From assembly GCF_001184025.1 (NCBI RefSeq), contig NZ_BBYG01000013.1, positions 186,001 through 250,000 on the forward strand: a stretch of DNA of 64,000 nucleotides, read 5' to 3'. This document shows positions 1 through 64,000 of this stretch, in pieces. The DNA comes from Streptomyces maremycinicus. Lineage in GTDB: Bacteria; Actinomycetota; Actinomycetes; Streptomycetales; Streptomycetaceae. The stretch's first letter is position 1. Every line of letters starts with the position of its first letter. Under the pieces are notes generated by a model, which was not told the origin of the DNA, did no database searches, and saw only the letters and a list, made by a program, of their open reading frames with translations. The translations under genes were made by a program, and so were the position numbers.

Positions 1-295
1 CACCTCCCTCGTCCTGGCCGGCTTCGTCAGCTTCTACGCCTCCGCGAACCCCGACGGCCTGGAGAAGGTCGCCGCCGACAAGGGCATCGACAAGAAGACC
101 GAGGAGCACGCGTCCTCCGACTCGCCGCTCGCCGACTACGGCGTCAAGGACGTGACGAACGCCCGTCTGTCCGGCGGCCTCGCGGGCGTCATCGGCGTCG
201 GCACGACCGTCGTCGCGGGCAGCGCGGTGTTCTGGGCGGTGCGCAGGCGCCGCACGGGCGACGACGTGTCACCGACGGCCGTAGAGAACGTCTGA
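1..295 (+). CDS. ECF cobalt/nickel transporter, C-terminal PDGLE (CbiN-like) part, partial
   Basis: The gene enters from the left edge of the window; the reading frame begins at base 2 and stops with TGA at 293-295. About 97 residues are visible. They include the diagnostic PDGLE motif shortly after a membrane segment, a short exposed stretch, a second hydrophobic segment (LAGVIGVGTTVVAGSAVFWAV) and a basic tail. In ECF metal transporters this is the CbiN-like or NikN-like part, often fused behind the CbiM/NikM substrate-binding membrane protein. The next genes are cbiQ and cbiO, so the locus is a complete CbiM(N)QO importer. Cobalt is the usual annotation, but nickel cannot be excluded because the CbiM part, which holds the metal-binding N-terminus, lies outside the window. 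Confidence 0.85.
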   Translation, partial: TSLVLAGFVSFYASANPDGLEKVAADKGIDKKTEEHASSDSPLADYGVKDVTNARLSGGLAGVIGVGTTVVAGSAVFWAVRRRRTGDDVSPTAVENV

Positions 296-299
296 CGTC

Positions 300-1061
300 A
301 TGGGCGCGGGACACGCACACCGGCTCTACCGGCACGGGCACTCGCCCGTGCACGGCCTGCCGCCACACACCAAGCTCGCCGCCGTCCTCGCCTTCGTGGT
401 GGTCGTGGTGTCGACACCGCGGGAGGCGATGTGGGCGTTCGGCCTGTACGCGGTCCTGCTGGGGCTCGTCGCACGGCACGCGCGCGTGCCCGCCGGTTTC
501 CTGCTCAAACGGCTGCTGATCGAAGTGCCGTTCGTCGCGTTCGCGGTGCTGATGCCGTTCGTGGCGGAGGGCGAGCGGGTGGACGTGCTCGGCCTGTCCC
601 TCAGCGTCAACGGCCTGTGGGGCGCCTGGAACGTCCTCGCGAAGGGCACCCTGGGCGTCGCCGCCTCCGTACTGCTGGCGTCCACCACGGAGCTGCGTGA
701 GCTGCTCCTCGGCCTCCAGCGGCTGCGGCTGCCCCCGCTGCTCGTGCAGATCGCGTCCTTCATGATCCGCTACGGCGACGTCATCACGGACGAGATGCGG
801 CGCATGCGCGTCGCCCGGGAGTCGCGCGGGTTCGAGGCGCGTGGCCTCCGGCACTGGGGGGTGCTCGCGAAGTCGGCGGGCGCGCTGTTCATCCGCTCCT
901 ACGAACGCGGCGAGCGGGTGCATCTGGCCATGATCAGCCGGGGGTACGCCGGTTCCGTGCCGGTGATCGACGAGGTGACCGCGTCCCGGGCGCAGTGGTC
1001 GTACGCGCTGGCCCTCCCGTTCGCCGCCCTCCTGGTATGCGTGTTGGGATGGTCCTTGTGA
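300..1061 (+). CDS. cbiQ: ECF transporter transmembrane (T) component CbiQ
   Basis: This 253-residue integral membrane protein is the EcfT scaffold that couples ATP hydrolysis to the metal-binding subunit. Hydrophobic segments lie near residues 26-40, 44-60, 75-97 and 115-135, with a last one at 233-252. The two coupling-helix signatures that insert into the ATPases are present: ARESRG at about 182-187 and SRG at about 223-225. The ATG at 300 is only four bases after the upstream stop, and the end overlaps the cbiO start, so the genes form one translationally coupled operon. Family assignment is firm; cobalt versus nickel is inferred only from annotation habit. Confidence 0.92.
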   Translation: MGAGHAHRLYRHGHSPVHGLPPHTKLAAVLAFVVVVVSTPREAMWAFGLYAVLLGLVARHARVPAGFLLKRLLIEVPFVAFAVLMPFVAEGERVDVLGLSLSVNGLWGAWNVLAKGTLGVAASVLLASTTELRELLLGLQRLRLPPLLVQIASFMIRYGDVITDEMRRMRVARESRGFEARGLRHWGVLAKSAGALFIRSYERGERVHLAMISRGYAGSVPVIDEVTASRAQWSYALALPFAALLVCVLGWSL

Positions 1062-1837
1062 CTGACGCTGTGACGCCTTCCGTGACGCCCTCGCCCTCCC
1101 TCGAGGTGGCCGGTCTGGCCTTCGCCTACCCCGACGGCCACCAGGCCCTGTTCGGCGTGGACTTCCGCGTCGCGCGCGGCGAACGGGTCGCGCTGCTCGG
1201 CCCCAACGGCGCCGGCAAGACGACCCTCGTGCTGCACCTCAACGGCATCCTCACCGGCGGCGCGGGCAGCGTGACGGTGGCCGGACTGCCCGTCGGCAAG
1301 CAGCACATAGCCGAGATCCGCCGCAAGGTGGGCATCGTCTTCCAGGACCCGGACGACCAGTTGTTCATGCCGACGGTCCGTGAGGACGTGGCGTTCGGGC
1401 CGGCCGCCGCCGGACTGAAGGGGGCCGCTCTGGAGGCGCGGGTCGACCACGCCCTGGAGCAGGTCGGCATGGCGGAGTTCAAGAACCGTCCGCCGCACCA
1501 CCTGTCGTTCGGTCAGCGGCGCCGGGTGGCCGTCGCCACGGTGCTCGCGATGGAGCCGGAGATCCTCGTCCTGGACGAGCCGTCCTCCAACCTCGACCCC
1601 GCCTCACGCCGTGAACTGGCGGACATCCTGCGCTCGTTGGACGTCACCGTGCTCATGGTCACGCACGACCTGCCGTACGCCCTGGAGCTGTGCCCGCGTG
1701 CCCTGATCCTCAGCGAGGGCGTGATCGCCGCGGACGGCCGGACCGGCGATCTGCTCGCCGACGACGCCCTCATGCGCGCGCACCGCCTGGAGTTGCCCTT
1801 CGGGTTCGACCCGCGCTCCGCAACAATGGGCGCGTGA
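1049..1837 (+). CDS. cbiO: ECF transporter ATP-binding protein CbiO
   Basis: ABC ATPase that powers the metal importer. The Walker A is GPNGAGKTT (about 51-59), the Q-loop Gln is in VFQD (about 99), the signature is LSFGQ (about 152-156), the Walker B is ILVLDEP (about 172-178) followed by the D-loop NLDP, and the switch His is in VTHD (about 206). The frame stays open upstream to 995, but the ATG at 1049, or the GTG at 1058 that overlaps the cbiQ stop as GTGA, are the sensible starts. A single ATPase gene implies that the protein works as a homodimer. The stop overlaps the start of the next gene (GTGA at 1834-1837), so the regulator ohrR is read in the same transcript, which is an odd partner for a metal importer. 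Confidence 0.93.
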   Translation: MVLVTDAVTPSVTPSPSLEVAGLAFAYPDGHQALFGVDFRVARGERVALLGPNGAGKTTLVLHLNGILTGGAGSVTVAGLPVGKQHIAEIRRKVGIVFQDPDDQLFMPTVREDVAFGPAAAGLKGAALEARVDHALEQVGMAEFKNRPPHHLSFGQRRRVAVATVLAMEPEILVLDEPSSNLDPASRRELADILRSLDVTVLMVTHDLPYALELCPRALILSEGVIAADGRTGDLLADDALMRAHRLELPFGFDPRSATMGA

Positions 1838-2316
1838 ACAACGGGCGCGTGACGAACGAGGCACCCACGGCCGACGGCACCCTGCTCCTCGACGAGCAGT
1901 TGTGCTTCGCGCTGTACGCGGCCCAGCGCGCCGTGACGGCCGCGTACCGGCCGCTCCTGGACGAACTGGGGATCACCTACCCTCAGTACCTCGTGCTGCT
2001 GGTCCTGTGGGAGCGCGGTGAGACGACCGTCAAGGAGCTGGCGGCGGCCCTGCGCCTCGACTACGGCACGATGTCGCCGCTGCTGAAGCGGCTGGAGGCG
2101 GCCGGGCTGGTGCGCAGGGAGCGCTCGGCACGGGACGAGCGCTCGGTGCTCGTGGCGTGCACCGGGCGCGGCGAGGAGCTCAAGGAGCGCGCGGAGCGCG
2201 TACCAGGCACCCTGCTCGCGACGACGGGGCTGGGGACGGCGGAGGTCACGCGGCTGCGCGAGGAGTTGTGGGGCCTCGCGGAACGGGCCCAGGGCGCGGC
2301 GGACCGCACCCGCTGA
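1834..2316 (+). CDS. ohrR: MarR-family organic-hydroperoxide sensor OhrR
   Basis: A 160-residue winged-helix repressor. The N-terminal part contains LDEQLCFALYAAQRAV, where the lone conserved Cys matches the peroxide-sensing Cys of one-Cys OhrR proteins. The helix-turn-helix runs through TTVKELAAALRLDYGTMSPLL, and the wing contains RRERSARDERSVLV. In this family organic hydroperoxides oxidise the Cys and release the repressor from the ohr promoter. The Ohr peroxidase gene lies 300 bases downstream on the same strand, which supports the assignment. The GTG at 1834 overlaps the cbiO stop; the GTG at 1849 is an alternative start. A second Cys is present late in the protein (VACTGR), so the two-Cys mechanism is possible but its position is not the classical one. 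Confidence 0.88.
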   Translation: MNNGRVTNEAPTADGTLLLDEQLCFALYAAQRAVTAAYRPLLDELGITYPQYLVLLVLWERGETTVKELAAALRLDYGTMSPLLKRLEAAGLVRRERSARDERSVLVACTGRGEELKERAERVPGTLLATTGLGTAEVTRLREELWGLAERAQGAADRTR

Positions 2317-2321
2317 ACTCC

Positions 2322-2460
2322 GCCGGACCGCCCGACCACCGGACCGCGGGACCGCGGGACCGCCCGCACGGCTGACCCCCCGGACCGCCGGACCGCCCGC
2401 ACGGCTGACCCCCCGGACCGCCGGACCGCCCGCACGGCTGATCGTCCGCCCGCACGACTG
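2322..2460. repeat. Imperfect ~33-bp tandem repeat between ohrR and ohr
   Basis: About three and a half copies of a unit built from GGACCGCCGGACCGCCC and GCACGGCTGACCCCC follow the ohrR stop almost directly. The later copies decay. No convincing gene lies in either strand here. The unit is short enough to arise by replication slippage and is one of several such runs in the window. Confidence 0.75.
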
Positions 2461-2563
2461 CCCGGCGCGCCCGCGCGCCCGCGCGCCCGGCGGAACTTAC
2501 CCACGGTTACCAGCCCCTGGTGGGCAAGCACCTACCTACCGGCCGGTACCTTGTGCACGATGT

Positions 2564-2598
2564 AATTGGGCAACGCTATTGGGCAAGCCATTGGGCGA
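2564..2598 (+). promoter_or_regulatory. Three ATTGGGC direct repeats upstream of ohr (candidate OhrR operator)
   Basis: ATTGGGCAA occurs at about 2565-2573 and 2578-2586 and ATTGGGCGA at about 2590-2598, with 13- and 12-base periods, between the repeat block and the ohr ribosome binding site. A fourth partial copy, TGGGCAAG, is at 2521. The periodic, same-orientation arrangement just ahead of a hydroperoxide-inducible gene suggests a regulatory role. OhrR sites elsewhere are AT-rich palindromes, so this would be an unusual architecture. Confidence 0.45.
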
Positions 2599-2619
2599 GT
2601 TCCCGGGGGAGGTCCCGCC

Positions 2620-3093
2620 GTGACCGAAGACAGCGCCGTCGACGCCGTCCACACCGTCCATACGGTCGACACCCGTCCGACGAAGATCACCTACGTCGCC
2701 GAGGCCACCGCGCACGGCGGCCGCGACGGGTACGTGACCAGCCAGGACGGCCAGATCGGGCTGAAGGTGACGATGCCGCCGGAGCTGGGCGGCGACGGCA
2801 ACGGCACCAACCCGGAGCAGCTCTTCGCGGCCGGCTACAGCTCCTGCTTCCACAACGCGCTGATCCTCGTCGGCAACCGCGCGGGCTTCGACCTCACCGG
2901 CTCCACGGTGGCCGCGAAGGTCGGGATCGGCCCCAACCGGACCAAGGGCTACGGGCTCGCCGTCGCGCTCAGCGTCTCGCTCCCCGTCCTCGACCAGGAG
3001 GTCGCCGGGAAGCTCGTGGAGGCGGCGCACCAGGTGTGCCCGTACTCGAACGCCACCCGCGGCAACATCGATGTAACGATCATTCTCGGCTAG
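2620..3093 (+). CDS. ohr: Organic hydroperoxide resistance protein Ohr
   Basis: A 157-residue thiol peroxidase of the OsmC/Ohr family that reduces organic hydroperoxides, using lipoylated proteins as electron donors in studied members. Both catalytic cysteines are present, in YSSCFHNALI (about residue 80) and HQVCPYSNAT (about 142). The conserved NPEQLFAAGY segment precedes the first Cys. The chosen GTG at 2620 has a strong GGGGGAGG ribosome binding site about eight bases upstream; an upstream ATG at 2566 would fall within the direct-repeat region and is unlikely. The N-terminal 15 residues (VHTVHTVDT) are longer than in most Ohr proteins. It is probably repressed by OhrR, encoded just upstream. 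Confidence 0.95.
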   Translation: MTEDSAVDAVHTVHTVDTRPTKITYVAEATAHGGRDGYVTSQDGQIGLKVTMPPELGGDGNGTNPEQLFAAGYSSCFHNALILVGNRAGFDLTGSTVAAKVGIGPNRTKGYGLAVALSVSLPVLDQEVAGKLVEAAHQVCPYSNATRGNIDVTIILG

Positions 3094-3169
3094 GGCAACG
3101 AAGGAATCGCAGGCTTCACGGGGGTGTTCCCCGAGGAGTCGAAGGTGATCTCCGAGAGGGCGTGCGGGC

Positions 3170-4375
3170 GTGGACGTGAACGGTGCGGTGGCCGAGGGCT
3201 TCGAGCCGGTCCGGGAGGCGTTCGCGGCGAACTTCGAGCTGCTCGGCGAGCGGGGCGCCGCGGTGGCCGTCTACCGGGACGGGCACAAGGTCGTCGACCT
3301 GTGGGGCGGCACCCGGGACGTCGACGGTGCGACCGGTGGGGCGGGTGCGGCCGACGGGACCGGTGCGGCCCCCTGGGAGCAGGGCACCGCGCAGATCGTG
3401 CGGTCGGCGACCAAGGGCGTCGCCGCCGCCGCGCTCCTGCTGCTGCACCAGCGCGGGGAACTGGACCTGGACGCGCCCGTGGGGGCCTACTGGCCGGAGT
3501 ACAAGGCCGCCGGCAAGGAGCGGACGCTCGTGCGGCACCTGCTCGCGCACCGCGCGGGCGTCCCCGTGCTGGACCGGCCGCTGACACCCGCCGAGGCCGC
3601 CGATCCCGACCTCGGCGCGGCGGCGGTCGCTGCGCAGGCCCCGGTCTGGGAACCCGGGACGGACCACGGGTACCACGCGCAGACGTACAGCTGGCTGACC
3701 GGCGAACTGGTCCGGCGGATCACCGGCCGGACCATCGGCGAGTGGATCGCCGACGAGATCGCCGGGCCGGTCGGCGCCGACCTCTGGCTCGGCCTGCCGG
3801 AGGCGCGACGCGCGCGAGCGGGGCGGGTGGGGCAGGTGGACGCGCCGGTGCGCGCCGGAGCGCTGAGGACCCGGCCCAAGCCCGCCGTCACCGCCGCCTA
3901 CGCCGACCCCGCCTCCCTCACCCGCCGCGCCTTCGCCGCGATCACCCCGCTCCCCGACGAGAACGACCCCGCCTACCGGGCCGCGGCGCTCCCCGCCTCC
4001 AACGGCATCGCCACCGCCGACGGCCTGGCCCGCTTCTACGCGTCACTGATCGGCGAGGTGACGGGCGGGGTGCGGCTGCTGCGCCCGGAGACCGTGGAGC
4101 TGGCGCGCGGCGAGCAGTCCGCGGGCCCCGACCGGGTGCTCGTCGTGAACACCCGGTTCGGCCTCGGACACATGCTGCACGGGGCCGCGTCCCCGCTGCT
4201 GTCCCCCACCTCGTTCGGCCACCCGGGCCGCGGGGGCGCGCTCGGCCTCGCCGACCCCGCGTCGGGGATCGCCTTCGGCTATGTCACCAACGGCTTCCGG
4301 ACGAGCGTGACGGCGGATCCGCGCGCCCAGGCTCTGCTGCGGGCGCTGCGGACGGCCCTGGCGGCCGGGAGCTGA
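3170..4375 (+). CDS. Serine hydrolase, class C beta-lactamase/EstB-like esterase family
   Basis: A 401-residue protein of the beta-lactamase/transpeptidase-like superfamily. The catalytic SxxK motif is SATK (about residue 79), the Tyr motif is YSW within YHAQTYSWLTGELV (about 169), and the third motif is HPGRGG (about 347) in place of the KTG of true beta-lactamases. That combination is typical of family VIII esterases and cytoplasmic EstB-like hydrolases. No signal peptide is visible, so it probably acts in the cytoplasm as an esterase or amidase. The start is GTG 3170, in a region without a clear Shine-Dalgarno sequence. The substrate is unknown. Confidence 0.88.
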   Translation: MDVNGAVAEGFEPVREAFAANFELLGERGAAVAVYRDGHKVVDLWGGTRDVDGATGGAGAADGTGAAPWEQGTAQIVRSATKGVAAAALLLLHQRGELDLDAPVGAYWPEYKAAGKERTLVRHLLAHRAGVPVLDRPLTPAEAADPDLGAAAVAAQAPVWEPGTDHGYHAQTYSWLTGELVRRITGRTIGEWIADEIAGPVGADLWLGLPEARRARAGRVGQVDAPVRAGALRTRPKPAVTAAYADPASLTRRAFAAITPLPDENDPAYRAAALPASNGIATADGLARFYASLIGEVTGGVRLLRPETVELARGEQSAGPDRVLVVNTRFGLGHMLHGAASPLLSPTSFGHPGRGGALGLADPASGIAFGYVTNGFRTSVTADPRAQALLRALRTALAAGS

Positions 4376-4380
4376 CCCCC

Positions 4381-4662
4381 TCACACGTTGATCGAGTGCG
4401 ACCGGCGGCCCGAGTCGTCGTCGATCTCCACGTGCGCCTTGGTCAGCAACCGCATGGCGATCTCGTTGAGGGCACGGGCACCGGCGATCTCCTCGCCGAC
4501 CCGTGGCTGATCGACGTCCACGTTGTGCCGGGTGGCGTGCCCGTGGGCCCGGATCTCGGTCCCGTCGGGCAGACGGACCATCGCTACCGCGCGCGTGTGC
4601 CGGCCGTCCTCCTCGAACTCCAGCTCGACATGCCAGCCGACAGTGGTGTGCATGGTGGTCAT
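4381..4662 (-). CDS. DUF1876 domain protein
   Basis: A 93-residue cytoplasmic protein beginning MTTMHTTVGWHVELEFEEDG. The frame continues upstream, but the ATG at 4662 is preceded by an excellent GGAGGTGA site, and the upstream residues are low-complexity. The pattern (W-x-V-E-L-x-F-E-E, then a Thr/Arg-rich strand, a DGTEIRAHGHA turn and a helical end with VGEEIAGARAL) matches the DUF1876 family found across Streptomyces, often in several copies. The predicted fold is a small alpha/beta domain resembling dsRNA-binding proteins; function is unknown. It converges with the hydrolase gene, only five bases apart. Confidence 0.85.
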   Translation of the reverse strand: MTTMHTTVGWHVELEFEEDGRHTRAVAMVRLPDGTEIRAHGHATRHNVDVDQPRVGEEIAGARALNEIAMRLLTKAHVEIDDDSGRRSHSINV

Positions 4663-4785
4663 GGGGTCACCTCCGGAAGTCCTCCTTCCAGGGTGCTCCC
4701 GGGAGCGGTCGGCCGCACCCAGTCGGCCCGGCCGACCCGGCCGACCGGCTATCGATCCGGCGCGCGGGTCAGCCGTGTGCGGTTC

Positions 4786-4850
4786 AGCCACCACGCGGGT
4801 CAGCCGGTCGGCCGGTCGGTCAGCCGGTCAGCCGGTCAGCCGGTGTGCAG
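4786..4850. repeat. CCGGTCAG/CCGGTCGG tandem repeat at the 3' end of the EamA gene
   Basis: About six 8-11 base units of GTCAGCCG or GTCGGCCG run together just beyond, and into, the last codon of the downstream exporter gene, whose TGA is contributed by one of the repeats. Another CGGTTCAGCCACCACGCGGGTCAG stretch precedes it. The run looks like slippage-generated filler. Confidence 0.7.
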
Positions 4851-5681
4851 CATCAGGCCGATGCCGACGACGAGCAGGCCGGCGGCGACGATCCGGGGCG
4901 CGCCGAACCGTTCCTTGAAGAACAGCGCGCCGATGGCCGCTCCGACGATGATCGACGACTCCCGCAGCGCGGCGATCGGTGCCAGTTCGGCGCGGGTCTG
5001 CGCCCACAGGACGAGGGCGTACGCGAGGACGGACAGCGCGGAGCCGAGGAGGCCCAGGGCTGCGTAGGGGCGCAGCAGGGTGACGGTCCGCCCGCGCCAG
5101 CGGTGCACCGCGTACGCCGGGACGACGGCCCCCTGCACCGCCATCAGCCAGGCGATGTACCCCAGGGAGGACCCGGAGGCGCGGACGCCGAGCCCGTCGA
5201 TGACGGTGTACGCGGCGATCGTCATCCCGGTCGCCAGCGCGGCCCCGATCGCCGCCCAGTTCGGCCGCCGTCCGCGCAGCCCCCACAGGGCGACGCCGCT
5301 CAGCCCCGCGCAGGACAGCGCGACACCGGCGGCCGCCCAGCCGTCCGGGACCTCGTGCGCGAAGACGGCGGCGAGGACGGTTACGACGAGCGGCGCGGAG
5401 CCGCGCGCCAGGGGGTACGCCTGGCCGAAGTCGCCGAGCCGGAACGACCGCATGAGCAGCGCGTAGTAGGCGATGTGGACGGCGGCGGAGCTCAGCAGGT
5501 ACGGCCAGGCGCGGGCCGCCGGGAAGGCGGTGAACGGCACGAGCGCGAGCCCGATGAGCATGCCGCCGCCCGCGATCAGGGTGAACCCGACGAGTTTGTC
5601 GGTGATGCGGTGGGCGATGGCGTTCCAGCCCGCGTGGGTGACGGCGGCGCACAGGACGGCCGCGGTGACCAGCGGGGTCAC
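4836..5681 (-). CDS. EamA (DMT) family membrane transporter
   Basis: A 281-residue protein with ten predicted transmembrane helices and two EamA halves, the drug/metabolite transporter layout. The first half ends with a PLARGSAPLVV segment and the second with LRESSIIVGAAIGALFFKERFG, the paired ends typical of EamA repeats. The GTG at 5681 overlaps the stop of the upstream YbaK gene by four bases (5678-5681), so the two are translationally coupled. Substrate cannot be predicted; export of small metabolites or amino acids is common in the family. The extreme C-terminus runs into the tandem repeat described separately. Confidence 0.9.
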   Translation of the reverse strand: MTPLVTAAVLCAAVTHAGWNAIAHRITDKLVGFTLIAGGGMLIGLALVPFTAFPAARAWPYLLSSAAVHIAYYALLMRSFRLGDFGQAYPLARGSAPLVVTVLAAVFAHEVPDGWAAAGVALSCAGLSGVALWGLRGRRPNWAAIGAALATGMTIAAYTVIDGLGVRASGSSLGYIAWLMAVQGAVVPAYAVHRWRGRTVTLLRPYAALGLLGSALSVLAYALVLWAQTRAELAPIAALRESSIIVGAAIGALFFKERFGAPRIVAAGLLVVGIGLMLHTG

Positions 5682-6169
5682 GCGGTGTGCTCGCGCACGT
5701 CCACGAGGGTCGCTTCGGCGTGCTCGACGAGCTCCGCGGGCGCGATGGGGAAGACGACGTGCGGGTTCCCGGCGGCGGCCCACACCACGTCGTGCGCGAG
5801 CAGGTTGCGGTCGGCCAGCACCCGTGTCCGCGTCCGGTGTCCGAAGGGCGGCACGCCCCCGATCGCGTAGCCGGTGGTCTCCCGTACGACGTCGGCAGCG
5901 GCCCGTGTCACCTTCCCTGCGCCGAGTTCCCTGCGGACCAGTTCCAGGTCGACGCGTGAGGCGCCGTCCATCAGCACCAGCACCGGCACCCCGTCCGCCG
6001 CGAAGATCAGGGACTTGCAGATCTGGCTCAGCTCGCACCCGATCGCGGCGGCGGCCTCGGCGGCGGTCCGGGTCGCCTCGGGGAAGCGGCGGACCCGGGT
6101 GTGCAGTTCGTCGAGGCCCAGGTCCTGGAGTGCCTCGGCGAAACGGGGATGCGCGGCTGTCGTCGTCAT
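5678..6169 (-). CDS. YbaK/EbsC-family aminoacyl-tRNA deacylase
   Basis: A 163-residue homologue of the trans-acting editing proteins (YbaK, ProX, EbsC) that hydrolyse mischarged tRNAs such as Cys- or Ala-tRNA(Pro). Diagnostic features are CELSQICKSLIF (about 40-51) with the conserved Lys, VLVLMDGASRVDLELVRRELG, the TTGYAIGGVPPFGH loop (about 108-121) and the late AGNPHVVFPIAPAEL. The ATG at 6169 (MTTTAAHPRF) is the natural start; the longer frame to 6274 lacks family similarity. It is the first gene of a two-gene operon with the EamA transporter. Which mischarged tRNA it edits is not clear from sequence. Confidence 0.9.
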   Translation of the reverse strand: MTTTAAHPRFAEALQDLGLDELHTRVRRFPEATRTAAEAAAAIGCELSQICKSLIFAADGVPVLVLMDGASRVDLELVRRELGAGKVTRAAADVVRETTGYAIGGVPPFGHRTRTRVLADRNLLAHDVVWAAAGNPHVVFPIAPAELVEHAEATLVDVREHTA

Positions 6170-6249
6170 GCACGGCACGCTAGTGGCCGGTGTACGGGGC
6201 ACGCGAGTGGATTGTGCCCCGGTGCGGTGCCTGCCGCGGACGTGAAAAA

Positions 6250-6289
6250 GCCGGTGAGGGCGCCCCGTCCCCACGGAGCCCTCACCGGC
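6250..6289 (-). terminator. Rho-independent terminator of the MMPL gene
   Basis: GCCGGTGAGGGC at 6250-6261 pairs perfectly with GCCCTCACCGGC at 6278-6289, a 12-bp stem. Read on the minus strand it is followed by TTTTTC, so it ends transcription of the MMPL exporter gene. Confidence 0.88.
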
Positions 6290-6312
6290 GGTCTTTCAGG
6301 TGGACCGGTACG

Positions 6313-8538
6313 TCAGGCGCGTACCAGTTCCCGGTCCTCGTCGCCGTCCCGGGACGAGGCGGCGTCGGCCGGGGTCCTCAGGCCCTCGCCCTCGACGTCC
6401 ACGTTGGGCAGGGCGCGGTCCAGCCACTTCGGCAGCCACCAGGCCTTCTTGCCGAGCAGCGCCAGCACCGCCGGCACGATCGCCATGCGCACGATGAACG
6501 CGTCGAAGAAGACGGCGATCGCGAGGCCGAAGCCGATCATCTTGATCATCGACTCGCTGGAGCTGATGAAGCCGCCGAAGACGGCCATCATGATGATCGC
6601 GGCGGCGGCCACCACCTTGGCGCTGTGCCGGAAGCCGGTGACGATGGCCTGGCTCGGGCTCTCGCCGTGGACGTACGCCTCCCGCATCCGGGTCACGAGG
6701 AACACCTCGTAGTCCATCGCGAGGCCGAAGACCACGCCGACCATGAAGATCGGCATCATCGACATGATCGGTCCGGTCTCCTCGACGCCGATCAGGCCGC
6801 CGAGCCAGCCCCACTGGAAGACCGCGACGACGGCGCCGAGCGCGGCGAGCACGCTGAGCAGGAAGCCGAGGGCCGCCTTCAGCGGGACCAGGATGGAGCG
6901 GAAGACCACGATCAGCAGCAGGAAGGCCAGGCCGACGACCAGGCCCAGGTACGGGATCAGCGCGTCGTTGAGCTTCTGCGAGAAGTCGATGTTCATCGCG
7001 GTGGTGCCGGTGACCAGCACCTGCGCGCCCGTGTCGGACCTGACCTCGATGCCCTGGTCACGGATGGCGTGCACCAGGTCCTCGGTCTGGGTCGAGGACG
7101 GCTTGGAGCCCGGGATCACGGTGATCGTGGCGGTGTCGCCGGCCTTGTTGAACATCGCCGGGGTGACGGTCGCGACGTCCTCCAGGCCCTTGATGCCGTC
7201 GGTCACCGTGGTGGCCGCCGCCTTGGGGTCGTCGCTGTTCCGCGCGTCGACCACGATCATCAGGGGGCCGTTGAACCCGGGGCCGAAGCCCTCCGACAGC
7301 AGGTCGTACGCCCGGCGCTGGGTCGTGGACGTCGGCTGCGAGCCGTCGTCCGGCAGCCCCAGCTCGAGCTGGGTGGCGGGCACGGCGATCGCGCCGAGAC
7401 CGACCACGCCGAGCAGCAGCACGGCGGCAGGGCGGCGGATCACGAAGCTCGCCCAGCGCACGCCCGGGCCGGGCTTGGCGGGCTTGCCCCGGCTGTCCTT
7501 CTCCGCGGCCGGCCGGCGCTTCTCCCCGGTGGCCCTGACCTTGCTCCCGGCGTAGCCGAGCAGCGCGGGGATCATGGTCAGCGCGATGAGGACGGCCACC
7601 ACGACCGTGCCCGCCGCCGCGAGGCCCATCTTGGTCAGCATCGGCACGTTGACGACGGCGAGGCCGGCAAGGGCGATCACGACCGTGAGGCCGGCGAAGA
7701 CCACCGCCGAGCCGGCGGTGCCGGTGGCGCGGCCGACCGCCTCCTCGCGGTCCCGGCCCTCGGCGAGTTCGCTGCGGTAGCGGGAGACGATGAACAGCGC
7801 GTAGTCGATACCGACCGCGAGGCCGATCATCAGCGCGAGGGTGGAGGTGGTGTCGCCGAGGTCGAGCGCCTTGGCGAGGGTGGTGATGGTGGAGACGCCG
7901 ATGCCGACACCGATGATCGCGGTCAGCAGCGGCAGTCCGGCCGCGACGAGCGAGCCCAGGGTGATGACGAGGACGACGGCGGCGATCGCGAGGCCGACGA
8001 CCTCGCCGACCGCACCGGGCTCGGCACCGGCCTGGAGGGCGTCGCCTCCGACGTCGACGGTCAGCCCCGTGGCCCGGGCCTCGTCGCCGGCCTTCTCGAG
8101 GGCGTCCCTGGTCGAGTCCGCCAGCTCCATGCCGGGGGCGTCGTACTTCACGGACGTGTAGGCGACCGTGCCGTCCTTGCTCACGGCGTCGGTCGTGAAG
8201 GGGTCGGTGACGGAGACGACCTCGGAGCCGTCGCCGAGCTCCTTGACGGTCTTCTCGACGGTCGCCCTGTTGGCGGCGTCCGTCATCTTCTGTCCGTCGG
8301 GCGCCTTGAAGACGATGCGCCCGGTCGCGCCGTCGGCGCTGGCACCGGGGAAGCGCTGTTCCAGCAGGTCGAAGGCCTTCTGGGCCTCGACGCCCGGAAT
8401 GGAGAAGGAGGTCGAGCCGGCGGCGGGCGCGGAGGCGGCGCCGACGCCGGCCAGGGTCAGCAGGGCCACCCATATGAGGGCGACGAAGTGGCGTCGCCTG
8501 AAGGCGAACCGGCCGAGTTTGTAAAGGAACGTGGCCAC
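6313..8538 (-). CDS. MMPL-family RND exporter
   Basis: A 741-residue polytopic membrane protein with two MMPL domains. It has an N-terminal helix (residues 14-34), a periplasmic-type loop to about 175, a first block of helices (about 178-335, with the conserved GLAVGIDYALFIVSRYR segment near 245), a second helix at about 370-390, a second external loop and a final helix block (about 530-700) with the paired GLAMDYEVFLVTRMREAY. The DY motifs in the central helices match proton-relay positions of MmpL proteins. Relatives export lipids, siderophores or antibiotics. It lies 123 bases downstream of a TetR gene on the same strand and is likely controlled by it. Substrate unknown. Confidence 0.93.
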   Translation of the reverse strand: MATFLYKLGRFAFRRRHFVALIWVALLTLAGVGAASAPAAGSTSFSIPGVEAQKAFDLLEQRFPGASADGATGRIVFKAPDGQKMTDAANRATVEKTVKELGDGSEVVSVTDPFTTDAVSKDGTVAYTSVKYDAPGMELADSTRDALEKAGDEARATGLTVDVGGDALQAGAEPGAVGEVVGLAIAAVVLVITLGSLVAAGLPLLTAIIGVGIGVSTITTLAKALDLGDTTSTLALMIGLAVGIDYALFIVSRYRSELAEGRDREEAVGRATGTAGSAVVFAGLTVVIALAGLAVVNVPMLTKMGLAAAGTVVVAVLIALTMIPALLGYAGSKVRATGEKRRPAAEKDSRGKPAKPGPGVRWASFVIRRPAAVLLLGVVGLGAIAVPATQLELGLPDDGSQPTSTTQRRAYDLLSEGFGPGFNGPLMIVVDARNSDDPKAAATTVTDGIKGLEDVATVTPAMFNKAGDTATITVIPGSKPSSTQTEDLVHAIRDQGIEVRSDTGAQVLVTGTTAMNIDFSQKLNDALIPYLGLVVGLAFLLLIVVFRSILVPLKAALGFLLSVLAALGAVVAVFQWGWLGGLIGVEETGPIMSMMPIFMVGVVFGLAMDYEVFLVTRMREAYVHGESPSQAIVTGFRHSAKVVAAAAIIMMAVFGGFISSSESMIKMIGFGLAIAVFFDAFIVRMAIVPAVLALLGKKAWWLPKWLDRALPNVDVEGEGLRTPADAASSRDGDEDRELVRA

Positions 8539-8577
8539 GGAGGCGTACTCCCGGTCAGGTCGTGTAGGTGCAGGGCA

Positions 8578-8591
8578 GGGTTGACCAACCC
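8578..8591. promoter_or_regulatory. Short inverted repeat between tetR and the MMPL gene
   Basis: GGGTTG and CAACCC arms separated by two bases lie about 40 bases upstream of the MMPL start. It could be an operator for the adjacent TetR protein, but it differs from the palindrome upstream of tetR at 9340, so the assignment is weak. Confidence 0.3.
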
Positions 8592-8661
8592 GGCGGGAAG
8601 CAGGGGTGATCGGCCCGACGACGTGAGCGGTGACGTCAGGATGGGCGGACCGTGGGGACGG

Positions 8662-9267
8662 TCAGGGGGTGGTGGAGACGCCGAGGGCGGGGAGGACGAC
8701 GGCGTCGATGTACGAGAGGAGGAAGGCCTGTGTCGGCGGTTGTTCGTCGAGCATGGTGCGGGCGGCGAACGCGCCGATCATCATGTGCGGCACGAAGTCG
8801 ATGGCCGGGTTGTCCGCACGGATCTCGCCCCGGTCGATCGCCCTCCGGAGCACACTGCGGAACTCCGCCATCTCCGGCTCGACGAGATGTTCCTTGAACG
8901 CCCGCAGGAGGTCCGGGCTGCCATGGATCGCCATGGCCAGTCCTCGCATCAGCGCGGAGTTCTGTTCCATCTCGCAGTCGTCGGAACGCATCGTGAGGGC
9001 GTGCAGGTCGCCTCGGAGCGATCCGGTGTCGACACCGCCGCCCGCGGCGCCCGGCTTGTCGTGCCGTACCGCCTTGGCCACCAGCTCGGCCTTGCCGCCC
9101 CACTGGCGGTAGAGCGTCGCCTTGCTGGACCGGGTGCGGGTCGCCACGGCGTCCATGGTGAGGGCGTCGTAGCCGACCTCACGGAGCAGGTCGAGCACGG
9201 CCCGGTACAGCTCGGCCTCGCGCTCGGGCGTGATGCGACTGCGACGCGCCGTTGCGATCTCAGTCAT
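8662..9267 (-). CDS. TetR-family regulator next to the MMPL exporter
   Basis: A 201-residue regulator. The N-terminal helix-turn-helix covers about 15-60, with ALTMDAVATRTRSSKATLYR as the core and WGGKAELVAKAV following, a clear TetR signature. The C-terminal ligand-binding domain contains HMMIGAFAARTMLDEQPPT. The ATG at 9267 has an AAGGTGAG ribosome binding site; the longer frame to 9315 is not supported. The gene sits directly upstream of the exporter, in the same orientation, and a 15-bp palindrome lies about 75 bases upstream of its start. Autoregulation and control of the exporter are inferred. Confidence 0.92.
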   Translation of the reverse strand: MTEIATARRSRITPEREAELYRAVLDLLREVGYDALTMDAVATRTRSSKATLYRQWGGKAELVAKAVRHDKPGAAGGGVDTGSLRGDLHALTMRSDDCEMEQNSALMRGLAMAIHGSPDLLRAFKEHLVEPEMAEFRSVLRRAIDRGEIRADNPAIDFVPHMMIGAFAARTMLDEQPPTQAFLLSYIDAVVLPALGVSTTP

Positions 9268-9339
9268 GCCACTCACCTTCCGGCCCCGTCGTCGCCAACT
9301 CGTCTCGTACACCATGAAGATACCCCGAGGATCAGCGAA

Positions 9340-9354
9340 ACGAAACCGTTTCGT
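9340..9354. promoter_or_regulatory. Palindrome ACGAAACCGTTTCGT, candidate TetR operator
   Basis: Perfect 7-1-7 inverted repeat located between the tetR start (9267, minus) and the tricorn gene (9449, plus). Its size and symmetry are typical of TetR operators. An extra overlapping GCGAAACG half-site lies at its left edge. Confidence 0.55.
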
Positions 9355-9389
9355 ACGTGTGCTGGCTCACGAAGGTGAAGAGCGCATAA

Positions 9390-9432
9390 GGCGAAAGGGT
9401 CCCGGCACATAAGTTGCCCGGCCCCTTTCGCC
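9390..9432 (+). other. Long hairpin in the tricorn leader
   Basis: GGCGAAAGGG at about 9390-9399 pairs perfectly with CCCTTTCGCC at about 9423-9432, and inner CCGG/CCGG arms extend the stem with small bulges. The hairpin ends about 16 bases before the start codon of the tricorn gene and would be in its transcript if transcription begins upstream. It has no following T-run. It could be a leader structure affecting translation or an intrinsic terminator for upstream read-through. Confidence 0.5.
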
Positions 9433-9448
9433 GGAAAAGCATGGGGAG

Positions 9449-12400
9449 GTGAGCTATCTGCGTCTGCCCCACCTCAGTGGTGACCTGCTGTGCTTCGTGG
9501 CCGAGGACGACCTCTGGCTGGCCCCCCTGGACGACCCCGGCCGCGCCTGGCGGCTCACCGTCGACCGCACCAAGGCCGGACACCCCCGGTTCTCCCCCGA
9601 CGGAACCCTGATCGCGTACACGAGCTGGCGCAGCCTCGTCCCGGAGATCCATCTGGTCCCGGTGGCCGGCGGACCGGGACGGCGGCTGACGTACTGGGGC
9701 AGCTCCGACACCCAGGTCCGCGGCTGGACACCCCCCGACCAGGACGGGAAAAGCGACCTCCTCGCCGTCACCTCCCACGGCGAGCCCTTCTCCTACTTCA
9801 CCTGGGCCTACAAGGTGCCCACCGACGGCGCCCCCGGCCGCAAGCTCCCCTGGGGCCCGGTCTCCGACCTCCAGACCGCCGACATCGACGGCGAACACAG
9901 GACCCTCCTGCTCACCGGCACCCCGCCGCACGAACCCGCCGCCTGGAAGCGCTACCGGGGCGGCGCGACCGGCCGCCTGTGGCTGCACGGACAGCGCCTC
10001 CTCGCGGACCTCGACGGCCATCTGCACTCCCCCCTCTTCGTCGGCGGACGGATCGCCTTCCTCTCCGACCACGAGGGCGTCGGCAACCTCTACTCCTGCG
10101 CCCAGGACGGCTCCGACCTGCGCCGGCACACCGACCACGACGCCTTCTACGCCCGGCACGCCTCCAGCGACGGCACCCGGGTGGTGTACCAGTGCGCCGG
10201 GGACCTGTGGATCGTCGACGACCTCGCCGCCGACTCCCGGCCGCGCCGGATCGACGTACGGCTCGGCGGACCGCGCGCGGGGCGGCGGCCGTACCAGATC
10301 CCCGCCGCCCAGCACGTGGACGGCATCTCCGTCGACGAGACGGGACGGGCGAGCGCCGTCGTCGTGCGCGGCAGCCTGTACTGGCTGACGCACCGCGACG
10401 GCCCCGCCCGGACGATCACCGACACCCCCGGCGTACGGGTGCGGCTGCCGGAGATGCTCGGCTCGGGCGGCCGGATCGCCTATGTGACCGACGCGGACGG
10501 CGAGGACGCCGTCGAGATCGCGCGGCTGCCCCGGGCCACCGGCGACCGGGCGCCCCGGAGGCTGGCCTCGGGGCGGCTCGGGCGGGTGCTGGAGATGGTG
10601 TCCGACCCCGACGGCGAGCGGCTCGCCGTCGCCTCGCACGACGGACGGCTGCTCCTCATCACCGTGTCCGACGACGACCTCGGCGTGTCCGACGCCCTCG
10701 GAGACGACATCGGAGACGACAACGGCGACGACAACACCGGGGCCGGCGACGCGGACCCGGCGGACACGGCCGACGCGGACCCGGGCGCGGCGGACCCCGA
10801 CGGCACGGACTCCGGCGGCGCGGGCCGGGACGGCGCGGTCACCGAGCTGATCTCGTCGGTCAACGGGCCCGTGCGGGACCTGGCCTTCTCCCCCGACGGA
10901 AGCTGGCTGACCTGGTCGCATCCGGGGATCGGCCGGTCGCTGCGGCAGATCAAGATGGCCCGCATGAAGGACCGGCTCATCGTGGACGTCACCAACGGCC
11001 GCTTCGAGGACGAGAACCCGGTGTTCACCAGGGACGGCCGCTACCTGGCCTTCCTCTCCTGGCGCGGCTTCGACCCGGTGTACGACGTGCACACCGGCGA
11101 CCTGTCGTTCCCGCTGGGCTGCCGCCCCTACCTGGTGCCGCTGTCGTCGGCGACCCCCTCCCCCTTCGCCCTGACCCCGGAGGGCCGGCCCGCCGCCGGA
11201 GGCCTGGACCCGGTGGAGGACGACGAGGCCGGCGACGGAACCGTGACCGTCGAGGTCGAGGGCCTGGAGAGCCGCGTCACCCCCTTCCCGGTCCCGGCGT
11301 CCAAGTACTCGGCGCTCTATCCGGTGGCGGGCGGCGGCCTGGTGTGGCTGCGCTGGCCGATCTCCGGCGCGCTGGGCGAGACCTTCGCGAACCCGGACGA
11401 CACCAGCGGCCGGCCGACGCTCGAACACTTCAACATCAGCAAGGCGAAGAAGTCCGAACTCGTCGACCACCTCGACTGGTTCGCGCTCAGCGGGGACGGC
11501 TCCCGGCTGGTCGTCGTCGACGAGGGCGACCTGCGGGCGGTGCCGTCGGCGGAGTCCGGCGACCTGGACTCCACGGTCTGGATCGACCTGCGCCGCATCC
11601 TGCACGAGGTGGACCCGGGCGCCGAGTGGCGCCAGTCGTACGAGGAGGCCGGGCGGCTGATCCGCGCCTACTTCTGGGACCCGGGGATGTGCGGCGTCGA
11701 CTGGGACGCGGTCCTGGACCAGTACCGGCCGCTGGTCGAACGGGTCGCGTCACCCGACGAGTTCGCGGATCTGCTGCGCGAGGTGCTGGGCGAGCTGGGT
11801 ACCTCCCACGCCTACGTCTCCGCCGCCCGCCGCAACGAGGGCCCGCCGCACTACCAGCGCCTCCAGGGCCTGCTGGGCGCCAACCTCGTCCACCGGGAGG
11901 CCGGTTGGACGGTCCGGCGGATCCTGCCCGGCGACTCCTCCGACTCCAAGGCGCGTTCCCCGCTGGCCGGGACCGGCATCCGGGAGGGCGCGGTCCTCAC
12001 GCACGTGGACGGACGCCCCGTCGACCCGGTGACCGGCCCGTATCCGCTCCTCGCCGGCGCGGGCGGCACCACCGTCGAACTCACCTTCACCCCGGCCCAG
12101 GGCGAACCGGGCCGTCCGCGCCGGGTGGCCGTGGTCCCGCTCACCGACGAACGCCCGCTGCGCTACCAGGACTGGGTGGCCAAACGACGGGCCGTGGTAC
12201 ACGAGTTGAGCGGTGGCCGGTGCGGCTATCTGCACATCCCCGACATGGGCGGTTCGGGCTGGGCCCAGTTCAACCGCGACCTGCGCATGGAGGTGTCCAG
12301 GCCGGCGCTGCTCGTGGACGTGCGCGGCAACGCGGGCGGCCACATCAGCGAGCTGGTGGTGGAGAAACTGACGCGCACGATCCTGGGCTGGGACCTCACC

Positions 12401-12850
12401 CGCGACGCCCAGCCGGTGTCGTACGCCTCGAACGCGCCGAGGGGCCCGGTGGTCGCCCTCGCCGACGAGGCGACGTCCTCGGACGGCGACATGATCACGG
12501 CCGCCTTCAAGCTGCTCAAGCTGGGCCCGGTGGTCGGCCAGCGCACCTGGGGCGGTGTGGTCGGCATGACCGGCCGCCACCAGCTCGGCGACGGCACGGT
12601 GATCACCGTCCCGATGAACGCCGCCTGGTTCGACGCGTACGGCTGGTCCGTGGAGAACAGGGGCGTCACGCCCGACCTGGAGGTGCTGCGCACCCCGCTC
12701 GACTGGGCCGAGGGCCGCCACGCCCAACTCGACGACGCCGTACGGCTGGCACTGGACCTGCTCGCCACCCGCCCCCCGGCGACCCCGCCGACCTACGACG
12801 ACGTCCCCGACCGCTCCCGGCCCCGACTGCCGCCCCGCAAAGGGCTCTAG
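9449..12850 (+). CDS. Tricorn protease homologue (S41 family)
   Basis: A 1133-residue cytosolic peptidase that in archaea trims proteasome products. The N-terminal 600 residues form two beta-propellers (repeated WRL/FSPDGTLIAY-type blades such as FSPDGSWLTWSHPG near 480). They are followed by the C1 helical domain, a PDZ domain (about 830-900) and the C2 protease core. Catalytic candidates follow the tricorn tetrad: Ser-His in LGTSHAYV (about 786-787), the nucleophile Ser in ATSSDGDMI (about 1009-1010) and Glu in VENRGVTPD (about 1068). Residues about 410-460 are an Asp/Gly/Ala-rich insert in the second propeller. GTG 9449 is the only usable start, since a TAA lies in frame at 9410, but the GGGGAGG sequence overlaps it instead of preceding it. 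Confidence 0.93.
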   Translation: MSYLRLPHLSGDLLCFVAEDDLWLAPLDDPGRAWRLTVDRTKAGHPRFSPDGTLIAYTSWRSLVPEIHLVPVAGGPGRRLTYWGSSDTQVRGWTPPDQDGKSDLLAVTSHGEPFSYFTWAYKVPTDGAPGRKLPWGPVSDLQTADIDGEHRTLLLTGTPPHEPAAWKRYRGGATGRLWLHGQRLLADLDGHLHSPLFVGGRIAFLSDHEGVGNLYSCAQDGSDLRRHTDHDAFYARHASSDGTRVVYQCAGDLWIVDDLAADSRPRRIDVRLGGPRAGRRPYQIPAAQHVDGISVDETGRASAVVVRGSLYWLTHRDGPARTITDTPGVRVRLPEMLGSGGRIAYVTDADGEDAVEIARLPRATGDRAPRRLASGRLGRVLEMVSDPDGERLAVASHDGRLLLITVSDDDLGVSDALGDDIGDDNGDDNTGAGDADPADTADADPGAADPDGTDSGGAGRDGAVTELISSVNGPVRDLAFSPDGSWLTWSHPGIGRSLRQIKMARMKDRLIVDVTNGRFEDENPVFTRDGRYLAFLSWRGFDPVYDVHTGDLSFPLGCRPYLVPLSSATPSPFALTPEGRPAAGGLDPVEDDEAGDGTVTVEVEGLESRVTPFPVPASKYSALYPVAGGGLVWLRWPISGALGETFANPDDTSGRPTLEHFNISKAKKSELVDHLDWFALSGDGSRLVVVDEGDLRAVPSAESGDLDSTVWIDLRRILHEVDPGAEWRQSYEEAGRLIRAYFWDPGMCGVDWDAVLDQYRPLVERVASPDEFADLLREVLGELGTSHAYVSAARRNEGPPHYQRLQGLLGANLVHREAGWTVRRILPGDSSDSKARSPLAGTGIREGAVLTHVDGRPVDPVTGPYPLLAGAGGTTVELTFTPAQGEPGRPRRVAVVPLTDERPLRYQDWVAKRRAVVHELSGGRCGYLHIPDMGGSGWAQFNRDLRMEVSRPALLVDVRGNAGGHISELVVEKLTRTILGWDLTRDAQPVSYASNAPRGPVVALADEATSSDGDMITAAFKLLKLGPVVGQRTWGGVVGMTGRHQLGDGTVITVPMNAAWFDAYGWSVENRGVTPDLEVLRTPLDWAEGRHAQLDDAVRLALDLLATRPPATPPTYDDVPDRSRPRLPPRKGL

Positions 12851-12874
12851 AGGCAGGCACGGCCCAACGGGGCA

Positions 12875-12902
12875 GGGCGCCCTCCTGGAAGGGAGGGCGC
12901 CC
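12875..12902. terminator. Bidirectional hairpin between tricorn and the PGER protein
   Basis: GGGCGCCCTCC at 12875-12885 and GGAGGGCGCCC at 12892-12902 form an 11-bp perfect stem with a six-base loop. It sits between two convergent genes and probably terminates both. There is no U-tract, as is common in Streptomyces. Confidence 0.75.
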
Positions 12903-12928
12903 CACGTCGTCGCGCAGACCGCGTCCGG

Positions 12929-13180
12929 CTAGAAGTCCTGGCCGATACGGTCGTCGTCGCGCCGCATGCGCTCGGTGTCCTGGCCGGGACGCTGGCCGGA
13001 ACGCTCCCCGGGCCGCTCGCCGGGACGCTCACCGGCCCGCTCGCCCGGACGCTCACCGGGACGCTCGCCCGGACGCTGCTTGCCGCGCTGCTGCGCCTGC
13101 TCCTTGGCCTGCCCGACCTTCTGCTTGGCCTGCTGCTTGATGTGCTCGGACTGGTCCTGGAACTTGTCCTTCATGCCCAT
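12929..13180 (-). CDS. Small hydrophilic protein with PGER repeats
   Basis: An 83-residue protein. The first 35 residues form a Lys/Gln-rich amphipathic helix (FQDQSEHIKQQAKQKVGQAK) resembling CsbD-like stress proteins. Residues 36-66 are seven tandem copies of a four-residue PGER unit (variants AGER, SGQR). The end is acidic and basic mixed (DTERMRRDDDRIGQDF). An AGGAG site lies about ten bases before the ATG at 13180. No membrane segment or signal is present. It may be a disordered stress or nucleic-acid-associated protein; function is unknown. The CsbD relation is suggestive only. Confidence 0.7.
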   Translation of the reverse strand: MGMKDKFQDQSEHIKQQAKQKVGQAKEQAQQRGKQRPGERPGERPGERAGERPGERPGERSGQRPGQDTERMRRDDDRIGQDF

Positions 13181-13272
13181 GTGGGTTCACTCCTGTAGGA
13201 GATGAGGGGGGTTGGGGCCCCTTGGTGGGGCCTCGACCAGATTCACACGGGCGATCACGGCGCGCATCTCGA

Positions 13273-14157
13273 TCACTTACGCTGCGTAGCCCTCGCCTGT
13301 TCGTCGGCGGAACCGCCCGCGCCCACCAGCCCGGTCCGCATCCCGTGCAGCCGGGGCGCGAACCGCTTCATCTCGCGCTGGCCCACCGTCCCGATGAGCG
13401 CGGGCAGATAGCCGCGCACCCCCTGCATCCCGCGCAGCCACCACTGCCCGTACACATGCGACGAGCGCCGTTCTATCCCGGCCACGATCCGGTCGACGGC
13501 CGGCCCCAGCGGGTACGTCTTGTTCGACGGCCACGGCAGCCGCTGCCTCAACTCCCGCATCACCTCGTCCTGATCGGCGCCGCGCACCATGTCCGTGTCG
13601 GTCCACGACAGGTAGCCGACACCGACGCGGACACCCTGGTGACCCACCTCGGCGCGCAGGCTGTGCGCGTACGCCTCCACGCCCGACTTGGACGCGCAGT
13701 AGGCGGTCATCATCGGCGCCGGGGTGATCGCGGCGAGCGAGGCGATCTGGAGCAGGTAGCCGCGGCTCTCCCGCAGCAGCGGCAGGAAGGCGCGGGCCGT
13801 GACCGCCGAGCCGATCAGGTTGACCTCGATGACCCGGCGCCAGGCCTCCGGGTCGGAGTCGGCGAACGGACCGCCGTTGGCGACACCGGCGTTGGCGACC
13901 ACGATGTCCACCTTGCCGAAGCGCTCCTTCACCTCCGCCGCGACCCGGGCCATCGCCTCGTGGTCGGTGACGTCGGCGTACCAGTGGTCGCTGTCGCTGT
14001 GCAGTCGCTCGGAGACCTGCTTGAGCGCGTCCGGCTCCAGGCCGACCAGCGCCACCTTCACCCCGCGCGCGGACAGCTTGCGCGCGAGCAGCTCCCCGAC
14101 GCCCCGCGCGGCCCCGGTCACGACGGCGACCCGTCCTTCGAGACTGACCCTGCTCAT
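13273..14157 (-). CDS. Short-chain dehydrogenase/reductase
   Basis: A 294-residue SDR. The cofactor motif TGAARGVG is at about 14-21, NAG within VVANAGVANG at about 90, the catalytic Ser in LLQIASLAAITPAP (about 142) and the YxxxK as YCASK (about 155-159). The C-terminus, after about 240, is an extra 50-residue extension (WWLRGMQGVRGYLPALIGTV) seen in SDRs that accompany flavin monooxygenases. The ATG at 14157 overlaps the upstream hydrolase stop as ATGA, so it is the third gene of a coupled operon. It probably oxidises or reduces an alcohol/ketone in the same pathway as the monooxygenase. Substrate unknown. Confidence 0.92.
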   Translation of the reverse strand: MSRVSLEGRVAVVTGAARGVGELLARKLSARGVKVALVGLEPDALKQVSERLHSDSDHWYADVTDHEAMARVAAEVKERFGKVDIVVANAGVANGGPFADSDPEAWRRVIEVNLIGSAVTARAFLPLLRESRGYLLQIASLAAITPAPMMTAYCASKSGVEAYAHSLRAEVGHQGVRVGVGYLSWTDTDMVRGADQDEVMRELRQRLPWPSNKTYPLGPAVDRIVAGIERRSSHVYGQWWLRGMQGVRGYLPALIGTVGQREMKRFAPRLHGMRTGLVGAGGSADEQARATQRK

Positions 14158-15029
14158 GCGCCCTCCTTCAACTGTGCGTACGTGGTGACGAGTTCCCGGA
14201 TCCGGCCGGTGACCAGGTCGGGTGCCTCGACCGGCGTCATGTGGCCGAGGCCGGGCAGTTCGGTGAGGCCGACGCAGTGCGGGAGGGCGGCGGCGATCCG
14301 GCGGGCGTGCACCGGCGGGGTGAGCCGGTCGCCGGTGCCCACGATCACCGCCGTGGGCACCCGCAACTCCCGTACTCCGTGCTCGAGATCGAGCAGGTTC
14401 AGCACGTGCGACCAGGTGTGCCGCACCGCGCGCGGGCAGGCGTGCACGATACGGGCGCACGCGTCCACCATGTGCGGGGCGGAACCGGCCCCCATCGTCG
14501 CGTACTTGAGGATCCGCTTCGCGACCGGCGTGACCGGCCCCAGGGGCGCCCTCGACCCGAGGATGTGCCGGGTCAGCCAGGTCCGCAGCGGACCGGGGCG
14601 CAGGGGCAGGACGGTCGACTCGGCGACCAGTCCCGAAGCGCCGGTGCTGCACAGCAGGACGGCCGCCGTGTGCTCCTGGAAGACGTCCCTGGCGGCCGCC
14701 GCCAGCACCGTCATGCCGCCCATGGAGTGCCCGGCGATCACCGCCTTCTCGCCGGGCGCCAGCGTCGCGGCGAGGACCGCTTCCAGGTCGTCGGCCAGGG
14801 TGTCGGTGCTGCACGCCGGGCTCGGCCGGGTGCGCCCGTGTCCGCGCTGGTCGTAGGCGATCACCCGGTGATCGGCCGCGAGGTCGCGGATCTGGGCCGC
14901 CCAGAACGCGGTCGAGCAGGTCCAGCCGTGCGCGAGGACGACGGCGGGCCCGGTCTCGGGGCCGTGGACCTCGACGTGCAGGAGTGTGCCGTCGGCGGAG
15001 ACGGCGGTGAGCTCGCGGACGGAGGTCAT
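14154..15029 (-). CDS. Alpha/beta hydrolase (ester-cleaving candidate)
   Basis: A 291-residue alpha/beta hydrolase. The oxyanion region is LAHGWTCST (about 33-41), the nucleophile elbow is GHSMGG (about 99-104), and the acid and His are expected in VGTGDRLTPP (about 228-237) and GLGHMTPVE (about 256-264). The ATG at 15029 overlaps the monooxygenase stop (15026-15029) and its own stop overlaps the SDR start, so all three are translated together. In Baeyer-Villiger pathways an esterase hydrolyses the ester or lactone made by the monooxygenase, and this gene fits that step. No signal peptide is visible. Confidence 0.9.
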   Translation of the reverse strand: MTSVRELTAVSADGTLLHVEVHGPETGPAVVLAHGWTCSTAFWAAQIRDLAADHRVIAYDQRGHGRTRPSPACSTDTLADDLEAVLAATLAPGEKAVIAGHSMGGMTVLAAAARDVFQEHTAAVLLCSTGASGLVAESTVLPLRPGPLRTWLTRHILGSRAPLGPVTPVAKRILKYATMGAGSAPHMVDACARIVHACPRAVRHTWSHVLNLLDLEHGVRELRVPTAVIVGTGDRLTPPVHARRIAAALPHCVGLTELPGLGHMTPVEAPDLVTGRIRELVTTYAQLKEGA

Positions 15030-16543
15030 GCCGTCACCTCGTCGCTCTCGCTGTGCTCCGCGCGGGCCGGCGGCACCGCGGGGGCGCGCAGGACCTCGTA
15101 CTCCGCGAGGTCCACGCGACGGGTCGCCCGCCGGAACTCGGCGGTGGTGCCCGGCCAGATGGTGGTGTTGCGGCCGCTGTCGTCCAGGTACCAGCTGGTG
15201 CAGCCGCCCGTGTTCCACACGGTCCGCTTCATCCGGTCCTGCACCCGGCGGTTCCAGGCGTGCACGGCGCTCGGCCGCGCGTCCAGGGCCGCGCGCCCTC
15301 CGAGGACGTCGAGCTGGCGCAGATAGTCGGCCATGTAGTTCAGCTGGGACTCGATCATCAGGATCATGGAGGAGTTCCCGAGGCCGGTGTTGGGGCCGAT
15401 GATCGTCATCCAGTTGGGGAAGCCGGCGGCCGCGGCGCCGCGCAGGGCCTCCATGCCGTCCTTCCAGCTCTCCGCGAGCGTCCGCCCGTCGGCGCCCACG
15501 ACCCGGTCGGCGATCGGCATGTCGGTGACATGGAAGCCGGTACCGAAGACGATCGCGTCGACCTCGGCCTCGCTGCCGTCGGCGGCGACCAGCGTGGAGC
15601 CGCGGATCTCGCTGAGCCCGCTCGCGACGACGTCCACGTTGGGCTGTGCGAGGGCCGGATAGTAGGTGCTGGACAGCAGGATCCGCTTGCAGCCGATGCG
15701 GTAGTCCGGGGTGAGCCTGGCCCGCAGCGCCGGGTCCTTGATGGCGCGGGCCATGTTCTGCCGGGCGAGCCGCTCGACGAGTCCGAGCTGGTTCGGGTGC
15801 TTGGTGAACGCCTGGACCTGGAGTTCCCTGATGCCCCACAGCAGCCCGCGGCGCAGCTGGGTGGTGACGGGCAGCGCGCGGTGCAGGGTGCGCTCCGCGC
15901 CGCTGATGGCACGGTCCATGCGGGGCATCACCCAGGGCGGGGTGCGCTGGAAGAGCGTCAGCCGCGAGACGTCGGGCTGGACGGCGGGCACGATCTGGAT
16001 GGCGGAGGCGCCGGTGCCGACCATGGCGACGCGCTGCCCGGTGAGGTCGGCGTCGTGGTCCCAGCGGGCCGAGTGGAAGACCTTGCCCGGGAAGGTGTCG
16101 AGGCCGGGGATCTCCGGGATCTTCGGGTCGGACAGCGGCCCGGTGGCCGACACGACGACATCGGCGGTGTACCGCCCGCCGCCGGTCTCGATGTCCCAGC
16201 GCAGCTCCCGCGCGTCCCACGTCATCCGCAGCACCTCGGAGCCGAACCGGAGGTGGGGGCGCAGTCCGAAGACGTCCGCCACGTGCTCCAGGTAGGCGCG
16301 GATGTGCTCCTGCCCGGAGAAGGTGCGCGGCCAGTCCGGGTTGGGCGCGAAGGAGAAGGAGTACAGGTGGGAGGGCACGTCACAGGCGCACCCGGGGTAG
16401 CTGTTGTCCCGCCAGGTCCCGCCGACGCTGTCCGCCCGCTCCAGGACGACGAAGTCGGTGATCCCCTCGCGGCGCAGCCGTACGGCGGCCCCCAGTCCAC
16501 CGAAACCGGACCCGATCACCGCCACCCGTACGTGTTCGGTCAT
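15026..16543 (-). CDS. Baeyer-Villiger-type flavin monooxygenase
   Basis: A 505-residue FAD/NADPH enzyme. The first Rossmann motif is GSGFGGLG (about 12-19), and the second is GTGASAIQ (about 182-189). The Baeyer-Villiger fingerprint FxGxxxHxxxW is satisfied by FPGKVFHSARW (about 157-167). A downstream FGTGFHVTD matches the conserved ATG/GTGF motif. It likely inserts oxygen next to a carbonyl in a long-chain or cyclic ketone. The ATG at 16543 has a GGAGG site upstream. It leads the BVMO-hydrolase-SDR operon. The mycobacterial mymA operon has the same FMO, lipase and SDR order (mymA, lipR, Rv3085), an analogy, not proof of shared substrate. Confidence 0.93.
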   Translation of the reverse strand: MTEHVRVAVIGSGFGGLGAAVRLRREGITDFVVLERADSVGGTWRDNSYPGCACDVPSHLYSFSFAPNPDWPRTFSGQEHIRAYLEHVADVFGLRPHLRFGSEVLRMTWDARELRWDIETGGGRYTADVVVSATGPLSDPKIPEIPGLDTFPGKVFHSARWDHDADLTGQRVAMVGTGASAIQIVPAVQPDVSRLTLFQRTPPWVMPRMDRAISGAERTLHRALPVTTQLRRGLLWGIRELQVQAFTKHPNQLGLVERLARQNMARAIKDPALRARLTPDYRIGCKRILLSSTYYPALAQPNVDVVASGLSEIRGSTLVAADGSEAEVDAIVFGTGFHVTDMPIADRVVGADGRTLAESWKDGMEALRGAAAAGFPNWMTIIGPNTGLGNSSMILMIESQLNYMADYLRQLDVLGGRAALDARPSAVHAWNRRVQDRMKRTVWNTGGCTSWYLDDSGRNTTIWPGTTAEFRRATRRVDLAEYEVLRAPAVPPARAEHSESDEVTA

Positions 16544-16582
16544 CCCGACGCCTCCTAGCCGTGGTGCGACTCTACGGACTCT

Positions 16583-16598
16583 GCCAGTGAACACTGGC
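16583..16598. promoter_or_regulatory. Palindrome GCCAGTG-AA-CACTGGC in the BVMO/merR divergent promoter
   Basis: Perfect 7-bp arms with a two-base spacer, midway between the monooxygenase start (16543, minus) and the MerR start (16683, plus). It is a likely operator for a regulator of the monooxygenase operon. MerR sites normally sit between -35 and -10 elements; I cannot place those elements convincingly here. Confidence 0.55.
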
Positions 16599-16682
16599 GC
16601 AATGGGAGCGTAGAGCAGCTCCGTACCGATGGGTAGGGCCGGGAGAGGGAAAGTTACCGGCGGTACAACATAGGCTTCGCCC

Positions 16683-17327
16683 GTGACCGACAAGCGGGAG
16701 TACCGAACGGAGGAGCTGGCCGCCGAGGCCGGCATCACGGTGCGCACGCTGCGCTTCTACCGCGAGCGCAAACTCCTCGCGCCACCCCGCCGCGAGGGCC
16801 GTATCGCCTGGTACGACGACCATCACCTGGCCCGTCTGCGCACGATCGCGGCACTGCTGGAACGCGGCCACACCCTCACCGGCATCGCGGAGCTGGCGGA
16901 CGCCCTCGACCACGGCCGCGGCGTGGCCGACCTCCTCGGCGTCGGCGGCCCCACCGAGGAGGAGCCGGTCCGCCTGACCCCCGAGGAACTGGCCGCGCGC
17001 TTCGAGGGCCAGGTCACCACCGAGAACCTCGCCGCGGCCCTGGACCTCGGCTACCTGGGCACCGACGGGGACGAGATCGTCCACATCAGCCGCCGGCTGC
17101 TGGACGTCTCCTCCGCCCTGGTCCGCGAGGGCATCCCGCTCGCCGAGGTACTGGCGGCCGGCGTCCGGGTCCGCGAACACGCCGACGCCCTCGCCACCCT
17201 GTTCACCGACCTGATCCTGCGCCACGCGACCGAGGACGACCTGCCCCGCCTGCGCCCGCTGGCCCGCAGCGTGGTGGAGGCGGAACTGTCCCTCGCCCTG
17301 GACCGGCGGCTGCACCGGCCGACCTAG
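16683..17327 (+). CDS. MerR-family regulator
   Basis: A 214-residue regulator. Residues 8-75 are a MerR DNA-binding domain: YRTEELAAEAGITVRTLRFY, then the wing RERKLLAPPRREGRIAWY and LARLRTIAALLERGHTLTGI. The rest (about 100-214) is helical without Cys clusters, so metal sensing is unlikely and an organic ligand is possible. GTG 16683 is the first start after the intergenic region. It is divergent from the Baeyer-Villiger operon, 139 bases apart, and probably controls it. Confidence 0.9.
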   Translation: MTDKREYRTEELAAEAGITVRTLRFYRERKLLAPPRREGRIAWYDDHHLARLRTIAALLERGHTLTGIAELADALDHGRGVADLLGVGGPTEEEPVRLTPEELAARFEGQVTTENLAAALDLGYLGTDGDEIVHISRRLLDVSSALVREGIPLAEVLAAGVRVREHADALATLFTDLILRHATEDDLPRLRPLARSVVEAELSLALDRRLHRPT

Positions 17328-17401
17328 AGGTCGCGCCCGCCTCATCCCCAGGCAGTACGCGCGGCGTCCCCCAAGCTGCGTCCCGGGGCTGCGTCCCGGG
17401 G

Positions 17402-18205
17402 CTAGAGGTCGTAGACCACCGTGACCGGCGCGTGGTCCGACCAGCGCTCGCCGTGCGTGGCAGCCCGCTCCACGAACCCCTTGACGGCCTTGTCCGCGAG
17501 GGTCGGCGTCGAGACGTGGAGGTCGATGCGCCACCCCGAGTCGTTGTCGAACGCCCGGCCCCGGTACGACCACCACGTGTACGGCCCCGTCACGTCCGGG
17601 TGCAGCGACCGCACGACGTCCACGTAGCCGCCGTCGGCCGGGGCGAACACCTGGGACAGCCAGTCGCGCTCCTCCGGCAGGAAGCCGGAGTTCTTGGTGT
17701 TGGAGCGCCAGTTCTTCAGGTCGGCCTGCTGGTGGGCGATGTTCCAGTCCCCCACCACGAGGACCTCGCGGCCGTCGGCGGCGGCACGGGCGCGCAGGTC
17801 CTTGAGGTGGGCCAGGAACTCACCCATGAAGCGGACCTTCTCGTCCTGGCGGTCGGTGCCGACCTCGCCGGAGGGCAGATAGAGGGAGGCGATCGTCACA
17901 CCGGGCAGATCGGCCTCGACGTAACGGCCGCTGCCGTCGAACTCGGACGAACCGAAACCGATCCGGACGGCGTCCGGCTCACGACGGCTGTACAGGGAGA
18001 CGCCGGCGCGGCCCTTCGCGGCGGCCGGGGCGTGGGTGACGAACCAGCCCTCGGGGGCCCGCACCGCCTCCGGCAACTGCCCCGGCTCGGCACGCACCTC
18101 CTGGAGGCACAGCACGTCGGCGGAGGTGTCCGCGAGCCACTCCACGAAGCCCTTCTTCGCGGCGGCACGCAGTCCATTAACGTTCACGGAGGTCACGGTC
18201 AGCAC
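17402..18205 (-). CDS. xth: Exodeoxyribonuclease III (AP endonuclease)
   Basis: A 267-residue member of the endonuclease/exonuclease/phosphatase fold that nicks DNA 5' of abasic sites and removes 3' blocking groups in base-excision repair. Visible motifs are SVNVNGLRAA (start), the metal-binding Glu in LCLQEVRAEP (about 37), LYLPSGEV with the conserved Tyr, the GDWNIAHQ motif (about 150-157), a WRIDLHVST strand and the catalytic SDHAPV near the end (about 257-262). The GTG at 18205 is the best start; a second GTG at 18196 is possible. It converges with the merR gene; the 74 bases between them contain a 13-bp direct repeat GCTGCGTCCCGGG. Confidence 0.93.
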   Translation of the reverse strand: MLTVTSVNVNGLRAAAKKGFVEWLADTSADVLCLQEVRAEPGQLPEAVRAPEGWFVTHAPAAAKGRAGVSLYSRREPDAVRIGFGSSEFDGSGRYVEADLPGVTIASLYLPSGEVGTDRQDEKVRFMGEFLAHLKDLRARAAADGREVLVVGDWNIAHQQADLKNWRSNTKNSGFLPEERDWLSQVFAPADGGYVDVVRSLHPDVTGPYTWWSYRGRAFDNDSGWRIDLHVSTPTLADKAVKGFVERAATHGERWSDHAPVTVVYDL

Positions 18206-18376
18206 CCGGGCACGATACAGGGACGCCCACGCGGGATCCTCCGGCCTCCTCCCTGCGGCGGACACGCGGACGCCCGCGCGGGGTCCTCCGGTCTGCTCCC
18301 TGGGGTGGATACCGGCACACTGGACCGGGTCCGAATCCACTTTTCCAGGAATGTGCATACAACTACTGTGGGCAGC

Positions 18377-18859
18377 ATGAATATACGTCCGGTCGCCTTC
18401 GACCACCCCGACGCCGTGAAGCTCAACGACGAGGTCCAGGCCGAGTACCACGAGCGCTACGGCGACGGCGGTGACGCCACGGTCCTGGAGCCGTCGCACT
18501 TCCAGCGGCCGCGCGGGATCTACCTCATCGCGTACGACGAGCGGGACCGGCCGGTGGCCACGGGCGGCTGGCGCAGCCAGGACGCCGACGGCGAAGGGCA
18601 CGAGGACGGCGACGCCGAGCTCAAGCGGATGTTCGTGATCCGGGAGATGCGGGGCAGAGGACTCGCCCGGCGGATGCTCACCGCGCTGGAGGAGGACGCG
18701 CGAGCCGCCGGCCGTGTCCGGATGGTCCTGGAGACCGGCACCCAGCAGCCCGAGGCCATCGCGCTGTACACCTCCAGCGGGTACGCGCCCTGCACGAAGT
18801 TCGGCTACTACCGCGAGTACGAGGACAGCCGCTGCTACGCCAAGCCGCTCGGCTCCTGA
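18377..18859 (+). CDS. GNAT-family N-acetyltransferase
   Basis: A 160-residue single-domain acetyltransferase. The acetyl-CoA binding motif A is RMFVIREMRGRGLARRML (about 90-107), containing the R/QxxGxG/A-type loop RGRGLA, followed by VLETGTQQPEAIALYTSSGYAP (motif B, about 126-147) and the late FGYYREYEDSRCYAKPL. The protein starts at ATG 18377, 171 bases from the divergent exonuclease III gene. A TACAACTACT sequence lies close upstream. Substrate is unknown; relatives acetylate amines or small antibiotics. A repeat-rich stretch follows the stop. Confidence 0.9.
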   Translation: MNIRPVAFDHPDAVKLNDEVQAEYHERYGDGGDATVLEPSHFQRPRGIYLIAYDERDRPVATGGWRSQDADGEGHEDGDAELKRMFVIREMRGRGLARRMLTALEEDARAAGRVRMVLETGTQQPEAIALYTSSGYAPCTKFGYYREYEDSRCYAKPLGS

Positions 18860-18865
18860 AGCGCC

Positions 18866-18962
18866 GCCCTGGTCCCCGGAGCCGCCGGGCCCCTGGAGCC
18901 GCTCGGCCCCTGGAGCCGCCGGGCCCCGAAGCCGCCGGGCCACCTGAGCCGTTCGGCCCTGA
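18866..18962. repeat. Degenerate 15-18 bp GC-rich tandem repeat after the GNAT gene
   Basis: About five variants of CCTGGAGCCGCCGGGCC or CCTGGAGCCGCTCGGCC follow the GNAT stop and end shortly before the convergent response-regulator stop. No gene is plausible here. Its composition and position match other post-stop repeat runs in the window. Confidence 0.7.
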
Positions 18963-18983
18963 GGCCCCGGCCACCGAGGAGCC

Positions 18984-19781
18984 TCAGCTTCGGAGGTAGG
19001 CGAGCACCGCGAGGACGCGGCGGTGGGTGTCGTCCGCCGGGGGCAGGTCCAGCTTGGTCAGGATGCCGCCGATGTGCTTGCCGACGGCCGCCTCCGACAC
19101 CACCAGCCGACGGGCGATCGCGCCGTTGGACCGCCCCTCCGCCACCAGCGCCAGCACCTCCCTTTCGCGCGGGGTGAGCCGGGCCAGCGGGTCGCGGCGC
19201 CGGCGCAGCAGCTGCCGCACGACCTCCGGGTCGACGACCGTGCCGCCGGCCGCGACCTCGCGCAGCGCGTCCACGAACTGCTCCACCTGGCCGACCCGGT
19301 CCTTGAGCAGATAACCGACTCCGGTGCCGTCCCCGGAGTCGAGGAGCTCGGCCGCGTACGCGCGCTGCACGTACTGGCTGAGGACGAGCACCGGCAGCCC
19401 GGGCCGCTCCGCGCGCAGCCGGACCGCCGCCCTCAGCCCCTCGTCCTGGAAGCCGGGCGGCATACGGACGTCGGTCACGACGATGTCGGGCCCGTGCGCG
19501 GCGACCGCCTCCAGCAGTCCCGGCGCGTCGCCCACCGCCGCCACGACCTCGTGCCCGAAGCGGGTCAGCAGCATCGTCAGGCCGTCGCGCAGCAGGACGC
19601 CGTCCTCCGCGAGGACTACGCGGAGGCCTCGGTGACCGCCCCCGTCCGCCCGCTCGGCCCCCTCGGCCCCCGCGGCCCGCTCGACGGACCCGGATCGCTC
19701 GGCCGACTCGGCGGACCGGGCCGGCTCGACTGGCTCTGCTGGCTCTGCTCGCTCGACTCGCTCGACTCGCTCGACTCGCAA
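18984..19781 (-). CDS. NarL/LuxR-type response regulator
   Basis: The recognisable protein begins near residue 53: a receiver domain with LRVVLAEDGVLLRDGL (acidic pair), the phospho-acceptor Asp in DIVVTDVRMP (about 104), VLSQYV and the conserved Lys in YLLKDRV. A LuxR helix-turn-helix follows (LTPREREVLALVAEG, then NGAIARRLVVSEAAVGKHIG). The only usable start codon in this frame is TTG at 19781, which adds about 50 low-complexity residues (RVERVERVER...) and overlaps the sensor kinase 3' end by about 166 bases in another frame. No ATG or GTG exists between that TTG and the receiver domain. The true start is therefore uncertain. It is partner to the upstream kinase. Confidence 0.88.
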   Translation of the reverse strand: MRVERVERVERAEPAEPVEPARSAESAERSGSVERAAGAEGAERADGGGHRGLRVVLAEDGVLLRDGLTMLLTRFGHEVVAAVGDAPGLLEAVAAHGPDIVVTDVRMPPGFQDEGLRAAVRLRAERPGLPVLVLSQYVQRAYAAELLDSGDGTGVGYLLKDRVGQVEQFVDALREVAAGGTVVDPEVVRQLLRRRRDPLARLTPREREVLALVAEGRSNGAIARRLVVSEAAVGKHIGGILTKLDLPPADDTHRRVLAVLAYLRS

Positions 19782-21052
19782 GGGATCTCCACACGCAGCA
19801 GGGTCGGTCCGCCCGGCGGGCTGGTCAGCGTCAGTCTTCCATCGAGCACCGACACCCGGTCGGCGAGACCGGTGAGGCCGGTGCCGCGGGCGCTGTCGGC
19901 GCCGCCGCGCCCGTCGTCGGTCACCTCCAGGACGAGCAGCCGCCCGCCCCGGTGCTCCACGCGCACCCGCGCGCGTGCGGCCCCGCTGTGCCGGGCCACG
20001 TTGGCCAGCGCCTCACGGACCACGAAGTAGGCGGCGGCCTCCACGGCCTGCGGGAGCCGCGGTGACGGCCGGGCGAACTCCACGTCCACGGGGACGGGCG
20101 AGCGGTCGGCGGCGTCGGCCACGGCCGCCTCCAGGCCGTAGTCGGCGAGCACCTGGGGGTGGATGCCGTGGATCAGCTCGCGCAGCTCCGCGAGGGCCGC
20201 GCCCGCCTCCTCGTGGGCACGGGCCAGCTGCGCGGCGAGCGCCCCGCCGGGCGGGGCGTCGAGCCGCGCCAGGCCGAGGCTCATGGTGAGCGCGACCAGA
20301 CGCTGCTGGGCCCCGTCGTGCAGGTCGCGTTCGATCCGCCGCCGCTCCCCCTCGAACGCGTCGACCAACCGCGCGCGCGAGCGCGTGAGTTCCACGACCC
20401 TGGCCCGCGGATCACCCGCGCGCGGGGCGACGAGCAGCCGGGTCAGCGCGGCCCGGGCACCCGCCGCCGCCCCCAGGGCGTACCCGCCCGCGGCCAGCAG
20501 CAGCACACCGAGCGCGGCGGCGCCGAGGGCGGCCGGCCAGCCGGTCACCGTCCACACCTTGAGCACCTTCGTCTCCCGGCCGCCGCCGACCGTCGCCAGC
20601 GACAAGGGAGCCGCGACCGTCGCGAGAGGGACGAACAGGGCGACCGTCAGCAGCAGTACCTCGGCCGGCCAGAGCAGACACGCGGCGAGAAGGGTGTGGC
20701 CGAGTTCCCGCCAGGTGGCACGCTCCCGCAGCCGGGTGGTGAGCCAGCCGCGCAGGCCCGGCGCGGCGGGCTCGCTGTGCGCGCCGGGCGCGTCGTCCTC
20801 GTCGACCAGCCGCAGCCGGCGCCGCTCCAGAGCCGCCACGGGCAGTCCGGCGAAGGCCACGGCCGCGAGCAGCGGCAGCCCGACGAGGACGAGCGCGAGG
20901 ACCCCGCCCACCGCCACCACCGCGACCAGCCCCACCAGGACGGCGGCCCCGGTGACCGCGCCCGTCAGCAGATAGGCGACGGCCCGCCAGGGCCACGGCG
21001 ACAGCAGGTAGCCCGGGCGGAGCAAGGCCTGCCACACGTTTCGGGGTTGCAT
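19616..21052 (-). CDS. Sensor histidine kinase, NarL-type (HisKA_3)
   Basis: A 478-residue membrane kinase. The N-terminus (about 1-220) is a Streptomyces putative sensor domain with four to five membrane helices and basic loops. The phospho-acceptor motif is RRIERDLHDGAQQRLVAL (His near 245). The ATPase domain has FVVREALANVARHSG (N box), DDGRGG and GTGLTGLADRV (G boxes). The domain normally ends about at LLRVEIPCES. Here the frame continues for 50 Ser/Gln/Pro-rich residues (SSESSESSEQSQQSQSS...), generated by a 9-bp repeat that also codes the response-regulator N-terminus in another frame. The ATG at 21052 is preferred. The kinase is divergent from an ABC exporter that it probably controls. 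Confidence 0.9.
   Translation of the reverse strand: MQPRNVWQALLRPGYLLSPWPWRAVAYLLTGAVTGAAVLVGLVAVVAVGGVLALVLVGLPLLAAVAFAGLPVAALERRRLRLVDEDDAPGAHSEPAAPGLRGWLTTRLRERATWRELGHTLLAACLLWPAEVLLLTVALFVPLATVAAPLSLATVGGGRETKVLKVWTVTGWPAALGAAALGVLLLAAGGYALGAAAGARAALTRLLVAPRAGDPRARVVELTRSRARLVDAFEGERRRIERDLHDGAQQRLVALTMSLGLARLDAPPGGALAAQLARAHEEAGAALAELRELIHGIHPQVLADYGLEAAVADAADRSPVPVDVEFARPSPRLPQAVEAAAYFVVREALANVARHSGAARARVRVEHRGGRLLVLEVTDDGRGGADSARGTGLTGLADRVSVLDGRLTLTSPPGGPTLLRVEIPCESSESSESSEQSQQSQSSRPGPPSRPSDPGPSSGPRGPRGPSGRTGAVTEASA
19750..19780. repeat. 9-bp tandem repeat in the kinase/regulator overlap
   Basis: CTCGACTCG units (plus strand) repeat at least three times, then decay into CTGGCTCTG-type units toward 19720. 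The block encodes the Ser-Glu run of the kinase tail and the RVE run of the response regulator in different frames. Confidence 0.75.
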
Positions 21053-21105
21053 GCGGATCACCGTAGAAGGGCCCTCGCGCGGAGGCCATCGGCCTGACCG
21101 GAGGT

Positions 21106-21133
21106 CCTGGGGTATGCCTGGCCCTACCCCAGG
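21106..21133. promoter_or_regulatory. Inverted repeat CCTGGGGTA-N10-TACCCCAGG in a divergent promoter
   Basis: Nine-base perfect arms at about 21106-21114 and 21125-21133, between the kinase start (21052, minus) and the ABC ATPase start (21186, plus). One helical turn separates the arms, as in binding sites for dimers of NarL-type response regulators. It is the best candidate for the binding site of the response regulator encoded alongside. Confidence 0.55.
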
Positions 21134-21185
21134 TCTCGGTCCTGCCCGAGAGACCGGACCGGGGCCCGCGCGGTTTGGTGGGACC

Positions 21186-21962
21186 ATGACCACACACGCC
21201 GTCCAACTGACCTCCGTGAGCAGGCGATACGGTGCCGCGGGCACCGGGGTGACCGCGCTCGACGACGTCACGCTCGCCCTGCCCCGGGGCTCGTTCACCG
21301 CCGTCATGGGGCCGTCCGGCTCGGGCAAGTCGACGCTGCTCCAGTGCGCCGCCGGGCTGGACCGGCCGACCTCGGGGTCGGTGCGGATCGGCGCGACCGA
21401 GCTGACCGGGCTGAGCGAGCGGCGGCTGACTCTGCTGCGCCGGGAGCGGATCGGCTTCGTCTTCCAGTCGTTCAACCTGCTGCCCGCCCTCACCGCCGAG
21501 CAGAACGTCGCCCTCCCGCTGCGGCTCGCCGGCCGCCGCCCGTCCAGGGCACAGGTCCGCGACGCGCTGCGGCAGGTCGGACTCGCCGACCGTGCCGGTC
21601 ACCGCCCGGACCGGCTCTCCGGCGGCCAGCAGCAACGCGTCGCCCTGGCCCGCGTGGTCATCACCCGCCCCGAGGTCCTGTTCGGCGACGAACCGACGGG
21701 CGCGCTGGACTCCCGTACCGGCCGCGGGGTGCTGACCCTGCTGCGCTCCCTCGTCGACGGGGACGGCCGGACGGTCGTCATGGTCACCCACGACCCGCTC
21801 GCCGCCTCCTGGGCGGACCGGGTGGTCTTCCTGGTGGACGGCCGCGTCCACGGCGAACTCACGGGCGCCGACGCGTCCGTGGAGGCGATCGCCGCCCGGC
21901 TGGCGGGGCTGGAGACCGCCGCCGACCGCGCCGCGCTCGCCCCGGCGGGTGCCGCGTGCTGA
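21186..21962 (+). CDS. ABC transporter ATP-binding protein (MacB/LolD type)
   Basis: A 258-residue ATPase. The Walker A is GPSGSGKST (about 39-47), the Q-loop is VFQSFNLLPAL (about 92-102), the signature is LSGGQQQRVALAR (about 140-152), the Walker B is VLFGDEPTGALD (about 160-171), and the switch His lies in VMVTHD. The LSGGQ and FQSFNLLP sequences place it among ATPases that drive FtsX-like mechanotransmission permeases. Its stop overlaps the permease start by seven bases, so they are co-translated. The divergent two-component system suggests it responds to envelope stress or a peptide antibiotic. Confidence 0.94.
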   Translation: MTTHAVQLTSVSRRYGAAGTGVTALDDVTLALPRGSFTAVMGPSGSGKSTLLQCAAGLDRPTSGSVRIGATELTGLSERRLTLLRRERIGFVFQSFNLLPALTAEQNVALPLRLAGRRPSRAQVRDALRQVGLADRAGHRPDRLSGGQQQRVALARVVITRPEVLFGDEPTGALDSRTGRGVLTLLRSLVDGDGRTVVMVTHDPLAASWADRVVFLVDGRVHGELTGADASVEAIAARLAGLETAADRAALAPAGAAC

Positions 21963-24466
21963 GCGTCGCGTGGCACACCCTGCGCGCCCGATGGGCCGCG
22001 TTCGTCGGCAGCTTCGTCGCCCTCGCGCTCGGCGTCGCGCTGCTCACCGTGATGGGACAGGCGCTGGCCGCGTCACTGCACGCCCCGGCGCGCGCCCCCG
22101 AACGGTTCGCGGCGGCGCCGGTGGTGGTCAGGGGCCAGGACACCCTGCGGGTGACGACCCCCACCGGTGTGCGGACGAAGGAGCTGGCGCGGCCGCGCCC
22201 GGTGCCCGCCGGGACCGTCGCCGCGCTCCGCGCGGTCGGCCCGGTCACCGAGGACCGCTCCTTCCCGGTCCGCGCGTACGGCACCCCCGCCGCACCGGAC
22301 GACCTGGTCGGCCACCCCTGGTCGACGGCCCGCTTCGCCCCTTACCGGCTGACCGCGGGCCGGGCCCCGGCAGCGGCCGGCGAGGTGGTGACCAGCGGCG
22401 ACTGGGCGACCGTGGGCACCCGACTGCGCACCACGGACGGCCCGTTGCACGTGGTCGGCACGGTCGCGACGGCGCCGACCGAAGTCCCACCCGAACCCGG
22501 ATCCGAACCCGTACCCGGACTCGACCCCGAACCCGGACCCGGCTTCGAGCACGCCGTGTTCTACCCGGACACCCAAGCCGCCCGGCTCGCCCCGGAGTCG
22601 ACCCAACTGGTCGTGGAGGCGGACGCGGCGGCCGTACGGGCGGCGGTCAAGAACGAGCACAGCGACGAGGGCGCGGGCGCGGGTGTGCGGATCCTCACCG
22701 GGGACGCCCGCCGGCTGGCCGACGCCGACCCGGGTCGCGACGCCGAGGCCCTGACCGCACTCAACGCCCTGTTCGGCACCGCGGGCGGCGTGACCGCGTT
22801 CGTGTCCGTCTTCGTCGTGGCCTCCACCTTCGCCTTCGCCGTCGACCGGCGCCGCCGCGAGTTCGGCCTGCTGCGCACCGCCGGGGCCACACCGGCCCAG
22901 ATCCGGCGGACGGTCCTCGCGGAGGCCCTGCTGGTCGGCACACTCGCCTCGGCGGCCGGCTGTGTGCTGGGCACATACGGCGCGCCGCTCCTGGCCGAGC
23001 GCGTGGTCGACGGCGGACTCGCGCCGAACTGGTACGCGATCGGCGGCCCTTCGGCCGGCGTGTGGCCGTACCACCTCGCCTTCTGGACGGGCCTGCTGGT
23101 CGCCCTGTGCGGTGCGCTCGCCGCGTCCTGGCGGGCCGGCCGCACCGCCCCCGCCCAGGCGCTGCGCGAAGCCCTCGTGGACGGACGCGCGCTGACCCGC
23201 GGACGGCGCCTGTGCGGTACGGCTCTGCTGTTCGCGGCGGTCGCGACCCTCGCGTACACACTGGCGACCGACCCGGGCGAGCTCCTCCACCGCAAGTCGT
23301 ACATCAGCCGCCCCCTCTTGTTCATCACGGCGGTGGCGCTGCTCTCGCCCCTGACGGTCCGTCCGCTGATGCCCCGGTTGCCGGGCGCGGTGGGCCTGTT
23401 GGCGCGGGCCGGCGCGGTCGCCGCGGTCCGCCGCACCGCGGCGGTGGCGGCGCCCGTCCTGGTCACCGTCGCGCTCGCGGGCTCCCTGCCGGGCGCGACG
23501 GCCACGATCGGCGCGGCGCGGGCGGCGGAGGTACGGCAGCAGACGTCCGCCGACTTCGTGGTGACACCGCAGGACGGGACAACCCTGCGGCCAGGAACGC
23601 TCGAACGGCTGCGGCAGGTGCCCGGCACGCTCGTCTCGGCCGGTTCCGCGACCGCCGTGTTCACGCTGGAGGACGGCGTGGCGCTCGTGAAGTCCGAGGC
23701 ACGGGCGGCCGATCCGGCGCTGCTCGCCGCGACCGTACGGCTGCCGGTGACCGCCGGGCGGCTCGCCGACCTCGACGACGGGTCGATCGTCGTGACGGAG
23801 GAGTGGGCACGACACCGGGTGGGACAACGGGTGCGGGTGTGGCTAGGCGACGGCACGCCGAAGACCCTCCGGATCGCCGCCGTCCTGTCCGTGGGCACCG
23901 GCGACAACGGCGCCTGGGTCACCCCGGCGAACGCCGGTGGCGGTGGCGTGGACCGCGTCGACGTGCGGGTGCGGGCGGGCGCCGACCCGGCGGCGGTCGC
24001 GGCACGACTGCGGGCCGTCGACGGTGTACGGGTGATGAACGACACACAGTGGGTGCGGGCCGCCCACCCGCAGACCAACCGGACGACCCGGCTCGGCATG
24101 CTGCTCGTCCTGGGCATCGCCCTCGTCTACACCGGCATCTCGCTGGCCAACACCCTGGCCATGGCGGCCGCCGAGCGCGCACCCGCCCTGACGGCCCTGC
24201 GACTGGCCGGCGCGACAGGTAGCCAGTTGCTGGGACTGGCCGCCGCGGAGGCGCTGACGGCCGTCGCGCTGGGCGCGCTGCTGGGCCTGCTGGTGACGGT
24301 CGTCGACCTGGCGGGCCTGAGCGCCGCCCTGCACCTGCTGTCGGCTCCGGCGGCCATCGTCCTGCCCTGGCGGGCACTCGCCTGGACGACGGCGGCATGC
24401 GCCCTGCTCGCGACGGCCACGGCACTGACCACGACGACACCGTCACTGCGCCCGCGCCGACCCTGA
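21956..24466 (+). CDS. FtsX-like ABC transporter permease
   Basis: An 836-residue membrane protein with two FtsX domains. The N-terminal anchor helix is at about 12-35, a large extracellular domain follows (to about 265), then three helices (about 270-390), four more helices around 425-520, a second extracellular domain and a final three-helix block (about 700-830, with GMLLVLGIALVYTGISLANT). Residues near 175-200 are a repetitive Pro-Glu-Gly string encoded by CCCGAACCCGGA-like repeats. The GTG at 21956 overlaps the ATPase stop. Such transporters usually detect or expel peptide antibiotics or act in the cell envelope. Substrate unknown. Confidence 0.93.
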   Translation: MLSVAWHTLRARWAAFVGSFVALALGVALLTVMGQALAASLHAPARAPERFAAAPVVVRGQDTLRVTTPTGVRTKELARPRPVPAGTVAALRAVGPVTEDRSFPVRAYGTPAAPDDLVGHPWSTARFAPYRLTAGRAPAAAGEVVTSGDWATVGTRLRTTDGPLHVVGTVATAPTEVPPEPGSEPVPGLDPEPGPGFEHAVFYPDTQAARLAPESTQLVVEADAAAVRAAVKNEHSDEGAGAGVRILTGDARRLADADPGRDAEALTALNALFGTAGGVTAFVSVFVVASTFAFAVDRRRREFGLLRTAGATPAQIRRTVLAEALLVGTLASAAGCVLGTYGAPLLAERVVDGGLAPNWYAIGGPSAGVWPYHLAFWTGLLVALCGALAASWRAGRTAPAQALREALVDGRALTRGRRLCGTALLFAAVATLAYTLATDPGELLHRKSYISRPLLFITAVALLSPLTVRPLMPRLPGAVGLLARAGAVAAVRRTAAVAAPVLVTVALAGSLPGATATIGAARAAEVRQQTSADFVVTPQDGTTLRPGTLERLRQVPGTLVSAGSATAVFTLEDGVALVKSEARAADPALLAATVRLPVTAGRLADLDDGSIVVTEEWARHRVGQRVRVWLGDGTPKTLRIAAVLSVGTGDNGAWVTPANAGGGGVDRVDVRVRAGADPAAVAARLRAVDGVRVMNDTQWVRAAHPQTNRTTRLGMLLVLGIALVYTGISLANTLAMAAAERAPALTALRLAGATGSQLLGLAAAEALTAVALGALLGLLVTVVDLAGLSAALHLLSAPAAIVLPWRALAWTTAACALLATATALTTTTPSLRPRRP

Positions 24467-24478
24467 GCCCGAACACGA

Positions 24479-24512
24479 TAGAGCCCCCGCCGGTCACCCG
24501 GCGGGGGCTCTA
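24479..24512. terminator. Strong bidirectional hairpin between the ABC permease and tRNA-Ala
   Basis: TAGAGCCCCCGCCGG at 24479-24493 and CCGGCGGGGGCTCTA at 24498-24512 form a 15-bp perfect stem with a TCAC tetraloop. It lies 12 bases after the permease stop and eight bases beyond the tRNA 3' end on the other strand, so it serves both. Confidence 0.9.
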
Positions 24513-24519
24513 TGCTGCG

Positions 24520-24593
24520 TGGACCTGTGGGGATTTGAACCCCAGACCCCCTCGATGCGAACGAGGTGCGCTACCAGACTGCGCCACAGGCCC
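24520..24593 (-). tRNA. tRNA-Ala, anticodon CGC
   Basis: A full cloverleaf of 74 nt can be drawn on the minus strand: a seven-pair acceptor stem GGGCCTG/CAGGTCC with discriminator A, a GCGC/GCGC D stem, the anticodon stem CCTCG/CGAGG enclosing loop TTCGCAT, and a T stem TGGGG/CCCCA with loop TTCAAAT. The anticodon is CGC, reading GCG (alanine). The acceptor stem carries the G3-U70 wobble pair that identifies tRNA-Ala. The CCA end is not encoded. GCG is a frequent Ala codon in this genome. Confidence 0.95.
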
Positions 24594-24675
24594 TTGCAAC
24601 GAGTGAAACTCTAGCACCCCGGTCGGCCTGCTTGGAAATCCGTTCCCCGAGGCCGGGGGCGGGATGCCGCGGGTC

Positions 24676-26046
24676 TCATTCGTTGGCGGCCAGCGGTCGC
24701 TCGCCGTCCTCGTACTGGTCGAACAAAGGGGTGCGGCCGCGTTCGCGCGAGCGCCGCGCGGAGGCCGCGCGCCGGGCGTCGCTGCGCTCGTCGCCGTCCG
24801 CTCCCCTGTCCTCCGCGTGGTCCGCGTCGTCGGGGTCCCCGGCCGACGCGTCCGCCGCGTCCGCCGCGTCGTGCTCCGGCGCCACCGAACTCGAGCGGGC
24901 CGAGCTCCAGGAGTCCGGCGCGCCGAGGTCCACGTCGGAGGTCGCCCGGGGCGCGACCGGCGCGGTCACGTACGTCGGCAGCGGTACCGGTACCGGATCC
25001 CAGCTCTCGCCGTGGCCGGGCCGGCGCTGCCGCTCGCGCTGCTGGTCGACCCACTCCGCGTGGTCGGTCTGCTCGACGAGTGCCCTGCGGTCCGCGGCGA
25101 GCGCCAGCAGCCCCGGGTCGGTCTCCGGCTCGGGGGCCGCGTGCGGCTCCTCTGCGCCGGCGTCGAGGCCGGCGTCGACGGACGTGGCGTTCGCCGGGGC
25201 GGGCGCCCGCCGGCGCGGCTGGCGCTCGCGCAGCCGCTGTGCGGCGACCTCGGCGCGCCTGCGGTCCATCTGGAAGGCGAACCGGCGGCGCTCCTGGGAG
25301 CGCAGGTAGCCGATGTACGCGCTGAGCAGGACGGCGGGAACGCCGGGCGCCCACAGGAACGCGAGCCCGCCGACCGCGGCGACGATCGCGCCGAGGGTGA
25401 AGGCGAGGAAGAGCATCACGGTGGTGCGCCGACGGCGCGCGAGCGCCTTCGAGCGCTGGGCACGCGCGGCGGACGCCTGCTCGGCGGGTGTCCGCCGGGC
25501 GACGGGCGCCCGTCGGGCGGCCGGAGCGGCGCTCCCCTCGCGGGCGGGCTTGGCGCTCTGTTCGCGAGGGTCGTGCGCGGGCTTGGCCGCCGGATCGCGC
25601 GCCGGTTCACGCGCCGCCTCCGGGCGCCCGGCCCCTCGTTCCTGGCCGCGCTCCTGAGGCCGTTCCTGAGCCCGGTCGTGACCGCGTTCCTGGGTCCGGT
25701 CCTGCGCCCGCTCCGAAGCGCGCTCACGTTCCTGGCCGCGCTCCTGGACCGGCGCCTTCACCTGCGGGCGGGTCGGAGGCATGGCGAAGGACCGGACGTC
25801 CACCGATGCGGTGACGGCGTCCGGAACGTCGGCGTCGGACTCCCCCTCCTCGGTGGAGCGCGCCCGCAGGTCCTTGGCGTACCGGCGCTCCATACCCGCC
25901 CGTCCGGACAGCAGCCGGATGGCGGTGCTGAAGCGTTCCGTCGGACGGGCCTCGTTCAGCTCGTCCTGCCTACGGAGCCACATAGGCACCAAGTAGGCGG
26001 CCCAGGCCCCGACGATGACTGCGTAGATGAGGCCGCTGCTGCTCAC
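24676..26046 (-). CDS. glpR: GlpR-like membrane receptor of the gephyrin-like protein Glp
   Basis: A 456-residue membrane protein. Residues 4-22 are an N-terminal helix (GLIYAVIVGAWAAYLVPMWL). A cytoplasmic segment follows with ERFSTAIRLLSGRAGMERRY. Residues about 95-200 are a Glu/Arg/Gln-rich, probably disordered region with repeated QERGQER-type units. A two-helix hairpin lies at about 215-255 (VMLFLAFTLGAIVAAVGGLAFLW...VPAVLLSAYIGYL), and an acidic tail ends the protein. This layout and the position at the end of the galU-glp-moaC-mog cluster match GlpR, described in Corynebacterium as the membrane receptor that anchors Glp at the divisome. The GTG at 26046 is the start. The assignment rests on architecture and synteny recalled from the literature. 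Confidence 0.75.
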   Translation of the reverse strand: MSSSGLIYAVIVGAWAAYLVPMWLRRQDELNEARPTERFSTAIRLLSGRAGMERRYAKDLRARSTEEGESDADVPDAVTASVDVRSFAMPPTRPQVKAPVQERGQERERASERAQDRTQERGHDRAQERPQERGQERGAGRPEAAREPARDPAAKPAHDPREQSAKPAREGSAAPAARRAPVARRTPAEQASAARAQRSKALARRRRTTVMLFLAFTLGAIVAAVGGLAFLWAPGVPAVLLSAYIGYLRSQERRRFAFQMDRRRAEVAAQRLRERQPRRRAPAPANATSVDAGLDAGAEEPHAAPEPETDPGLLALAADRRALVEQTDHAEWVDQQRERQRRPGHGESWDPVPVPLPTYVTAPVAPRATSDVDLGAPDSWSSARSSSVAPEHDAADAADASAGDPDDADHAEDRGADGDERSDARRAASARRSRERGRTPLFDQYEDGERPLAANE

Positions 26047-26190
26047 GCCTCACACGGTAGAGGGGTTTACGTGAGGCCATCCGCCAATTGGGCCGGTGTG
26101 TCGCACGATCTGGCTGATATTTCGAACTTTTTTTGCGACCGGTGCGATCAACCGATCATTTTCGAACATTTATTCGGCTGGTCGACCAAT
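26047..26190 (-). promoter_or_regulatory. AT-rich promoter region of glpR
   Basis: The 144 bases between the RimJ-like gene and glpR are strikingly AT-rich for this genome, including a run of seven T (about 26129-26135), two TTTCGAAC direct repeats about 40 bases apart, and CAATTCAATTG near 26190. This is likely an independent promoter and control region for glpR. I cannot assign a sigma factor. Confidence 0.5.
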
Positions 26191-26787
26191 TCAATTGGAC
26201 GCCTTCTGCGAGCGGGTACGCCGCCACCGGTTGAGCAGGCCCTCCGGGACCTCCTCCGCCGTGAGCGCGAAGACGAGGTGGTCACGCCAGGCGCCGTCGA
26301 TGTGGAGATAGCGCGGCCGCAGTCCTTCCTCACGGAATCCGAGTTTCTCCACGACCCGGCGGCTCGGCCCGTTCTCGGGCCGAATGCAGACTTCGATGCG
26401 GTGCAGTCCGACGGTGCGGAAACAGTGGTCCACGATGAGCGCCACGGCCGTCGGCATCACACCGCGGCCCGCCACCGACTCGTCCACCCAGTAACCGACG
26501 TGCCCCGAACACATCGAGCCCCAGGTGATCCCCGCGACCGTCAACTGCCCGACGAGCCGCCCCTGGTACTCGATCACGAACGGCAGCATCCGGCCGGCGT
26601 TCGCCTCGGACCGCAGATGCCGGACCATCTGGCGGTACGTCGGCCGGTGCGCGATCGGCCCGCTGGGCGCGGGCGGCGGGATCGTCGCCTCCCAGGGCCG
26701 CAGCCAGTCCCGGTTCCGCCGGTTGACCTCACGCCAGGCCCGCTGGTCGCGCAGCTTTATGGGCCGCAGGACGATGTCGCCCTCCAC
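26191..26787 (-). CDS. RimJ/RimL-like GNAT acetyltransferase
   Basis: A 198-residue GNAT of the ribosomal-protein-alanine acetyltransferase type. It starts with the typical strand VEGDIVLRPIKLRDQRAW, has the acetyl-CoA motif GYWVDESVAGRGVMPTAVAL (about 96-115) and the motif-B sequence VCIRPENGPSRRVVEKLGFREEG (about 133-155), then YLHIDGAWRDHLVFAL. GTG 26787 is the annotated start, though the frame is open for several residues upstream (SAWPVELVEG) without a standard start codon, so the true N-terminus may be longer. It lies between mog and glpR in the cluster. It could N-acetylate a ribosomal or division protein; the target is unknown. Confidence 0.88.
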   Translation of the reverse strand: MEGDIVLRPIKLRDQRAWREVNRRNRDWLRPWEATIPPPAPSGPIAHRPTYRQMVRHLRSEANAGRMLPFVIEYQGRLVGQLTVAGITWGSMCSGHVGYWVDESVAGRGVMPTAVALIVDHCFRTVGLHRIEVCIRPENGPSRRVVEKLGFREEGLRPRYLHIDGAWRDHLVFALTAEEVPEGLLNRWRRTRSQKASN

Positions 26788-26813
26788 CAGTTCGACGGGC
26801 CAGGCCGAGGTGT

Positions 26814-27350
26814 TCAGCTCGCACCCCCGTGACTCGCTCTGGGGTGGTCGCCGCCACGGATCTGGTCGACGGCGTGCGTCAGCAGGGACTCCAGGACGGC
26901 CAGCCCGTCCTTCACCCCGCCGGTGGAACCCGGCAGGTTGACGATCAGCGTGCCGCCCGCCACCCCGGCCAGGCCGCAGGAGAGCGCCGCGGTGGGCACC
27001 TTCTCCCGGCCGTACGCCCGGACGGCCTCGGCGATGCCCGGCACCTCGCGCTCGATCACCGCGCGGGTCGCCTCGGGGGTGCGGTCGGTGGGCGAGATCC
27101 CGGTGCCGCCGGTGGTGACGACGGCGTCGTACCCGGCCTCGACGGCGGCCCGCAGCGCGGCCTCCACCGGGTCCCCGTCGGGAACGACCTGCGGCCCGTC
27201 CACGGCGAAGCCGAAGCCGCGCAGAGCCTCGGCGATCAGCGGGCCGCCACGGTCCTCGTAGACGCCGGCCGCGGCCCGGTTGGACGCGGTCACGACCAGC
27301 GCGCTGTACGCGGCGGACAGGGCGCCGCCGGCCGACCCGTCGAGTGTCAT
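26814..27350 (-). CDS. mog: Molybdopterin adenylyltransferase-like protein (MoaB/Mog)
   Basis: A 178-residue protein that activates molybdopterin by adenylation, or a MoaB-type paralogue. The MPT-binding fold is shown by SALVVTASNRAAAGVYEDRGG (about 16-36), the TTGGTGISPTDRTPEAT loop (about 79-95) and the LIVNLPGSTGGVKDGL segment (about 145-160). These TGGTG and PGST/PGNP elements match MogA/MoaB. The ATG at 27350 overlaps the moaC stop (ATGA), so the pair is co-translated. In the gephyrin-like context this enzyme may share or compete for substrate with Glp. Mog versus MoaB cannot be separated from sequence alone. Confidence 0.9.
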   Translation of the reverse strand: MTLDGSAGGALSAAYSALVVTASNRAAAGVYEDRGGPLIAEALRGFGFAVDGPQVVPDGDPVEAALRAAVEAGYDAVVTTGGTGISPTDRTPEATRAVIEREVPGIAEAVRAYGREKVPTAALSCGLAGVAGGTLIVNLPGSTGGVKDGLAVLESLLTHAVDQIRGGDHPRASHGGAS

Positions 27351-27826
27351 GCCCGGCTCCAGTCGCCCGACTTGCCGCCCGTCTTCTCCTCCACGCGCAC
27401 GTCCGTGATGACCGCTCCCTTGTCGACCGCCTTCACCATGTCGATCACGGTGAGCGCGGCGACGGAGACCGCGGTGAGCGCCTCCATCTCGACGCCCGTG
27501 CGGTCCGTCGTCTTCACCGTGGCGGTGATCTCCACGGCGTCGTCCGCGACCGACACATCCAGTTTCACACCGGAGACGGCCAGAGGGTGACACAGCGGGA
27601 TCAGGTCGGGGGTGCGCTTGGCGCCCATGATGCCCGCGATCCGCGCGGTGGCCAGCGCGTCCCCCTTGGGTACCCCCTCGCCGCGCAGCAGCTCGACCAC
27701 CCGGGGCGAGACGAGGACCCTCCCGCTGGCGCGCGCGGTGCGCGCGGTGACGTCCTTGCCGGAAACGTCGACCATACGGGCGGCGCCCACGTCGTCGATG
27801 TGCGTCAGTCGGTCCTGCGTACTCAT
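27347..27826 (-). CDS. moaC: Cyclic pyranopterin monophosphate synthase MoaC
   Basis: A 159-residue enzyme that, with MoaA, converts GTP to cyclic pyranopterin monophosphate, the first step of molybdenum-cofactor synthesis. Conserved features are [15 protein letters not shown] at the start, [20 protein letters not shown] (about 66-85) with the active-site Lys and His, [22 protein letters not shown] (about 105-126) and the final KTGGKSG. It is the expected length. It lies 62 bases after glp and overlaps mog. No moaA or moaD/E is present in the window, so the rest of the pathway is elsewhere. Confidence 0.95.
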
Positions 27827-27888
27827 GGTGGTGGGCGCTCCCGGTCCGGGCCTGTTGTGCGCGACACGGTACCCCCAACCAGGAGGAC

Positions 27889-29217
27889 TCAGCCGAGGAG
27901 GACCACCTCGACGTCGGCGCCGGGCTCGACGGACTCCACGTCCTCGGGGACGACGATCAGCGAGTCGGCGTGCGCGAGGGCCGCGACGAGGTGCGAGCCG
28001 GCACCTCCGACCGGGCGGACGGTGCCGTCGCCGCCGTAGCGGGCGCGCAGGAACTGCCGGCGGCCCTTCGGCGAGGTCAGCGCCCTGTCGGCGGTCAGCT
28101 TCGCGCGCGTGGTGGGCCGGTGGACGTCCTCGAGGCCCATGAGGGCGCGGATGGCGGGCCGCACGAACAGCTCGAACGAGACGTACGACGACACCGGGTT
28201 GCCCGGCAGGGCCAGCAGGGGGATGTGGTCGGCGCCGATGGAGCCGAAACCCTGGGGCTTGCCGGGCTGCATGGCGAGCTTGCGGAACTCGACCCCGCTG
28301 CCCGCCTCGTCCTCGTCCCCGACGTGCTCCAGGGCCTCCTTGACGACGTCGTACGCCCCGACGCTCACCCCGCCGGTGGTGACGACGAGGTCGGCGCGGA
28401 CCAGTTGGTCCTCGATGGTGGAGCGCAGCGTCTCGGCGTCGTCGGCCACCGCCCCGACCCGGTAGGCGATGGCGCCGGCGTCGCGGGCGGCCGCGGTGAG
28501 GGCGAAGCTGTTGGAGTCGTAGATCTGGCCGCTGCCCAGTTCCTCGCCGGGCTGGACGAGTTCGCTGCCCGTCGACATCACCACCACGCGCGGGCGCGGG
28601 CGCACGCGTACGGTGCCCCGGCCGATCGCGGCGAGCAGGGCGATCTGGGGCGGTCCGAGGACGGTCCCGGCGTCGAGGGCGCGGTCCCCCGCCTTCACGT
28701 CACTGCCCTTCGCGCGCACGTGCGCGCGTGCCTCGGCGGGCCGGTACACGCGCACATGCCCCGAGGCCTGCTCGGGGGCGAGACTGCGGGCACGCATCCC
28801 GCTGACCGGACCCTCGCCGAGTCCGCCGTCGGTCCACTCCACGGGGACGACGGCCTCGGCGCCGGCCGGGAGCGGGGCGCCGGTCATGATCCGGGCGGCC
28901 TGTCCGGGCCCCACGTACAGCAGGTCGGCCGCATGTCCCGCCGCGACGTCCCCCACGACGTCCAGAGCCGCCGGGAACTCCTCGCCCGCGCCCGCGACAT
29001 CCGCGACCCGCACCGCGTACCCGTCCATCGAGCTGTTGTCGAAGGGCGGCAGCGAGACCGGCACCATGACGTCGTCGACGAGGACGCAGCCCTGCGCGTC
29101 GGGCAGCTGGAGCTCGATGGGCTCCAGGGGGCGGACGGTGGCGAGGATGTCCTCCAGGTGCTCGTCCACCGACCAGAGCTGGTCCTGGCCGGTGGGGCGG
29201 GGCGCGGCGGTGCTCAA
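27889..29217 (-). CDS. glp: Gephyrin-like molybdotransferase Glp (MoeA family)
   Basis: A 442-residue MoeA-family protein. The N-terminal domain contains [14 protein letters not shown] (about 57-70) and [17 protein letters not shown] (about 111-127). The MPT-binding domain has [21 protein letters not shown] and [17 protein letters not shown] (about 281-297), and [18 protein letters not shown] closes it (about 347-364), followed by a C-terminal barrel. In actinobacteria the orthologue in this gene context, Glp, binds FtsZ and works in cell division together with GlpR. The start is TTG 29217, preceded by GAGGAG; galU ends six bases upstream. Whether this protein still inserts molybdenum cannot be told from the sequence. 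Confidence 0.88.
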
Positions 29218-29222
29218 AGTGG

Positions 29223-30125
29223 CTACATCTCCTCGGTGACGTAACTGCGAAGCCAGGACCGGAAGTCCGGACCCAGATCTTCACGTTCGCACGCGAGTCT
29301 GACAATGGCACGCAGGTAGTCGCCGCGGTCGCCGGTGTCATAGCGGCGGCCCTTGAAGACGACGCCGTGGACGGGGCCGCCGATCTTCTCGTCCTGCGCG
29401 AGCTGCTGGAGGGCGTCGGTCAGCTGGATCTCGCCGCCGCGGCCGGGCTCGGTCTGCCGAAGTATGCCGAACACGCTCGGGTCGAGGACGTAACGCCCGA
29501 TGATCGCGTAGTTCGACGGGGCGTCCGCCGGGTCCGGCTTCTCGACGAGGCCGGTCACCTTGACGACGTCGCTGTCCACGGTGGCCTCCACGGCGGCACA
29601 CCCGTAGAGGTGGATCTGCTCGGGGGCGACCTCCATGAGCGCGACGACGCTGCCGCCGTGCCGCTCCTGCACCTCGATCATCCGCTGGAGCAGCGGGTCG
29701 CGGGGGTCGATCAGGTCGTCACCCAGCAGGACGGCGAAGGGCTCCTGGCCGACGTGCGGGGCCGCGCACAGGACGGCGTGTCCGAGGCCCTTGGGGTCGC
29801 CCTGGCGCACGTAGTGCATGGTCGCGAGGTCGCTGGACTGCTGGACTTTGGCGAGCCGGGCGGCATCGCCCTTCTTCTGGAGGGCCGACTCGAGTTCGTA
29901 GTTGCGGTCGAAGTGGTCCTCCAGGGGGCGCTTGTTGCGGCCTGTGACCATGAGGACGTCGTCGAGACCGGCGGAGACGGCTTCCTCGACCACGTACTGG
30001 ATAGCCGGCTTGTCCACGACCGGCAGCATCTCCTTGGGAGTGGCCTTGGTCGCCGGCAGGAACCGGGTTCCGAGGCCGGCTGCGGGGATGACAGCCTTGC
30101 TGATCCTGGGGTGCGACTGCGTCAT
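29223..30125 (-). CDS. galU: UTP-glucose-1-phosphate uridylyltransferase GalU
   Basis: A 300-residue nucleotidyltransferase making UDP-glucose from UTP and glucose-1-phosphate, a precursor for cell-wall glycans and galactose metabolism. The nucleotide-binding signature AVIPAAGLGTRFLPATKATPK is near the N-terminus (about 12-32), with the catalytic Lys in KATPKEMLPVVDKP. GDDLIDP (metal-binding Asp pair, about 135), VEKPDPADAPSNYAIIGRYV and GGEIQLTDALQQL follow. It leads a minus-strand cluster with glp, moaC, mog, the RimJ-like gene and glpR. ATG 30125 is the start. Confidence 0.96.
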   Translation of the reverse strand: MTQSHPRISKAVIPAAGLGTRFLPATKATPKEMLPVVDKPAIQYVVEEAVSAGLDDVLMVTGRNKRPLEDHFDRNYELESALQKKGDAARLAKVQQSSDLATMHYVRQGDPKGLGHAVLCAAPHVGQEPFAVLLGDDLIDPRDPLLQRMIEVQERHGGSVVALMEVAPEQIHLYGCAAVEATVDSDVVKVTGLVEKPDPADAPSNYAIIGRYVLDPSVFGILRQTEPGRGGEIQLTDALQQLAQDEKIGGPVHGVVFKGRRYDTGDRGDYLRAIVRLACEREDLGPDFRSWLRSYVTEEM

Positions 30126-30180
30126 GTCGGCAACCTTATCCGGTGACTTTGAGAGGGATCTGTGGCTCCGGTTAATTGAT

Positions 30181-30192
30181 GTTCATATGAAC
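30181..30192. promoter_or_regulatory. 12-bp palindrome GTTCATATGAAC in the galU/cyclo-ligase divergent promoter
   Basis: A perfect AT-rich palindrome between galU (start 30125, minus) and the cyclo-ligase gene (start 30230, plus). Its central position in a 104-base divergent promoter suggests a protein-binding site. No regulator gene is adjacent. Confidence 0.4.
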
Positions 30193-30229
30193 GCATTGGA
30201 GTGGTGCAGGTGAAGTACGGGAGCGACAT

Positions 30230-30844
30230 ATGAGCCACCTCGAAGGCGGACCAGAGTCTGACAAACGTACGTTGCGGCAAGGGTTCCTCGCCGTGAGAAG
30301 CAGGTTGACGGCCGATGACGTACGCGCGGGGGCCGTCGCCCTGGCCGAGCGGGCCCTGGAGCTGCCCGAGTTGGCGCACGCGCGCACGGTGGCCGCGTAC
30401 GTCTCCGTGGGGACCGAGCCCGGCACTCCGGCGCTGCTGGACGCGCTGCGCGCGCGGGGCGTACGCGTACTGCTCCCCGCGCTGCTTCCCGACAACGACC
30501 TGGACTGGGGCGCCTACACCGGCGAAGGCTCTCTCGCGCGGGTCCTGCACGGCGGGAAGATGGCCCTCCTGGAACCGGCCGGCGAGCGCCTCGGCCCGGA
30601 CGCCGTGACCGCCGCCGACGTCGTGCTGCTGCCGGGCCTGGCGGTCGACGGCCGCGGAATGCGCCTGGGACGCGGCGGAGGATCGTACGACCGCGTACTC
30701 GCCCGGCTGGCGGACGCCGGGGCCCGTCCCTCACTGGTGGTGCTCCTGTACGACACCGAGGTCGTCGAGCACGTCCCCGGGGAGGCGCACGACCGGCCGG
30801 TGCACGCGGTCGTGACCCCGTCGGGGACCCGGCGGTTCACCTGA
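30230..30844 (+). CDS. 5-formyltetrahydrofolate cyclo-ligase
   Basis: A 204-residue enzyme that converts 5-formyl-THF to 5,10-methenyl-THF with ATP, returning the stored folate to one-carbon metabolism. It has the early KRTLRQGFLAVRSRL helix (about 12-26), the PALLPDNDLDWGAY segment, VVLLPGLAVDGRGMRLGRGGGSYDR (about 127-151) with the ATP-binding glycine loop, and the final RPVHAVVTPSGTRRF. Length is normal for the family (YgfA/FthC/MTHFS). ATG 30230 is the first good start. The gene ends in a shared terminator with the convergent penicillin acylase gene. Confidence 0.94.
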   Translation: MSHLEGGPESDKRTLRQGFLAVRSRLTADDVRAGAVALAERALELPELAHARTVAAYVSVGTEPGTPALLDALRARGVRVLLPALLPDNDLDWGAYTGEGSLARVLHGGKMALLEPAGERLGPDAVTAADVVLLPGLAVDGRGMRLGRGGGSYDRVLARLADAGARPSLVVLLYDTEVVEHVPGEAHDRPVHAVVTPSGTRRFT

Positions 30845-30864
30845 CACCGGCCGGTGCCCCCATG

Positions 30865-30908
30865 AACGGAAGGGGCCCTCCACGCGCGCGTGGAGGGCCC
30901 CTTCCGTT
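30865..30908. terminator. 44-bp perfect palindrome, bidirectional terminator
   Basis: AACGGAAGGGGCCCTCCACG and its reverse complement meet with almost no loop at about 30886/30887, giving a stem of up to 20 bp, flanked by TTTC on the plus strand. It lies between convergent genes and should terminate both. Confidence 0.92.
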
Positions 30909-30920
30909 TCGGTCGGCAGC

Positions 30921-33707
30921 TCAGGGCTTGAGCACCAGGGTGTCGCTGGTGCTGTCGTCGACCGCCTTCTTCGAGAAGGACCAGTCGAGCAGCTCACCGT
31001 CGGCCCACTTGCTCGTCTGGTCGGTGTAGTGAGCGCTGAAGACGTGCCCCGAGGCTCCGGTGAGGTTGATCCATTTCGACTTGTCGAGATCGTCGAGGTT
31101 GACCACCATCCGCATCGACGGCACCCATACGACCCCGTAGCCGCCGGCCGCGTTCCAGCCGGTGGCGTTGACCGTCGCCTCGCCGCCGCCGAGCTTCCAC
31201 GGGCCGCGGTTGAGGATGTACTGGAGGAAACCGGGGCCACTGGTGCCCAGGGTCTGGTTCTTCAGGAACAGGCGGTGCAGCCGGCCCCAGCTCCAGGTGT
31301 CGATGTCCTTGCCGAGCTTGGCGGTCAGCTCCCAGCGGGCGTCGATCATGGCGCGCGCGAACAGCTTGTCGCGGTCGTGCTCGGCGCCGGGACGGGTGCC
31401 CGACTCGGGCGTCGTCCACCAGTCGCTGTCCGTCTTCGTCATGAGGCTGCGCACGACCTCGAACCAGCGGTCGCCGCCGTCCGGCTGCGCCTGGTCGGCA
31501 TCGCGCTGACCGCACTCACGGACCTTCTCGGTGTCGTCGACCGGGCCGGTGGTGTTGACCGGGTCGACCCACAGGCACTGGTCCTCGACGCGCAGCTCCT
31601 TGGGCAGCTTGTTACCGAAGGCCAGCTTGAGGATGTTGCGCCAGACCGCGTTGAAGTAGGCGGCCGCGGCCGAGTCGGCGTCCTGGGTGAAGTCCCAGTT
31701 CTCGAGCAGCTTCTGCGCGTCGCGGACGTCCGGGTCGTCGAGGTTGATCTTCTTCAGCACGGGCACGAGCAGCTTCGCGATCTCACTGTCGTCGTCCAGC
31801 TGCATCTGCCGCATGTCGTCGGTGGAGATCTTGCCGCCGCCCTTGATCTTGCTCTTGATCAGGTCGGTGATCCGCTGGCTGCGCGCGCCGTATCCCCAGT
31901 CCGTGGTGAGCGTGTAGGGGTACTTGTCCTTGTCGACGACGGCCTGGTTGGCCGTGACGATGTAGCCGCGGGCCGGGTCGTACTCGTAGGGCAGCTCATC
32001 GAAGTCGATGAAGCCCTTCCACTTGTACTTGGAGTCCCAGCCGGGCGCCGGGATCGAGCCGTCGACGCCCTTCGCGCGCGTGGGGATCTTTCCGGGCAGC
32101 TGGTAGCCGATGTGGTTCGAGGTGTCGGCGTAGATCAGGTTCTGGGAAGGGACGTCGAATTTCTCGGCCGCCTTGCGGAAGCTGTCCCAGTCCGTGGCCT
32201 TGTCTATGGCGAAAACGGCGTCCATGGAGTTGCCCGGCGACAGTGCGGTCCACTTCAGGGCGACGCCGTAGCCGTCACCGCGGTCGGGCGCCGCGGCGTC
32301 GACATTGTCGACGGTGGCCTTCTTGCCGACGTCGATGAGCTCGTCGTCGCGGTCGGACAGCAGGGGCATCCCGTCCTGGGTCTGCCGGACGACGATCTTC
32401 TTGGACTCGCCGCCGGCGACCTTGATGGTCTCCTCGCGCGTGACGAACGGCTTCACCTTGCCGTCGTACTGATAGCCGTCGTCCCCGGAGAGCTTCTCCA
32501 GGTAGAGGTCCGTGACGTCGACGCCGGAGTTGGTCATGCCCCAGGAGATGGTCTGGTTGTGGCCGATGATCACACCGGGCATGCCCGCGAAGGTGTAGCC
32601 GGACACGTCGTACTGGCACTTGCTGGAGACCGCGCGGCAGTGCAGGCCCATCTGGTACCAGACGGACGGCAGCGAGGCCGACAGGTGCGGGTCGTTGGCC
32701 AGCAGCGGCTTGTTGGTGATCGTGTTCTTGCCGGCGACGACCCAGGAGTTCGAGCCGATGCCGTTGCCGTTCACACCGACGGCCGTGGGGAGGTCGTCCA
32801 GGACGTCGTAGAGGCCCGAGAGCTGGCTCTGGAGGGCCGAACCGTCCGTCGAGGAGGAGTCCGAGGAGGAGCCCGTGCCGTCGCCCGTGGAGCTGTCGTC
32901 GGAGTCGCCCTGGCCGTCACCCTGCTCGAACGTCCGGGTCAGCTCGTCGTACTGCCCCTCCTGGACGATCGCCTGGTTACGGTCGTACGGGTACTGCGGG
33001 TACAGCTCGGCGATCTGGGCCGGGCCCAGACGGCTGGTCATCAGGGCGCGGTCGATCTCGTCCTGCATGTTGCCGCGCAGGTCCCAGGCCATCGCCTTCA
33101 GCCAGGAGATCGAGTCGACCGGGGTCCACTCGGTGGGCTTGTAGTCGTTGGTGAAGCCCAGGGCCGCGTACTCCAGGGAGATGTCGGCGCCGTCCTTGCC
33201 CTTGAGGTAGGCATTGACCCCCTTGGCGTAGGCCTGGAGGTACTTCTTGGTGTCGGCCGACAGCTCGGAGTCGTACTCCTTCTCGGCGACGCGGTCCCAG
33301 CCCAGGGTGCGCAGGAATTCGTCGTTGTCGACCTGGCTCTTGCCGAACATCTCAGAGAGCCGCCCGGAGGTCATGTGCCGGCGGACGTCCATCTCGTAGA
33401 ACCGGTCCTGGGCCTGGACATAGCCCTGGGCCATGAACAGGTCCTCGTCGGAGTCCGCGTAGATCTGCGGGATGCCGTAGCCGTCCCGCTTCACGTCCAC
33501 GGGGCCGGTCAGGCCCTCGAGTGTGATCGAACCCTTGGTCTGCGGGAAGGACGCGCGGACGGTGCTGATGGACCAGTAGGCGCCGTAGGCGATGCCTCCG
33601 ATGATGGCCAGCACCAGCACAAGCACGATCAAACGGGCTTTGCGCCCCTTCTTCCTGCCGGACTTGCCGGGCTTGTCACCCGATGTGGCGGTGGTGTTGG
33701 GGGGCAT
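30921..33707 (-). CDS. Penicillin acylase-family N-terminal nucleophile hydrolase
   Basis: A 928-residue secreted or membrane-anchored enzyme. The first 25 residues are basic and Lys-rich, followed by a hydrophobic segment (ARLIVLVLVLAIIGGIAYGAY, about 24-44) acting as signal anchor. The alpha chain follows (DVKRDGYGIPQIYADSDEDLF, about 71-91). A Ser/Asp/Gly-rich linker is at about 265-295. The autocatalytic site is GIGSNSWVVAG (about 316-326), where the Ser becomes the N-terminal nucleophile of the beta chain. The beta chain contains NDPHLSASLPSVWYQMG and GVIIGHNQTISWGMTN. Such enzymes cleave beta-lactams or, often, acyl-homoserine lactones and lipopeptides. Substrate unknown. The linker is longer than in characterised acylases. 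Confidence 0.92.
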   Translation of the reverse strand: MPPNTTATSGDKPGKSGRKKGRKARLIVLVLVLAIIGGIAYGAYWSISTVRASFPQTKGSITLEGLTGPVDVKRDGYGIPQIYADSDEDLFMAQGYVQAQDRFYEMDVRRHMTSGRLSEMFGKSQVDNDEFLRTLGWDRVAEKEYDSELSADTKKYLQAYAKGVNAYLKGKDGADISLEYAALGFTNDYKPTEWTPVDSISWLKAMAWDLRGNMQDEIDRALMTSRLGPAQIAELYPQYPYDRNQAIVQEGQYDELTRTFEQGDGQGDSDDSSTGDGTGSSSDSSSTDGSALQSQLSGLYDVLDDLPTAVGVNGNGIGSNSWVVAGKNTITNKPLLANDPHLSASLPSVWYQMGLHCRAVSSKCQYDVSGYTFAGMPGVIIGHNQTISWGMTNSGVDVTDLYLEKLSGDDGYQYDGKVKPFVTREETIKVAGGESKKIVVRQTQDGMPLLSDRDDELIDVGKKATVDNVDAAAPDRGDGYGVALKWTALSPGNSMDAVFAIDKATDWDSFRKAAEKFDVPSQNLIYADTSNHIGYQLPGKIPTRAKGVDGSIPAPGWDSKYKWKGFIDFDELPYEYDPARGYIVTANQAVVDKDKYPYTLTTDWGYGARSQRITDLIKSKIKGGGKISTDDMRQMQLDDDSEIAKLLVPVLKKINLDDPDVRDAQKLLENWDFTQDADSAAAAYFNAVWRNILKLAFGNKLPKELRVEDQCLWVDPVNTTGPVDDTEKVRECGQRDADQAQPDGGDRWFEVVRSLMTKTDSDWWTTPESGTRPGAEHDRDKLFARAMIDARWELTAKLGKDIDTWSWGRLHRLFLKNQTLGTSGPGFLQYILNRGPWKLGGGEATVNATGWNAAGGYGVVWVPSMRMVVNLDDLDKSKWINLTGASGHVFSAHYTDQTSKWADGELLDWSFSKKAVDDSTSDTLVLKP

Positions 33708-33958
33708 CGCTGTCCTTGCTGTCCTAACGCGAGCGGCAGGCGGTCCTGGAGTGCTGGAGCAACCATAGGCGCAGGGCCTTGCGCCACTTGACCCGGAGTC
33801 GGGTACCGGTACGGAGGGATGTTCGATCTTCCCTCGCCGAGCGTCAAGAAATCGTCAAGAGTTAGGTAAGGTAACGAAGTAGTTGGGTCCGAAGCTGACG
33901 GCTTCGTGTCCGATGTATCCGAAGCACATGTGCGCCCGCGCGCAAGCCGCGCGCGCCG

Positions 33959-35473
33959 GTGAAGGGACCGCCGCTGACTGTCCACCACCTCAACCAGCTC
34001 CTGCTCGTCTGCTCGCTCGTCCTGCTCGTCGCCGTCGCAGCGGTCCGGATCTCCTCGCGCAGCGGGCTCCCCAGCCTGCTCGTCTACGTGGGCATCGGCG
34101 TCCTCATGGGCCAGGACGGCATCGGCAACATCCACTTCGACAACGCCGAGATGACGCAGGTCATCGGCTACGCCGCCCTGGTCGTGATCCTCGCCGAGGG
34201 CGGCCTCGGCACGAAGTGGAAGGAGATCGAACCGGCCCTGCCGTCCGCCACGGCGCTGGCACTGGCCGGCGTCGCGGTCAGCGTCGGCGTCACCGCCACC
34301 GCCGCGCACTTCCTGACCGGGCTGGAGTGGAGACAGGCGCTGATCATCGGCGCGGTGGTGTCCTCGACCGACGCGGCGGCGGTCTTCTCCGTCCTGCGCA
34401 AGATCCCCCTCCCCTCGCGCGTGACGGGCACCCTGGAGGCCGAGTCCGGCTTCAACGACGCCCCGGTGGTCATCCTGGTGGTCGCCTTCTCCACGGCCGG
34501 CCCCGTCGAGCACTGGTACGTGCTGGTGGGCGAGATAGCGCTGGAGCTGGCCATCGGCGCCGCCATCGGCCTGGCGGTCGGCTGGCTGGGCTCCTGGGGC
34601 CTCCGGCACGTCGCGCTGCCCGCCTCCGGCCTCTACCCGATCGCGGTCATGGCGATCGCGGTCACCGCGTACGCGGCGGGCTCCCTAGCGCACGGCAGCG
34701 GCTTCCTGGGCGTGTACCTCGCCTCGATGGTCATGGGCAACGCGAAGCTGCCGCACTGGCCCGCCACCCGCGGCTTCGCCGACGGTCTCGGCTGGATCGC
34801 CCAGATCGGCATGTTCGTGCTGCTCGGTCTCCTGGTGACACCGCACGAGCTGGGCGACGACGTGCTGCCGGCGCTCGTCATCGGCCTGGTGCTGACCATG
34901 GTGGCCCGCCCGCTCAGCGTCGTGCTGTGCCTGACGCCGTTCCGGGTGCCGTGGCAGGAGCAGACGCTGATGTCCTGGGCCGGGCTGCGCGGCGCCGTCC
35001 CCATCATCCTGGCGACGATCCCCATGGTGAACGGCGTCGACGGCAGCCGCCGCATCTTCAACATCGTCTTCGTCCTGGTCGTCGTCTACACCCTGATCCA
35101 GGGGCCCACGCTGCCCTGGCTGGCGCGCAAACTGCGGCTGGGCGGCGATCCCGAGGCAGCCGACCTCGGCGTCGAGTCAGCGCCCCTGGAGCGGCTGCGC
35201 GGGCACCTGCTGTCCGTGGCGATCCCCGAAGGGTCGAAGATGCACGGCGTCGAGGTCAACGAGCTGCGACTGCCGGCCGGGGCCGCCGTCACCCTCGTCG
35301 TGCGCGAGGGGACGTCCTTCGTGCCGCTGCCGACCACCGTGCTGCGGCGCGGCGACGAACTCCTCGTCGTCGCCACCGACCCGGTCCGCGACGCGGCCGA
35401 ACGGCGACTGCGCGCCGTCGGGCACGGCGGAAAGCTCGCCGGATGGCTGGGCACCGGCGGCAGCGCGCGTTAA
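33959..35473 (+). CDS. CPA1-type potassium/proton antiporter with TrkA-C domain
   Basis: A 504-residue membrane transporter. It has about 12 helices from residue 10 to 395, with VSSTDAAAVFSVLRK (about 133-147) and GTLEAESGFNDAPVVI (about 154-169), the paired half-helix motifs with the ion-binding ND of Na+/H+ or K+/H+ exchangers. GLRGAVPIILATIPM follows. The C-terminal 90 residues (LLSVAIPEGSKMHGVEVNEL... RRGDELLVVATD) form a TrkA-C ligand-binding domain, which in relatives binds c-di-AMP or nucleotides. The annotated GTG at 33959 lacks a ribosome site; a GAAGGGA lies ahead of a CTG at 33974 (LTVHHLN), a possible non-canonical start. Long upstream region has TTAGGTAAGGTAACG. Confidence 0.9.
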   Translation: MKGPPLTVHHLNQLLLVCSLVLLVAVAAVRISSRSGLPSLLVYVGIGVLMGQDGIGNIHFDNAEMTQVIGYAALVVILAEGGLGTKWKEIEPALPSATALALAGVAVSVGVTATAAHFLTGLEWRQALIIGAVVSSTDAAAVFSVLRKIPLPSRVTGTLEAESGFNDAPVVILVVAFSTAGPVEHWYVLVGEIALELAIGAAIGLAVGWLGSWGLRHVALPASGLYPIAVMAIAVTAYAAGSLAHGSGFLGVYLASMVMGNAKLPHWPATRGFADGLGWIAQIGMFVLLGLLVTPHELGDDVLPALVIGLVLTMVARPLSVVLCLTPFRVPWQEQTLMSWAGLRGAVPIILATIPMVNGVDGSRRIFNIVFVLVVVYTLIQGPTLPWLARKLRLGGDPEAADLGVESAPLERLRGHLLSVAIPEGSKMHGVEVNELRLPAGAAVTLVVREGTSFVPLPTTVLRRGDELLVVATDPVRDAAERRLRAVGHGGKLAGWLGTGGSAR

Positions 35474-35540
35474 GTACGTGTTTCGACCTGTTCACACGCC
35501 CGCTATTCCGAGGCGGGCGGCCTTACGGTGCTCATTTTCA

Positions 35541-35571
35541 CAGGGATGACGTCCCTTGATCCCTGTAGGAT
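35541..35571 (+). promoter_or_regulatory. Inverted repeat CAGGGAT-N11-ATCCCTG overlapping a -10-like TAGGAT
   Basis: Arms at about 35541-35547 and 35559-35565, directly followed by TAGGAT (about 35566-35571). The geometry, dyad abutting a -10 element, suggests an operator controlling the MFS gene. The gene starts 180 bases downstream, so the transcript would have a long leader. Confidence 0.45.
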
Positions 35572-35750
35572 GAAGGCACACCTTGATCGAACCAACTCTG
35601 CCTGACGCAGAGCTGGCGCGACCGTATGGCGGCCGGGACACCTCGTGCGGCGAGCACCGGCATCTACCGCAGCACGCGCAAGAGGACAGCTCTCGGCGCC
35701 CCCGCCCACCGGACGGGGTCGCGCTACCAGGCGGCAGAAAGGCACGGGCC

Positions 35751-37049
35751 GTGGCATCCACGGTCACCACCGAGCCGTCGAAGGACTCGTCGGCTCCCTC
35801 CCGCCCGGGATACGGACAGCTGCTGCGTACCCGCGGCGCCTGGACGTTCCTGCTGCCCGGCTTCGCCGCCCGTCAGCCCTTCGCGATGCTCACCATCTCC
35901 ATCGTGCTGCTCGTGCAGCACACCACCGGCTCGTACGGCGCGGCCGGTGCCGCCGCGGCCGTCACCGGTGTCTCCATGGCCCTGTGCGCGCCCTACAGCG
36001 GACGGCTCGCCGACCGCTACGGGCAGCGCGCGGTACTGATCCCCGGCGTGCTCCTGCACACGCTGTCGGGCCTCACCCTCACCGTCCTCGCCCTGACCCA
36101 CGCACCCCTGTGGACGGTGTTCGCGGCGGCCGTGCCCACGGGCGCCTCGGTCCCGCAGATCGGGCCCATGGTGCGCGCCCGCTGGGGTGCGCGGCTCAAG
36201 GGCTCGCCGCTGATGACCACCGCGGCGGCCTTCGAGTCCGTCACCGACGAGCTCACCTTCGTCTTCGGCCCGCTGCTGGCGACCGCCCTGTGCACCGCCG
36301 TGAACCCGGCCGCGGGCCTGGTCACCGAGGCCGCGCTGACCCTGCTCGGCGGCCTGCTGTTCGCCGCGCGCAAGAGCACGCAGCCCGAGGTCGCCGTCAC
36401 CGTCGCCGGGCACGCACGCGTGGAGCACGCCTCGGCTCTGCGCATCCCCGGTGTGCGCGTGCTGATCGTGGCCTTCCTGGGCATCGGCACCGTCTTCGGT
36501 GGCATGCAGGTCTCGCTGGCCGCGTTCACCGAGTCCATCGGCGAGCCCGGTCTGAACGGCGTCCTGTACGGCACCTTCGCCGCGGGCAACATGCTCTCCG
36601 GCCTGGTGTGCGGCGCCATCGCCTGGAAGGTCGCCCCGCGCCGGCGCCTGGTCGTCGCCTACGCCGCGCTGGCGCTCGTCGCCTCCGGCCTGTGGGCGGC
36701 CCACTCCGTGCTCGTCCTGGCGGGCCTGGGCCTCCTGGTCGGCATGTGCATCGCGCCCGCGCTGATCACCGGCTACACGCTGGTCGAGGAACTGGTCCCG
36801 GCCGGAGCCCGCACCGAGGCGTTCACCTGGCTGACGGGCGCGGTCGCGCTCGGGCAGGCGGCCGCCGTCACGATCGCCGGTCAGCTGGAGGACCGCTTCT
36901 GGGGCGGCGCCGGTTTCCTGGTCCCCATGGGGGGCACCGTGCTGGCCCTGGTGACCGTGCTGGCGCTGCGTTCACGGCTGGCGGCGCGCCCCCGCGCGCG
37001 TACCGTCGCACGTGGCGTCGGTCACCGCGTGCCGGTGACAGTGGACTGA
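35751..37049 (+). CDS. MFS transporter
   Basis: A 432-residue, 12-helix major facilitator. It begins VASTVTTEPSKDSSAPSR and then LLRTRGAWTFLLPGFAARQP leading into helix 1. The loop 2-3 motif is SGRLADRYGQRAVLI (about 84-98), matching the G-x-x-x-D-R-x-G-R pattern. The second half starts near residue 225 (RIPGVRVLIVAFLGIGTVFGG). GTG 35751 with AAAGG upstream is the likely start. The frame extends 56 residues further up to 35583, but those residues are hydrophilic and low-complexity. A dyad and -10-like box lie about 180 bases upstream. Substrate unknown; related proteins export sugars or drugs. Confidence 0.9.
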   Translation: MASTVTTEPSKDSSAPSRPGYGQLLRTRGAWTFLLPGFAARQPFAMLTISIVLLVQHTTGSYGAAGAAAAVTGVSMALCAPYSGRLADRYGQRAVLIPGVLLHTLSGLTLTVLALTHAPLWTVFAAAVPTGASVPQIGPMVRARWGARLKGSPLMTTAAAFESVTDELTFVFGPLLATALCTAVNPAAGLVTEAALTLLGGLLFAARKSTQPEVAVTVAGHARVEHASALRIPGVRVLIVAFLGIGTVFGGMQVSLAAFTESIGEPGLNGVLYGTFAAGNMLSGLVCGAIAWKVAPRRRLVVAYAALALVASGLWAAHSVLVLAGLGLLVGMCIAPALITGYTLVEELVPAGARTEAFTWLTGAVALGQAAAVTIAGQLEDRFWGGAGFLVPMGGTVLALVTVLALRSRLAARPRARTVARGVGHRVPVTVD

Positions 37050-37055
37050 TCCTCC

Positions 37056-37081
37056 GGAATACGTCAAGATAGACCGTCGTT
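37056..37081 (+). promoter_or_regulatory. SigR-type promoter of fmdB
   Basis: GGAAT at 37056-37060, exactly 18 bases, then GTT at 37079-37081. This fits the consensus of the thiol-oxidative-stress sigma factor SigR in Streptomyces (GGGAAT-N18-GTT). The expected transcription start is near 37088-37090, inside the CIRCE element. Confidence 0.75.
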
Positions 37082-37106
37082 AGCACTCACTGAGTGAGAG
37101 TGCCAG
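37080..37106. promoter_or_regulatory. CIRCE element (HrcA operator) in front of fmdB
   Basis: TTAGCACTC (37080-37088), nine bases, GAGTGCCAG (37098-37106). The consensus is TTAGCACTC-N9-GAGTGCTAA; 16 of 18 arm positions match, with the two differences in the last three bases of the right arm. It overlaps the predicted start point and ends one base before the AGGAGG ribosome site, the classical placement for HrcA repression. Confidence 0.85.
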
Positions 37107-37116
37107 GAGGAAGACA

Positions 37117-37437
37117 GTGCCGACCTACCAGTACCAGTGCACCGAGTGCGGCGAGGGCCTCGAGGCGGTGCAGAAGTTCACCGACGATGCCCTGACCGAG
37201 TGCCCCAACTGCGGTGGCCGCCTCAAGAAGGTGTTCTCCGCCGTCGGCATCGTCTTCAAGGGCTCCGGCTTCTACCGCAACGACAGCCGCGGCTCCTCGT
37301 CGAGCAGCTCGCCGGCGTCGTCCTCGAAGTCGTCGACGTCCGGATCCGACGCGAAGCCGTCGACCTCGACGTCCTCGTCCTCGGACTCGAAGTCGTCGAG
37401 CACCGGCACGTCGACCGGCAGCAGCTCAGCCGCGTAA
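37117..37437 (+). CDS. FmdB-family zinc-ribbon protein
   Basis: A 106-residue protein. Residues 1-53 are the FmdB/CxxC zinc ribbon: PTYQYQCTECGEGLEAVQKF and LTECPNCGGRLKKVFSAVGIVFKGSGFYRND, with two CxxC pairs (C8/C11 and C29/C32). The rest is a Ser-rich, Lys-containing disordered tail, long for the family. The start is GTG 37117 with an AGGAGG site. FmdB proteins are named after a regulator of formamidase/acetamidase, but the small zinc ribbon is widespread with no settled role. The CIRCE and SigR signals upstream indicate that this one is a stress-response protein, which its Cys pairs (redox-sensitive zinc) would suit. Confidence 0.9.
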   Translation: MPTYQYQCTECGEGLEAVQKFTDDALTECPNCGGRLKKVFSAVGIVFKGSGFYRNDSRGSSSSSSPASSSKSSTSGSDAKPSTSTSSSSDSKSSSTGTSTGSSSAA

Positions 37438-37450
37438 GGCTCGCTCAGCG

Positions 37451-37478
37451 GACCCTGTCGTCCTACGACGACGGGGTC
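37451..37478 (+). terminator. Hairpin terminator after fmdB
   Basis: GACCCTGTCGTC (37451-37462) pairs with GACGACGGGGTC (37467-37478), 12 bp with one G-U pair and a four-base loop, followed by TTC. It starts 13 bases after the fmdB stop and separates it from the next gene. Confidence 0.78.
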
Positions 37479-37498
37479 TTCGGCGTTTCCCGGGGCCG

Positions 37499-37513
37499 TT
37501 AGGGTGCGACGCA
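37499..37513 (+). promoter_or_regulatory. -10 element of a probably leaderless MTA phosphorylase transcript
   Basis: TTAGGGT (about 37499-37505) lies seven bases upstream of the ATG at 37513. A TAGGGT/TAnnnT -10 at this distance puts the transcription start at or next to the A of ATG, as in many Streptomyces leaderless mRNAs. Confidence 0.55.
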
Positions 37514-38355
37514 TGGCGAACAAGGCGAACGCAGAGATCGGTGTGATCGGCGGCTCCGGCTTCTATTCGTTTCTCGACCACGTGACCGAGCTCCAGGTCG
37601 ACACCCCGTACGGGCCGCCCAGCGACTCGCTCTTCCTAGGTGATATCGCCGGCCGGCGGGTGGCCTTCCTGCCCCGGCACGGACGCGGACACCATCTGCC
37701 GCCCCATCGGATCAACTACCGGGCCAACCTGTGGGCGCTGCGTTCGGTCGGCGCGCGCCAGGTCCTCGGTCCGTGTGCGGTGGGCGGTCTGCGCCCGGAG
37801 TACGGGCCCGGCACGCTGCTCGTGCCCGATCAGCTGGTCGACCGTACGAAGTCACGCATCGGTACGTACTTCGACGGGCTGCCCCTGCCCGACGGCAAGG
37901 TGCCCAACGTGGTGCACGTGTCCCTGGCCGACCCCTACTGCTCCGTGGGACGCTCGGCGGCGCTGAAGGCGGCGCGCGGCCGGGAGTGGGAGCCGGTGGA
38001 CGGCGGCACGCTCGTCGTGATCGAGGGGCCGCGGTTCTCCACCCGTGCCGAATCGTTGTGGCACCAGGCGCAGGGCTGGTCGGTGGTGGGCATGACCGGG
38101 CACCCGGAGGCCGCGCTCGCCCGCGAACTGGAGCTCTGCTACACGTCGTTGAACCTGGTCACCGATCTGGACGCGGGTGCCGAGAGCGGCGAGGGCGTGT
38201 CGCACGAGGAGGTGCTGCGGGTGTTCGCGGCGAACGTGGACCGGCTGCGGGGTGTGCTGTTCGACACGGTGGCCGCGCTGCCCTCCGACGGCGAGCGGGA
38301 CTGTCCGTGCGCGAACGCGCTGGGCGGGCTGGATCCGGGGTTCGAACTGCCTTAG
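37513..38355 (+). CDS. mtnP: S-methyl-5'-thioadenosine phosphorylase
   Basis: A 280-residue purine nucleoside phosphorylase of the MTAP family, which cleaves methylthioadenosine to adenine and methylthioribose-1-phosphate in the methionine-salvage and polyamine pathways. The N-terminal phosphate loop GVIGGSGFYSF (about 10-20) is followed by FLPRHGRGHHLPPHRINYRANLWAL (about 52-76), typical of MTAP. The nucleoside-binding part has IEGPRFSTRAESLWHQ (about 173-188), with GMTGHPEAALARELELCY after it. The ATG at 37513 is preferred over the GTG at 37504 because a -10 sits just upstream. Confidence 0.93.
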   Translation: MANKANAEIGVIGGSGFYSFLDHVTELQVDTPYGPPSDSLFLGDIAGRRVAFLPRHGRGHHLPPHRINYRANLWALRSVGARQVLGPCAVGGLRPEYGPGTLLVPDQLVDRTKSRIGTYFDGLPLPDGKVPNVVHVSLADPYCSVGRSAALKAARGREWEPVDGGTLVVIEGPRFSTRAESLWHQAQGWSVVGMTGHPEAALARELELCYTSLNLVTDLDAGAESGEGVSHEEVLRVFAANVDRLRGVLFDTVAALPSDGERDCPCANALGGLDPGFELP

Positions 38356-38532
38356 CGAGGACAGGCGCAGACGCGACAGGAGGAGCCGGAGGAGAGGCCT
38401 CGGGCGCGGAAGTTCTCCTTCGGGTGAGGGAGTTGTCCACAACCCGGCGGTGGTCCACAGGCTCCGGCGAGCGGCGGCGCGAAGCCTCATCGTGGCTTCG
38501 CAAACCCGTTCCCCCTCGCAGGTGGTGACCTC

Positions 38533-39195
38533 GTGTCCGACTCGTTCCTTCCTCCCTCCTCGCTTCCTCCGATCCCCTCGCCGGTCCCGGCCCCTCTCCC
38601 CTTCGCGACGCGCCCACCCGGCACGGACGCCCCTGCCACCTGCGAGGTGCCGTCCTTCGACCCCGTCCGGGTCCGCGGCGGACGGTACCTGCTGGGGCGG
38701 CTCGTCCGGAGCCGGCGGCGTGCCCTCGCCCTGGGACTCGCGATCACCGCCGCCGCGCTCGTGGCCTCCGGTCCACGGGACGGCGATCCGGCCCGCGGAC
38801 ACCCCGGCGGAACCGCGCGCGCGAACGCAGGCGGGCACGCACGCCCCGGCGCGTATGCCCCTCTACGCGCCCCTACGCCCGGCCCGCGCGCCGGGGTGAA
38901 GGTGACGGTGCCGGTACGGATCGCCGACGCGGACACGGTCCGGCTGCTGCGCCCCGGTGACCGGATCGATGTGATCGCCGTCGGGTCCACGACGCCGGGC
39001 GGGGTGGACGACGCGAGCAGCGACGCCCGCGTCGTCGCGCGCGGAGCCCTGGTGACGAAGGTGCCGAAGCCGCCGGACACCGCTGTGGGCCCGGCCGACG
39101 GCGGGGCACTGGTCGTCCTGTCGGTGCCCCGGTCCACCGCCGCGCGTCTGGCGGGGGCGAGTGCGACGGCCCGGCTGGCGGTGAGCCTGTGGTGA
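38533..39195 (+). CDS. CpaB/RcpC-like SAF-domain protein
   Basis: A 220-residue membrane protein. A Pro-rich head (1-50) precedes VRGGRYLLGRLVRSRRRALALGLAITAAALVAS, with one membrane helix at about 63-79. A low-complexity stretch leads to the SAF-like fold: VTVPVRIADADTVRLLRPGDRIDVIAV (about 123-149), then ARVVARGALVTKVPK and ALVVLSVPRSTAARLAG. CpaB/RcpC are assembly proteins of Flp/Tad pili, but no other Tad gene is nearby, so it may be an orphan. The GTG at 38533 is the start. A terminator hairpin follows the stop. Confidence 0.8.
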   Translation: MSDSFLPPSSLPPIPSPVPAPLPFATRPPGTDAPATCEVPSFDPVRVRGGRYLLGRLVRSRRRALALGLAITAAALVASGPRDGDPARGHPGGTARANAGGHARPGAYAPLRAPTPGPRAGVKVTVPVRIADADTVRLLRPGDRIDVIAVGSTTPGGVDDASSDARVVARGALVTKVPKPPDTAVGPADGGALVVLSVPRSTAARLAGASATARLAVSLW

Positions 39196-39201
39196 CGTCA
39201 A

Positions 39202-39219
39202 GTCCCTCGTCCGAGGGAC
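39202..39219 (+). terminator. Short hairpin after the CpaB-like gene
   Basis: GTCCCTCG (39202-39209) and CGAGGGAC (39212-39219) give a perfect eight-pair inverted repeat with a very small loop, six bases after the stop. Confidence 0.6.
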
Positions 39220-39303
39220 CGAATTGGACAGGCCCTCCTGGCGTTGACGTAGGTTGCGGAGTCGTTTGTTCCACAACCTGTACATGCGAGGAGTGTCCCC
39301 GAG

Positions 39304-39771
39304 GTGAGCGAGAAGAAGGCAAGCGTCTGGCAGGGCTTCAAGGCCTTCCTGATGCGCGGCAACGTCGTCGATCTGGCAGTCGCGGTGGTGATCGGCGCGG
39401 CCTTCACGAACATCGTGAACTCGGTGGTGAAGGGAATCATCAACCCGCTCATCGGAGCGGTCGGCACCAAGAACCTGGACAGCTACAGCTCCTGCCTCAA
39501 GGGCCCCTGCACCGGCACCGGGGACAGCGCGACGGGCGTCAGGATCCTGTGGGGGTCCGTGCTCGGCGCGACCCTCACGTTCGTGATCACCGCCGCGGTC
39601 GTGTACTTCCTGATGGTCCTGCCCATGTCGAAGTACCTGGCGAAGGTGGAAGCCCGCAGGAAGGCCAAGGAGGGCACGCAGGAGATCGTCGAGCTGACCG
39701 AGCTGGAGGTCCTCAAGGAGATCCGCGACCTGTTGGTCGCCCAGCGGGGCTCGGGGCACGGCGAGCGGTAG
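39304..39771 (+). CDS. mscL: Large-conductance mechanosensitive channel MscL
   Basis: A 155-residue channel that opens on membrane tension to release solutes in hypo-osmotic shock. It has the amphipathic start WQGFKAFLMRGNVVDLAVAVVIGAAFTNIVNSVV (about 9-42, covering helix 1 and the pore), GIINPLIGAV, a periplasmic loop with an unusual two-Cys stretch (SYSSCLKGPCTGTG, about 60-73), and helix 2 (LTFVITAAVVYFLMVLPM). The charged C-terminal helix (EIVELTELEVLKEIRDLL) forms the cytoplasmic bundle. GTG 39304 is the start. The loop Cys pair could form a disulfide outside the membrane, which is uncommon in MscL. Confidence 0.95.
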   Translation: MSEKKASVWQGFKAFLMRGNVVDLAVAVVIGAAFTNIVNSVVKGIINPLIGAVGTKNLDSYSSCLKGPCTGTGDSATGVRILWGSVLGATLTFVITAAVVYFLMVLPMSKYLAKVEARRKAKEGTQEIVELTELEVLKEIRDLLVAQRGSGHGER

Positions 39772-39847
39772 AGGCCCTCGACGGAGCCCTGCGGGCGGTG
39801 CTCCGCCGGGGCTCCCGGGTCTGCCGGACCGGACCGGTCCGCAGGGT

Positions 39848-40030
39848 TCAGACGTGGTGGGGCGGCTTCTCGTCGAGGAAGCGCTTCAGGTCGGCGGCAC
39901 TGTCGCCCTCGGCGGACGGACGCTCGCCCCAACCGCGGTCGGTGTCGTCCGAGGACTGCCGGTCCAGCGGATCGTCGAAGATCAGCGCGGCCTTCGGGTC
40001 GCGCGGCTCGGAGGCGGAGGGGGTGCTCAT
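39848..40030 (-). CDS. Small acidic protein of unknown function
   Basis: A 60-residue hydrophilic protein: MSTPSASEPRDPKAALIFDD at the start, then a disordered acidic middle and a final helix DLKRFLDEKPPHHV. There is no signal or membrane segment. Upstream of the ATG at 40030, TACTCT lies about six bases before it on the minus strand, compatible with a leaderless transcript; no good Shine-Dalgarno sequence is seen. G/C-rich third positions and a stable ORF between two longer plus-strand genes support coding. No function can be assigned. Confidence 0.6.
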   Translation of the reverse strand: MSTPSASEPRDPKAALIFDDPLDRQSSDDTDRGWGERPSAEGDSAADLKRFLDEKPPHHV

Positions 40031-40149
40031 CCCCCCAGAGTACGGCTCCGGTACCCGCGCGGGTCAGGGTGCGGCAGCCGGCCGCACGTCCTGTGAGCCC
40101 GCGGATCCCGCACAAGATTTTCCGCCGCTTGTCTGCTGTGCTGGTACCC

Positions 40150-41418
40150 ATGATGTCCAGTACGCCTCCGTCGGCCTCTCCCCCTCCCCCCGGGATTCCC
40201 GTCTCCCCGGCTCCCACCCGCTTGAAGCCGTTGCGGAGCCTGACCGCGCGCGGGCGGGACGAGACACACCGGGTCGCGTCGCCCCTCGAGTTGTTCTTCG
40301 ACCTGTGCTTCGTCGTGGCCATCGCCCAGGCGGGCATGCAACTGGTGCACGCCGTGGCCGAGTCCCACGCGGGCGAGGGAATCCTCAACTACGCGATGGT
40401 CTTCTTCGCCATCTGGTGGGCGTGGATGAACTTCACGTGGTTCGCGTCGGCGTACGACAACGACGACGTCCTGTACCGGATCGTCACGCTGGTGCAGATC
40501 GCCGGGGTCCTGGTGCTGGCGGCGGGCATCTCGCAGGCGTTCGAGGACCACGAGTTCGTGGCCGTCTGGCTGGGCTACGCGATCATGAGGTTCGCGCTGA
40601 GCTCGCAATGGCTGCGCGTCGCGTGGTCCGCCCAGGGCGCGGAGCGGACGATGGCGCTTCGGTACGCGGCGGGCGTGCTGATCTGCCAGGTCGGCTGGCT
40701 GGGGCTGCTGATCCTGCCCGAGGGCGGCAGAGTGTGGCTGTTCCTGGTGATGGCGCCGCTGGAGATGTGTGTGCCGCTCTACGCGGAGAAGGACCACCCG
40801 ACGTCCTGGCATCCGCATCACGTCGCCGAACGCTTCGGGCTGTTCACGATCATCGTGCTGGGCGAGACGATCGCCGCGGCGACGGTCGCCGTGAAGTCGG
40901 GCATCGAGGAGAACGACGCGCTGGGCGAGCTGCTGCCGATGGCGGCGGGTGGGCTGCTGATCGTCTTCGCCGCCTGGTGGATCTACTTCGTGGTGCCCAT
41001 CCATGGGCATCTGCGCTCCAGCAAGCAGGCTTTTCTGTGGGGCTACGGGCATTACGTCGTCTTCGCCTCGGCCGCTGCGATCGGCGCGGGTCTGGAGGTG
41101 GCGGTGGAACAGGCGGTCGGAGAGGCCCATATCTCGACGCTCGCCGCGTCGGCCGCGGTCACCCTGCCGACGGCGCTGTACCTGATGGCGGTCTGGGTGC
41201 TGCACGCACGCCACTTCAAGGTGGGCCTGGCGCAGCAACTGGTGCTGCCCGTCGCCGCGCTGCTGGTGATCTGCACCACCTTCCTCGGCGAGTGGGCGGT
41301 CCTCGCGACCGGTCTGGTGTCGGCGCTGACGGTGGCGACCGGGACGACCCTGACGGCGCGCCAGGTCGCACGGGAGTCCCGGGAGAGCCCCGAGCGGGCT
41401 TCGAGCGCCGTGACGTGA
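40150..41418 (+). CDS. Low temperature requirement protein A (LtrA) family membrane protein
   Basis: A 422-residue polytopic membrane protein. After a Pro-rich tail it has the LtrA signature ETHRVASPLELFFDLCFVVA (about 39-58), followed by helices through residues 60-400. Other typical parts are FFAIWWAWMNFTWFASAYDNDD (about 90-111), HPHHVAERFGLFTIIVLGETI (about 219-239) and GYGHYVVFASAAAIGAG. LtrA was named from Listeria growth at low temperature; molecular function is unknown. The ATG at 40150 is chosen (a second ATG at 40153); the longer frame to 40069 is not family-like. Confidence 0.9.
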   Translation: MMSSTPPSASPPPPGIPVSPAPTRLKPLRSLTARGRDETHRVASPLELFFDLCFVVAIAQAGMQLVHAVAESHAGEGILNYAMVFFAIWWAWMNFTWFASAYDNDDVLYRIVTLVQIAGVLVLAAGISQAFEDHEFVAVWLGYAIMRFALSSQWLRVAWSAQGAERTMALRYAAGVLICQVGWLGLLILPEGGRVWLFLVMAPLEMCVPLYAEKDHPTSWHPHHVAERFGLFTIIVLGETIAAATVAVKSGIEENDALGELLPMAAGGLLIVFAAWWIYFVVPIHGHLRSSKQAFLWGYGHYVVFASAAAIGAGLEVAVEQAVGEAHISTLAASAAVTLPTALYLMAVWVLHARHFKVGLAQQLVLPVAALLVICTTFLGEWAVLATGLVSALTVATGTTLTARQVARESRESPERASSAVT

Positions 41419-41468
41419 CGGGGCGGGACACCGCGGCATCCGACGCGATCCGGACGAGACTGGTCCCC

Positions 41469-42497
41469 ATGACAGTTGACGCTCTGACGGACGTCGCCGG
41501 CGTCCGCGTGGGACACGCCACGCGGACCGGCGGCGGTTGGCTCACCGGCACCACGGTCGTCCTCGCGCCGGAGGGCGGCGCCGTGGCCGCCGTGGACGTG
41601 CGCGGGGGTGGCCCCGGAACGAAGGAGACCGACGCGCTCGATCCGCGCAATGTGGTGCAGCGGGTCGAGGCGATCGTGCTGACCGGCGGCAGCGCCTACG
41701 GGCTCGACGCGGCGTCCGGGGTGATGGCCTGGCTGGAGGAACAGGGGCGCGGGGTGCTCGTCGGCGCGGACCCGACACACGTCGTGCCGGTGGTGCCCGC
41801 AGCGTGCGTCTTCGACCTGGCGCGGGGCGGCGACTTCCGGGCCCGCCCGGACGCCGCCGTCGGCCGGGCCGCCGTGGAGGCGGCCGCGGCGAGCGCTCCG
41901 GGTGACCGGGTGCCGGAGGGCTGCGTGGGGGCGGGGACGGGCGCCGTTGCCGGACCGCTGAAGGGCGGTGTCGGCAGCGCGAGCGTGCTTCTGGACTCGG
42001 GAATCACGGTGGCCGCGCTGGTGGTGGTCAACGCGGCGGGCTCGGTGACGGATCCGGAGACCGGCGTGCTGTACGGGGAGTTGTTCCAGGGGCGGGTGGA
42101 GTATCCGGAGGCTCGCGTGCACGAGGCCGCGCGGCGGCGTCTCGCCGACACCACGGAGAAGAACGCCCCGCCCCTGCTCAACACCACACTCGCGGTGGTC
42201 GCCACCGACGCCGACCTGACGAAGGCGCAGGCGCAGAAGCTTGCGGGCACGGCACACGACGGGATCGCGCGGGCCGTGCGTCCGGTGCATCTGCTCAACG
42301 ACGGGGACACCGTGTTCACGCTGGCGACTGGCACGCGCCCGCTCGACCCCGGCCGTCCGCTGGCCCTGAACGAGGTCCTCGCGGCGGGCGCGGATGTGGT
42401 GACGCGTGCGATCGTGCGGGCCGTGCGGGCCGCCGAGCCGGTGACCGGGGCGGGCGGGACGTGGCCGTCGTACGAGGAGTTGTACGGCGGTCGGTGA
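41469..42497 (+). CDS. P1-family (DmpA-like) self-processing peptidase
   Basis: A 342-residue member of the S58/P1 family, L-aminopeptidase D-Ala-esterase/amidase-like. It begins MTVDALTDVAGVRVGHAT (typical TDVxGVxVGH), then VDVRGGGPGTKETDALDPRN (about 38-57) and LTGGSAYGLDAASGV. The cleavage site that creates the N-terminal nucleophile is LLNTTLAVVATDA (about 236-248), with Thr following Asn, where DmpA has Gly-Ser. The AHDGIARAVRPVHLLNDGDTVF end is conserved. The ATG at 41469 lies 48 bases after the LtrA stop. Physiological substrate is unknown; some relatives cleave beta-peptides. Confidence 0.88.
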   Translation: MTVDALTDVAGVRVGHATRTGGGWLTGTTVVLAPEGGAVAAVDVRGGGPGTKETDALDPRNVVQRVEAIVLTGGSAYGLDAASGVMAWLEEQGRGVLVGADPTHVVPVVPAACVFDLARGGDFRARPDAAVGRAAVEAAAASAPGDRVPEGCVGAGTGAVAGPLKGGVGSASVLLDSGITVAALVVVNAAGSVTDPETGVLYGELFQGRVEYPEARVHEAARRRLADTTEKNAPPLLNTTLAVVATDADLTKAQAQKLAGTAHDGIARAVRPVHLLNDGDTVFTLATGTRPLDPGRPLALNEVLAAGADVVTRAIVRAVRAAEPVTGAGGTWPSYEELYGGR

Positions 42498-42641
42498 CCC
42501 CGGGGGCCGGGAAGGCGATTGTCCCGGTTCCGTCACGTGATGGTGCCAACGGCGACCGGAGGGAACCCCACCGGCCGCCGGATCCCTCCTTCTCCACGTA
42601 CCGGAGCGGATCACTCACATCACACGAAGCTGGAGCAGCCC

Positions 42642-43868
42642 GTGACAACGGCGGACATAGCAGTGCGGCGCGCGGTCGGAGCCTGTGCCGTCCTGGTGGT
42701 CGGTGCCCTGACCCTGACCGCCTGCGGGGGCAGCGCCACTGCCAAGGACAAGGACGGGGACGCCAAGGGCGGCAAGAGCGGCGTCAAGACGTCCACGGCG
42801 AAGATCGTCATCTCGGCGAAGGACGGTTCGACGAGCGCGTCGATCAACGCGACCGGCGTGAAGGTGAGCGACGGCCGGCTCACCGAGGTGAAGATGACCG
42901 TGGCCGGTTCGGGGCAGCCCGTCGAGGGATCGCTGTCGGCCGACGGCAGCACCTGGAAGCCGAAGGAGCAGCTGGAGCGCGGGACGAAGTATCAGATATC
43001 GGCGACCGCGAAGGATGCGAACGGCAAGACCGCCGCCGCCAACTCCATCTTCACCACCGTCTCTTCGGCGAACAGCTTCGTAGGGACCTACACGCCGGAC
43101 AACGGCACGACGGTCGGTGTCGGGATGCCGGTGTCGTTCACCTTCGACAAGGCCATCAGCGACACGAAGGCCGTGCAGTCGCACATCACGGTCACCTCCA
43201 GCAGCGGCCAGCAGGTCGTCGGCCACTGGTTCGGCGCGCAGCGGCTCGACTTCCGTCCCGAGGAGTACTGGAAGGCCGGCTCCAAGGTGACGATGAAGAT
43301 CGACCTGGACGGGGTCGAGGGCGCCAACGGCGTGTTCGGGGTGCAGAAGAAAACGGTCACCTTCACCATCGGGCGGTCGCAGGTGTCGACGGTCGACGTC
43401 GACACGCAGACCATGACGGTGGTGCGGGACGGACAGACGCTGAAGTCGGTTCCGATCTCCTCGGGCAGCCCGGATCACACCACCTACAACGGGCAGATGG
43501 TGATCTCCGAGAAGTTCACGCAGACCCGCATGAACAGCCGGACGGTCGGTCTGGGCGGCGAGTACGACATCCCGGACGTGCCGCACGCGATGCGCCTGAC
43601 GCAGTCCGGCACCTTCATCCACGGCAACTACTGGTACAACAGGGGCAATCCGCCCTTCGGCAACACGGGCACCAGCCACGGCTGCGTGGGGCTCGCGGAC
43701 GCCCAGGGCGCGCAGGGTGACACGCCCGCCAAGTGGTTCTACGACAACTCGCTGATCGGCGACGTGGTGATCGTCAAGAACTCCCCCGACAAGACGGTGT
43801 CTCCCGACAACGGGCTCAACGGGTGGAACATGTCCTGGGCCGAGTGGACCGCGGGGAGCGCCGGCTGA
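42642..43868 (+). CDS. L,D-transpeptidase lipoprotein (LdtMt2-like)
   Basis: A 408-residue secreted lipoprotein that makes 3-3 cross-links in peptidoglycan. The signal has a lipobox LTACGG (Cys about 27). Two Ig-like domains (about 55-150 and 150-250) precede the YkuD catalytic domain. The active site is HGNYWYN (about 327-333) then SHGCVGLADAQGAQ with the nucleophile Cys near residue 347. The final YDNSLIGDVVIVKNSP and WAEWTAGS match actinobacterial Ldts. The start is GTG 42642, with GGAG nine bases upstream. Similar enzymes tolerate beta-lactams and give stress-resistant walls. Confidence 0.95.
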   Translation: MTTADIAVRRAVGACAVLVVGALTLTACGGSATAKDKDGDAKGGKSGVKTSTAKIVISAKDGSTSASINATGVKVSDGRLTEVKMTVAGSGQPVEGSLSADGSTWKPKEQLERGTKYQISATAKDANGKTAAANSIFTTVSSANSFVGTYTPDNGTTVGVGMPVSFTFDKAISDTKAVQSHITVTSSSGQQVVGHWFGAQRLDFRPEEYWKAGSKVTMKIDLDGVEGANGVFGVQKKTVTFTIGRSQVSTVDVDTQTMTVVRDGQTLKSVPISSGSPDHTTYNGQMVISEKFTQTRMNSRTVGLGGEYDIPDVPHAMRLTQSGTFIHGNYWYNRGNPPFGNTGTSHGCVGLADAQGAQGDTPAKWFYDNSLIGDVVIVKNSPDKTVSPDNGLNGWNMSWAEWTAGSAG

Positions 43869-43912
43869 TCGCCGTAGACGCCCTCTGACCGGCGATTTCT
43901 GATGGGCCGTCG

Positions 43913-43939
43913 GGCCGCGCGGGAATTTTTCGCGCGGCC
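43913..43939 (+). terminator. Hairpin after the L,D-transpeptidase gene, overlapping a SigR-like -35
   Basis: GGCCGCGCG (43913-43921) and CGCGCGGCC (43931-43939) form a perfect nine-pair stem with a GGAATTTTT loop. It lies 45 bases after the stop. The loop contains most of the GGGAAT of the promoter described next, so the two signals overlap. Confidence 0.6.
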
Positions 43940-43947
43940 TCGACGTT
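43921..43947 (+). promoter_or_regulatory. SigR-type promoter of the DUF6227 gene
   Basis: GGGAAT at 43921-43926, exactly 18 bases, then GTT at 43945-43947. The match to GGGAAT-N18-GTT is full. A start near 43953-43955 gives a leader of about 90 bases before TTG 44046. Confidence 0.6.
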
Positions 43948-44045
43948 TTCACGGCGTACGTTTTCTCGGTTCCCGGACATGATGTCCGACCGAGGGGCTA
44001 CGGTATGCACCCACAAGGTGACATGCAGCAACGCCGGGAGAAACC

Positions 44046-44792
44046 TTGAGCGTTCCGTACGAGACGACAGCGTACGAACCAGCCGAGTCGCCCGAGTCTC
44101 CGGAGGAGCACCTCGCGCGACTGCTCGGTCGCGCCCTGAACTCGTTCGAGCTGCCAGACGAAGCCCTGCGGCGGCTCGACTGCGCACTCGCGCACGACAG
44201 CTCCCTGCACTCCGCGCACCACAGCGCGGGCCTGCACCGGGAGACGTACCGGCACACCTGGTTGCTGGCCGACGGCTGCGCGCTCACGCTGTGGGAGCTC
44301 GTGCACAACCCCGCGCCGGGCAGCGAGCCGCAGCACGAGGTGTACGTCGACGAGGAGGAGCTGCGGGCCGCCACGGCCCGGCTGCCCCTGCCGTCGGACA
44401 CCCCGGACTTCGAACTGCCGGTGCTGGTGCAACTGTCGCCGGTCCCCGGGCCCCGGCACGTGTACGTGCCGGACGACTCGGCGGATCACGCGCGCAGACT
44501 GCTGCGCCGCGCGGAGAACCCCGACCGGCCGGACGCGGACACGGACGCGCTGCTGAAGTCGGCGTTCGCGCACCAGATCACGCAGGCTTTCGGGCGCCCC
44601 TGCCGGGCGGGCCGGATCGGGCTGGGTTACTCGCTCTACGAGCACGCGTTCCTGCTGCGGGACGGCCGGGAGATCTCCCTGTGGGAGGTCGAGCACACGG
44701 CGACGCCGGACGGGCGGCACATGTGCGAGGTGTACGTGTCCGAGGCGGCGGCCCGGGACGCGATGGAGCGCCGGGCGGCACAGGTCTCCTGA
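44046..44792 (+). CDS. DUF6227 family protein
   Basis: A 248-residue cytoplasmic protein restricted, as far as I know, to Streptomyces and relatives. It consists of two similar halves: LARLLGRALNSFELPDEALRRL with HTWLLADGCALTLWELVHNPAPGSEPQHEVYVDEEELRAA (about 24-115) and a second set, LLKSAFAHQITQAFGR with HAFLLRDGREISLWEVEHTATPDGRHMCEVYVSEAAARDA (about 160-240). This internal duplication looks like an alpha/beta domain repeat (ALTLWELxHN / EISLWEVEHT). The start is TTG 44046 with GGAGA upstream. No catalytic residues stand out. A SigR-type promoter suggests a role in thiol stress. Confidence 0.82.
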   Translation: MSVPYETTAYEPAESPESPEEHLARLLGRALNSFELPDEALRRLDCALAHDSSLHSAHHSAGLHRETYRHTWLLADGCALTLWELVHNPAPGSEPQHEVYVDEEELRAATARLPLPSDTPDFELPVLVQLSPVPGPRHVYVPDDSADHARRLLRRAENPDRPDADTDALLKSAFAHQITQAFGRPCRAGRIGLGYSLYEHAFLLRDGREISLWEVEHTATPDGRHMCEVYVSEAAARDAMERRAAQVS

Positions 44793-44796
44793 GCCG

Positions 44797-44876
44797 TTCA
44801 GCGGTCCCGGCCGAGCGGTCCGGGCCGAGAGGTCCGGTCAGCGGTCCCGGCCGAGAGGTCGGGTCAGCGACCGCCG
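44797..44876. repeat. Tandem repeat between DUF6227 and the small membrane protein genes
   Basis: Two to three copies of a 26-30 base unit, AGCGGTCCCGGCCGAGAGGTC (and variants GGTCCGGGCCGAGAGGTCCG). The last copy enters the end of the minus-strand gene that follows. Confidence 0.7.
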
Positions 44877-45136
44877 CCGAGCTGTCGTACGAGGCCGGCG
44901 AAGGCGTCCTTCTCCGCGGGAGTGAGTTCCACGGCTTCCCGGCCGGGACCGGACTGTCGTTGGCGCGGGAGGGCCGGCAGCACCGGCGGGGCGGGCGGGA
45001 CCGGGAGCACGGTGCGGGCCTCGGCGCCCGAGCGGTTGCGCCGCATGATGCGGGTCACGAAGATCAGCCAGGCGATGGACGCCACGGCGAGGACCGTCAG
45101 GGCCGCCAGCTGAGGGAACGTGAGATGCACGGGCAT
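44864..45136 (-). CDS. Small single-pass membrane protein
   Basis: A 90-residue protein with a hydrophobic helix (LAALTVLAVASIAWLIFVTRI, about 10-30), a basic stop (MRRNRSGAEAR), a Pro-rich stretch (VPPAPPVLPALP) and a helical tail AVELTPAEKDAFAGLVRQLGG. The N-out, basic-in arrangement predicts an N-terminal anchor with the tail inside. ATG 45136 is the start. No family is recognised. Convergent with the DUF6227 gene. Confidence 0.7.
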   Translation of the reverse strand: MPVHLTFPQLAALTVLAVASIAWLIFVTRIMRRNRSGAEARTVLPVPPAPPVLPALPRQRQSGPGREAVELTPAEKDAFAGLVRQLGGGR

Positions 45137-45309
45137 AGAGCCCAGTAGACACCACGGTCCGGGACCTGTGTCCCGGACCGTGATGTATCTCGCAGATCGC
45201 CCACATCACGCAGACCGCTCAGATCGCGCGATAGCCCTGTTCCGTGCGGAGATCGATGAATCACCGCAAGTGGTCAGCAGTAACCGCATACTGCGGCTGA
45301 CGACCGGGG

Positions 45310-47415
45310 TTACGCGGCCACCGGCTGCTTCGCCTCTGCCGCGGTCGCTGCCGCGGACTTCTCCGTCGTCCCGGGTTCGACGATGCCGGGGACCGGCTTG
45401 CGCAGGCCCTTGAGGACGATGACCACGGCCGTCGTCACGCACACGCCCGCCGCGATGGCGACCAGGTACAGGAACGGGTTGCCGATCAGCGGGACCACGA
45501 AGATGCCTCCGTGCGGGGCCCTGAGCGTGGCGCCGAAGGCCATCGACAGGGCGCCGGTGACCGCGCCGCCCGCCATCGAGGCCGGGATGACGCGCAGCGG
45601 GTCGGCCGCGGCGAACGGGATCGCGCCCTCGGAGATGAAGGAGGCTCCCAGGACCCAGGCGGCCTTGCCGTTCTCGCGCTCGGTGGGGGTGAAGAGCTTC
45701 TTGCGGACGGTCGTCGCGAGCGCCATGCCCAGTGGCGGGACCATGCCGGCGGCCATCACGGCGGCCATGACCTTCATCGCGGAGTCGCTGGGGTCCTGGA
45801 CGGCGATGCCGGCCGTGGCGAAGGCGTAGGCGACCTTGTTGACGGGGCCGCCGAGGTCGAAGCACATCATCAGGCCGAGGAGCACGCCCAGCAGGACGGC
45901 GTTGGTGCCGGAGAGGCCGGCCAGCCAGTCCGTCATGCCCTTCTGGGCCTCGGCGATGGGCTTGCCGATGACGACGAACATCAGGAAGCCGACGATCAGC
46001 GAGGAGATCAGCGGGATCACCACCACCGGCATGATGCCGCGCAGCACCGGCGGGATCTTGATCCGCTGGATCGCGAGGACGATGCCGCCCGCCAGGAGAC
46101 CGGCGACCAGGCCGCCGAGGAAGCCCGCGGCGATGTTGGAGGCGATCATGCCGCCGACGAAGCCCGGCACGAGACCGGGCCGGTCCGCCATGCCGTAGGC
46201 GATGTATCCGGCCAGGACCGGGATGAGGAAGCCGAAGGCGACCCCGCCGATCTGGAACAGCAGGGCGCCCCAGCTGTCGACCTGGGTCCAGGAGAAGTGC
46301 TCCATGACCGACGGCGCCTTGTTGATCTCCCAGCCGCCTATCGCGAACCCGAGGGCGATCAGCAGACCTCCCGCGGCGACGAACGGGACCATGTAGCTGA
46401 CGCCCGTCATCAGCCACTTGCGCAGCTTGGTGCCGTAGCTGTCACCGGACTCGCCGGTCCGCTCGACCGGTGTCCCGCCGCCGGCCGCCGAGGCGCTCAC
46501 CTCGCCGCGCGCCGCCTTCCCGCGCACCTCGGTGATGAGTGCGGCTGGCCGGTTGATGCCCGCCTTCACCCCGACGTCCACGGTGGGCTTGCCGGCGAAG
46601 CGGTCCTTGTCGCGTACGGGGACGTCGTGGGCGAAGATCACGCCGTCCGCCGCGGCGATGACGGCCGGGTCGAGCCGGGTGAAGCCGGCCGAGCCCTGCG
46701 TCTCGACGACGAGTTCGACGCCCGCCTCGCGGCCCGCGTTCTCCAGGGACTCGGCCGCCATGTAGGTGTGGGCGATGCCGGTCGGGCAGGAGGTGACGGC
46801 GACGATCCGGAAGGGCCGCGCGGCCTCGGTGTCCGTGTCCTCGCCGGTGGCCGTGTCGGCGTCGGCGGAGGCCGCCGCCGACGCCGACACGGAGTCTGCG
46901 GTGCTGCCCTCGGCTGCGCCGGCCGGTGTGTCGGCCGCTGAGACCTCGGCGGCCGGGGCGGCGTCGCCCGGGGCTGCGTCGCCGCGGATCAGCGCGGCCG
47001 CGGTCGCCGCGTCGCCTGCCGAGCGCAGTGCGTCGGTGAACTCGGCGTTCATCAGCTGACGGGCGAGGGACGAAAGGATCATCAGATGGGCGTCGTCCGC
47101 GCCGGCGGGGGCGGCGATCAGGAAGATCAGGTCGGCGGGGCCGTCGGCGGCGCCGAAGTCGATGCCGGTGGCGCTGCGTCCGAAGGCGAGCGTCGGCTCG
47201 GTGACGTGGGCGCTGCGGCAATGCGGGATGCCGATGCCGCCGTCGAGGCCGGTGGGCATCTGGGCCTCACGGGCGGCCACGTCGGCGAGGAAGCCCTCCA
47301 GATCGGTCACCCGGCCCTGGGCCACCATGCGCTCGGCGAGGGATCGCGCCGCCGCTTCCTTTGTTTCGACGGACAGGTCGAGATCGACCAGGTCCGCGGT
47401 GATCATGTCGCTCAT
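45310..47415 (-). CDS. fruA: PTS fructose transporter subunit IIABC (FruA)
   Basis: A 701-residue fructose-specific enzyme II. The IIA domain has its phospho-His in GIGIPHCRSAH (H65). A 50-residue Ala/Ser/Asp/Thr linker (about 145-198) leads to IIB with the phospho-Cys in VTSCPTGIAHTYMA (C210). The IIC membrane domain starts near 330 (YGTKLRKWLMTGVSYMVPFVAAGGLL) and ends with LIGNPFLYLVAIAAG and VIVLKGL. Fructose is imported and phosphorylated to fructose-1-phosphate, then acted on by FruK. ATG 47415 is the start (47406 is possible). It is the last gene of fruRKA, but is separated from fruK by a 622-base insert. Confidence 0.95.
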   Translation of the reverse strand: MSDMITADLVDLDLSVETKEAAARSLAERMVAQGRVTDLEGFLADVAAREAQMPTGLDGGIGIPHCRSAHVTEPTLAFGRSATGIDFGAADGPADLIFLIAAPAGADDAHLMILSSLARQLMNAEFTDALRSAGDAATAAALIRGDAAPGDAAPAAEVSAADTPAGAAEGSTADSVSASAAASADADTATGEDTDTEAARPFRIVAVTSCPTGIAHTYMAAESLENAGREAGVELVVETQGSAGFTRLDPAVIAAADGVIFAHDVPVRDKDRFAGKPTVDVGVKAGINRPAALITEVRGKAARGEVSASAAGGGTPVERTGESGDSYGTKLRKWLMTGVSYMVPFVAAGGLLIALGFAIGGWEINKAPSVMEHFSWTQVDSWGALLFQIGGVAFGFLIPVLAGYIAYGMADRPGLVPGFVGGMIASNIAAGFLGGLVAGLLAGGIVLAIQRIKIPPVLRGIMPVVVIPLISSLIVGFLMFVVIGKPIAEAQKGMTDWLAGLSGTNAVLLGVLLGLMMCFDLGGPVNKVAYAFATAGIAVQDPSDSAMKVMAAVMAAGMVPPLGMALATTVRKKLFTPTERENGKAAWVLGASFISEGAIPFAAADPLRVIPASMAGGAVTGALSMAFGATLRAPHGGIFVVPLIGNPFLYLVAIAAGVCVTTAVVIVLKGLRKPVPGIVEPGTTEKSAAATAAEAKQPVAA

Positions 47416-48041
47416 CGCGGGCTCCTTCGCACGCGTATCGCCCGGGGCGTGGGGTGGTGGGCGAGGGTGGGGACGGGGACGGGGGTTGCTGCGGCCGTGC
47501 AGTGGGGGGAGGTGAGCGAGGCGGAGACGGGGCCGGGGAAACCCCGCCTCCGCGGGGTGGCAGGCGGGTTCGGACCATGCCTCCCCTGATCGGCGAAGTG
47601 CCTCATGCGCCTCATGCGCCTCATGCGCCTGAGGCGGCCCTGCCGACCATGTCGAGCGGAGAGCTGAACGGAGAGTCGACCGGCGAGCCGGGCGGCGAGC
47701 CGGGCGGGAAGTGACGAGGGAACACCCCGCTCGACGACCGGTGCGCCGCCCGGCACATGACCCGACGCGGCCGCCGTCAGGACAGACGGCGCGGGAGTCG
47801 TCCTCAGGAAGGACACCGCGGCCGTCGCCTCAGACGGCGCGGGAGTCGTCCTCAGGGAGGAGGCCGCGGCCGTCGTCGCAGACAGCGCACGGGTCGTCCT
47901 CAGGGAGGACGCCGCGGCCGTATTCGCGGGCGGCGCAGAAAGCGTCGTCCGCGTGGTCGACGTGGCCTGCGTGGTCGCCGCCGTGCGCCTGGACTGCGTG
48001 GTCGCCCTCGTCGTCGGGGCCACCGTGGGGGTCGGTGTCAT
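47412..48041 (-). CDS. Doubtful ORF filling the fruK-fruA gap
   Basis: An open frame of 209 residues overlaps the fruK stop and the fruA start by four bases each (ATGA at both ends), the coupling seen for genuine Streptomyces genes. Its content is low-complexity: Thr/Ala-rich start, three 16-residue repeats of the form TAAxSxLRTTPAPSxx (from the 48-bp DNA repeat), three RRM units and a Pro/Arg-rich end. It uses many AGG codons, rare in Streptomyces, and has no recognisable domain. The same DNA is also open on the plus strand. I regard it as possibly non-coding. Confidence 0.25.
   Translation of the reverse strand: MTPTPTVAPTTRATTQSRRTAATTQATSTTRTTLSAPPANTAAASSLRTTRALSATTAAASSLRTTPAPSEATAAVSFLRTTPAPSVLTAAASGHVPGGAPVVERGVPSSLPARLAARLAGRLSVQLSARHGRQGRLRRMRRMRRMRHFADQGRHGPNPPATPRRRGFPGPVSASLTSPHCTAAATPVPVPTLAHHPTPRAIRVRRSPR
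47601..47636. repeat. 9-bp tandem repeat CCTCATGCG (three copies plus CCTGAGGCG)
   Basis: Three exact copies at 47601-47627, then a related fourth unit. CCTCA and TGAGG of the last part can form a small hairpin. Located in the fruK-fruA insert. Confidence 0.85.
47784..47927. repeat. 48-bp tandem repeat in the fruK-fruA insert
   Basis: Three copies at about 47784-47831, 47832-47879 and 47880-47927, sharing AGACGGCGCGGGAGTCGTCC and CTCAGGGAGGA blocks, with a decayed fourth behind. The period is a multiple of three and stays open in several frames. Confidence 0.85.
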
Positions 48042-48985
48042 GACACCGGCTCCTTCAGTTCGCGGTCCACCGGTACCTGGGCCGTGACCGTCACGGCTGC
48101 CGGGTCCAGGTCGTCCGGGGTAGGCATCACGCTGCCGGGGAGCTGGACGGCCGCCGCTCCGTGCGCGACGGCGGAGGCGAGTGCCGCGGGGCCGCTGCCG
48201 CCGGCGACGAGGAAGCCGGCGAGGGAGGAGTCGCCGGCGCCCACGTTGCTGCGTACGACGTCGACGCGGGCGCTCGCGAACCAGGTACCCGTGTCCTCCA
48301 CGAGCAGCTGTCCGTCGGCGCCCAGGCTGGCGAGGACGGCACGGGCGCCCATGTCGCGCAGTTCCTCGGCGGCCTTCACCGCGTCGCCGACGGTCGCCAG
48401 GGGGCGGCCGACGGCCTCGGCGAGTTCCTCGGCGTTCGGCTTCACGACGTCGGGCCGTTCCCGCAGCGCTTCCAGGAGCGGCCGCCCGGAGGTGTCCAGC
48501 GCGATGCGGGCGCCTCCGGCGTGCGCCCGCGCGACGACCTCGGCGTACCAGGAGGGGGCGAGTCCGCGGGGCAGGCTGCCGCAGCAGGCGATCCAGTCGG
48601 CGTCGCGGGACTGCTCGCGGACCGTCTCCAGGAGCAGTTCCTGCTCCTCCGGGGACAGCTCGGGCCCGGGTGCGTTGATCTTCGTCAGGACGCCGTCGGA
48701 CTCCGCGAGGGCGATGTTGGAGCGGGTGGCCCCGGCGACCGGGACGGGCGCGACCTCGATGCCCTGTGCGTCGAGCAGCTCGGCGACCAGTGCGCCCGGC
48801 GCGCCGCCCAGGGGCAGGACGGCGACGGTGTGCCGTCCTGCGGCGGCGACGGCGCGCGAGACGTTCACGCCCTTGCCTCCCGGGTCCATCCGTTCGCCGG
48901 TGGCGCGGATGACCTCGCCGCGGTCGAGGGACGGGACCTCGTAGGTGCGGTCGAGGGACGGGTTGGGGGTGACGGTGAGGATCAT
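48038..48985 (-). CDS. fruK: 1-phosphofructokinase FruK
   Basis: A 315-residue PfkB-family kinase that phosphorylates fructose-1-phosphate to fructose-1,6-bisphosphate. It starts MILTVTPNPSLDRTYEV (typical of FruK/LacC), has GERMDPGGKGVNVSRAVAAAG (about 31-51), VKPNAEELAEAVGRPL and the catalytic VRSNVGAGDSSLAGFL (about 246-261) with the Asp base. It overlaps the fruR stop by four bases (48982-48985), so it is translated with it. ATG 48985 is the start. Confidence 0.95.
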   Translation of the reverse strand: MILTVTPNPSLDRTYEVPSLDRGEVIRATGERMDPGGKGVNVSRAVAAAGRHTVAVLPLGGAPGALVAELLDAQGIEVAPVPVAGATRSNIALAESDGVLTKINAPGPELSPEEQELLLETVREQSRDADWIACCGSLPRGLAPSWYAEVVARAHAGGARIALDTSGRPLLEALRERPDVVKPNAEELAEAVGRPLATVGDAVKAAEELRDMGARAVLASLGADGQLLVEDTGTWFASARVDVVRSNVGAGDSSLAGFLVAGGSGPAALASAVAHGAAAVQLPGSVMPTPDDLDPAAVTVTAQVPVDRELKEPVS

Positions 48986-49743
48986 GCGCGTACTACTTCC
49001 GTGCCGCCGCGCTCGATGGCGGCCGCGTCGTCGGGGCTCAGTCCGCTGTCGGTGATCAGCAGGTCCACGTCGCTCAGGTCGCCGAAGCGGGCGAAGTGCT
49101 CCTGGCCGTGCTTGGCGGAGTCCGCGAGGAGCACCACGCGGCGTGCGGCGGCGACGGCCGCCCGCTTCACCGCGGCCTCGGCGAGGTCGGGGGTGGTCAG
49201 ACCGTGCTCGGCGGAGAACCCGTTGGCGGCGACGAACAGGACGTCGGCGCGGATCTCGCCGTACGCGCGCAGCGCCCAGGCGTCCACGGCGGCGCGCGTA
49301 CGGTGGCGCACGCGCCCTCCGACGAGGTGCAGTTGCATGCCCGGGTGGTCCGCGAGGCGGGCGGCGATGGGCAGGCTGTGGGTGACGACGGTGAGCGAGG
49401 CCTCCAGCGGGAGGGCGGCGGCCAGCCGGGCGACCGTGGTGCCGGCGTCGAGGATCACCGTTCCTTCGGTGGGCAGTTCCGTGAGGGCCGCCTTGGCGAT
49501 GCGGTCCTTCTCGTCGGCGGAGGTGCCCTCACGTTCGGCGAGGTCCGGTTCGAAGTCGAGGCGCCCGGCCGGTATGGCACCGCCGTGCACGCGGCGCACC
49601 AGGCCGGCTCGGTCGAGGGCCTTGAGATCGCGGCGGATCGTCTCCGCCGTGACCTGGAACTCCTCGGCCAGCGACAGGACGTCCACCCGGCCGCCGTCAC
49701 GGGCGAGCCGCAGGATCTCCTGCTGCCGCTCCGGTGCGTACAT
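48982..49743 (-). CDS. fruR: DeoR-family regulator of the fructose operon (FruR)
   Basis: A 253-residue regulator. The N-terminal helix-turn-helix is MYAPERQQEILRLARDGGRV then VLSLAEEFQVTAETIRRDLKAL (about 20-45), followed by RRVHGGAIP, the DeoR hallmark. The sugar-phosphate-sensing domain contains ILDAGTTVARLAAAL (about 97-111), VTHSLPIAARLA, VGGRVRHRT and FVAANGFSAEHGL. It is probably autoregulatory, repressing fruRKA until fructose-1-phosphate binds. The gene leads the operon; the dyad at 49778-49838 is the likely operator. ATG 49743 is the start. Confidence 0.94.
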   Translation of the reverse strand: MYAPERQQEILRLARDGGRVDVLSLAEEFQVTAETIRRDLKALDRAGLVRRVHGGAIPAGRLDFEPDLAEREGTSADEKDRIAKAALTELPTEGTVILDAGTTVARLAAALPLEASLTVVTHSLPIAARLADHPGMQLHLVGGRVRHRTRAAVDAWALRAYGEIRADVLFVAANGFSAEHGLTTPDLAEAAVKRAAVAAARRVVLLADSAKHGQEHFARFGDLSDVDLLITDSGLSPDDAAAIERGGTEVVRA

Positions 49744-49777
49744 GTCCGTTCTCCTCCGACCGTTACCGATTTTATGC

Positions 49778-49838
49778 CCGAACCTGTGGTTTCGCCTCGG
49801 AGGCTACGCCCGGATTTCCGGAAAGTAAACAGGTTCGG
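49778..49838. promoter_or_regulatory. Wide dyad CCGAACCTGT ... ACAGGTTCGG upstream of fruR
   Basis: Ten-base arms, perfect reverse complements, at about 49778-49787 and 49829-49838, with 41 bases between. On the minus strand a TAAAAT -10-like sequence lies beside the fruR-proximal arm. Two distant half-sites are compatible with DNA looping by a DeoR-family tetramer. Confidence 0.65.
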
Positions 49839-49965
49839 ACGTGATCCGGGCATGAACGGACTTCCGCCCGATCGCAGTCCACGGCCTCCCCACCCCCGGC
49901 CCCCGCCCCCAGCCCCCCCGGCCCTCCTGCGCGGGCCCCCCGGCCCTCCTGCGCGGGCACGCGGT

Positions 49966-49996
49966 GGGGCCCGTCACCCCTCGGGTGACGGGCCCC
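49966..49996 (-). terminator. Terminator of the DHA2 exporter gene
   Basis: GGGGCCCGTCACCC (49966-49979) pairs with GGGTGACGGGCCCC (49983-49996), a 14-bp perfect stem with a three-base loop, 20 bases after the minus-strand stop. A 21-bp direct repeat CCCCGGCCCTCCTGCGCGGG (two copies) lies next to it at 49917-49957. Confidence 0.85.
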
Positions 49997-50016
49997 GCGC
50001 GCGGGAGCGTCGGCGC

Positions 50017-51579
50017 TCAGACGACGAGCTCGCGCTCCCGGTCCCCGGAGGGGGCCGCCTCCGGGGCGTCCTCGGCGCCGCCGCCCTCCAGGTGCTGGGC
50101 CGGCCGCTTCGGCAGGGCGAACATCAGCAGGAAGATCGCGAACATCACCAGGGCCACCCAGCCCAGGGCGTGCTCGAAGGCGTCGACGAAGGCGGGACCC
50201 ACGTCGGCCGGGGTCAGCCGGTCGCCGATCCGGCCGAAGAAGACGACCGCGACCAGACCGAGCCCGAGGGCGTTGCCCATCTGCTGCACGGTGTTGATCA
50301 GCCCGGACGCCGAACCGGCGTGCTCGCGTGGCACGTCCGAGAGCACGGCGTCCGTCAGCGGGGCGACGATCAGCCCCATGCCGACGCCCATCACGACGAG
50401 CGGAAGCGCCATCTGCCACGGGGCGATGCCGAGGCCGTACCGCTCGGACTCCCAGATGTAGAGCAGGACGCCGAGGGCCATGGTCAGCGCGCCCGTCTGG
50501 AGCACCTTGCGGCCGAAGCGCGGGACCAGCTTCTGCACGGACAGTCCGGCGGCCGTCGACACGGCGATCGAGAACGGGACACCGGTCAGGCCCGCCCGCA
50601 GCGGGCTCCAGCCCAGGCCGGTCTGCATGTACAGCGTCCAGACCAGGAAGAACACGCCGAGACCGATACCGAAGACGGTCTGCACGGCGACGCCTGCCGC
50701 GAAGCTGCGCACCCGGAAGAGGGAGAGCTCGATGAGCGGCGAGCCGTCCCGCGCGCCCTTGCGCCGCTCGTACGCGACCAGCGCCCCGAACACGCCGATC
50801 GAGCCGGCCATCGACACGTACCCCCACACCGGCCAGTCCAACTCGCGGCCGCGGGTGAGCGGGTAGAGCAACATGAGCAGGCCGAGGGTGACCAGGACGA
50901 CGCCGACGAGGTCCAGCTTCAGCGCCTTCGGTGCCTTGGACTCCGTGATGAAGCGGCTGCCGAGGATCAGTCCCGCGACACCGACCGGCAGGTTGATGAG
51001 GAAGATCGGCCGCCATTCCAGACCGAACAGGTTCCACTCGGTCAACAGCGCACCGAGCAGCGGCCCGGAGACGGCGCCCAGCCCCACGATCGCGCCGAAG
51101 AGCCCGAAGACCTTGCCCCGTTCGTGCGCCGGGAAGGTGGCGTGCACGATCGACAGCACCTGCGGCACCATCATCGCCGCCATGGCCCCCTGGAGGATGC
51201 GGGAGGCGACCAGCATCTCCGGGTTCGCGGCGAAACCGCACAGCGCGGAGGCGAGGGTGAAGCCGCCGATGCCGAGGAGGAACAGCTTCTTGCGGCCGTG
51301 GATGTCGCCGAGCCGGCCACCGGTGATGAGCCCGGCGGCGAAGGCGAGCGCGTAACCGGCGGTGATCCACTGGATCTGGCTCCAGGAGGCGCCCGCGTCC
51401 TCCTGGATGGAGGGGATCGCGATGTTGACGATCGTGACGTCGACGAGGTCCATGAAGGCCGCCGTCATGACGATGGCGAGGGCGAACCAGCGACGGCGGT
51501 CGCCCGGCGCCGCCCTGGCCGTTCGTGGGTCGGGCGCGGACTCGGGCGAGGTCTCGAGGGAGGTCTCCGTGGAGGTCAT
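50017..51579 (-). CDS. DHA2-family (EmrB/QacA) drug exporter
   Basis: A 520-residue, 14-helix major facilitator. Helix 1 holds FMDLVDVTIVNIAIPSIQED (about 41-60), the DHA2 motif D1-like sequence. The motif A is GGRLGDIHGRKKLFLLG (about 87-103), motif C is GLGAVSGPLLGALLTEW (about 155-171). Later helices include VQTVFGIGLGVFFLVWTLYM. The C-terminal tail is Pro/Glu-rich and ends RELVV. The ATG at 51579 follows TACTGT by about seven bases on the minus strand, so it may be leaderless. It is divergent from a WYL-type regulator and most likely exports a toxic compound. Confidence 0.93.
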   Translation of the reverse strand: MTSTETSLETSPESAPDPRTARAAPGDRRRWFALAIVMTAAFMDLVDVTIVNIAIPSIQEDAGASWSQIQWITAGYALAFAAGLITGGRLGDIHGRKKLFLLGIGGFTLASALCGFAANPEMLVASRILQGAMAAMMVPQVLSIVHATFPAHERGKVFGLFGAIVGLGAVSGPLLGALLTEWNLFGLEWRPIFLINLPVGVAGLILGSRFITESKAPKALKLDLVGVVLVTLGLLMLLYPLTRGRELDWPVWGYVSMAGSIGVFGALVAYERRKGARDGSPLIELSLFRVRSFAAGVAVQTVFGIGLGVFFLVWTLYMQTGLGWSPLRAGLTGVPFSIAVSTAAGLSVQKLVPRFGRKVLQTGALTMALGVLLYIWESERYGLGIAPWQMALPLVVMGVGMGLIVAPLTDAVLSDVPREHAGSASGLINTVQQMGNALGLGLVAVVFFGRIGDRLTPADVGPAFVDAFEHALGWVALVMFAIFLLMFALPKRPAQHLEGGGAEDAPEAAPSGDRERELVV

Positions 51580-51589
51580 GGTGTGACAG

Positions 51590-51627
51590 TAGGACCGCAC
51601 TAGGTCAGATCGTGTCCTAGTTGTGCG
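51590..51627. promoter_or_regulatory. Nested inverted repeats between exporter and WYL regulator
   Basis: TAGGAC (51590-51595) with GTCCTA (51614-51619), and ACTAGG (51599-51604) with CCTAGT (51616-51621), lie inside a 62-base divergent promoter; outer CCGCAC/GTGCGG arms extend the symmetry. This is a compact candidate operator for the WYL-domain regulator acting on both genes. Confidence 0.55.
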
Positions 51628-51641
51628 GCATCCTCGAACAC

Positions 51642-52718
51642 ATGACGACGGACACTCCGGCTCGGCTGCTCACGCTCCTCTCCCTCCTCCAGACGCCCCG
51701 CGAATGGCCCGGCGGCGAGCTCGCCGACCGTCTCGGGGTCTCCCGCCGCACGGTCCGGCGGGACATCGACCGGCTGCGCGAACTCGGATATCCCGTCCAG
51801 GCGACGCTGGGCTCGGACGGCGGGTACCGGCTGGTCGCGGGCAAGGCCATGCCGCCGCTGGTGCTCGACGACGAGGAGGCGGTGGCGATCGCCGTCGGAC
51901 TGCGGGCGGGCGCGGGGCACGCGCTGGAGGGCGTCGACGAGGCGTCGGTGCGGGCCCTGGCCAAGCTGGAGCAGGTGCTGCCCGCCCGGCTGCGCCACCG
52001 CGTCTCCACCCTCCAGGCCGCGACCACACCGCTGACCAGCGGGGACGGTGCGAGCATCGCACCCGAGACACTGACCGTCATCGCCTCGACGGTGGCCGGG
52101 CAGGAACGGCTGCGGTTCGGCTACCGCGCGAAGGACGGCACCGAGACGCGCCGCCTGACCGAGCCCTACCGGCTCGTGTCCACGGGCCGGCGGTGGTACC
52201 TCGTGGCGTACGACCTCGACCGCGAGGACTGGCGGACCTTCCGGGTGGACCGGATCGAGAACCCCTTCGCGACCGGCGCCCGCTTCACCGCGCGCGAACT
52301 GCCGACGGGAAGCGCGGCGGAATACCTCCGGCGGTCCATCCAACTGCGCCCGGACGCCTACGAGTACGAACTCGACGTCACGTTCGAGGCATCGACGGAG
52401 TTCGTGACGTCGCGCCTGCCGCCATGGCTGGGAACCCCGGTCGCGAACCCGTCGCCCGCCCCTGCCCCGGACCCCGACCCGGCACCCGACGGAGATGGCG
52501 ACGGCGACGGGGGCGGGGACGGGGTCGGGGACGGCAGGAGTCGGCTGCGGGGCACCACCAGCCACCCGGTGGAGTGGGTGGCGATGCGGCTGGCGACGCT
52601 GGGCTGCGAGTTCACGGTCCAGGGGCCGCCGGAACTGGTGGAGTGCGTAAGGGATCTGGGCGGACGGTTGAGCCGCTCGGTCGGTACGGAGGACGCCGCG
52701 GGGAGTGGCACGCCCTGA
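51642..52718 (+). CDS. YafY-like helix-turn-helix/WYL-domain regulator
   Basis: A 358-residue regulator. The N-terminal winged helix is ARLLTLLSLLQTPREWPGGE then LADRLGVSRRTVRRDIDRLRELGYPV (about 28-53). The WYL domain runs from about 140 to 200 with RFGYRAKDGTETRRLTEPYRLVSTGRRWYLVAYD (the W-Y-L core is RRWYLVAYD, about 188). A C-terminal WCX part is interrupted at about 265-305 by a repetitive Pro/Asp/Gly insert (APAPDPDPAPDGDGDGDG). The ATG at 51642 is used (an upstream ATG at 51621 is unlikely). It is divergent from the exporter and should regulate it. Confidence 0.9.
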   Translation: MTTDTPARLLTLLSLLQTPREWPGGELADRLGVSRRTVRRDIDRLRELGYPVQATLGSDGGYRLVAGKAMPPLVLDDEEAVAIAVGLRAGAGHALEGVDEASVRALAKLEQVLPARLRHRVSTLQAATTPLTSGDGASIAPETLTVIASTVAGQERLRFGYRAKDGTETRRLTEPYRLVSTGRRWYLVAYDLDREDWRTFRVDRIENPFATGARFTARELPTGSAAEYLRRSIQLRPDAYEYELDVTFEASTEFVTSRLPPWLGTPVANPSPAPAPDPDPAPDGDGDGDGGGDGVGDGRSRLRGTTSHPVEWVAMRLATLGCEFTVQGPPELVECVRDLGGRLSRSVGTEDAAGSGTP

Positions 52719-52891
52719 GGGGGGCTCAGGGAGAGGCGTGCACGGCGCTTTCGGGAGGCGCGGAAGAACGGGGCGGGCGCTAGGCGCAAGGTGCCAGGTG
52801 CTAGGCGCAAGGCGCAGAAAGCACCGGGCGGGCGCCGAACGGACGGGCCAGGGAACGACGAGCGCGCGGAGGGCGCGGTTCAACCCCTGGG

Positions 52892-53800
52892 TCAGGCCTC
52901 ATCCGCCGGGCTTTCGTCCCACGCGAACCCGTGCAGCGCCCGCAGATTGCGCAACGCCAGCTCCGCCGGGCCCTGCCGTCCGGTGGGAGGCGAATCGGTG
53001 GCCGCCCAGCTTTCGACCGCGACCCGGACCGCGGCACCGGCCACCGCCGCGGTGAACCGTTGATAGGGAGAGGCAACGTTGTCGAGGGCGGAAGCGGGGT
53101 CGGCAGCGGCGGCCGGAGTGGCGTCGGAAGCGGCGTCGGAAGCAGCGCCCGGAGTGGCATTGGAAGCAGGGTCGGCAGCGGCGGCCGGAGTGACGTCGGA
53201 AGCGGCGTCGGAAGCAGCGCCCGGAGTGACCTCGGAAGCAGGGTCGGCAGCGGAGGCAGCATCGGCAGCGGATCCGGAAGGAACGTCGGAAGCGGGGCCG
53301 GAGGGAACGTCGGGGGCGGTTGTTCGGGACGACGGGGTGGTCCGCTCCGCCAGCACCTCGGCGAGGGTCGTCTCCGAGGTGTGGCAGACCTCCGCCCAGA
53401 CCTTGCCGAGGGCGGGGCTGGTTCCGGCCAGCCGGATCAGGGTGCGGACCCATTCCCAGGACGCCGCCGACACCCCGCGGCCGGGGACGAGGGTGTGCCG
53501 TATCGCGTGTTCCAGTGCCTCGGGCGCGGTCAGTTCGGCCGGCGCCTCGCGTACCGCCTCCGCCCAGCGCTGTGCGCCCGCCGCGTAGAGCGGGGCGACG
53601 GCCTCCTCCTTGGTCGCGAAGTACCGGTAGAAGGTGCGCGGGGCGATGCCCGCCGCTTGGGCGATGTCCTCGGCCCGGGTGGCTCTCAGGCCCCGGCTGA
53701 CGAAGAGGCCTGCCGCCGCACGGGCGATCTCCATACGGGTCGCCGCTTTGCGCCGCTCGGTCAGCGAAGCCGAGGCGGAGTGGGGGGTCGAGCTGATCAC
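52892..53800 (-). CDS. TetR-family regulator with a 72-bp repeat insert
   Basis: A 302-residue TetR regulator. The helix-turn-helix lies at about 15-65 ([18 protein letters not shown] then [21 protein letters not shown]), typical of the AcrR group. Residues about 160-235 hold two exact-length 24-residue repeats ([24 protein letters not shown]) and related Ala/Ser/Asp text, absent from usual TetR proteins of about 200 residues; the DNA repeats are 72 bp. The rest of the ligand domain resumes with [21 protein letters not shown]. The start is GTG 53800, possibly leaderless (TAGCCT upstream). No neighbour is an obvious target. Confidence 0.88.
53097..53260. repeat. 72-bp tandem repeat inside the TetR gene
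   Basis: Copies start at about 53097, 53169 and 53241 (the last incomplete). Each contains GGGTCGGCAGCGGCGG and two GTCGGAAGC boxes. The period equals 24 codons, so the reading frame is kept. Confidence 0.88.
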
Positions 53801-53840
53801 GTCGGCAGGCTATGCCCATGTGGCACAATCTGCCATTCGG

Positions 53841-53877
53841 GCGGGCCACCCCGTGGTTCAGGTACGGGGTGGCCCGC
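53841..53877. terminator. Perfect 14-bp hairpin upstream of the TetR gene
   Basis: GCGGGCCACCCCGT (53841-53854) pairs with ACGGGGTGGCCCGC (53864-53877), loop of nine. It looks like a terminator, yet no gene ends at this point on either strand. It may end read-through into the TetR gene, or mark the end of an unrecognised RNA. Confidence 0.55.
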
Positions 53878-54831
53878 CTTACCAGCGTGCCTGGCCGCCG
53901 TGTCATATGCCAGGCGGGCGTGTGCGGCCGCAATTCCCGCCCAGCGGTGCCGACGGTCCGGCCGGAGCCGACGTGGATCAGCCCGAAGCCCACGTCAGCC
54001 CTCCCGGCGAGGACGACGGACAACCGGAGTCGACGCCAGACATCCCGGACCGACTCGAACCGCTCGGAACCGACATCAGTCCTTCCGGAGCCGACTCGAA
54101 CCACCCGAAACCCACGCCAGACATCCCGGCGGGGACGACGGACCGCCGCCCGAAGCCGACGTACGTCCTCCCCGAGCCGACGTCAGACCCCCGGCGGTGC
54201 CGTCGGACCACCCGGGTACGAAGAGGAGCCGGGCCCCGGCGCCTGGGGGGAGAGGCACCGAAGCCCGACTCGGGGAAAGTCCCGGCGCCGGGGGGATGTG
54301 CGTCGGGACTTGGCTCATGTGCGGCGAGGATGTCGGGAAGGGAAGGGGCTGCGAGGTCCGGCCGGTCCGAACTCCAGTTCCGACCCGGACTCCCGTGCCC
54401 AGAAGTCTTGTTCCCGCGCGCTTCCTCCTTGAAGCGGCGTTCCTGCGCCATGTTTGCGCGGCATCCACCACCCGGCGCACGCGGGCGGGAACCCGGCACC
54501 ACGGGCTGCCTGAAGCCCACTCGCCGCAGCTCCCGGCCGTCCCGCAGGCGCTCGAAAGGCTGCGCCACTCACGGCTGTCGCGGCATCTCCCCCGCAGCCA
54601 AAAGGCGTCCCCCGACGGGCCGTTGGCCGATCGGCCAACCACCTCGAAGGCCCCGAGCACCTACCAGCGAGCGCCATCCGCCCACGGACCGACCGGCCGA
54701 CGACTCACGCCGCACGACCCATGACCCATAACCCATGCCGGACGAACGACCCACGCCCGAAGGGCGATCCACGGACAAAGGGCGACCCACGGACGCCCCA
54801 AGACCGGCCACGGACCACCGACCCGCGCCGC

Positions 54832-54856
54832 CCGATGGAGCCTCGCGCTCCATCGG
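54832..54856 (-). terminator. Terminator of hrdD
   Basis: CCGATGGAGC (54832-54841) and GCTCCATCGG (54847-54856) give a perfect 10-bp stem with a five-base loop, 20 bases after the hrdD stop on the minus strand. Confidence 0.8.
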
Positions 54857-54876
54857 CCGACGGAGGGTCAAGTGCC

Positions 54877-55875
54877 TTACGCCGCCGCCTCGAAGCCCGT
54901 GTCACGGGCCAGCTTCTTCAGTTCCAGCAGGGCATGCTTCTCGATCTGACGGATGCGCTCGCGCGTCAGACCGTGTTCCTTGCCGACCTCGGTCAGGGTG
55001 CGCTCGCGGCCGTCGTCGATGCCGTACCGCATCTTGATGATGGAGGCCGTGCGCGGCTCGAGGCGGTCGATCAGGCCGTCCAGTTCCTCACTGCGCAGCA
55101 GGGTCAGGACGGACTGCTCCGGCGAGACCGCGGAGGTGTCCTCCAGCAGGTCGCCGAACTGGGTCTCCCCCTGGTCGTCGACCGCCATGTTGAGCGAGAC
55201 CGGGTCGCGGGCCCAGTCCAGGACGTCCGTGACGCGCGCCGGCGTGGAACCGAGTTCGGTCGCGATCTCCGCGGGCTCCGGGTCGCGGCCGTTCTCACGG
55301 TTGAACTCGCGCTGCACACGACGGATCCGGCCGAGCTCCTCCACCAGGTGGACGGGCAGACGGATCGTGCGCGACTGGTCCGCTATCGAGCGGGTGATGG
55401 CCTGACGGATCCACCAGGTCGCGTACGTGGAGAACTTGAAGCCCTTGCGGTAGTCGAACTTCTCGACCGCGCGGACCAGGCCGGCGTTGCCCTCCTGGAT
55501 GAGGTCGAGGAGCGGCAGACCGCTGCGGGGGTAGCGGCGGGCCACCGCGACGACCAGCCGGAGGTTGGAACGGATGAAGACGTCCTTCGCCCGCTCGCTC
55601 TCGGCGACCAGGGCCTCGAGTTCCTCGCGCGAGGCTTCCGCCCTGGACTCCTCGTCACCGTCGAGGACCTGCTGTGCGAACACACCGGCCTCGATGATCT
55701 GGGACAACTCGACTTCCTTGGCGGCGTCGAGCAGAGGTGTACGCGCGATTTCGTCGAGGTACATGCCGACCAGGTCGCGGTCGGCGATCTCGCCGCCATG
55801 GGCGCGAACACTGCGGGCCGCGTCGGTCGTCTCGCCGTTGGCGGACTTGCGACGGGCGACGGCACGGGTTGCCAT
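54877..55875 (-). CDS. hrdD: Group 2 (principal-like) sigma factor HrdD
   Basis: A 332-residue sigma-70 protein of the Streptomyces Hrd series. Region 1.2 starts at about 38 (DLVGMYLDEIARTPLL), region 2 contains NLRLVVAVARRYPRSGLPLLDLIQEGNAGLVRAVEKFDY and the -10 recognition helix FKFSTYATWWIRQAI (about 140-154). Region 3 is VEELGRIRRVQREFNREN, and region 4 has LTEVGKEHGLTRERIRQIEKHAL (about 295-317). Length and the absence of a long region 1.1 match HrdD of Streptomyces (HrdB is much longer). It recognises HrdB-like promoters but is dispensable. The ATG at 55875 is used; the frame to 56127 is not family-like. A SigR promoter is upstream. Confidence 0.92.
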   Translation of the reverse strand: MATRAVARRKSANGETTDAARSVRAHGGEIADRDLVGMYLDEIARTPLLDAAKEVELSQIIEAGVFAQQVLDGDEESRAEASREELEALVAESERAKDVFIRSNLRLVVAVARRYPRSGLPLLDLIQEGNAGLVRAVEKFDYRKGFKFSTYATWWIRQAITRSIADQSRTIRLPVHLVEELGRIRRVQREFNRENGRDPEPAEIATELGSTPARVTDVLDWARDPVSLNMAVDDQGETQFGDLLEDTSAVSPEQSVLTLLRSEELDGLIDRLEPRTASIIKMRYGIDDGRERTLTEVGKEHGLTRERIRQIEKHALLELKKLARDTGFEAAA

Positions 55876-55973
55876 GCGTGCTCCCTTGCGATGGAGGTTC
55901 AGCGGGTGGCCCTTCAGACACCAGGCACTCTCGGACTCGGACTCTCCTCGGGTGCCCTGCATCTGATGGAAAC

Positions 55974-56000
55974 AACGACTGGAATCAGGACAGAATTCCC
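55974..56000 (-). promoter_or_regulatory. SigR-type promoter of hrdD
   Basis: On the minus strand GGGAAT (56000 down to 55995), exactly 18 bases, then GTTGTT (from 55976). It is a full match to the SigR consensus GGGAAT-N18-GTT and lies 99 bases upstream of the hrdD ATG. SigR control of hrdD is established in S. coelicolor. Confidence 0.85.
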
Positions 56001-56059
56001 AACCCGCACCCCGATTTTTATGATCTTGCAGTACCCTGTCCGACCACCGAGGAGGCGTG

Positions 56060-56599
56060 ATGTCGTCGGAACGTACAGAGGTGCAGGTCAGGCCAGGAGT
56101 CGAGGGTGACCTCGAAGCTCTCACCAACCTCTACAACCACTACGTACGTGAGACGCCCATCACGTTCGACACGGTGCCCTTCAGTCCGGAAGAGCGACGT
56201 CCTTGGCTGCTCTCCCACCCTGAAGACGGGCCGCACCGTCTGATGGTTGCCACGGAAGCGGACTCACAGGACATCCGGGGGACCTCACAGGAAATCCTGG
56301 GGTACGCCACATCCAGCGCTTACCGGCCGAAGGCGGCCTACTCCACGTCGGTGGAGGTGACGGTCTACGTCGCCCCGCACGCCGGCGGGCGCGGCATCGG
56401 CACGCTCCTCTACAAGGCGCTCTTCGAGGCGCTGGCCGGGGAGGACCTGCACCGCGCCTACGCGGGGATCGCGCAACCGAACGAAGCGTCCGCGCGGCTG
56501 CACGAACGCTTCGGTTTCCGGCACGTGGGCACGTACCGCGAGGTGGGCCGTAAGTTCGGCCGCTACTGGGACGTGGCCTGGTACGAGAAGGACCTCTGA
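56060..56599 (+). CDS. Phosphinothricin-type GNAT acetyltransferase
   Basis: A 179-residue acetyltransferase of the Pat/Bar group. It has IxNLYNHYVRETPITFDTVPFS (about 24-44), VTVYVAPHAGGRGIGTLLYKAL (about 102-123) as the acetyl-CoA motif, and IAQPNEASARLHERFGFRHVGTYREVGRKFGRYWDVAWYEKDL (the typical Pat end with the Tyr-Arg-Glu-Val-Gly-x-Lys motif). A GAGGAGG ribosome site is only four bases before the ATG at 56060 (GTG 56057 is the alternative). Relatives acetylate phosphinothricin, methionine sulfone or amino acids; the substrate here is not known. It is divergent from hrdD. Confidence 0.92.
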   Translation: MSSERTEVQVRPGVEGDLEALTNLYNHYVRETPITFDTVPFSPEERRPWLLSHPEDGPHRLMVATEADSQDIRGTSQEILGYATSSAYRPKAAYSTSVEVTVYVAPHAGGRGIGTLLYKALFEALAGEDLHRAYAGIAQPNEASARLHERFGFRHVGTYREVGRKFGRYWDVAWYEKDL

Positions 56600-56605
56600 C
56601 TCCCG

Positions 56606-57415
56606 TCAGCCGAACTGCACGGACCGCTTCGCCATCCCCATCCAGAACCCGTCGATCACGGACCTCTGCGCGTCCAGCTCGCCGGACATCTCCGCCGCGC
56701 CCATCGTCACGAAGAGCGGGGCGAAGTGCTCGGTGCGCGGGTGGGCGTAGCGGCCGGCCGGGGCCTTGTGGAGGAAGTCCAGCAGGCCGTCCCAGTCGCG
56801 GCTCTCCAGCGCGCGCCGGCCCCAGTCGTCGAACTCCGAGGACCAGGTCGGCACTCCCCCGCCGGTGTGCCGCAGCGCGGCGAGGTTGTGGGTGAAGAAC
56901 CCGGAACCGACGATCAGGACGCCCTCGTCACGCAGCGGCGCGAGCTTGCGGCCGATCTCCATCAGCTTCACGGGGTCCAGGGTCGGCATGGAGATCTGGA
57001 GGACCGGGATGTCGGCGGCCGGGAACATCTCGACGAGCGGCACGTAGGCGCCGTGGTCGAGCCCGCGGTCGGGGATGTCCTGTACGGGGGTACCAGGGGC
57101 GCGCAGCAGCTTCCGTACGCTCTCGGCGAGCTCGGGCGCGCCGGGGGCGCCGTACTTCACCCGGTAGTAGTGCTCGGGGAAGCCCCAGAAGTCGTAGACC
57201 AGGGGGACGGGGTCGACGGCGCCGAGGGCGAGGGGTGCCTCCTCCCAGTGGGCGGAGACCATCAGGATCGCCTTCGGGCGGGGCAGGTCGGCGGACCAGG
57301 CGGCGAGTTCGCCGGGCCAGATCGGGTCGTCCGCGAGGGGCGGGGCGCCATGGCTGAGGTAGAGCGCGGGCATGCGCTCCTGGGGGAGGGCACGCTCCTG
57401 AGCTGCGGCGGACAT
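56606..57415 (-). CDS. LigB-type extradiol ring-cleavage dioxygenase (DODA family)
   Basis: A 269-residue member of the class III extradiol dioxygenases, similar to 4,5-DOPA dioxygenase (YgiD). Metal ligands are expected in PALYLSHGAPPL (about 15-26), ILMVSAHWEEAPL (about 50-62), GLDHGAYVPLVEMFP (about 119-133) and LIVGSGFFTHNLAAL (about 169-183). The ATG at 57415 is preferred; the frame continues 24 residues upstream (GTG near 57487) through a repetitive DNA segment. It is divergent from a MarR gene, and an inverted repeat lies between. Natural substrate is unknown; these proteins act on catechols. Confidence 0.9.
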   Translation of the reverse strand: MSAAAQERALPQERMPALYLSHGAPPLADDPIWPGELAAWSADLPRPKAILMVSAHWEEAPLALGAVDPVPLVYDFWGFPEHYYRVKYGAPGAPELAESVRKLLRAPGTPVQDIPDRGLDHGAYVPLVEMFPAADIPVLQISMPTLDPVKLMEIGRKLAPLRDEGVLIVGSGFFTHNLAALRHTGGGVPTWSSEFDDWGRRALESRDWDGLLDFLHKAPAGRYAHPRTEHFAPLFVTMGAAEMSGELDAQRSVIDGFWMGMAKRSVQFG

Positions 57416-57469
57416 GGCGAATGCTCCTTCCGGGACCTCGGCCCCTGACTTCGGACGCTCCGGCTCGAA

Positions 57470-57610
57470 CACATCTGGCTCGAACACATCTGGCTCCGAT
57501 CCGGATCCGATCTGAATCCGAGCCGGTTCTGATCGCTCTCCGATCCAGATCGATCGGACTGCGATCCGAACCTGAGCCGACTCCGATCCGATCCGGTCCG
57601 GATCCGAGTG
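57470..57610. repeat. GATCCG-rich simple repeat upstream of the LigB gene
   Basis: A 16-bp direct repeat GGCTCGAACACATCTG (two copies) is followed by about 120 bases in which GATCC/GATCG/TCCGA words recur (CCGATCCGGATCCGATCTGA and similar). It contains self-complementary GGATCC and CGATCG sites. No gene is credible in this part. Confidence 0.75.
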
Positions 57611-57639
57611 CCCGGCACCGGGTGCTTCGCGGCGCTTGC

Positions 57640-57695
57640 TTGAAATCTAAAACGTCAACATCGCTCAGCCTATTCCCGATTGGTTTAAATTTCAA
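57640..57695. promoter_or_regulatory. Candidate MarR operator between LigB and marR genes
   Basis: TTGAAATCTAAA (about 57640-57651) and TTTAAATTTCAA (about 57684-57695) are inverted copies with 11 of 12 bases matching. The second arm ends about 25 bases before the marR start and is followed by GGAG. AT-rich dyads of this type are typical MarR sites. Confidence 0.65.
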
Positions 57696-57720
57696 GGAGC
57701 AGACGTCTACAGTGGAGTCC

Positions 57721-58230
57721 ATGACGAAGGCACCCGTATCCGCCGACGAGCCCCGGTGGCTCACCGCCGAGGAACAGCTCATCTGGCGCTCCTACGTGCA
57801 CGCCACGACGCTCCTCGAAGATCACATGGACCGTCAGCTCCAGCGTGAAGCGGGTATGCCGCACATCTACTACGGCCTGCTCGTCAAGCTCGCCGAGTCC
57901 ACCGACCGGCGACTGCGGATGACCGAGCTGGCCAAGTACGCGAAGATCACCCGATCCCGGCTCTCCCACGCCATCGCCCGGCTGGAGAAGAACGGCTGGG
58001 TGCGCCGGGAGGAGTGCGACTCCGACAAGCGCGGCCAGTTCGCCGTACTGACCGAGCAGGGCCTGGAAGTGCTGAGGCGCGCCGCGCCGGGCCATGTCGC
58101 CGTCGTACGCCACGCGGTGTTCGACCGCCTCACCCCGGAACAGCAGAAGTCCCTCGGCGAGATCATGCAGATCGTCGCCGAGGGACTTCAGCCTGATGAA
58201 GCGGGTGCGGACCTGCCCTGGCTCCGCTAG
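57721..58230 (+). CDS. MarR-family regulator
   Basis: A 169-residue MarR protein. A long first helix (EEQLIWRSYVHATTLLEDHMDRQL) precedes the winged helix: MTELAKYAKITRSRLSHAIARLEKNGWVRREECDSDKRGQFAVLTEQG (about 66-115), with the DSDKRGQ wing. It has no Cys at sensing positions. The ATG at 57721 has GGAG at a long spacing. It is divergent from the LigB dioxygenase, 305 bases apart, and the AT-rich dyad suggests autoregulation and control of the dioxygenase, perhaps by a catechol ligand. Confidence 0.92.
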   Translation: MTKAPVSADEPRWLTAEEQLIWRSYVHATTLLEDHMDRQLQREAGMPHIYYGLLVKLAESTDRRLRMTELAKYAKITRSRLSHAIARLEKNGWVRREECDSDKRGQFAVLTEQGLEVLRRAAPGHVAVVRHAVFDRLTPEQQKSLGEIMQIVAEGLQPDEAGADLPWLR

Positions 58231-58249
58231 TGCCGTCCGTTCCGGCCGT

Positions 58250-58350
58250 TCCGGCCGTCCCATTGGAACCGTAGGCCTGTCAGGCCCGGTGGATCCGGTC
58301 GGCCCGTCAGGGGACCCGGTGGATCCGGTCGGCCCGCCGGATCAGTGGCC
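58250..58350. repeat. GGTGGATCCGGTCGGCCCG direct repeat
   Basis: Two near-exact 20-base copies about 30 bases apart, embedded in CCGTTCCGGCCGTTCCGGCCGTCC-type repeats right after the marR stop. No gene or structured RNA is evident. The adjoining CACTGAC/GTCAGTG pair includes the stop codon of the following minus-strand gene. Confidence 0.7.
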
Positions 58351-58380
58351 GGGCCCGTGGCCGGGTCACTGACGGTCGGG

Positions 58381-59919
58381 TCAGTGGACCATCACCGGCA
58401 CCGCGGCGTCCTCGCCGTCCTCCGCTCCCGAGCCCGCGACCGCGCCCATGTCCGGCTTGCCGGCGTTGACGAGGGTCAGGGCGATGGTGGCGGCGGCGAC
58501 CAGGATGCCGACGGCGAACCAGATGGCGCTGGTGTAGCCGTGCACCATGCCCTCCAGCTGCACCAGCTGCTGCTGGGGCTTGGTGGTGGCGCCCGCGACG
58601 TGGTCCTTGATGTACGAGGTCGTCGCGGACGCGGCGATCGTGTTCAGCAGAGCGGTGCCGATCGCGCCGCCCACCTGCTGCGAGGTGTTGACCATCGCGG
58701 AGGCGACACCGGCGTCACGCGGCTCGATGCCGTACGTGGCCAGGGACATGGCCGGCATGAACGCCGTACCCATACCGAGGCCGAGCAGCAGCATCGCCGG
58801 CATCAGCACGGCCGCGTACGAGGAGTCGATCTCCAGCCGGGTCAGCAGCAGCATGCCGAGGGCGGCGACCAGGAAGCCGGGGCCCATCAGCAGGCGCGGG
58901 GCGACCCGGGTCATGAGCCGCGTGCCGATCTGGGTGGAGCCGGTGATCATGCCCGCGATCATCGGGAGGAAGGCGAAACCGGTCTTGACCGGCGTGTAGC
59001 CCTTCACGATCTGGAGGTAGTAGGTCAGGAAGAGGAACAGACCGAACATCGAGATGATCGCGAGACCGAGGGAGAGGTAGATCCCGCCGCGGTTGCGCTC
59101 GGTGATCACGCGCAGCGGCAGCAGCGGCGCCTTGACCTTCGACTCGACGATCACGAAGGCGGCCAGCAGCACGGCGGACGCGACGAACATGCCGATCGTG
59201 ACGGAGTCGCTCCAGCCCTCGGACTCGGCGCGGGTGAAGCCGTAGACCAGGGAGACCAGGCCGAGGGTGGACAGGATGACGCCCGGGATGTCGAGAGCGG
59301 AACGGTTGCGGCCGCCCTCGGGCTCACGGATGACGAAGTAGGCACCGGCCGCGGCGATGATCGCGAACGGGATGTTCACGAAGAACGTCCAGCGCCAGTC
59401 CAGGTACTCGGTGAGGAATCCGCCGAGGATGAGACCGACGGCGCCGCCACCACCGGCGATCGCGCCGTAGATGCCGAAGGCCTTGGCGCGCTCCTTGGCG
59501 TCCGTGAACATCACGGCGAGCAGGGAGAGCGCGGCGGGCGCGAGCAGGGCGCCGAACGCGCCTTGCAGGGCGCGGGCACCGAACATCATCGCCTCGTTGG
59601 CGGCGGCACCGCCGAGCGCGGAGGCCGCGGCGAAGCCGCCCAGGCCGACGACGAAGGCACGCTTGCGGCCCCACAGGTCGGCTATACGGCCGCCGAAGAG
59701 CAGCAGACCGCCGAAGGCGAGGGCGTAGGCGGTGACGATCCACTGCCGGTTGCCGTCGGAGATGCCCAGGTCCTGCTGGGCGGAAGGCATCGCGATGTTC
59801 ACGATGGTGGCGTCGAGGACGACCATCAGCTGGGCGAGGGCGATGAACGCCAGCGCCTTCCAGCGATTGGCGTCCGGGCCACCCGTCTTACCGGGGGCCT
59901 TGAGGGCTGTTTCAGACAT
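58381..59919 (-). CDS. DHA2-family (EmrB/QacA) drug exporter
   Basis: A 512-residue, 14-helix major facilitator. Helix 1 includes LMVVLDATIVNIAMPSAQQDLG (about 31-52), the DHA2 signature. Motif A is GGRIADLWGRKRAFVVG (about 76-92). Motif C is GAIAGGGGAVGLILGGFLTEYLDWRW (about 151-176). It ends with an Asp/Glu-rich tail DGEDAAVPVMVH. The TetR gene 200 bases upstream on the same strand is the probable regulator. ATG 59919 is the start. The exporter resembles the one at 50017-51579 in family, but the two are not close copies. Confidence 0.93.
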   Translation of the reverse strand: MSETALKAPGKTGGPDANRWKALAFIALAQLMVVLDATIVNIAMPSAQQDLGISDGNRQWIVTAYALAFGGLLLFGGRIADLWGRKRAFVVGLGGFAAASALGGAAANEAMMFGARALQGAFGALLAPAALSLLAVMFTDAKERAKAFGIYGAIAGGGGAVGLILGGFLTEYLDWRWTFFVNIPFAIIAAAGAYFVIREPEGGRNRSALDIPGVILSTLGLVSLVYGFTRAESEGWSDSVTIGMFVASAVLLAAFVIVESKVKAPLLPLRVITERNRGGIYLSLGLAIISMFGLFLFLTYYLQIVKGYTPVKTGFAFLPMIAGMITGSTQIGTRLMTRVAPRLLMGPGFLVAALGMLLLTRLEIDSSYAAVLMPAMLLLGLGMGTAFMPAMSLATYGIEPRDAGVASAMVNTSQQVGGAIGTALLNTIAASATTSYIKDHVAGATTKPQQQLVQLEGMVHGYTSAIWFAVGILVAAATIALTLVNAGKPDMGAVAGSGAEDGEDAAVPVMVH

Positions 59920-60119
59920 GGGGATACCCGCTTCGGGACTTCGTGACGGAAAAGAAGTGAGGTAAGGGGCGGCTCGTCAGCACTGACGGGCCGTTCGAGG
60001 CAAGGTGAGGGCGGCCGAGGGCCGTCGGGGGCCATCACGGGCCCTCAGGAGTCACCGCGGACCGGCGGCCACCGGTGAGGGCGATGACGACTGCTGCTGC
60101 GGTTCGACGAACCGGTGGT

Positions 60120-60767
60120 TCAGGGCTGGCGCAGATCCTCCATGGTCACGGCGGTACCCGGCAGGACCGAAGGGGCCGGGGCCCGCAGTCCGTCGAGGAA
60201 CAGCTGAAGGTGGCGGTGGACGAACCGGTCGGCGTTCAGGCAGCCGGTACCGGCCGGGGGCCGGCTGAGCTGGGCCACCGCGATCATCACGTCCCCCACG
60301 CCGACGTCGGGCCTGAGCTGCCCGGCCGCCTTCGCGCGGTCCATGACCTCCTCGATGATCCGCTCGACCCGTTCGCGCGCGGCTTCGAGGTCGGGGTGGT
60401 GCTCGTCGAAGGTGCTGGAGATCATCGGGCACAGTGCGCTGAGCCGCTCCTCCGCGGAGGCGTGCACGAACCTCTCCAGCGCCCCGAACGCGTCGTGCTC
60501 GGCGAGGGCGATCTGTCCGGCCTGGGCCATGCGGCCCAGCACGGAGCAGACGACCTCGCGCACCAGCGCGTCACGATCGGGGAAGTTGCGGTACACCGTG
60601 GCATTGCCGACGCCGGCCCGGCGGGCGATCTCGTCGAGCGGCACATCGGGACCGAACTCGACGAACATCTCGCGGGCGGCGGTGACGATCCGCTCCCGGT
60701 TACGCAGAGCGTCGGCACGGGGCCGGGCCACCTTACGCACGGTGGGGGTAGCGGTCGCGGTCTGCAC
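60120..60767 (-). CDS. TetR-family regulator of the DHA2 exporter
   Basis: A 215-residue regulator. The helix-turn-helix is RERIVTAAREMFVEFG then VPLDEIARRAGVGNATVYRNFPDRDALVREVV (about 44-75). A C-terminal ligand-binding domain follows, with ISSTFDEHHPDLEAARERVERIIEEVMDRAK. The GTG at 60767 (VQTATATPTVRK) has AAGGAG upstream; the frame to 60857 lacks TetR similarity. It precedes the exporter by 200 bases. Two identical-geometry palindromes lie upstream. Confidence 0.91.
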   Translation of the reverse strand: MQTATATPTVRKVARPRADALRNRERIVTAAREMFVEFGPDVPLDEIARRAGVGNATVYRNFPDRDALVREVVCSVLGRMAQAGQIALAEHDAFGALERFVHASAEERLSALCPMISSTFDEHHPDLEAARERVERIIEEVMDRAKAAGQLRPDVGVGDVMIAVAQLSRPPAGTGCLNADRFVHRHLQLFLDGLRAPAPSVLPGTAVTMEDLRQP

Positions 60768-60805
60768 GGCGCACTCCTTCTGACGTTTCGAGACTGAGGG
60801 CGATC

Positions 60806-60862
60806 CGGGGATCGACTCCCCGTTTCGCTCGGACACATGGCTAAACGGGGATGGCATCCCCG
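60806..60862. promoter_or_regulatory. Two CGGGGA-N5-TCCCCG palindromes upstream of the TetR gene
   Basis: CGGGGATCGACTCCCCG at about 60806-60822 and CGGGGATGGCATCCCCG at about 60846-60862. Both have six-base perfect arms and a five-base centre; their centres are 40 bases apart, close to four helical turns. The pair fits cooperative TetR binding. Confidence 0.72.
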
Positions 60863-60891
60863 GTTATTTCCCAAACCCAGAAGTTTCTGGA

Positions 60892-60907
60892 TGTGACCTG
60901 AGTCACA
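60892..60907. promoter_or_regulatory. Crp-like palindrome TGTGACCTGAGTCACA
   Basis: TGTGA-N6-TCACA, perfect over 16 bases and extended to ATGTGAC...GTCACAT. It also fits GTG-N6-GNCAC, the consensus I recall for Streptomyces Crp. It lies 125 bases upstream of the TetR start (minus) and about 300 bases upstream of the metalloprotease gene (plus). Confidence 0.65.
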
Positions 60908-61208
60908 TCGGCGTGGGTGCGGATGCCGGCCCTCCCGGAGCCGGACTGCGCGGCCACCCCCGGGCAGACAGAAACGCTCACGACCAGGTGATGCGCGCCC
61001 CCGAGGGGGCCCCGAGCGGACCCCCCGAGCAGGAGCGCGGGAGAGCAGGACCGAACGACCAGGCAGCCCGAAATGAGGCCGCCGGGACCGTACCGGCCGG
61101 TAATCCACGATCGGTCTCCTCCAGCGCGCGCCCGCCCGCACCCCGTCGGAGGGTGATCGAAAGGGTGCAGCCGGTGACCGGGGGCTGCCTGGAGCGAAAG
61201 GCCCCTGC
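60908..61208. other. Leader/intergenic region upstream of the M6 protease
   Basis: Three hundred bases with no gene. Near the end, GCAGCC (61167-61172) and GGCTGC (61183-61188) can pair around a short G-rich loop. AAGG lies about 8 bases before the ATG. Apart from the Crp-like site just upstream nothing else stands out. Confidence 0.5.
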
Positions 61209-62534
61209 ATGCAGCCGCAGCCCCTGCGCACCTCCCCGGCCCGCGCAGGCGAGCCACAGCGCCGTCGGATACGCCCGCGCCGCGTCGCCGCCCTCGCCTC
61301 GGTCTCCGTGCTGACGCTCGCGGTCAGCACGTCGGCCGGTTCGGGGCACCTCGCGCCGGCCCCCGGCGCCACGACGGCCGGCGCGGGGCCCGTCTCCGTG
61401 TCCCGCTCCTCCGCCCTCGCCCCCTGCATGATCAACGGCCGGGCCACCGTCCAGATGTCCGAGGGCGTGCCCACACCCGGCGGCTACTCCCGCTCCACCG
61501 GCACCGTCCGCGCCCTCACCCTGATGATCGACTTCTCCGACGCGCCCGGCCGGGGCAGCGCGCTGAGCCGCTACCGCGAGTTCTTCCCGCAGACCGAGGA
61601 CTGGTTCCGCACGGCGTCCTACGGCCGCCTCGACTACCGCGCCGAGACACCGATCCGTCGCTGGCTGCGCATGCCCAAGCCGTTCCGCGAGTACGGCATA
61701 GAGCGCGGCGCGCCCTTCGACCCCGGCTACCGCGAACTCGTCCAGGACATCGTTGCAGCCGCCGACCCGACAGTGGACTTCCGGTCGTACGACCTCCTTA
61801 ACGTCCTGGTCACCCCGAACGCGGGCCCCTCCGCGCTCGACACGGTCCTCTCGGTGACGTTCGCCGGCAACGCGGAGGCGCCGATCGCCGACGGCGTGAC
61901 CGTGGCGAACGCGTCCTTCGTCTACTCCCGCCAGGACGACGGCTCCGGCTCCTACGGCCGCACGGGCTACCGCGTCCTCCCGCACGAGAACGGCCACGTC
62001 TTCGGCCTGCCCGACCTCTACACCCAGGAGGGCGGAGGCGCCGTCGGCCACTGGGACATCATGAGCGAGGACTGGGGTGCCAACAACGACCTGCTCGGCT
62101 GGCACAAGTGGAAACTGGGCTGGCTGGACGCCTCCCAGATCGCGTGCGCGGCGTCACCGGGGACGACGGAGTACCCGCTGACCCCGCTGTCCCGCACGGC
62201 AGGCCCGAAGCTGGTCTTCGTCCCGTTGAACGGCCGCACCGGTTACGCCGTCGAACTGCGCGCCCGAGGCGGCAACGACGAGACGGTGTGCCGTCCGGGC
62301 GTCCTCATCTACAAGGTCGACGCGGACGTCGACACCGGCATGGGCCCGGTCACGGTCTACGACTCCCGCACCGACAGCGGCGGCTGCACCCGCAGCCCCA
62401 ACGTCCACGCGGAGCTCTCCGACGCACCCTTCGCGCCGGGCGAGACGTTCAAGGATCCCAAGAGGGACATCCGGATCTCGGTGGTGTCGGCGGACCTGAA
62501 GGGCGACTACCGCGTACGGGTGAGCCGGGGGTAG
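61209..62534 (+). CDS. M6-family secreted metalloprotease
   Basis: A 441-residue exported enzyme. Residues 1-45 include a basic part (RRRIRPRRVAALASVSVLTLAVSTS) that is a long signal peptide with an Ala/Ser-rich cleavage zone. The catalytic core contains the HExxH zinc motif as LPHENGHVFGLPDLYTQEG (His near 260 and 264), followed by HWDIMSEDWGANNDLLGWHKWKLGWLD (about 278-304, the M6 Met-turn with IMS). RALTLMIDFSDAP near 100 is the first strand. The C-terminal beta domain has VCRPGVLIYKVDADVDTG. M6 relatives include immune inhibitor A; the function here is likely nutritional or developmental proteolysis. Confidence 0.92.
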   Translation: MQPQPLRTSPARAGEPQRRRIRPRRVAALASVSVLTLAVSTSAGSGHLAPAPGATTAGAGPVSVSRSSALAPCMINGRATVQMSEGVPTPGGYSRSTGTVRALTLMIDFSDAPGRGSALSRYREFFPQTEDWFRTASYGRLDYRAETPIRRWLRMPKPFREYGIERGAPFDPGYRELVQDIVAAADPTVDFRSYDLLNVLVTPNAGPSALDTVLSVTFAGNAEAPIADGVTVANASFVYSRQDDGSGSYGRTGYRVLPHENGHVFGLPDLYTQEGGGAVGHWDIMSEDWGANNDLLGWHKWKLGWLDASQIACAASPGTTEYPLTPLSRTAGPKLVFVPLNGRTGYAVELRARGGNDETVCRPGVLIYKVDADVDTGMGPVTVYDSRTDSGGCTRSPNVHAELSDAPFAPGETFKDPKRDIRISVVSADLKGDYRVRVSRG

Positions 62535-62809
62535 CCGACCGGCACGTACGGCCCGCGGGGGGATCGGAGCTACCGTAGGCCTGCCGCCACGCCGTACGAC
62601 CACACACGGGAACGCCGACGGGCGCGGGCAGACGTGCACACGGACTCGTACACGTAACCCTGCACGCACGCACGCGCGCGCGCGTGAACCCGTCCGCCCG
62701 ACACCACGACCACCACAACCCGTCAGCCACCACCCACCCCAAACACCCCACCACCGCCGCACGCAGCCAGCCGCCCGCCTCGTCACCCCGTACCGGAGAA
62801 CCCGCAGCC

Positions 62810-64000
62810 ATGTCCGCGAAGACGACCGCATCCAGCCCGGCCCCGCCCCCGGAGCCAGAGCCGGCGCGGCAGACGGGGCAAGCGCCGGAGCCAGGGCAGA
62901 CGCCGGAGCCAGAACAGGCGCCGGAGTCTGGGCAGGCGCCGGAGTCAGGGCAAGCGCCGGAGTCAGGGCAAGCGCCGGAGTCAGGGCAAGCGTCGCAGCC
63001 AGAGCAGGCGCCGGAGTCAGGGCAGGCGCCGGAGTCAGGGCAGGCGCCGGAGTCTGGGCAGGCGCCGGCGGAGGCGGTCTCGCCGCTGATCCGCGGGGTC
63101 GCCGTGTTGCGGCGGCTGACCGAGGCGGGCGGCACGACGAGCCTGAGCGGACTGGAACGCTCCACCGGCCTCGCCCGTTCCACGGTGGACCGCATCACCG
63201 CGACCCTCACCCGCATGGGATACGTCCGTCTCGACGGCCGTGACGCGACCCTGACCCCCCAGGTCATGGAACTGGGCAACGCCTACCTGGCCGCGCTGCG
63301 CCTGCCCGCGCTGCTGTCGGCCCGTGCGGACCGCCTGGCCGACGAACTCGACGAGTCCGTGTCCCTGGCGGTCGCCGACCACGACGGCATCCGCTTCATC
63401 CACCAGGCGACCCGCCGCCGCGCGATGTCCCTGAGCTTCCGCATCGGCGACCTGCTCCCCGCCGAACGCACCGCGCCCGGCCCGCTGTTCGCGACGGAGT
63501 GGACGGACGAGGAGTGGCAGTCCTGGCGCGCCCGCAGGACGAGGGACCCGCGGAACCGCGACTTCCCGACGGTGCCGCCGCCACCCGCGGGGAACGCGTG
63601 GAGCGACGAGGAGTTCACCCGCAGGACCGCGCGCGCGGCGCAGGAGAGCTGCGCCCTGGACGACGAGTTGATCGAACCGGGTCTCGTCGCGGTCTCCGTC
63701 CCGGTACGGGATCCGCGCACCGCCCGGATCGCGTGCGTGGCGAGCGTCGTCAGCCATACGAGCCGGCACACGTCGGCGGACCTGCGCGAGACGCTCCTGC
63801 CCCGCCTCCGGCTGGCCGTGGCGGCGATGGAGGAGGACCTGCGCCGGGCGCCGCGCCCCGAGCCGGGCCCGCCACCCGCGGGCCTTGCGACCTGGACGGG
63901 CGCGTCGAAGCAGGAACTCGGCCGCGGGTTCATCGAGTCCCTGGCCCGGGGCCTGACCGTCCTGGCGGCGTTCGACGAGGGCAGGGCGGAGCTGACCCTC
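62810..64000 (+). CDS. IclR-family regulator, tandem type, truncated at the window edge
   Basis: A gene open to base 64000 (397 residues seen). An N-terminal disordered tail of about 85 residues is made of GQAPES-type six-residue repeats. The first IclR unit follows: PLIRGVAVLRRLTEAGGTTSLSGLERSTGLARSTVDRITATLTRMGYVRLDG (about 90-142, winged helix), then the effector domain LSARADRLADELDESVSLAVADHDGIRFIHQ and VAVSVPVRDPRTARIACVASVVS. At residue about 378 a new IclR start appears (GRGFIESLARGLTVLAAFDEGRAELTL), so the protein is a tandem IclR. ATG 62810 is the first start. Target unknown. Confidence 0.88.
   Translation, partial: MSAKTTASSPAPPPEPEPARQTGQAPEPGQTPEPEQAPESGQAPESGQAPESGQAPESGQASQPEQAPESGQAPESGQAPESGQAPAEAVSPLIRGVAVLRRLTEAGGTTSLSGLERSTGLARSTVDRITATLTRMGYVRLDGRDATLTPQVMELGNAYLAALRLPALLSARADRLADELDESVSLAVADHDGIRFIHQATRRRAMSLSFRIGDLLPAERTAPGPLFATEWTDEEWQSWRARRTRDPRNRDFPTVPPPPAGNAWSDEEFTRRTARAAQESCALDDELIEPGLVAVSVPVRDPRTARIACVASVVSHTSRHTSADLRETLLPRLRLAVAAMEEDLRRAPRPEPGPPPAGLATWTGASKQELGRGFIESLARGLTVLAAFDEGRAELTL
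62865..63070. repeat. 18-bp tandem repeat in the IclR N-terminal tail
   Basis: About eleven units of GGGCAAGCGCCGGAGTCA and near variants, encoding Gln-Ala-Pro-Glu-Ser-Gly. Some copies are identical, which favours recent expansion. Confidence 0.9.

Follow-up and report, generated by a model that had tools for sequence, protein, structure and literature searches.

The window analyzed in this study is a 64-kb stretch of the Streptomyces maremycinicus genome, and the locus of interest is a short gap between two co-directional reading frames on its forward strand. The upstream ORF (35583-37049, +) has an uncertain start and ends with a stop codon at 37047-37049; a Pfam scan of its part 35780-37046 gave no match. 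The gap is followed by fmdB/ruc (37117-37437, +), which starts with a GTG codon at 37117 and encodes a zinc-ribbon protein of 106 amino acids, and further downstream by a co-directional gene for S-methyl-5'-thioadenosine phosphorylase (37504-38355, +; NF005876, 445.7 bits). Only 67 bp separate the upstream stop codon from the fmdB GTG, and both sites described below are held in this gap. The first is a SigR-type promoter, with the -35 element GGAAT read in the sequence at 37056-37060 (+), 6 nt past the upstream stop codon, and the -10 element GTT at 37079-37081 (+), 18 nt past GGAAT and at a distance of 35 nt from the GTG start codon. The second is CIRCE, the predicted HrcA operator TTAGCACTC-N9-GAGTGCCAG (37080-37106, no strand assigned), in which TTAGCACTC occupies 37080-37088, the 9-base spacer 37089-37097 and GAGTGCCAG 37098-37106. 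In comparison to the consensus TTAGCACTC-N9-GAGTGCTAA, 2 of the 18 arm positions differ. The first-pass annotation of this DNA had placed GGAAT-N18-GTT at 37056-37081 and a CIRCE with 16 of 18 matching arm positions at 37080-37106, and both were found exactly there. It had also described the two as directly abutting; they are indeed adjacent, but the -10 triplet and CIRCE have the bases 37080-37081 in common, so that the sites overlap by 2 bp rather than merely abut.

CIRCE thus spans the end of the -10 element and the expected transcription start. At its other end it reaches the ribosome-binding site AGGAGGA (37105-37111, +), which shares the final two bases of CIRCE (37105-37106) and is conserved in the alignment. 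A separate promoter within the 67-bp gap was considered and set aside, as there is little room for it with the -35 element only 6 nt past the upstream stop codon. A conserved block further upstream in the locus alignment was found to be the end of the upstream ORF.

The fmdB product matches the FmdB family models TIGR02605 (75 bits, cut-off 31.3) and PF09723 (58.1 bits, cut-off 34.4). Its cysteines at positions 8, 11, 29 and 32 form two CxxC pairs (8/11 and 29/32) and are invariant in 19 aligned proteins, and the protein ends in a Ser/Thr-rich tail in which 33 of the final 49 residues are Ser or Thr. The structure model contains no helix or strand past residue 40 and is of low confidence throughout (mean pLDDT 55.9); no relatives of the protein were found in the PDB at E <=0.1. 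The regulators expected to act on the two sites are encoded in the same genome. HrcA was identified by TIGR00331 (340.5 bits), as the sole match over the cut-off, and SigR by TIGR02947 (SigH_actino, 360.5 bits), as the sole one of 31 matches over the cut-off. Since the genome's own SigR matches the NCBI SigH_actino model, SigR can be taken as the Streptomyces counterpart of SigH. The genome has a second FmdB-type gene (locus L007, C20:86627-86770), whose product of 73 aa has a glycine/cysteine-rich tail. The same control for this paralogue was considered and rejected, as L007 has neither a CIRCE (<=3 mismatches) nor an exact SigR box nearby.

CIRCE is a rare element in this genome. With <=3 mismatches allowed, the 64-kb window gave one match and 100 shuffles gave none, and the complete 8.72-Mb genome gave five places, the reversed control pattern being absent. 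Of these five sites, groES and a lone groEL are each preceded by two and fmdB by one (groES at locus L001 was judged by eye from its ORF, and groEL at L003 is Cpn60 with a Pfam score of 156.7 bits). In its arms, the fmdB CIRCE agrees with the groES and groEL operators. HrcA is known to control both groES-groEL1 and groEL2 in Streptomyces (PMC2687793), and fmdB has the same operator, in the same genome, as this regulon. On the other hand, the groES-groEL1 and groEL2 regions have two CIRCE copies each, whereas fmdB has a single one fused to a SigR-type box.

The SigR-type box is more frequent. The fmdB box agrees exactly, in sequence and in spacing, with the Streptomyces SigR consensus GGAAT-N18-GTT (PMC2375139). 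The genome has 83 exact occurrences of this pattern as against 7 of the reversed control, so that the box by itself is only modest evidence. This abundance of the lone box is what would favor a chance placing of two functionless motif-like strings side by side. Against this, the expected number of SigR-like GTT triplets lying no more than 3 bp from one of the three CIRCE regions is only about 0.0001. The composite is carried by 279 of the 295 genus genomes, and the control gave no match in 296 genomes of the class. The probability of chance placement is thus close to nil, and conservation refutes it.

As an observation apart from the fmdB locus, the window, which is not a random choice, contains five exact GGAAT-N18-GTT sequences in 64 kb including the one at 37056, against about 0.6 expected from the 83 in the genome. 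The four others lie at 3103 (+), 41 nt before a 401-aa ORF; at 43922 (+), 31 nt before a 389-aa ORF without Pfam match; at 55999 (-), close to the 5' end of a sigma-70-type ORF; and at 57676 (-), upstream of a LigB-type dioxygenase ORF. The window also holds a primary-type sigma factor gene (54877-56127, -) with the Pfam sigma-70 regions 1.2, 2, 3 and 4, which presumably resembles hrdD, and about 0.6 kb from it an Rfam match to Scr3202 (82.6 bits; 54222-54313, -).

Conservation of both boxes upstream of fmdB in other Streptomyces, which the first-pass annotation had named as support for its proposal, was observed in most of the genus. When anchored to the fmdB start, the exact composite is present in 279 of 295 genus genomes (274 of the 288 more complete ones) and the control gave 0 matches, which confirms the SigR and CIRCE composite as real. 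A looser count with <=2 mismatches (286/295) was dropped, as groEL2-type promoters also match at 2 mismatches. Among 80 named loci, 78 have the register of the window, and the SigR box is perfect, with N18, in 73; the two loci of other register belong to Actinomadura and to a Friedmanniella MAG, and both carry CIRCE. All 8 bases of the SigR box are invariant in 93 aligned sequences, which proves little because these sequences were selected for carrying those bases.

The 16 genomes without the exact composite are informative as to which of the two sites is the more constant. Four of them gave no match to the FmdB protein, two of these being nominally complete, and the gene is present in the other 12. 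CIRCE is kept in all 12, with two mismatches each as in the window, so the loss of both boxes with retention of the gene, which the annotation had listed as evidence against itself, was not seen in the genus. In three of these 12 genomes a perfect SigR box lies one base further away from CIRCE; in the others the box is spaced by 19 (one genome), altered by one mismatch (three), or degraded or absent at the -35 element (five). At the loci L181, L182, L186 and L187 a common altered stretch (GGCACAGGTTAGTATGGACGATCGTT and similar) replaces the SigR -35 element while CIRCE is intact; judged by their sequences, these may be natural Streptomyces strains in which SigR control has been lost.

Outside the genus, the two sites were examined in 60 loci from 54 genera, taken from the better-scoring of the listed orthologue matches, so that weakly scoring families are under-represented. 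An fmdB orthologue was found in 285 of 296 genomes of the class. CIRCE (<=4 mismatches, within 250 bp) is present in 55 of the 60 sampled loci as against 1 of 1200 shuffles, and was absent at this threshold from five (L031, L036, L046, L059 and L080). A box GGAA-N19-GTT close before CIRCE (offset -3 to 30) was found in only 10 of the 60 loci, again against 1 of 1200 shuffles, and the 45 loci with CIRCE but no strict adjacent SigR box, weaker boxes being uncounted, indicate that the double gate is not universal. CIRCE before fmdB is therefore near-constant in this sample, and the SigR-type box is confined to certain lineages, where its distance from CIRCE varies. In genera other than Streptomyces and Mycobacterium, GCAGTC often takes the place of GCACTC as the left arm of the fmdB CIRCE (among the loci L028-L087, for example L047 and L054), a one-sided change which is common to many families.

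A pattern search over the whole class gave SigR and CIRCE together in 62 of 296 genomes, with 0 for the control. In 56 genomes the composite stands before fmdB, comprising all 28 of the window's genus (its own genome included), all 17 of genus g4 and 11 others. The strict class pattern was present in at least 134 of the 296 genomes, which is a lower bound as the pattern omits mycobacterial GCACTT arms and spacings outside 8-38 nt. The genus g4 can be assigned to Mycobacterium from its PE-domain counts and the common genus label: PE-domain matches occur in 17 of 17 genomes, with 1 to 106 each. The weight of the counts lies on three genomes that have 72 to 106, since sister genera have 0 to 2 matches, the only match in one of the g4 genomes is weak (E 4e-6) and the E. 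coli control also matched. The first base of CIRCE follows the first base of GTT at an offset of 1 bp in Streptomyces and g73, 3 in g4, 7 in f18 and g79, and 24 or 25 in f14 and f17. The six remaining composites are located elsewhere, four of them before hsp20-like genes, one before a clgR-like gene and one antisense beside a groES-like frame (L173, by eye). At L174-L177, in other actinobacteria, a SigR-type box with CIRCE immediately after it precedes Hsp20-like small heat-shock genes, so that this fused design is found apart from fmdB as well; the Hsp20 identity was confirmed by Pfam at L176 and judged by eye at L175 and L177, and a 95-residue piece of L174 gave no match. At L178 (G167) a SigR-type box and a CIRCE-like repeat precede a ClgR-like regulator, so named by eye, Pfam giving only a helix-turn-helix.

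Within the operator, the left CIRCE arm and the spacer, which has GAGTG, form a second, nested inverted repeat, CACTCA-c-TGAGTG (37084-37096, no strand assigned), and related forms of it are present in many of the listed Streptomyces, some lacking it with both arms intact. An RNA role of the leader could be proposed from this arrangement, in which the nested-repeat hairpin beside the ribosome-binding site would set translation or mRNA stability and HrcA would not bind at all; the second repeat formed by spacer and left arm, and the extension of CIRCE into the ribosome-binding site, agree with such a role. However, a transcript starting 5-10 nt past the GTT would probably omit part of the left arm, both arms are kept in genomes whose spacers have no nested repeat (G379, G408 and G472), the arms match the groES and groEL operators of the same genome, and the spacers outside the genus vary widely. 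We consider an RNA role in place of HrcA binding very improbable.

The observed constancy of CIRCE gives more weight to another alternative, namely that CIRCE alone matters. In that case fmdB would be an ordinary gene of the HrcA regulon, transcribed from some other promoter or by read-through from upstream, and the SigR-type box would be minor or silent. The retention of CIRCE in 12 of 12 gene-bearing Streptomyces misses, when the SigR box is degraded or lost in 5 of the 12, agrees with this, as do the counts outside the genus (CIRCE in 55 of 60 loci, a strict SigR box close before it in 10 of 60) and the co-directional upstream ORF which ends just 67 bp before the fmdB start. But the exact GGAAT-N18-GTT is held in a fixed register in 279 of 295 genomes, and the related mycobacterial gene Rv0991c is listed as strongly SigH-dependent (PMC4803200). 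A silent SigR-type box therefore appears unlikely, and control of fmdB through both sites is preferred.

The closest known system is that of Mycobacterium tuberculosis. Rv0991c, named Ruc, is repressed by HrcA and induced by SigH, whose binding sequences overlap each other (Becker et al. 2020, PMC7448276). In a table on SigH-dependent transcription it has a value of 40.3 +/- 12.2 (PMC4803200). Ruc binds one zinc via its cysteines and loses it on oxidation, on which it gains chaperone activity and aids Hsp70; the cysteine mutants described are C8, C11, C29 and C32 (PMC7448276). The fmdB product has the same four cysteines, at 8, 11, 29 and 32, in its zinc ribbon, and the FmdB proteins of the g4 genomes carry the same N-terminus. 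Moreover, Ruc has an unstructured C-terminal half (PMC7448276) and is termed a 'conserved serine rich protein' (PMC4803200), in comparison to the Ser/Thr-rich tail found here. A further likeness exists with Hsp33, which has a four-cysteine zinc site, frees the zinc on oxidation and then becomes a holding chaperone, as compared with Ruc in PMC7448276; Hsp33 is a different protein family, treated apart from Ruc in that paper, and no membership is claimed. The equivalence with Ruc rests on its published description and on the mycobacterial g4 genomes rather than on a named M. tuberculosis sequence.

The promoters are likewise similar, with HrcA and sigma factor sites that overlap in M. tuberculosis and predicted sites that overlap at fmdB. 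They differ in register: in the 17 putative Mycobacterium (g4) genomes CIRCE begins 3 bp past the first base of GTT and has the left arm GCACTT, whereas here the distance is 1 bp and the arm GCACTC. M. tuberculosis ruc has a second transcription start 19 nt further up (PMC7448276), whereas here only 6 nt lie between the -35 element and the upstream stop codon. It also forms an operon with Rv0990c (PMC8557902), whereas the gene downstream of fmdB is that of methylthioadenosine phosphorylase.

These likenesses bear upon the claims of the first-pass annotation. Its proposal that SigR activates and HrcA represses a zinc ribbon of the chaperone network fits with our computed results and with Rv0991c/Ruc as described in PMC7448276, and so finds good support, its binding and induction steps in Streptomyces being predicted by orthology. 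Its remark that no CIRCE-controlled FmdB had been described, on the other hand, fails in substance, as HrcA control of Ruc/Rv0991c is published and the mechanism is known from M. tuberculosis (PMC7448276). The link is hidden by different names, since PMC7448276, in the part of its text available, uses neither the word CIRCE nor FmdB, and the literature search gave no paper with both 'FmdB' and 'HrcA'. A Streptomyces SigR promoter with CIRCE across its -10 element was not found in the literature searched, including the available parts of PMC2687793, PMC8223512, PMC3489674 and PMC4803200; the main SigR target lists lay outside this search and may well contain the gene. Streptomyces literature joining SigR with HrcA or with FmdB was not found either. 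From mscL being SCO3190 (PMC10117811) and the gene order of the window, we infer that the S. coelicolor gene is SCO3187, and no paper naming SCO3187 was found in the literature search.

Taken together, the site is in all likelihood a promoter gated by HrcA and SigR that drives the Streptomyces orthologue of Ruc (Rv0991c), and its product is very probably, by analogy, a redox-activated zinc-ribbon chaperone. The direct basis for this consists of the two sites, their fusion, their conservation, the family membership of the protein and the presence of the HrcA and SigR genes. The anti-sigma factor RsrA holds SigR, and the titration of GroEL is the switch of HrcA. In unstressed cells, HrcA bound to CIRCE would cover the end of the -10 element and the expected start and would shut out RNA polymerase, and SigR would be kept inactive by RsrA. 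Thiol stress would free SigR, which could then recognize GGAAT-N18-GTT, and unfolded protein, arising from heat or oxidative damage, would draw GroEL off HrcA, on which HrcA would leave CIRCE. As the sites overlap, SigR-polymerase and HrcA would compete for the same DNA, and strong expression would require the two signals together or one of them in large excess. FmdB would be made in a reduced, zinc-bound form; under continued oxidation its four cysteines would lose the zinc and form disulfides, and the protein would then hold unfolded proteins for DnaK. Repression, induction, competition and chaperone activity are here carried over from M. tuberculosis. The relation of RsrA and SigR is also described in PMC4921905. 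M. tuberculosis that lacks only HrcA already makes a high level of Ruc, to which heat adds more (PMC7448276), and the need for both signals may thus be too strong a statement. The repressor is by this evidence the dominant lock in that organism, and by analogy it is expected to be so in Streptomyces too.

The mechanism of overlapping HrcA and SigH sites is already known from M. tuberculosis Ruc (PMC7448276). What is apparently new is the genus-wide fixation of the composite, the role of CIRCE as its constant part and the repeated occurrence of SigR boxes next to CIRCE at differing distances, also before hsp20-like and clgR-like genes. It is tentatively suggested that the fused SigR/HrcA gate is no single heritage of mycobacteria but evolved on several occasions among actinobacteria. 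CIRCE before fmdB/ruc would be the old constant, to which SigR-type boxes were added at 1, 3, 7 and 24-25 bp, in Streptomyces and Mycobacterium, in further families, and at hsp20-like and clgR-like genes; we hold this as a real possibility that falls somewhat short of being probable. If such repeated gain is true, selection would keep the overlap itself, tying expression to thiol stress and protein unfolding together.

Our study links the annotation 'FmdB family zinc ribbon' to a chaperone already known to be activated by oxidation, and the regulation that it predicts is clear and testable in a genus that is harmless and genetically tractable. Further, HrcA appears to be the near-constant half of the double control across the class, and SigR/SigH the half found in some lineages only. 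Which half of the control is constant is a question that goes beyond the single published case of Ruc.
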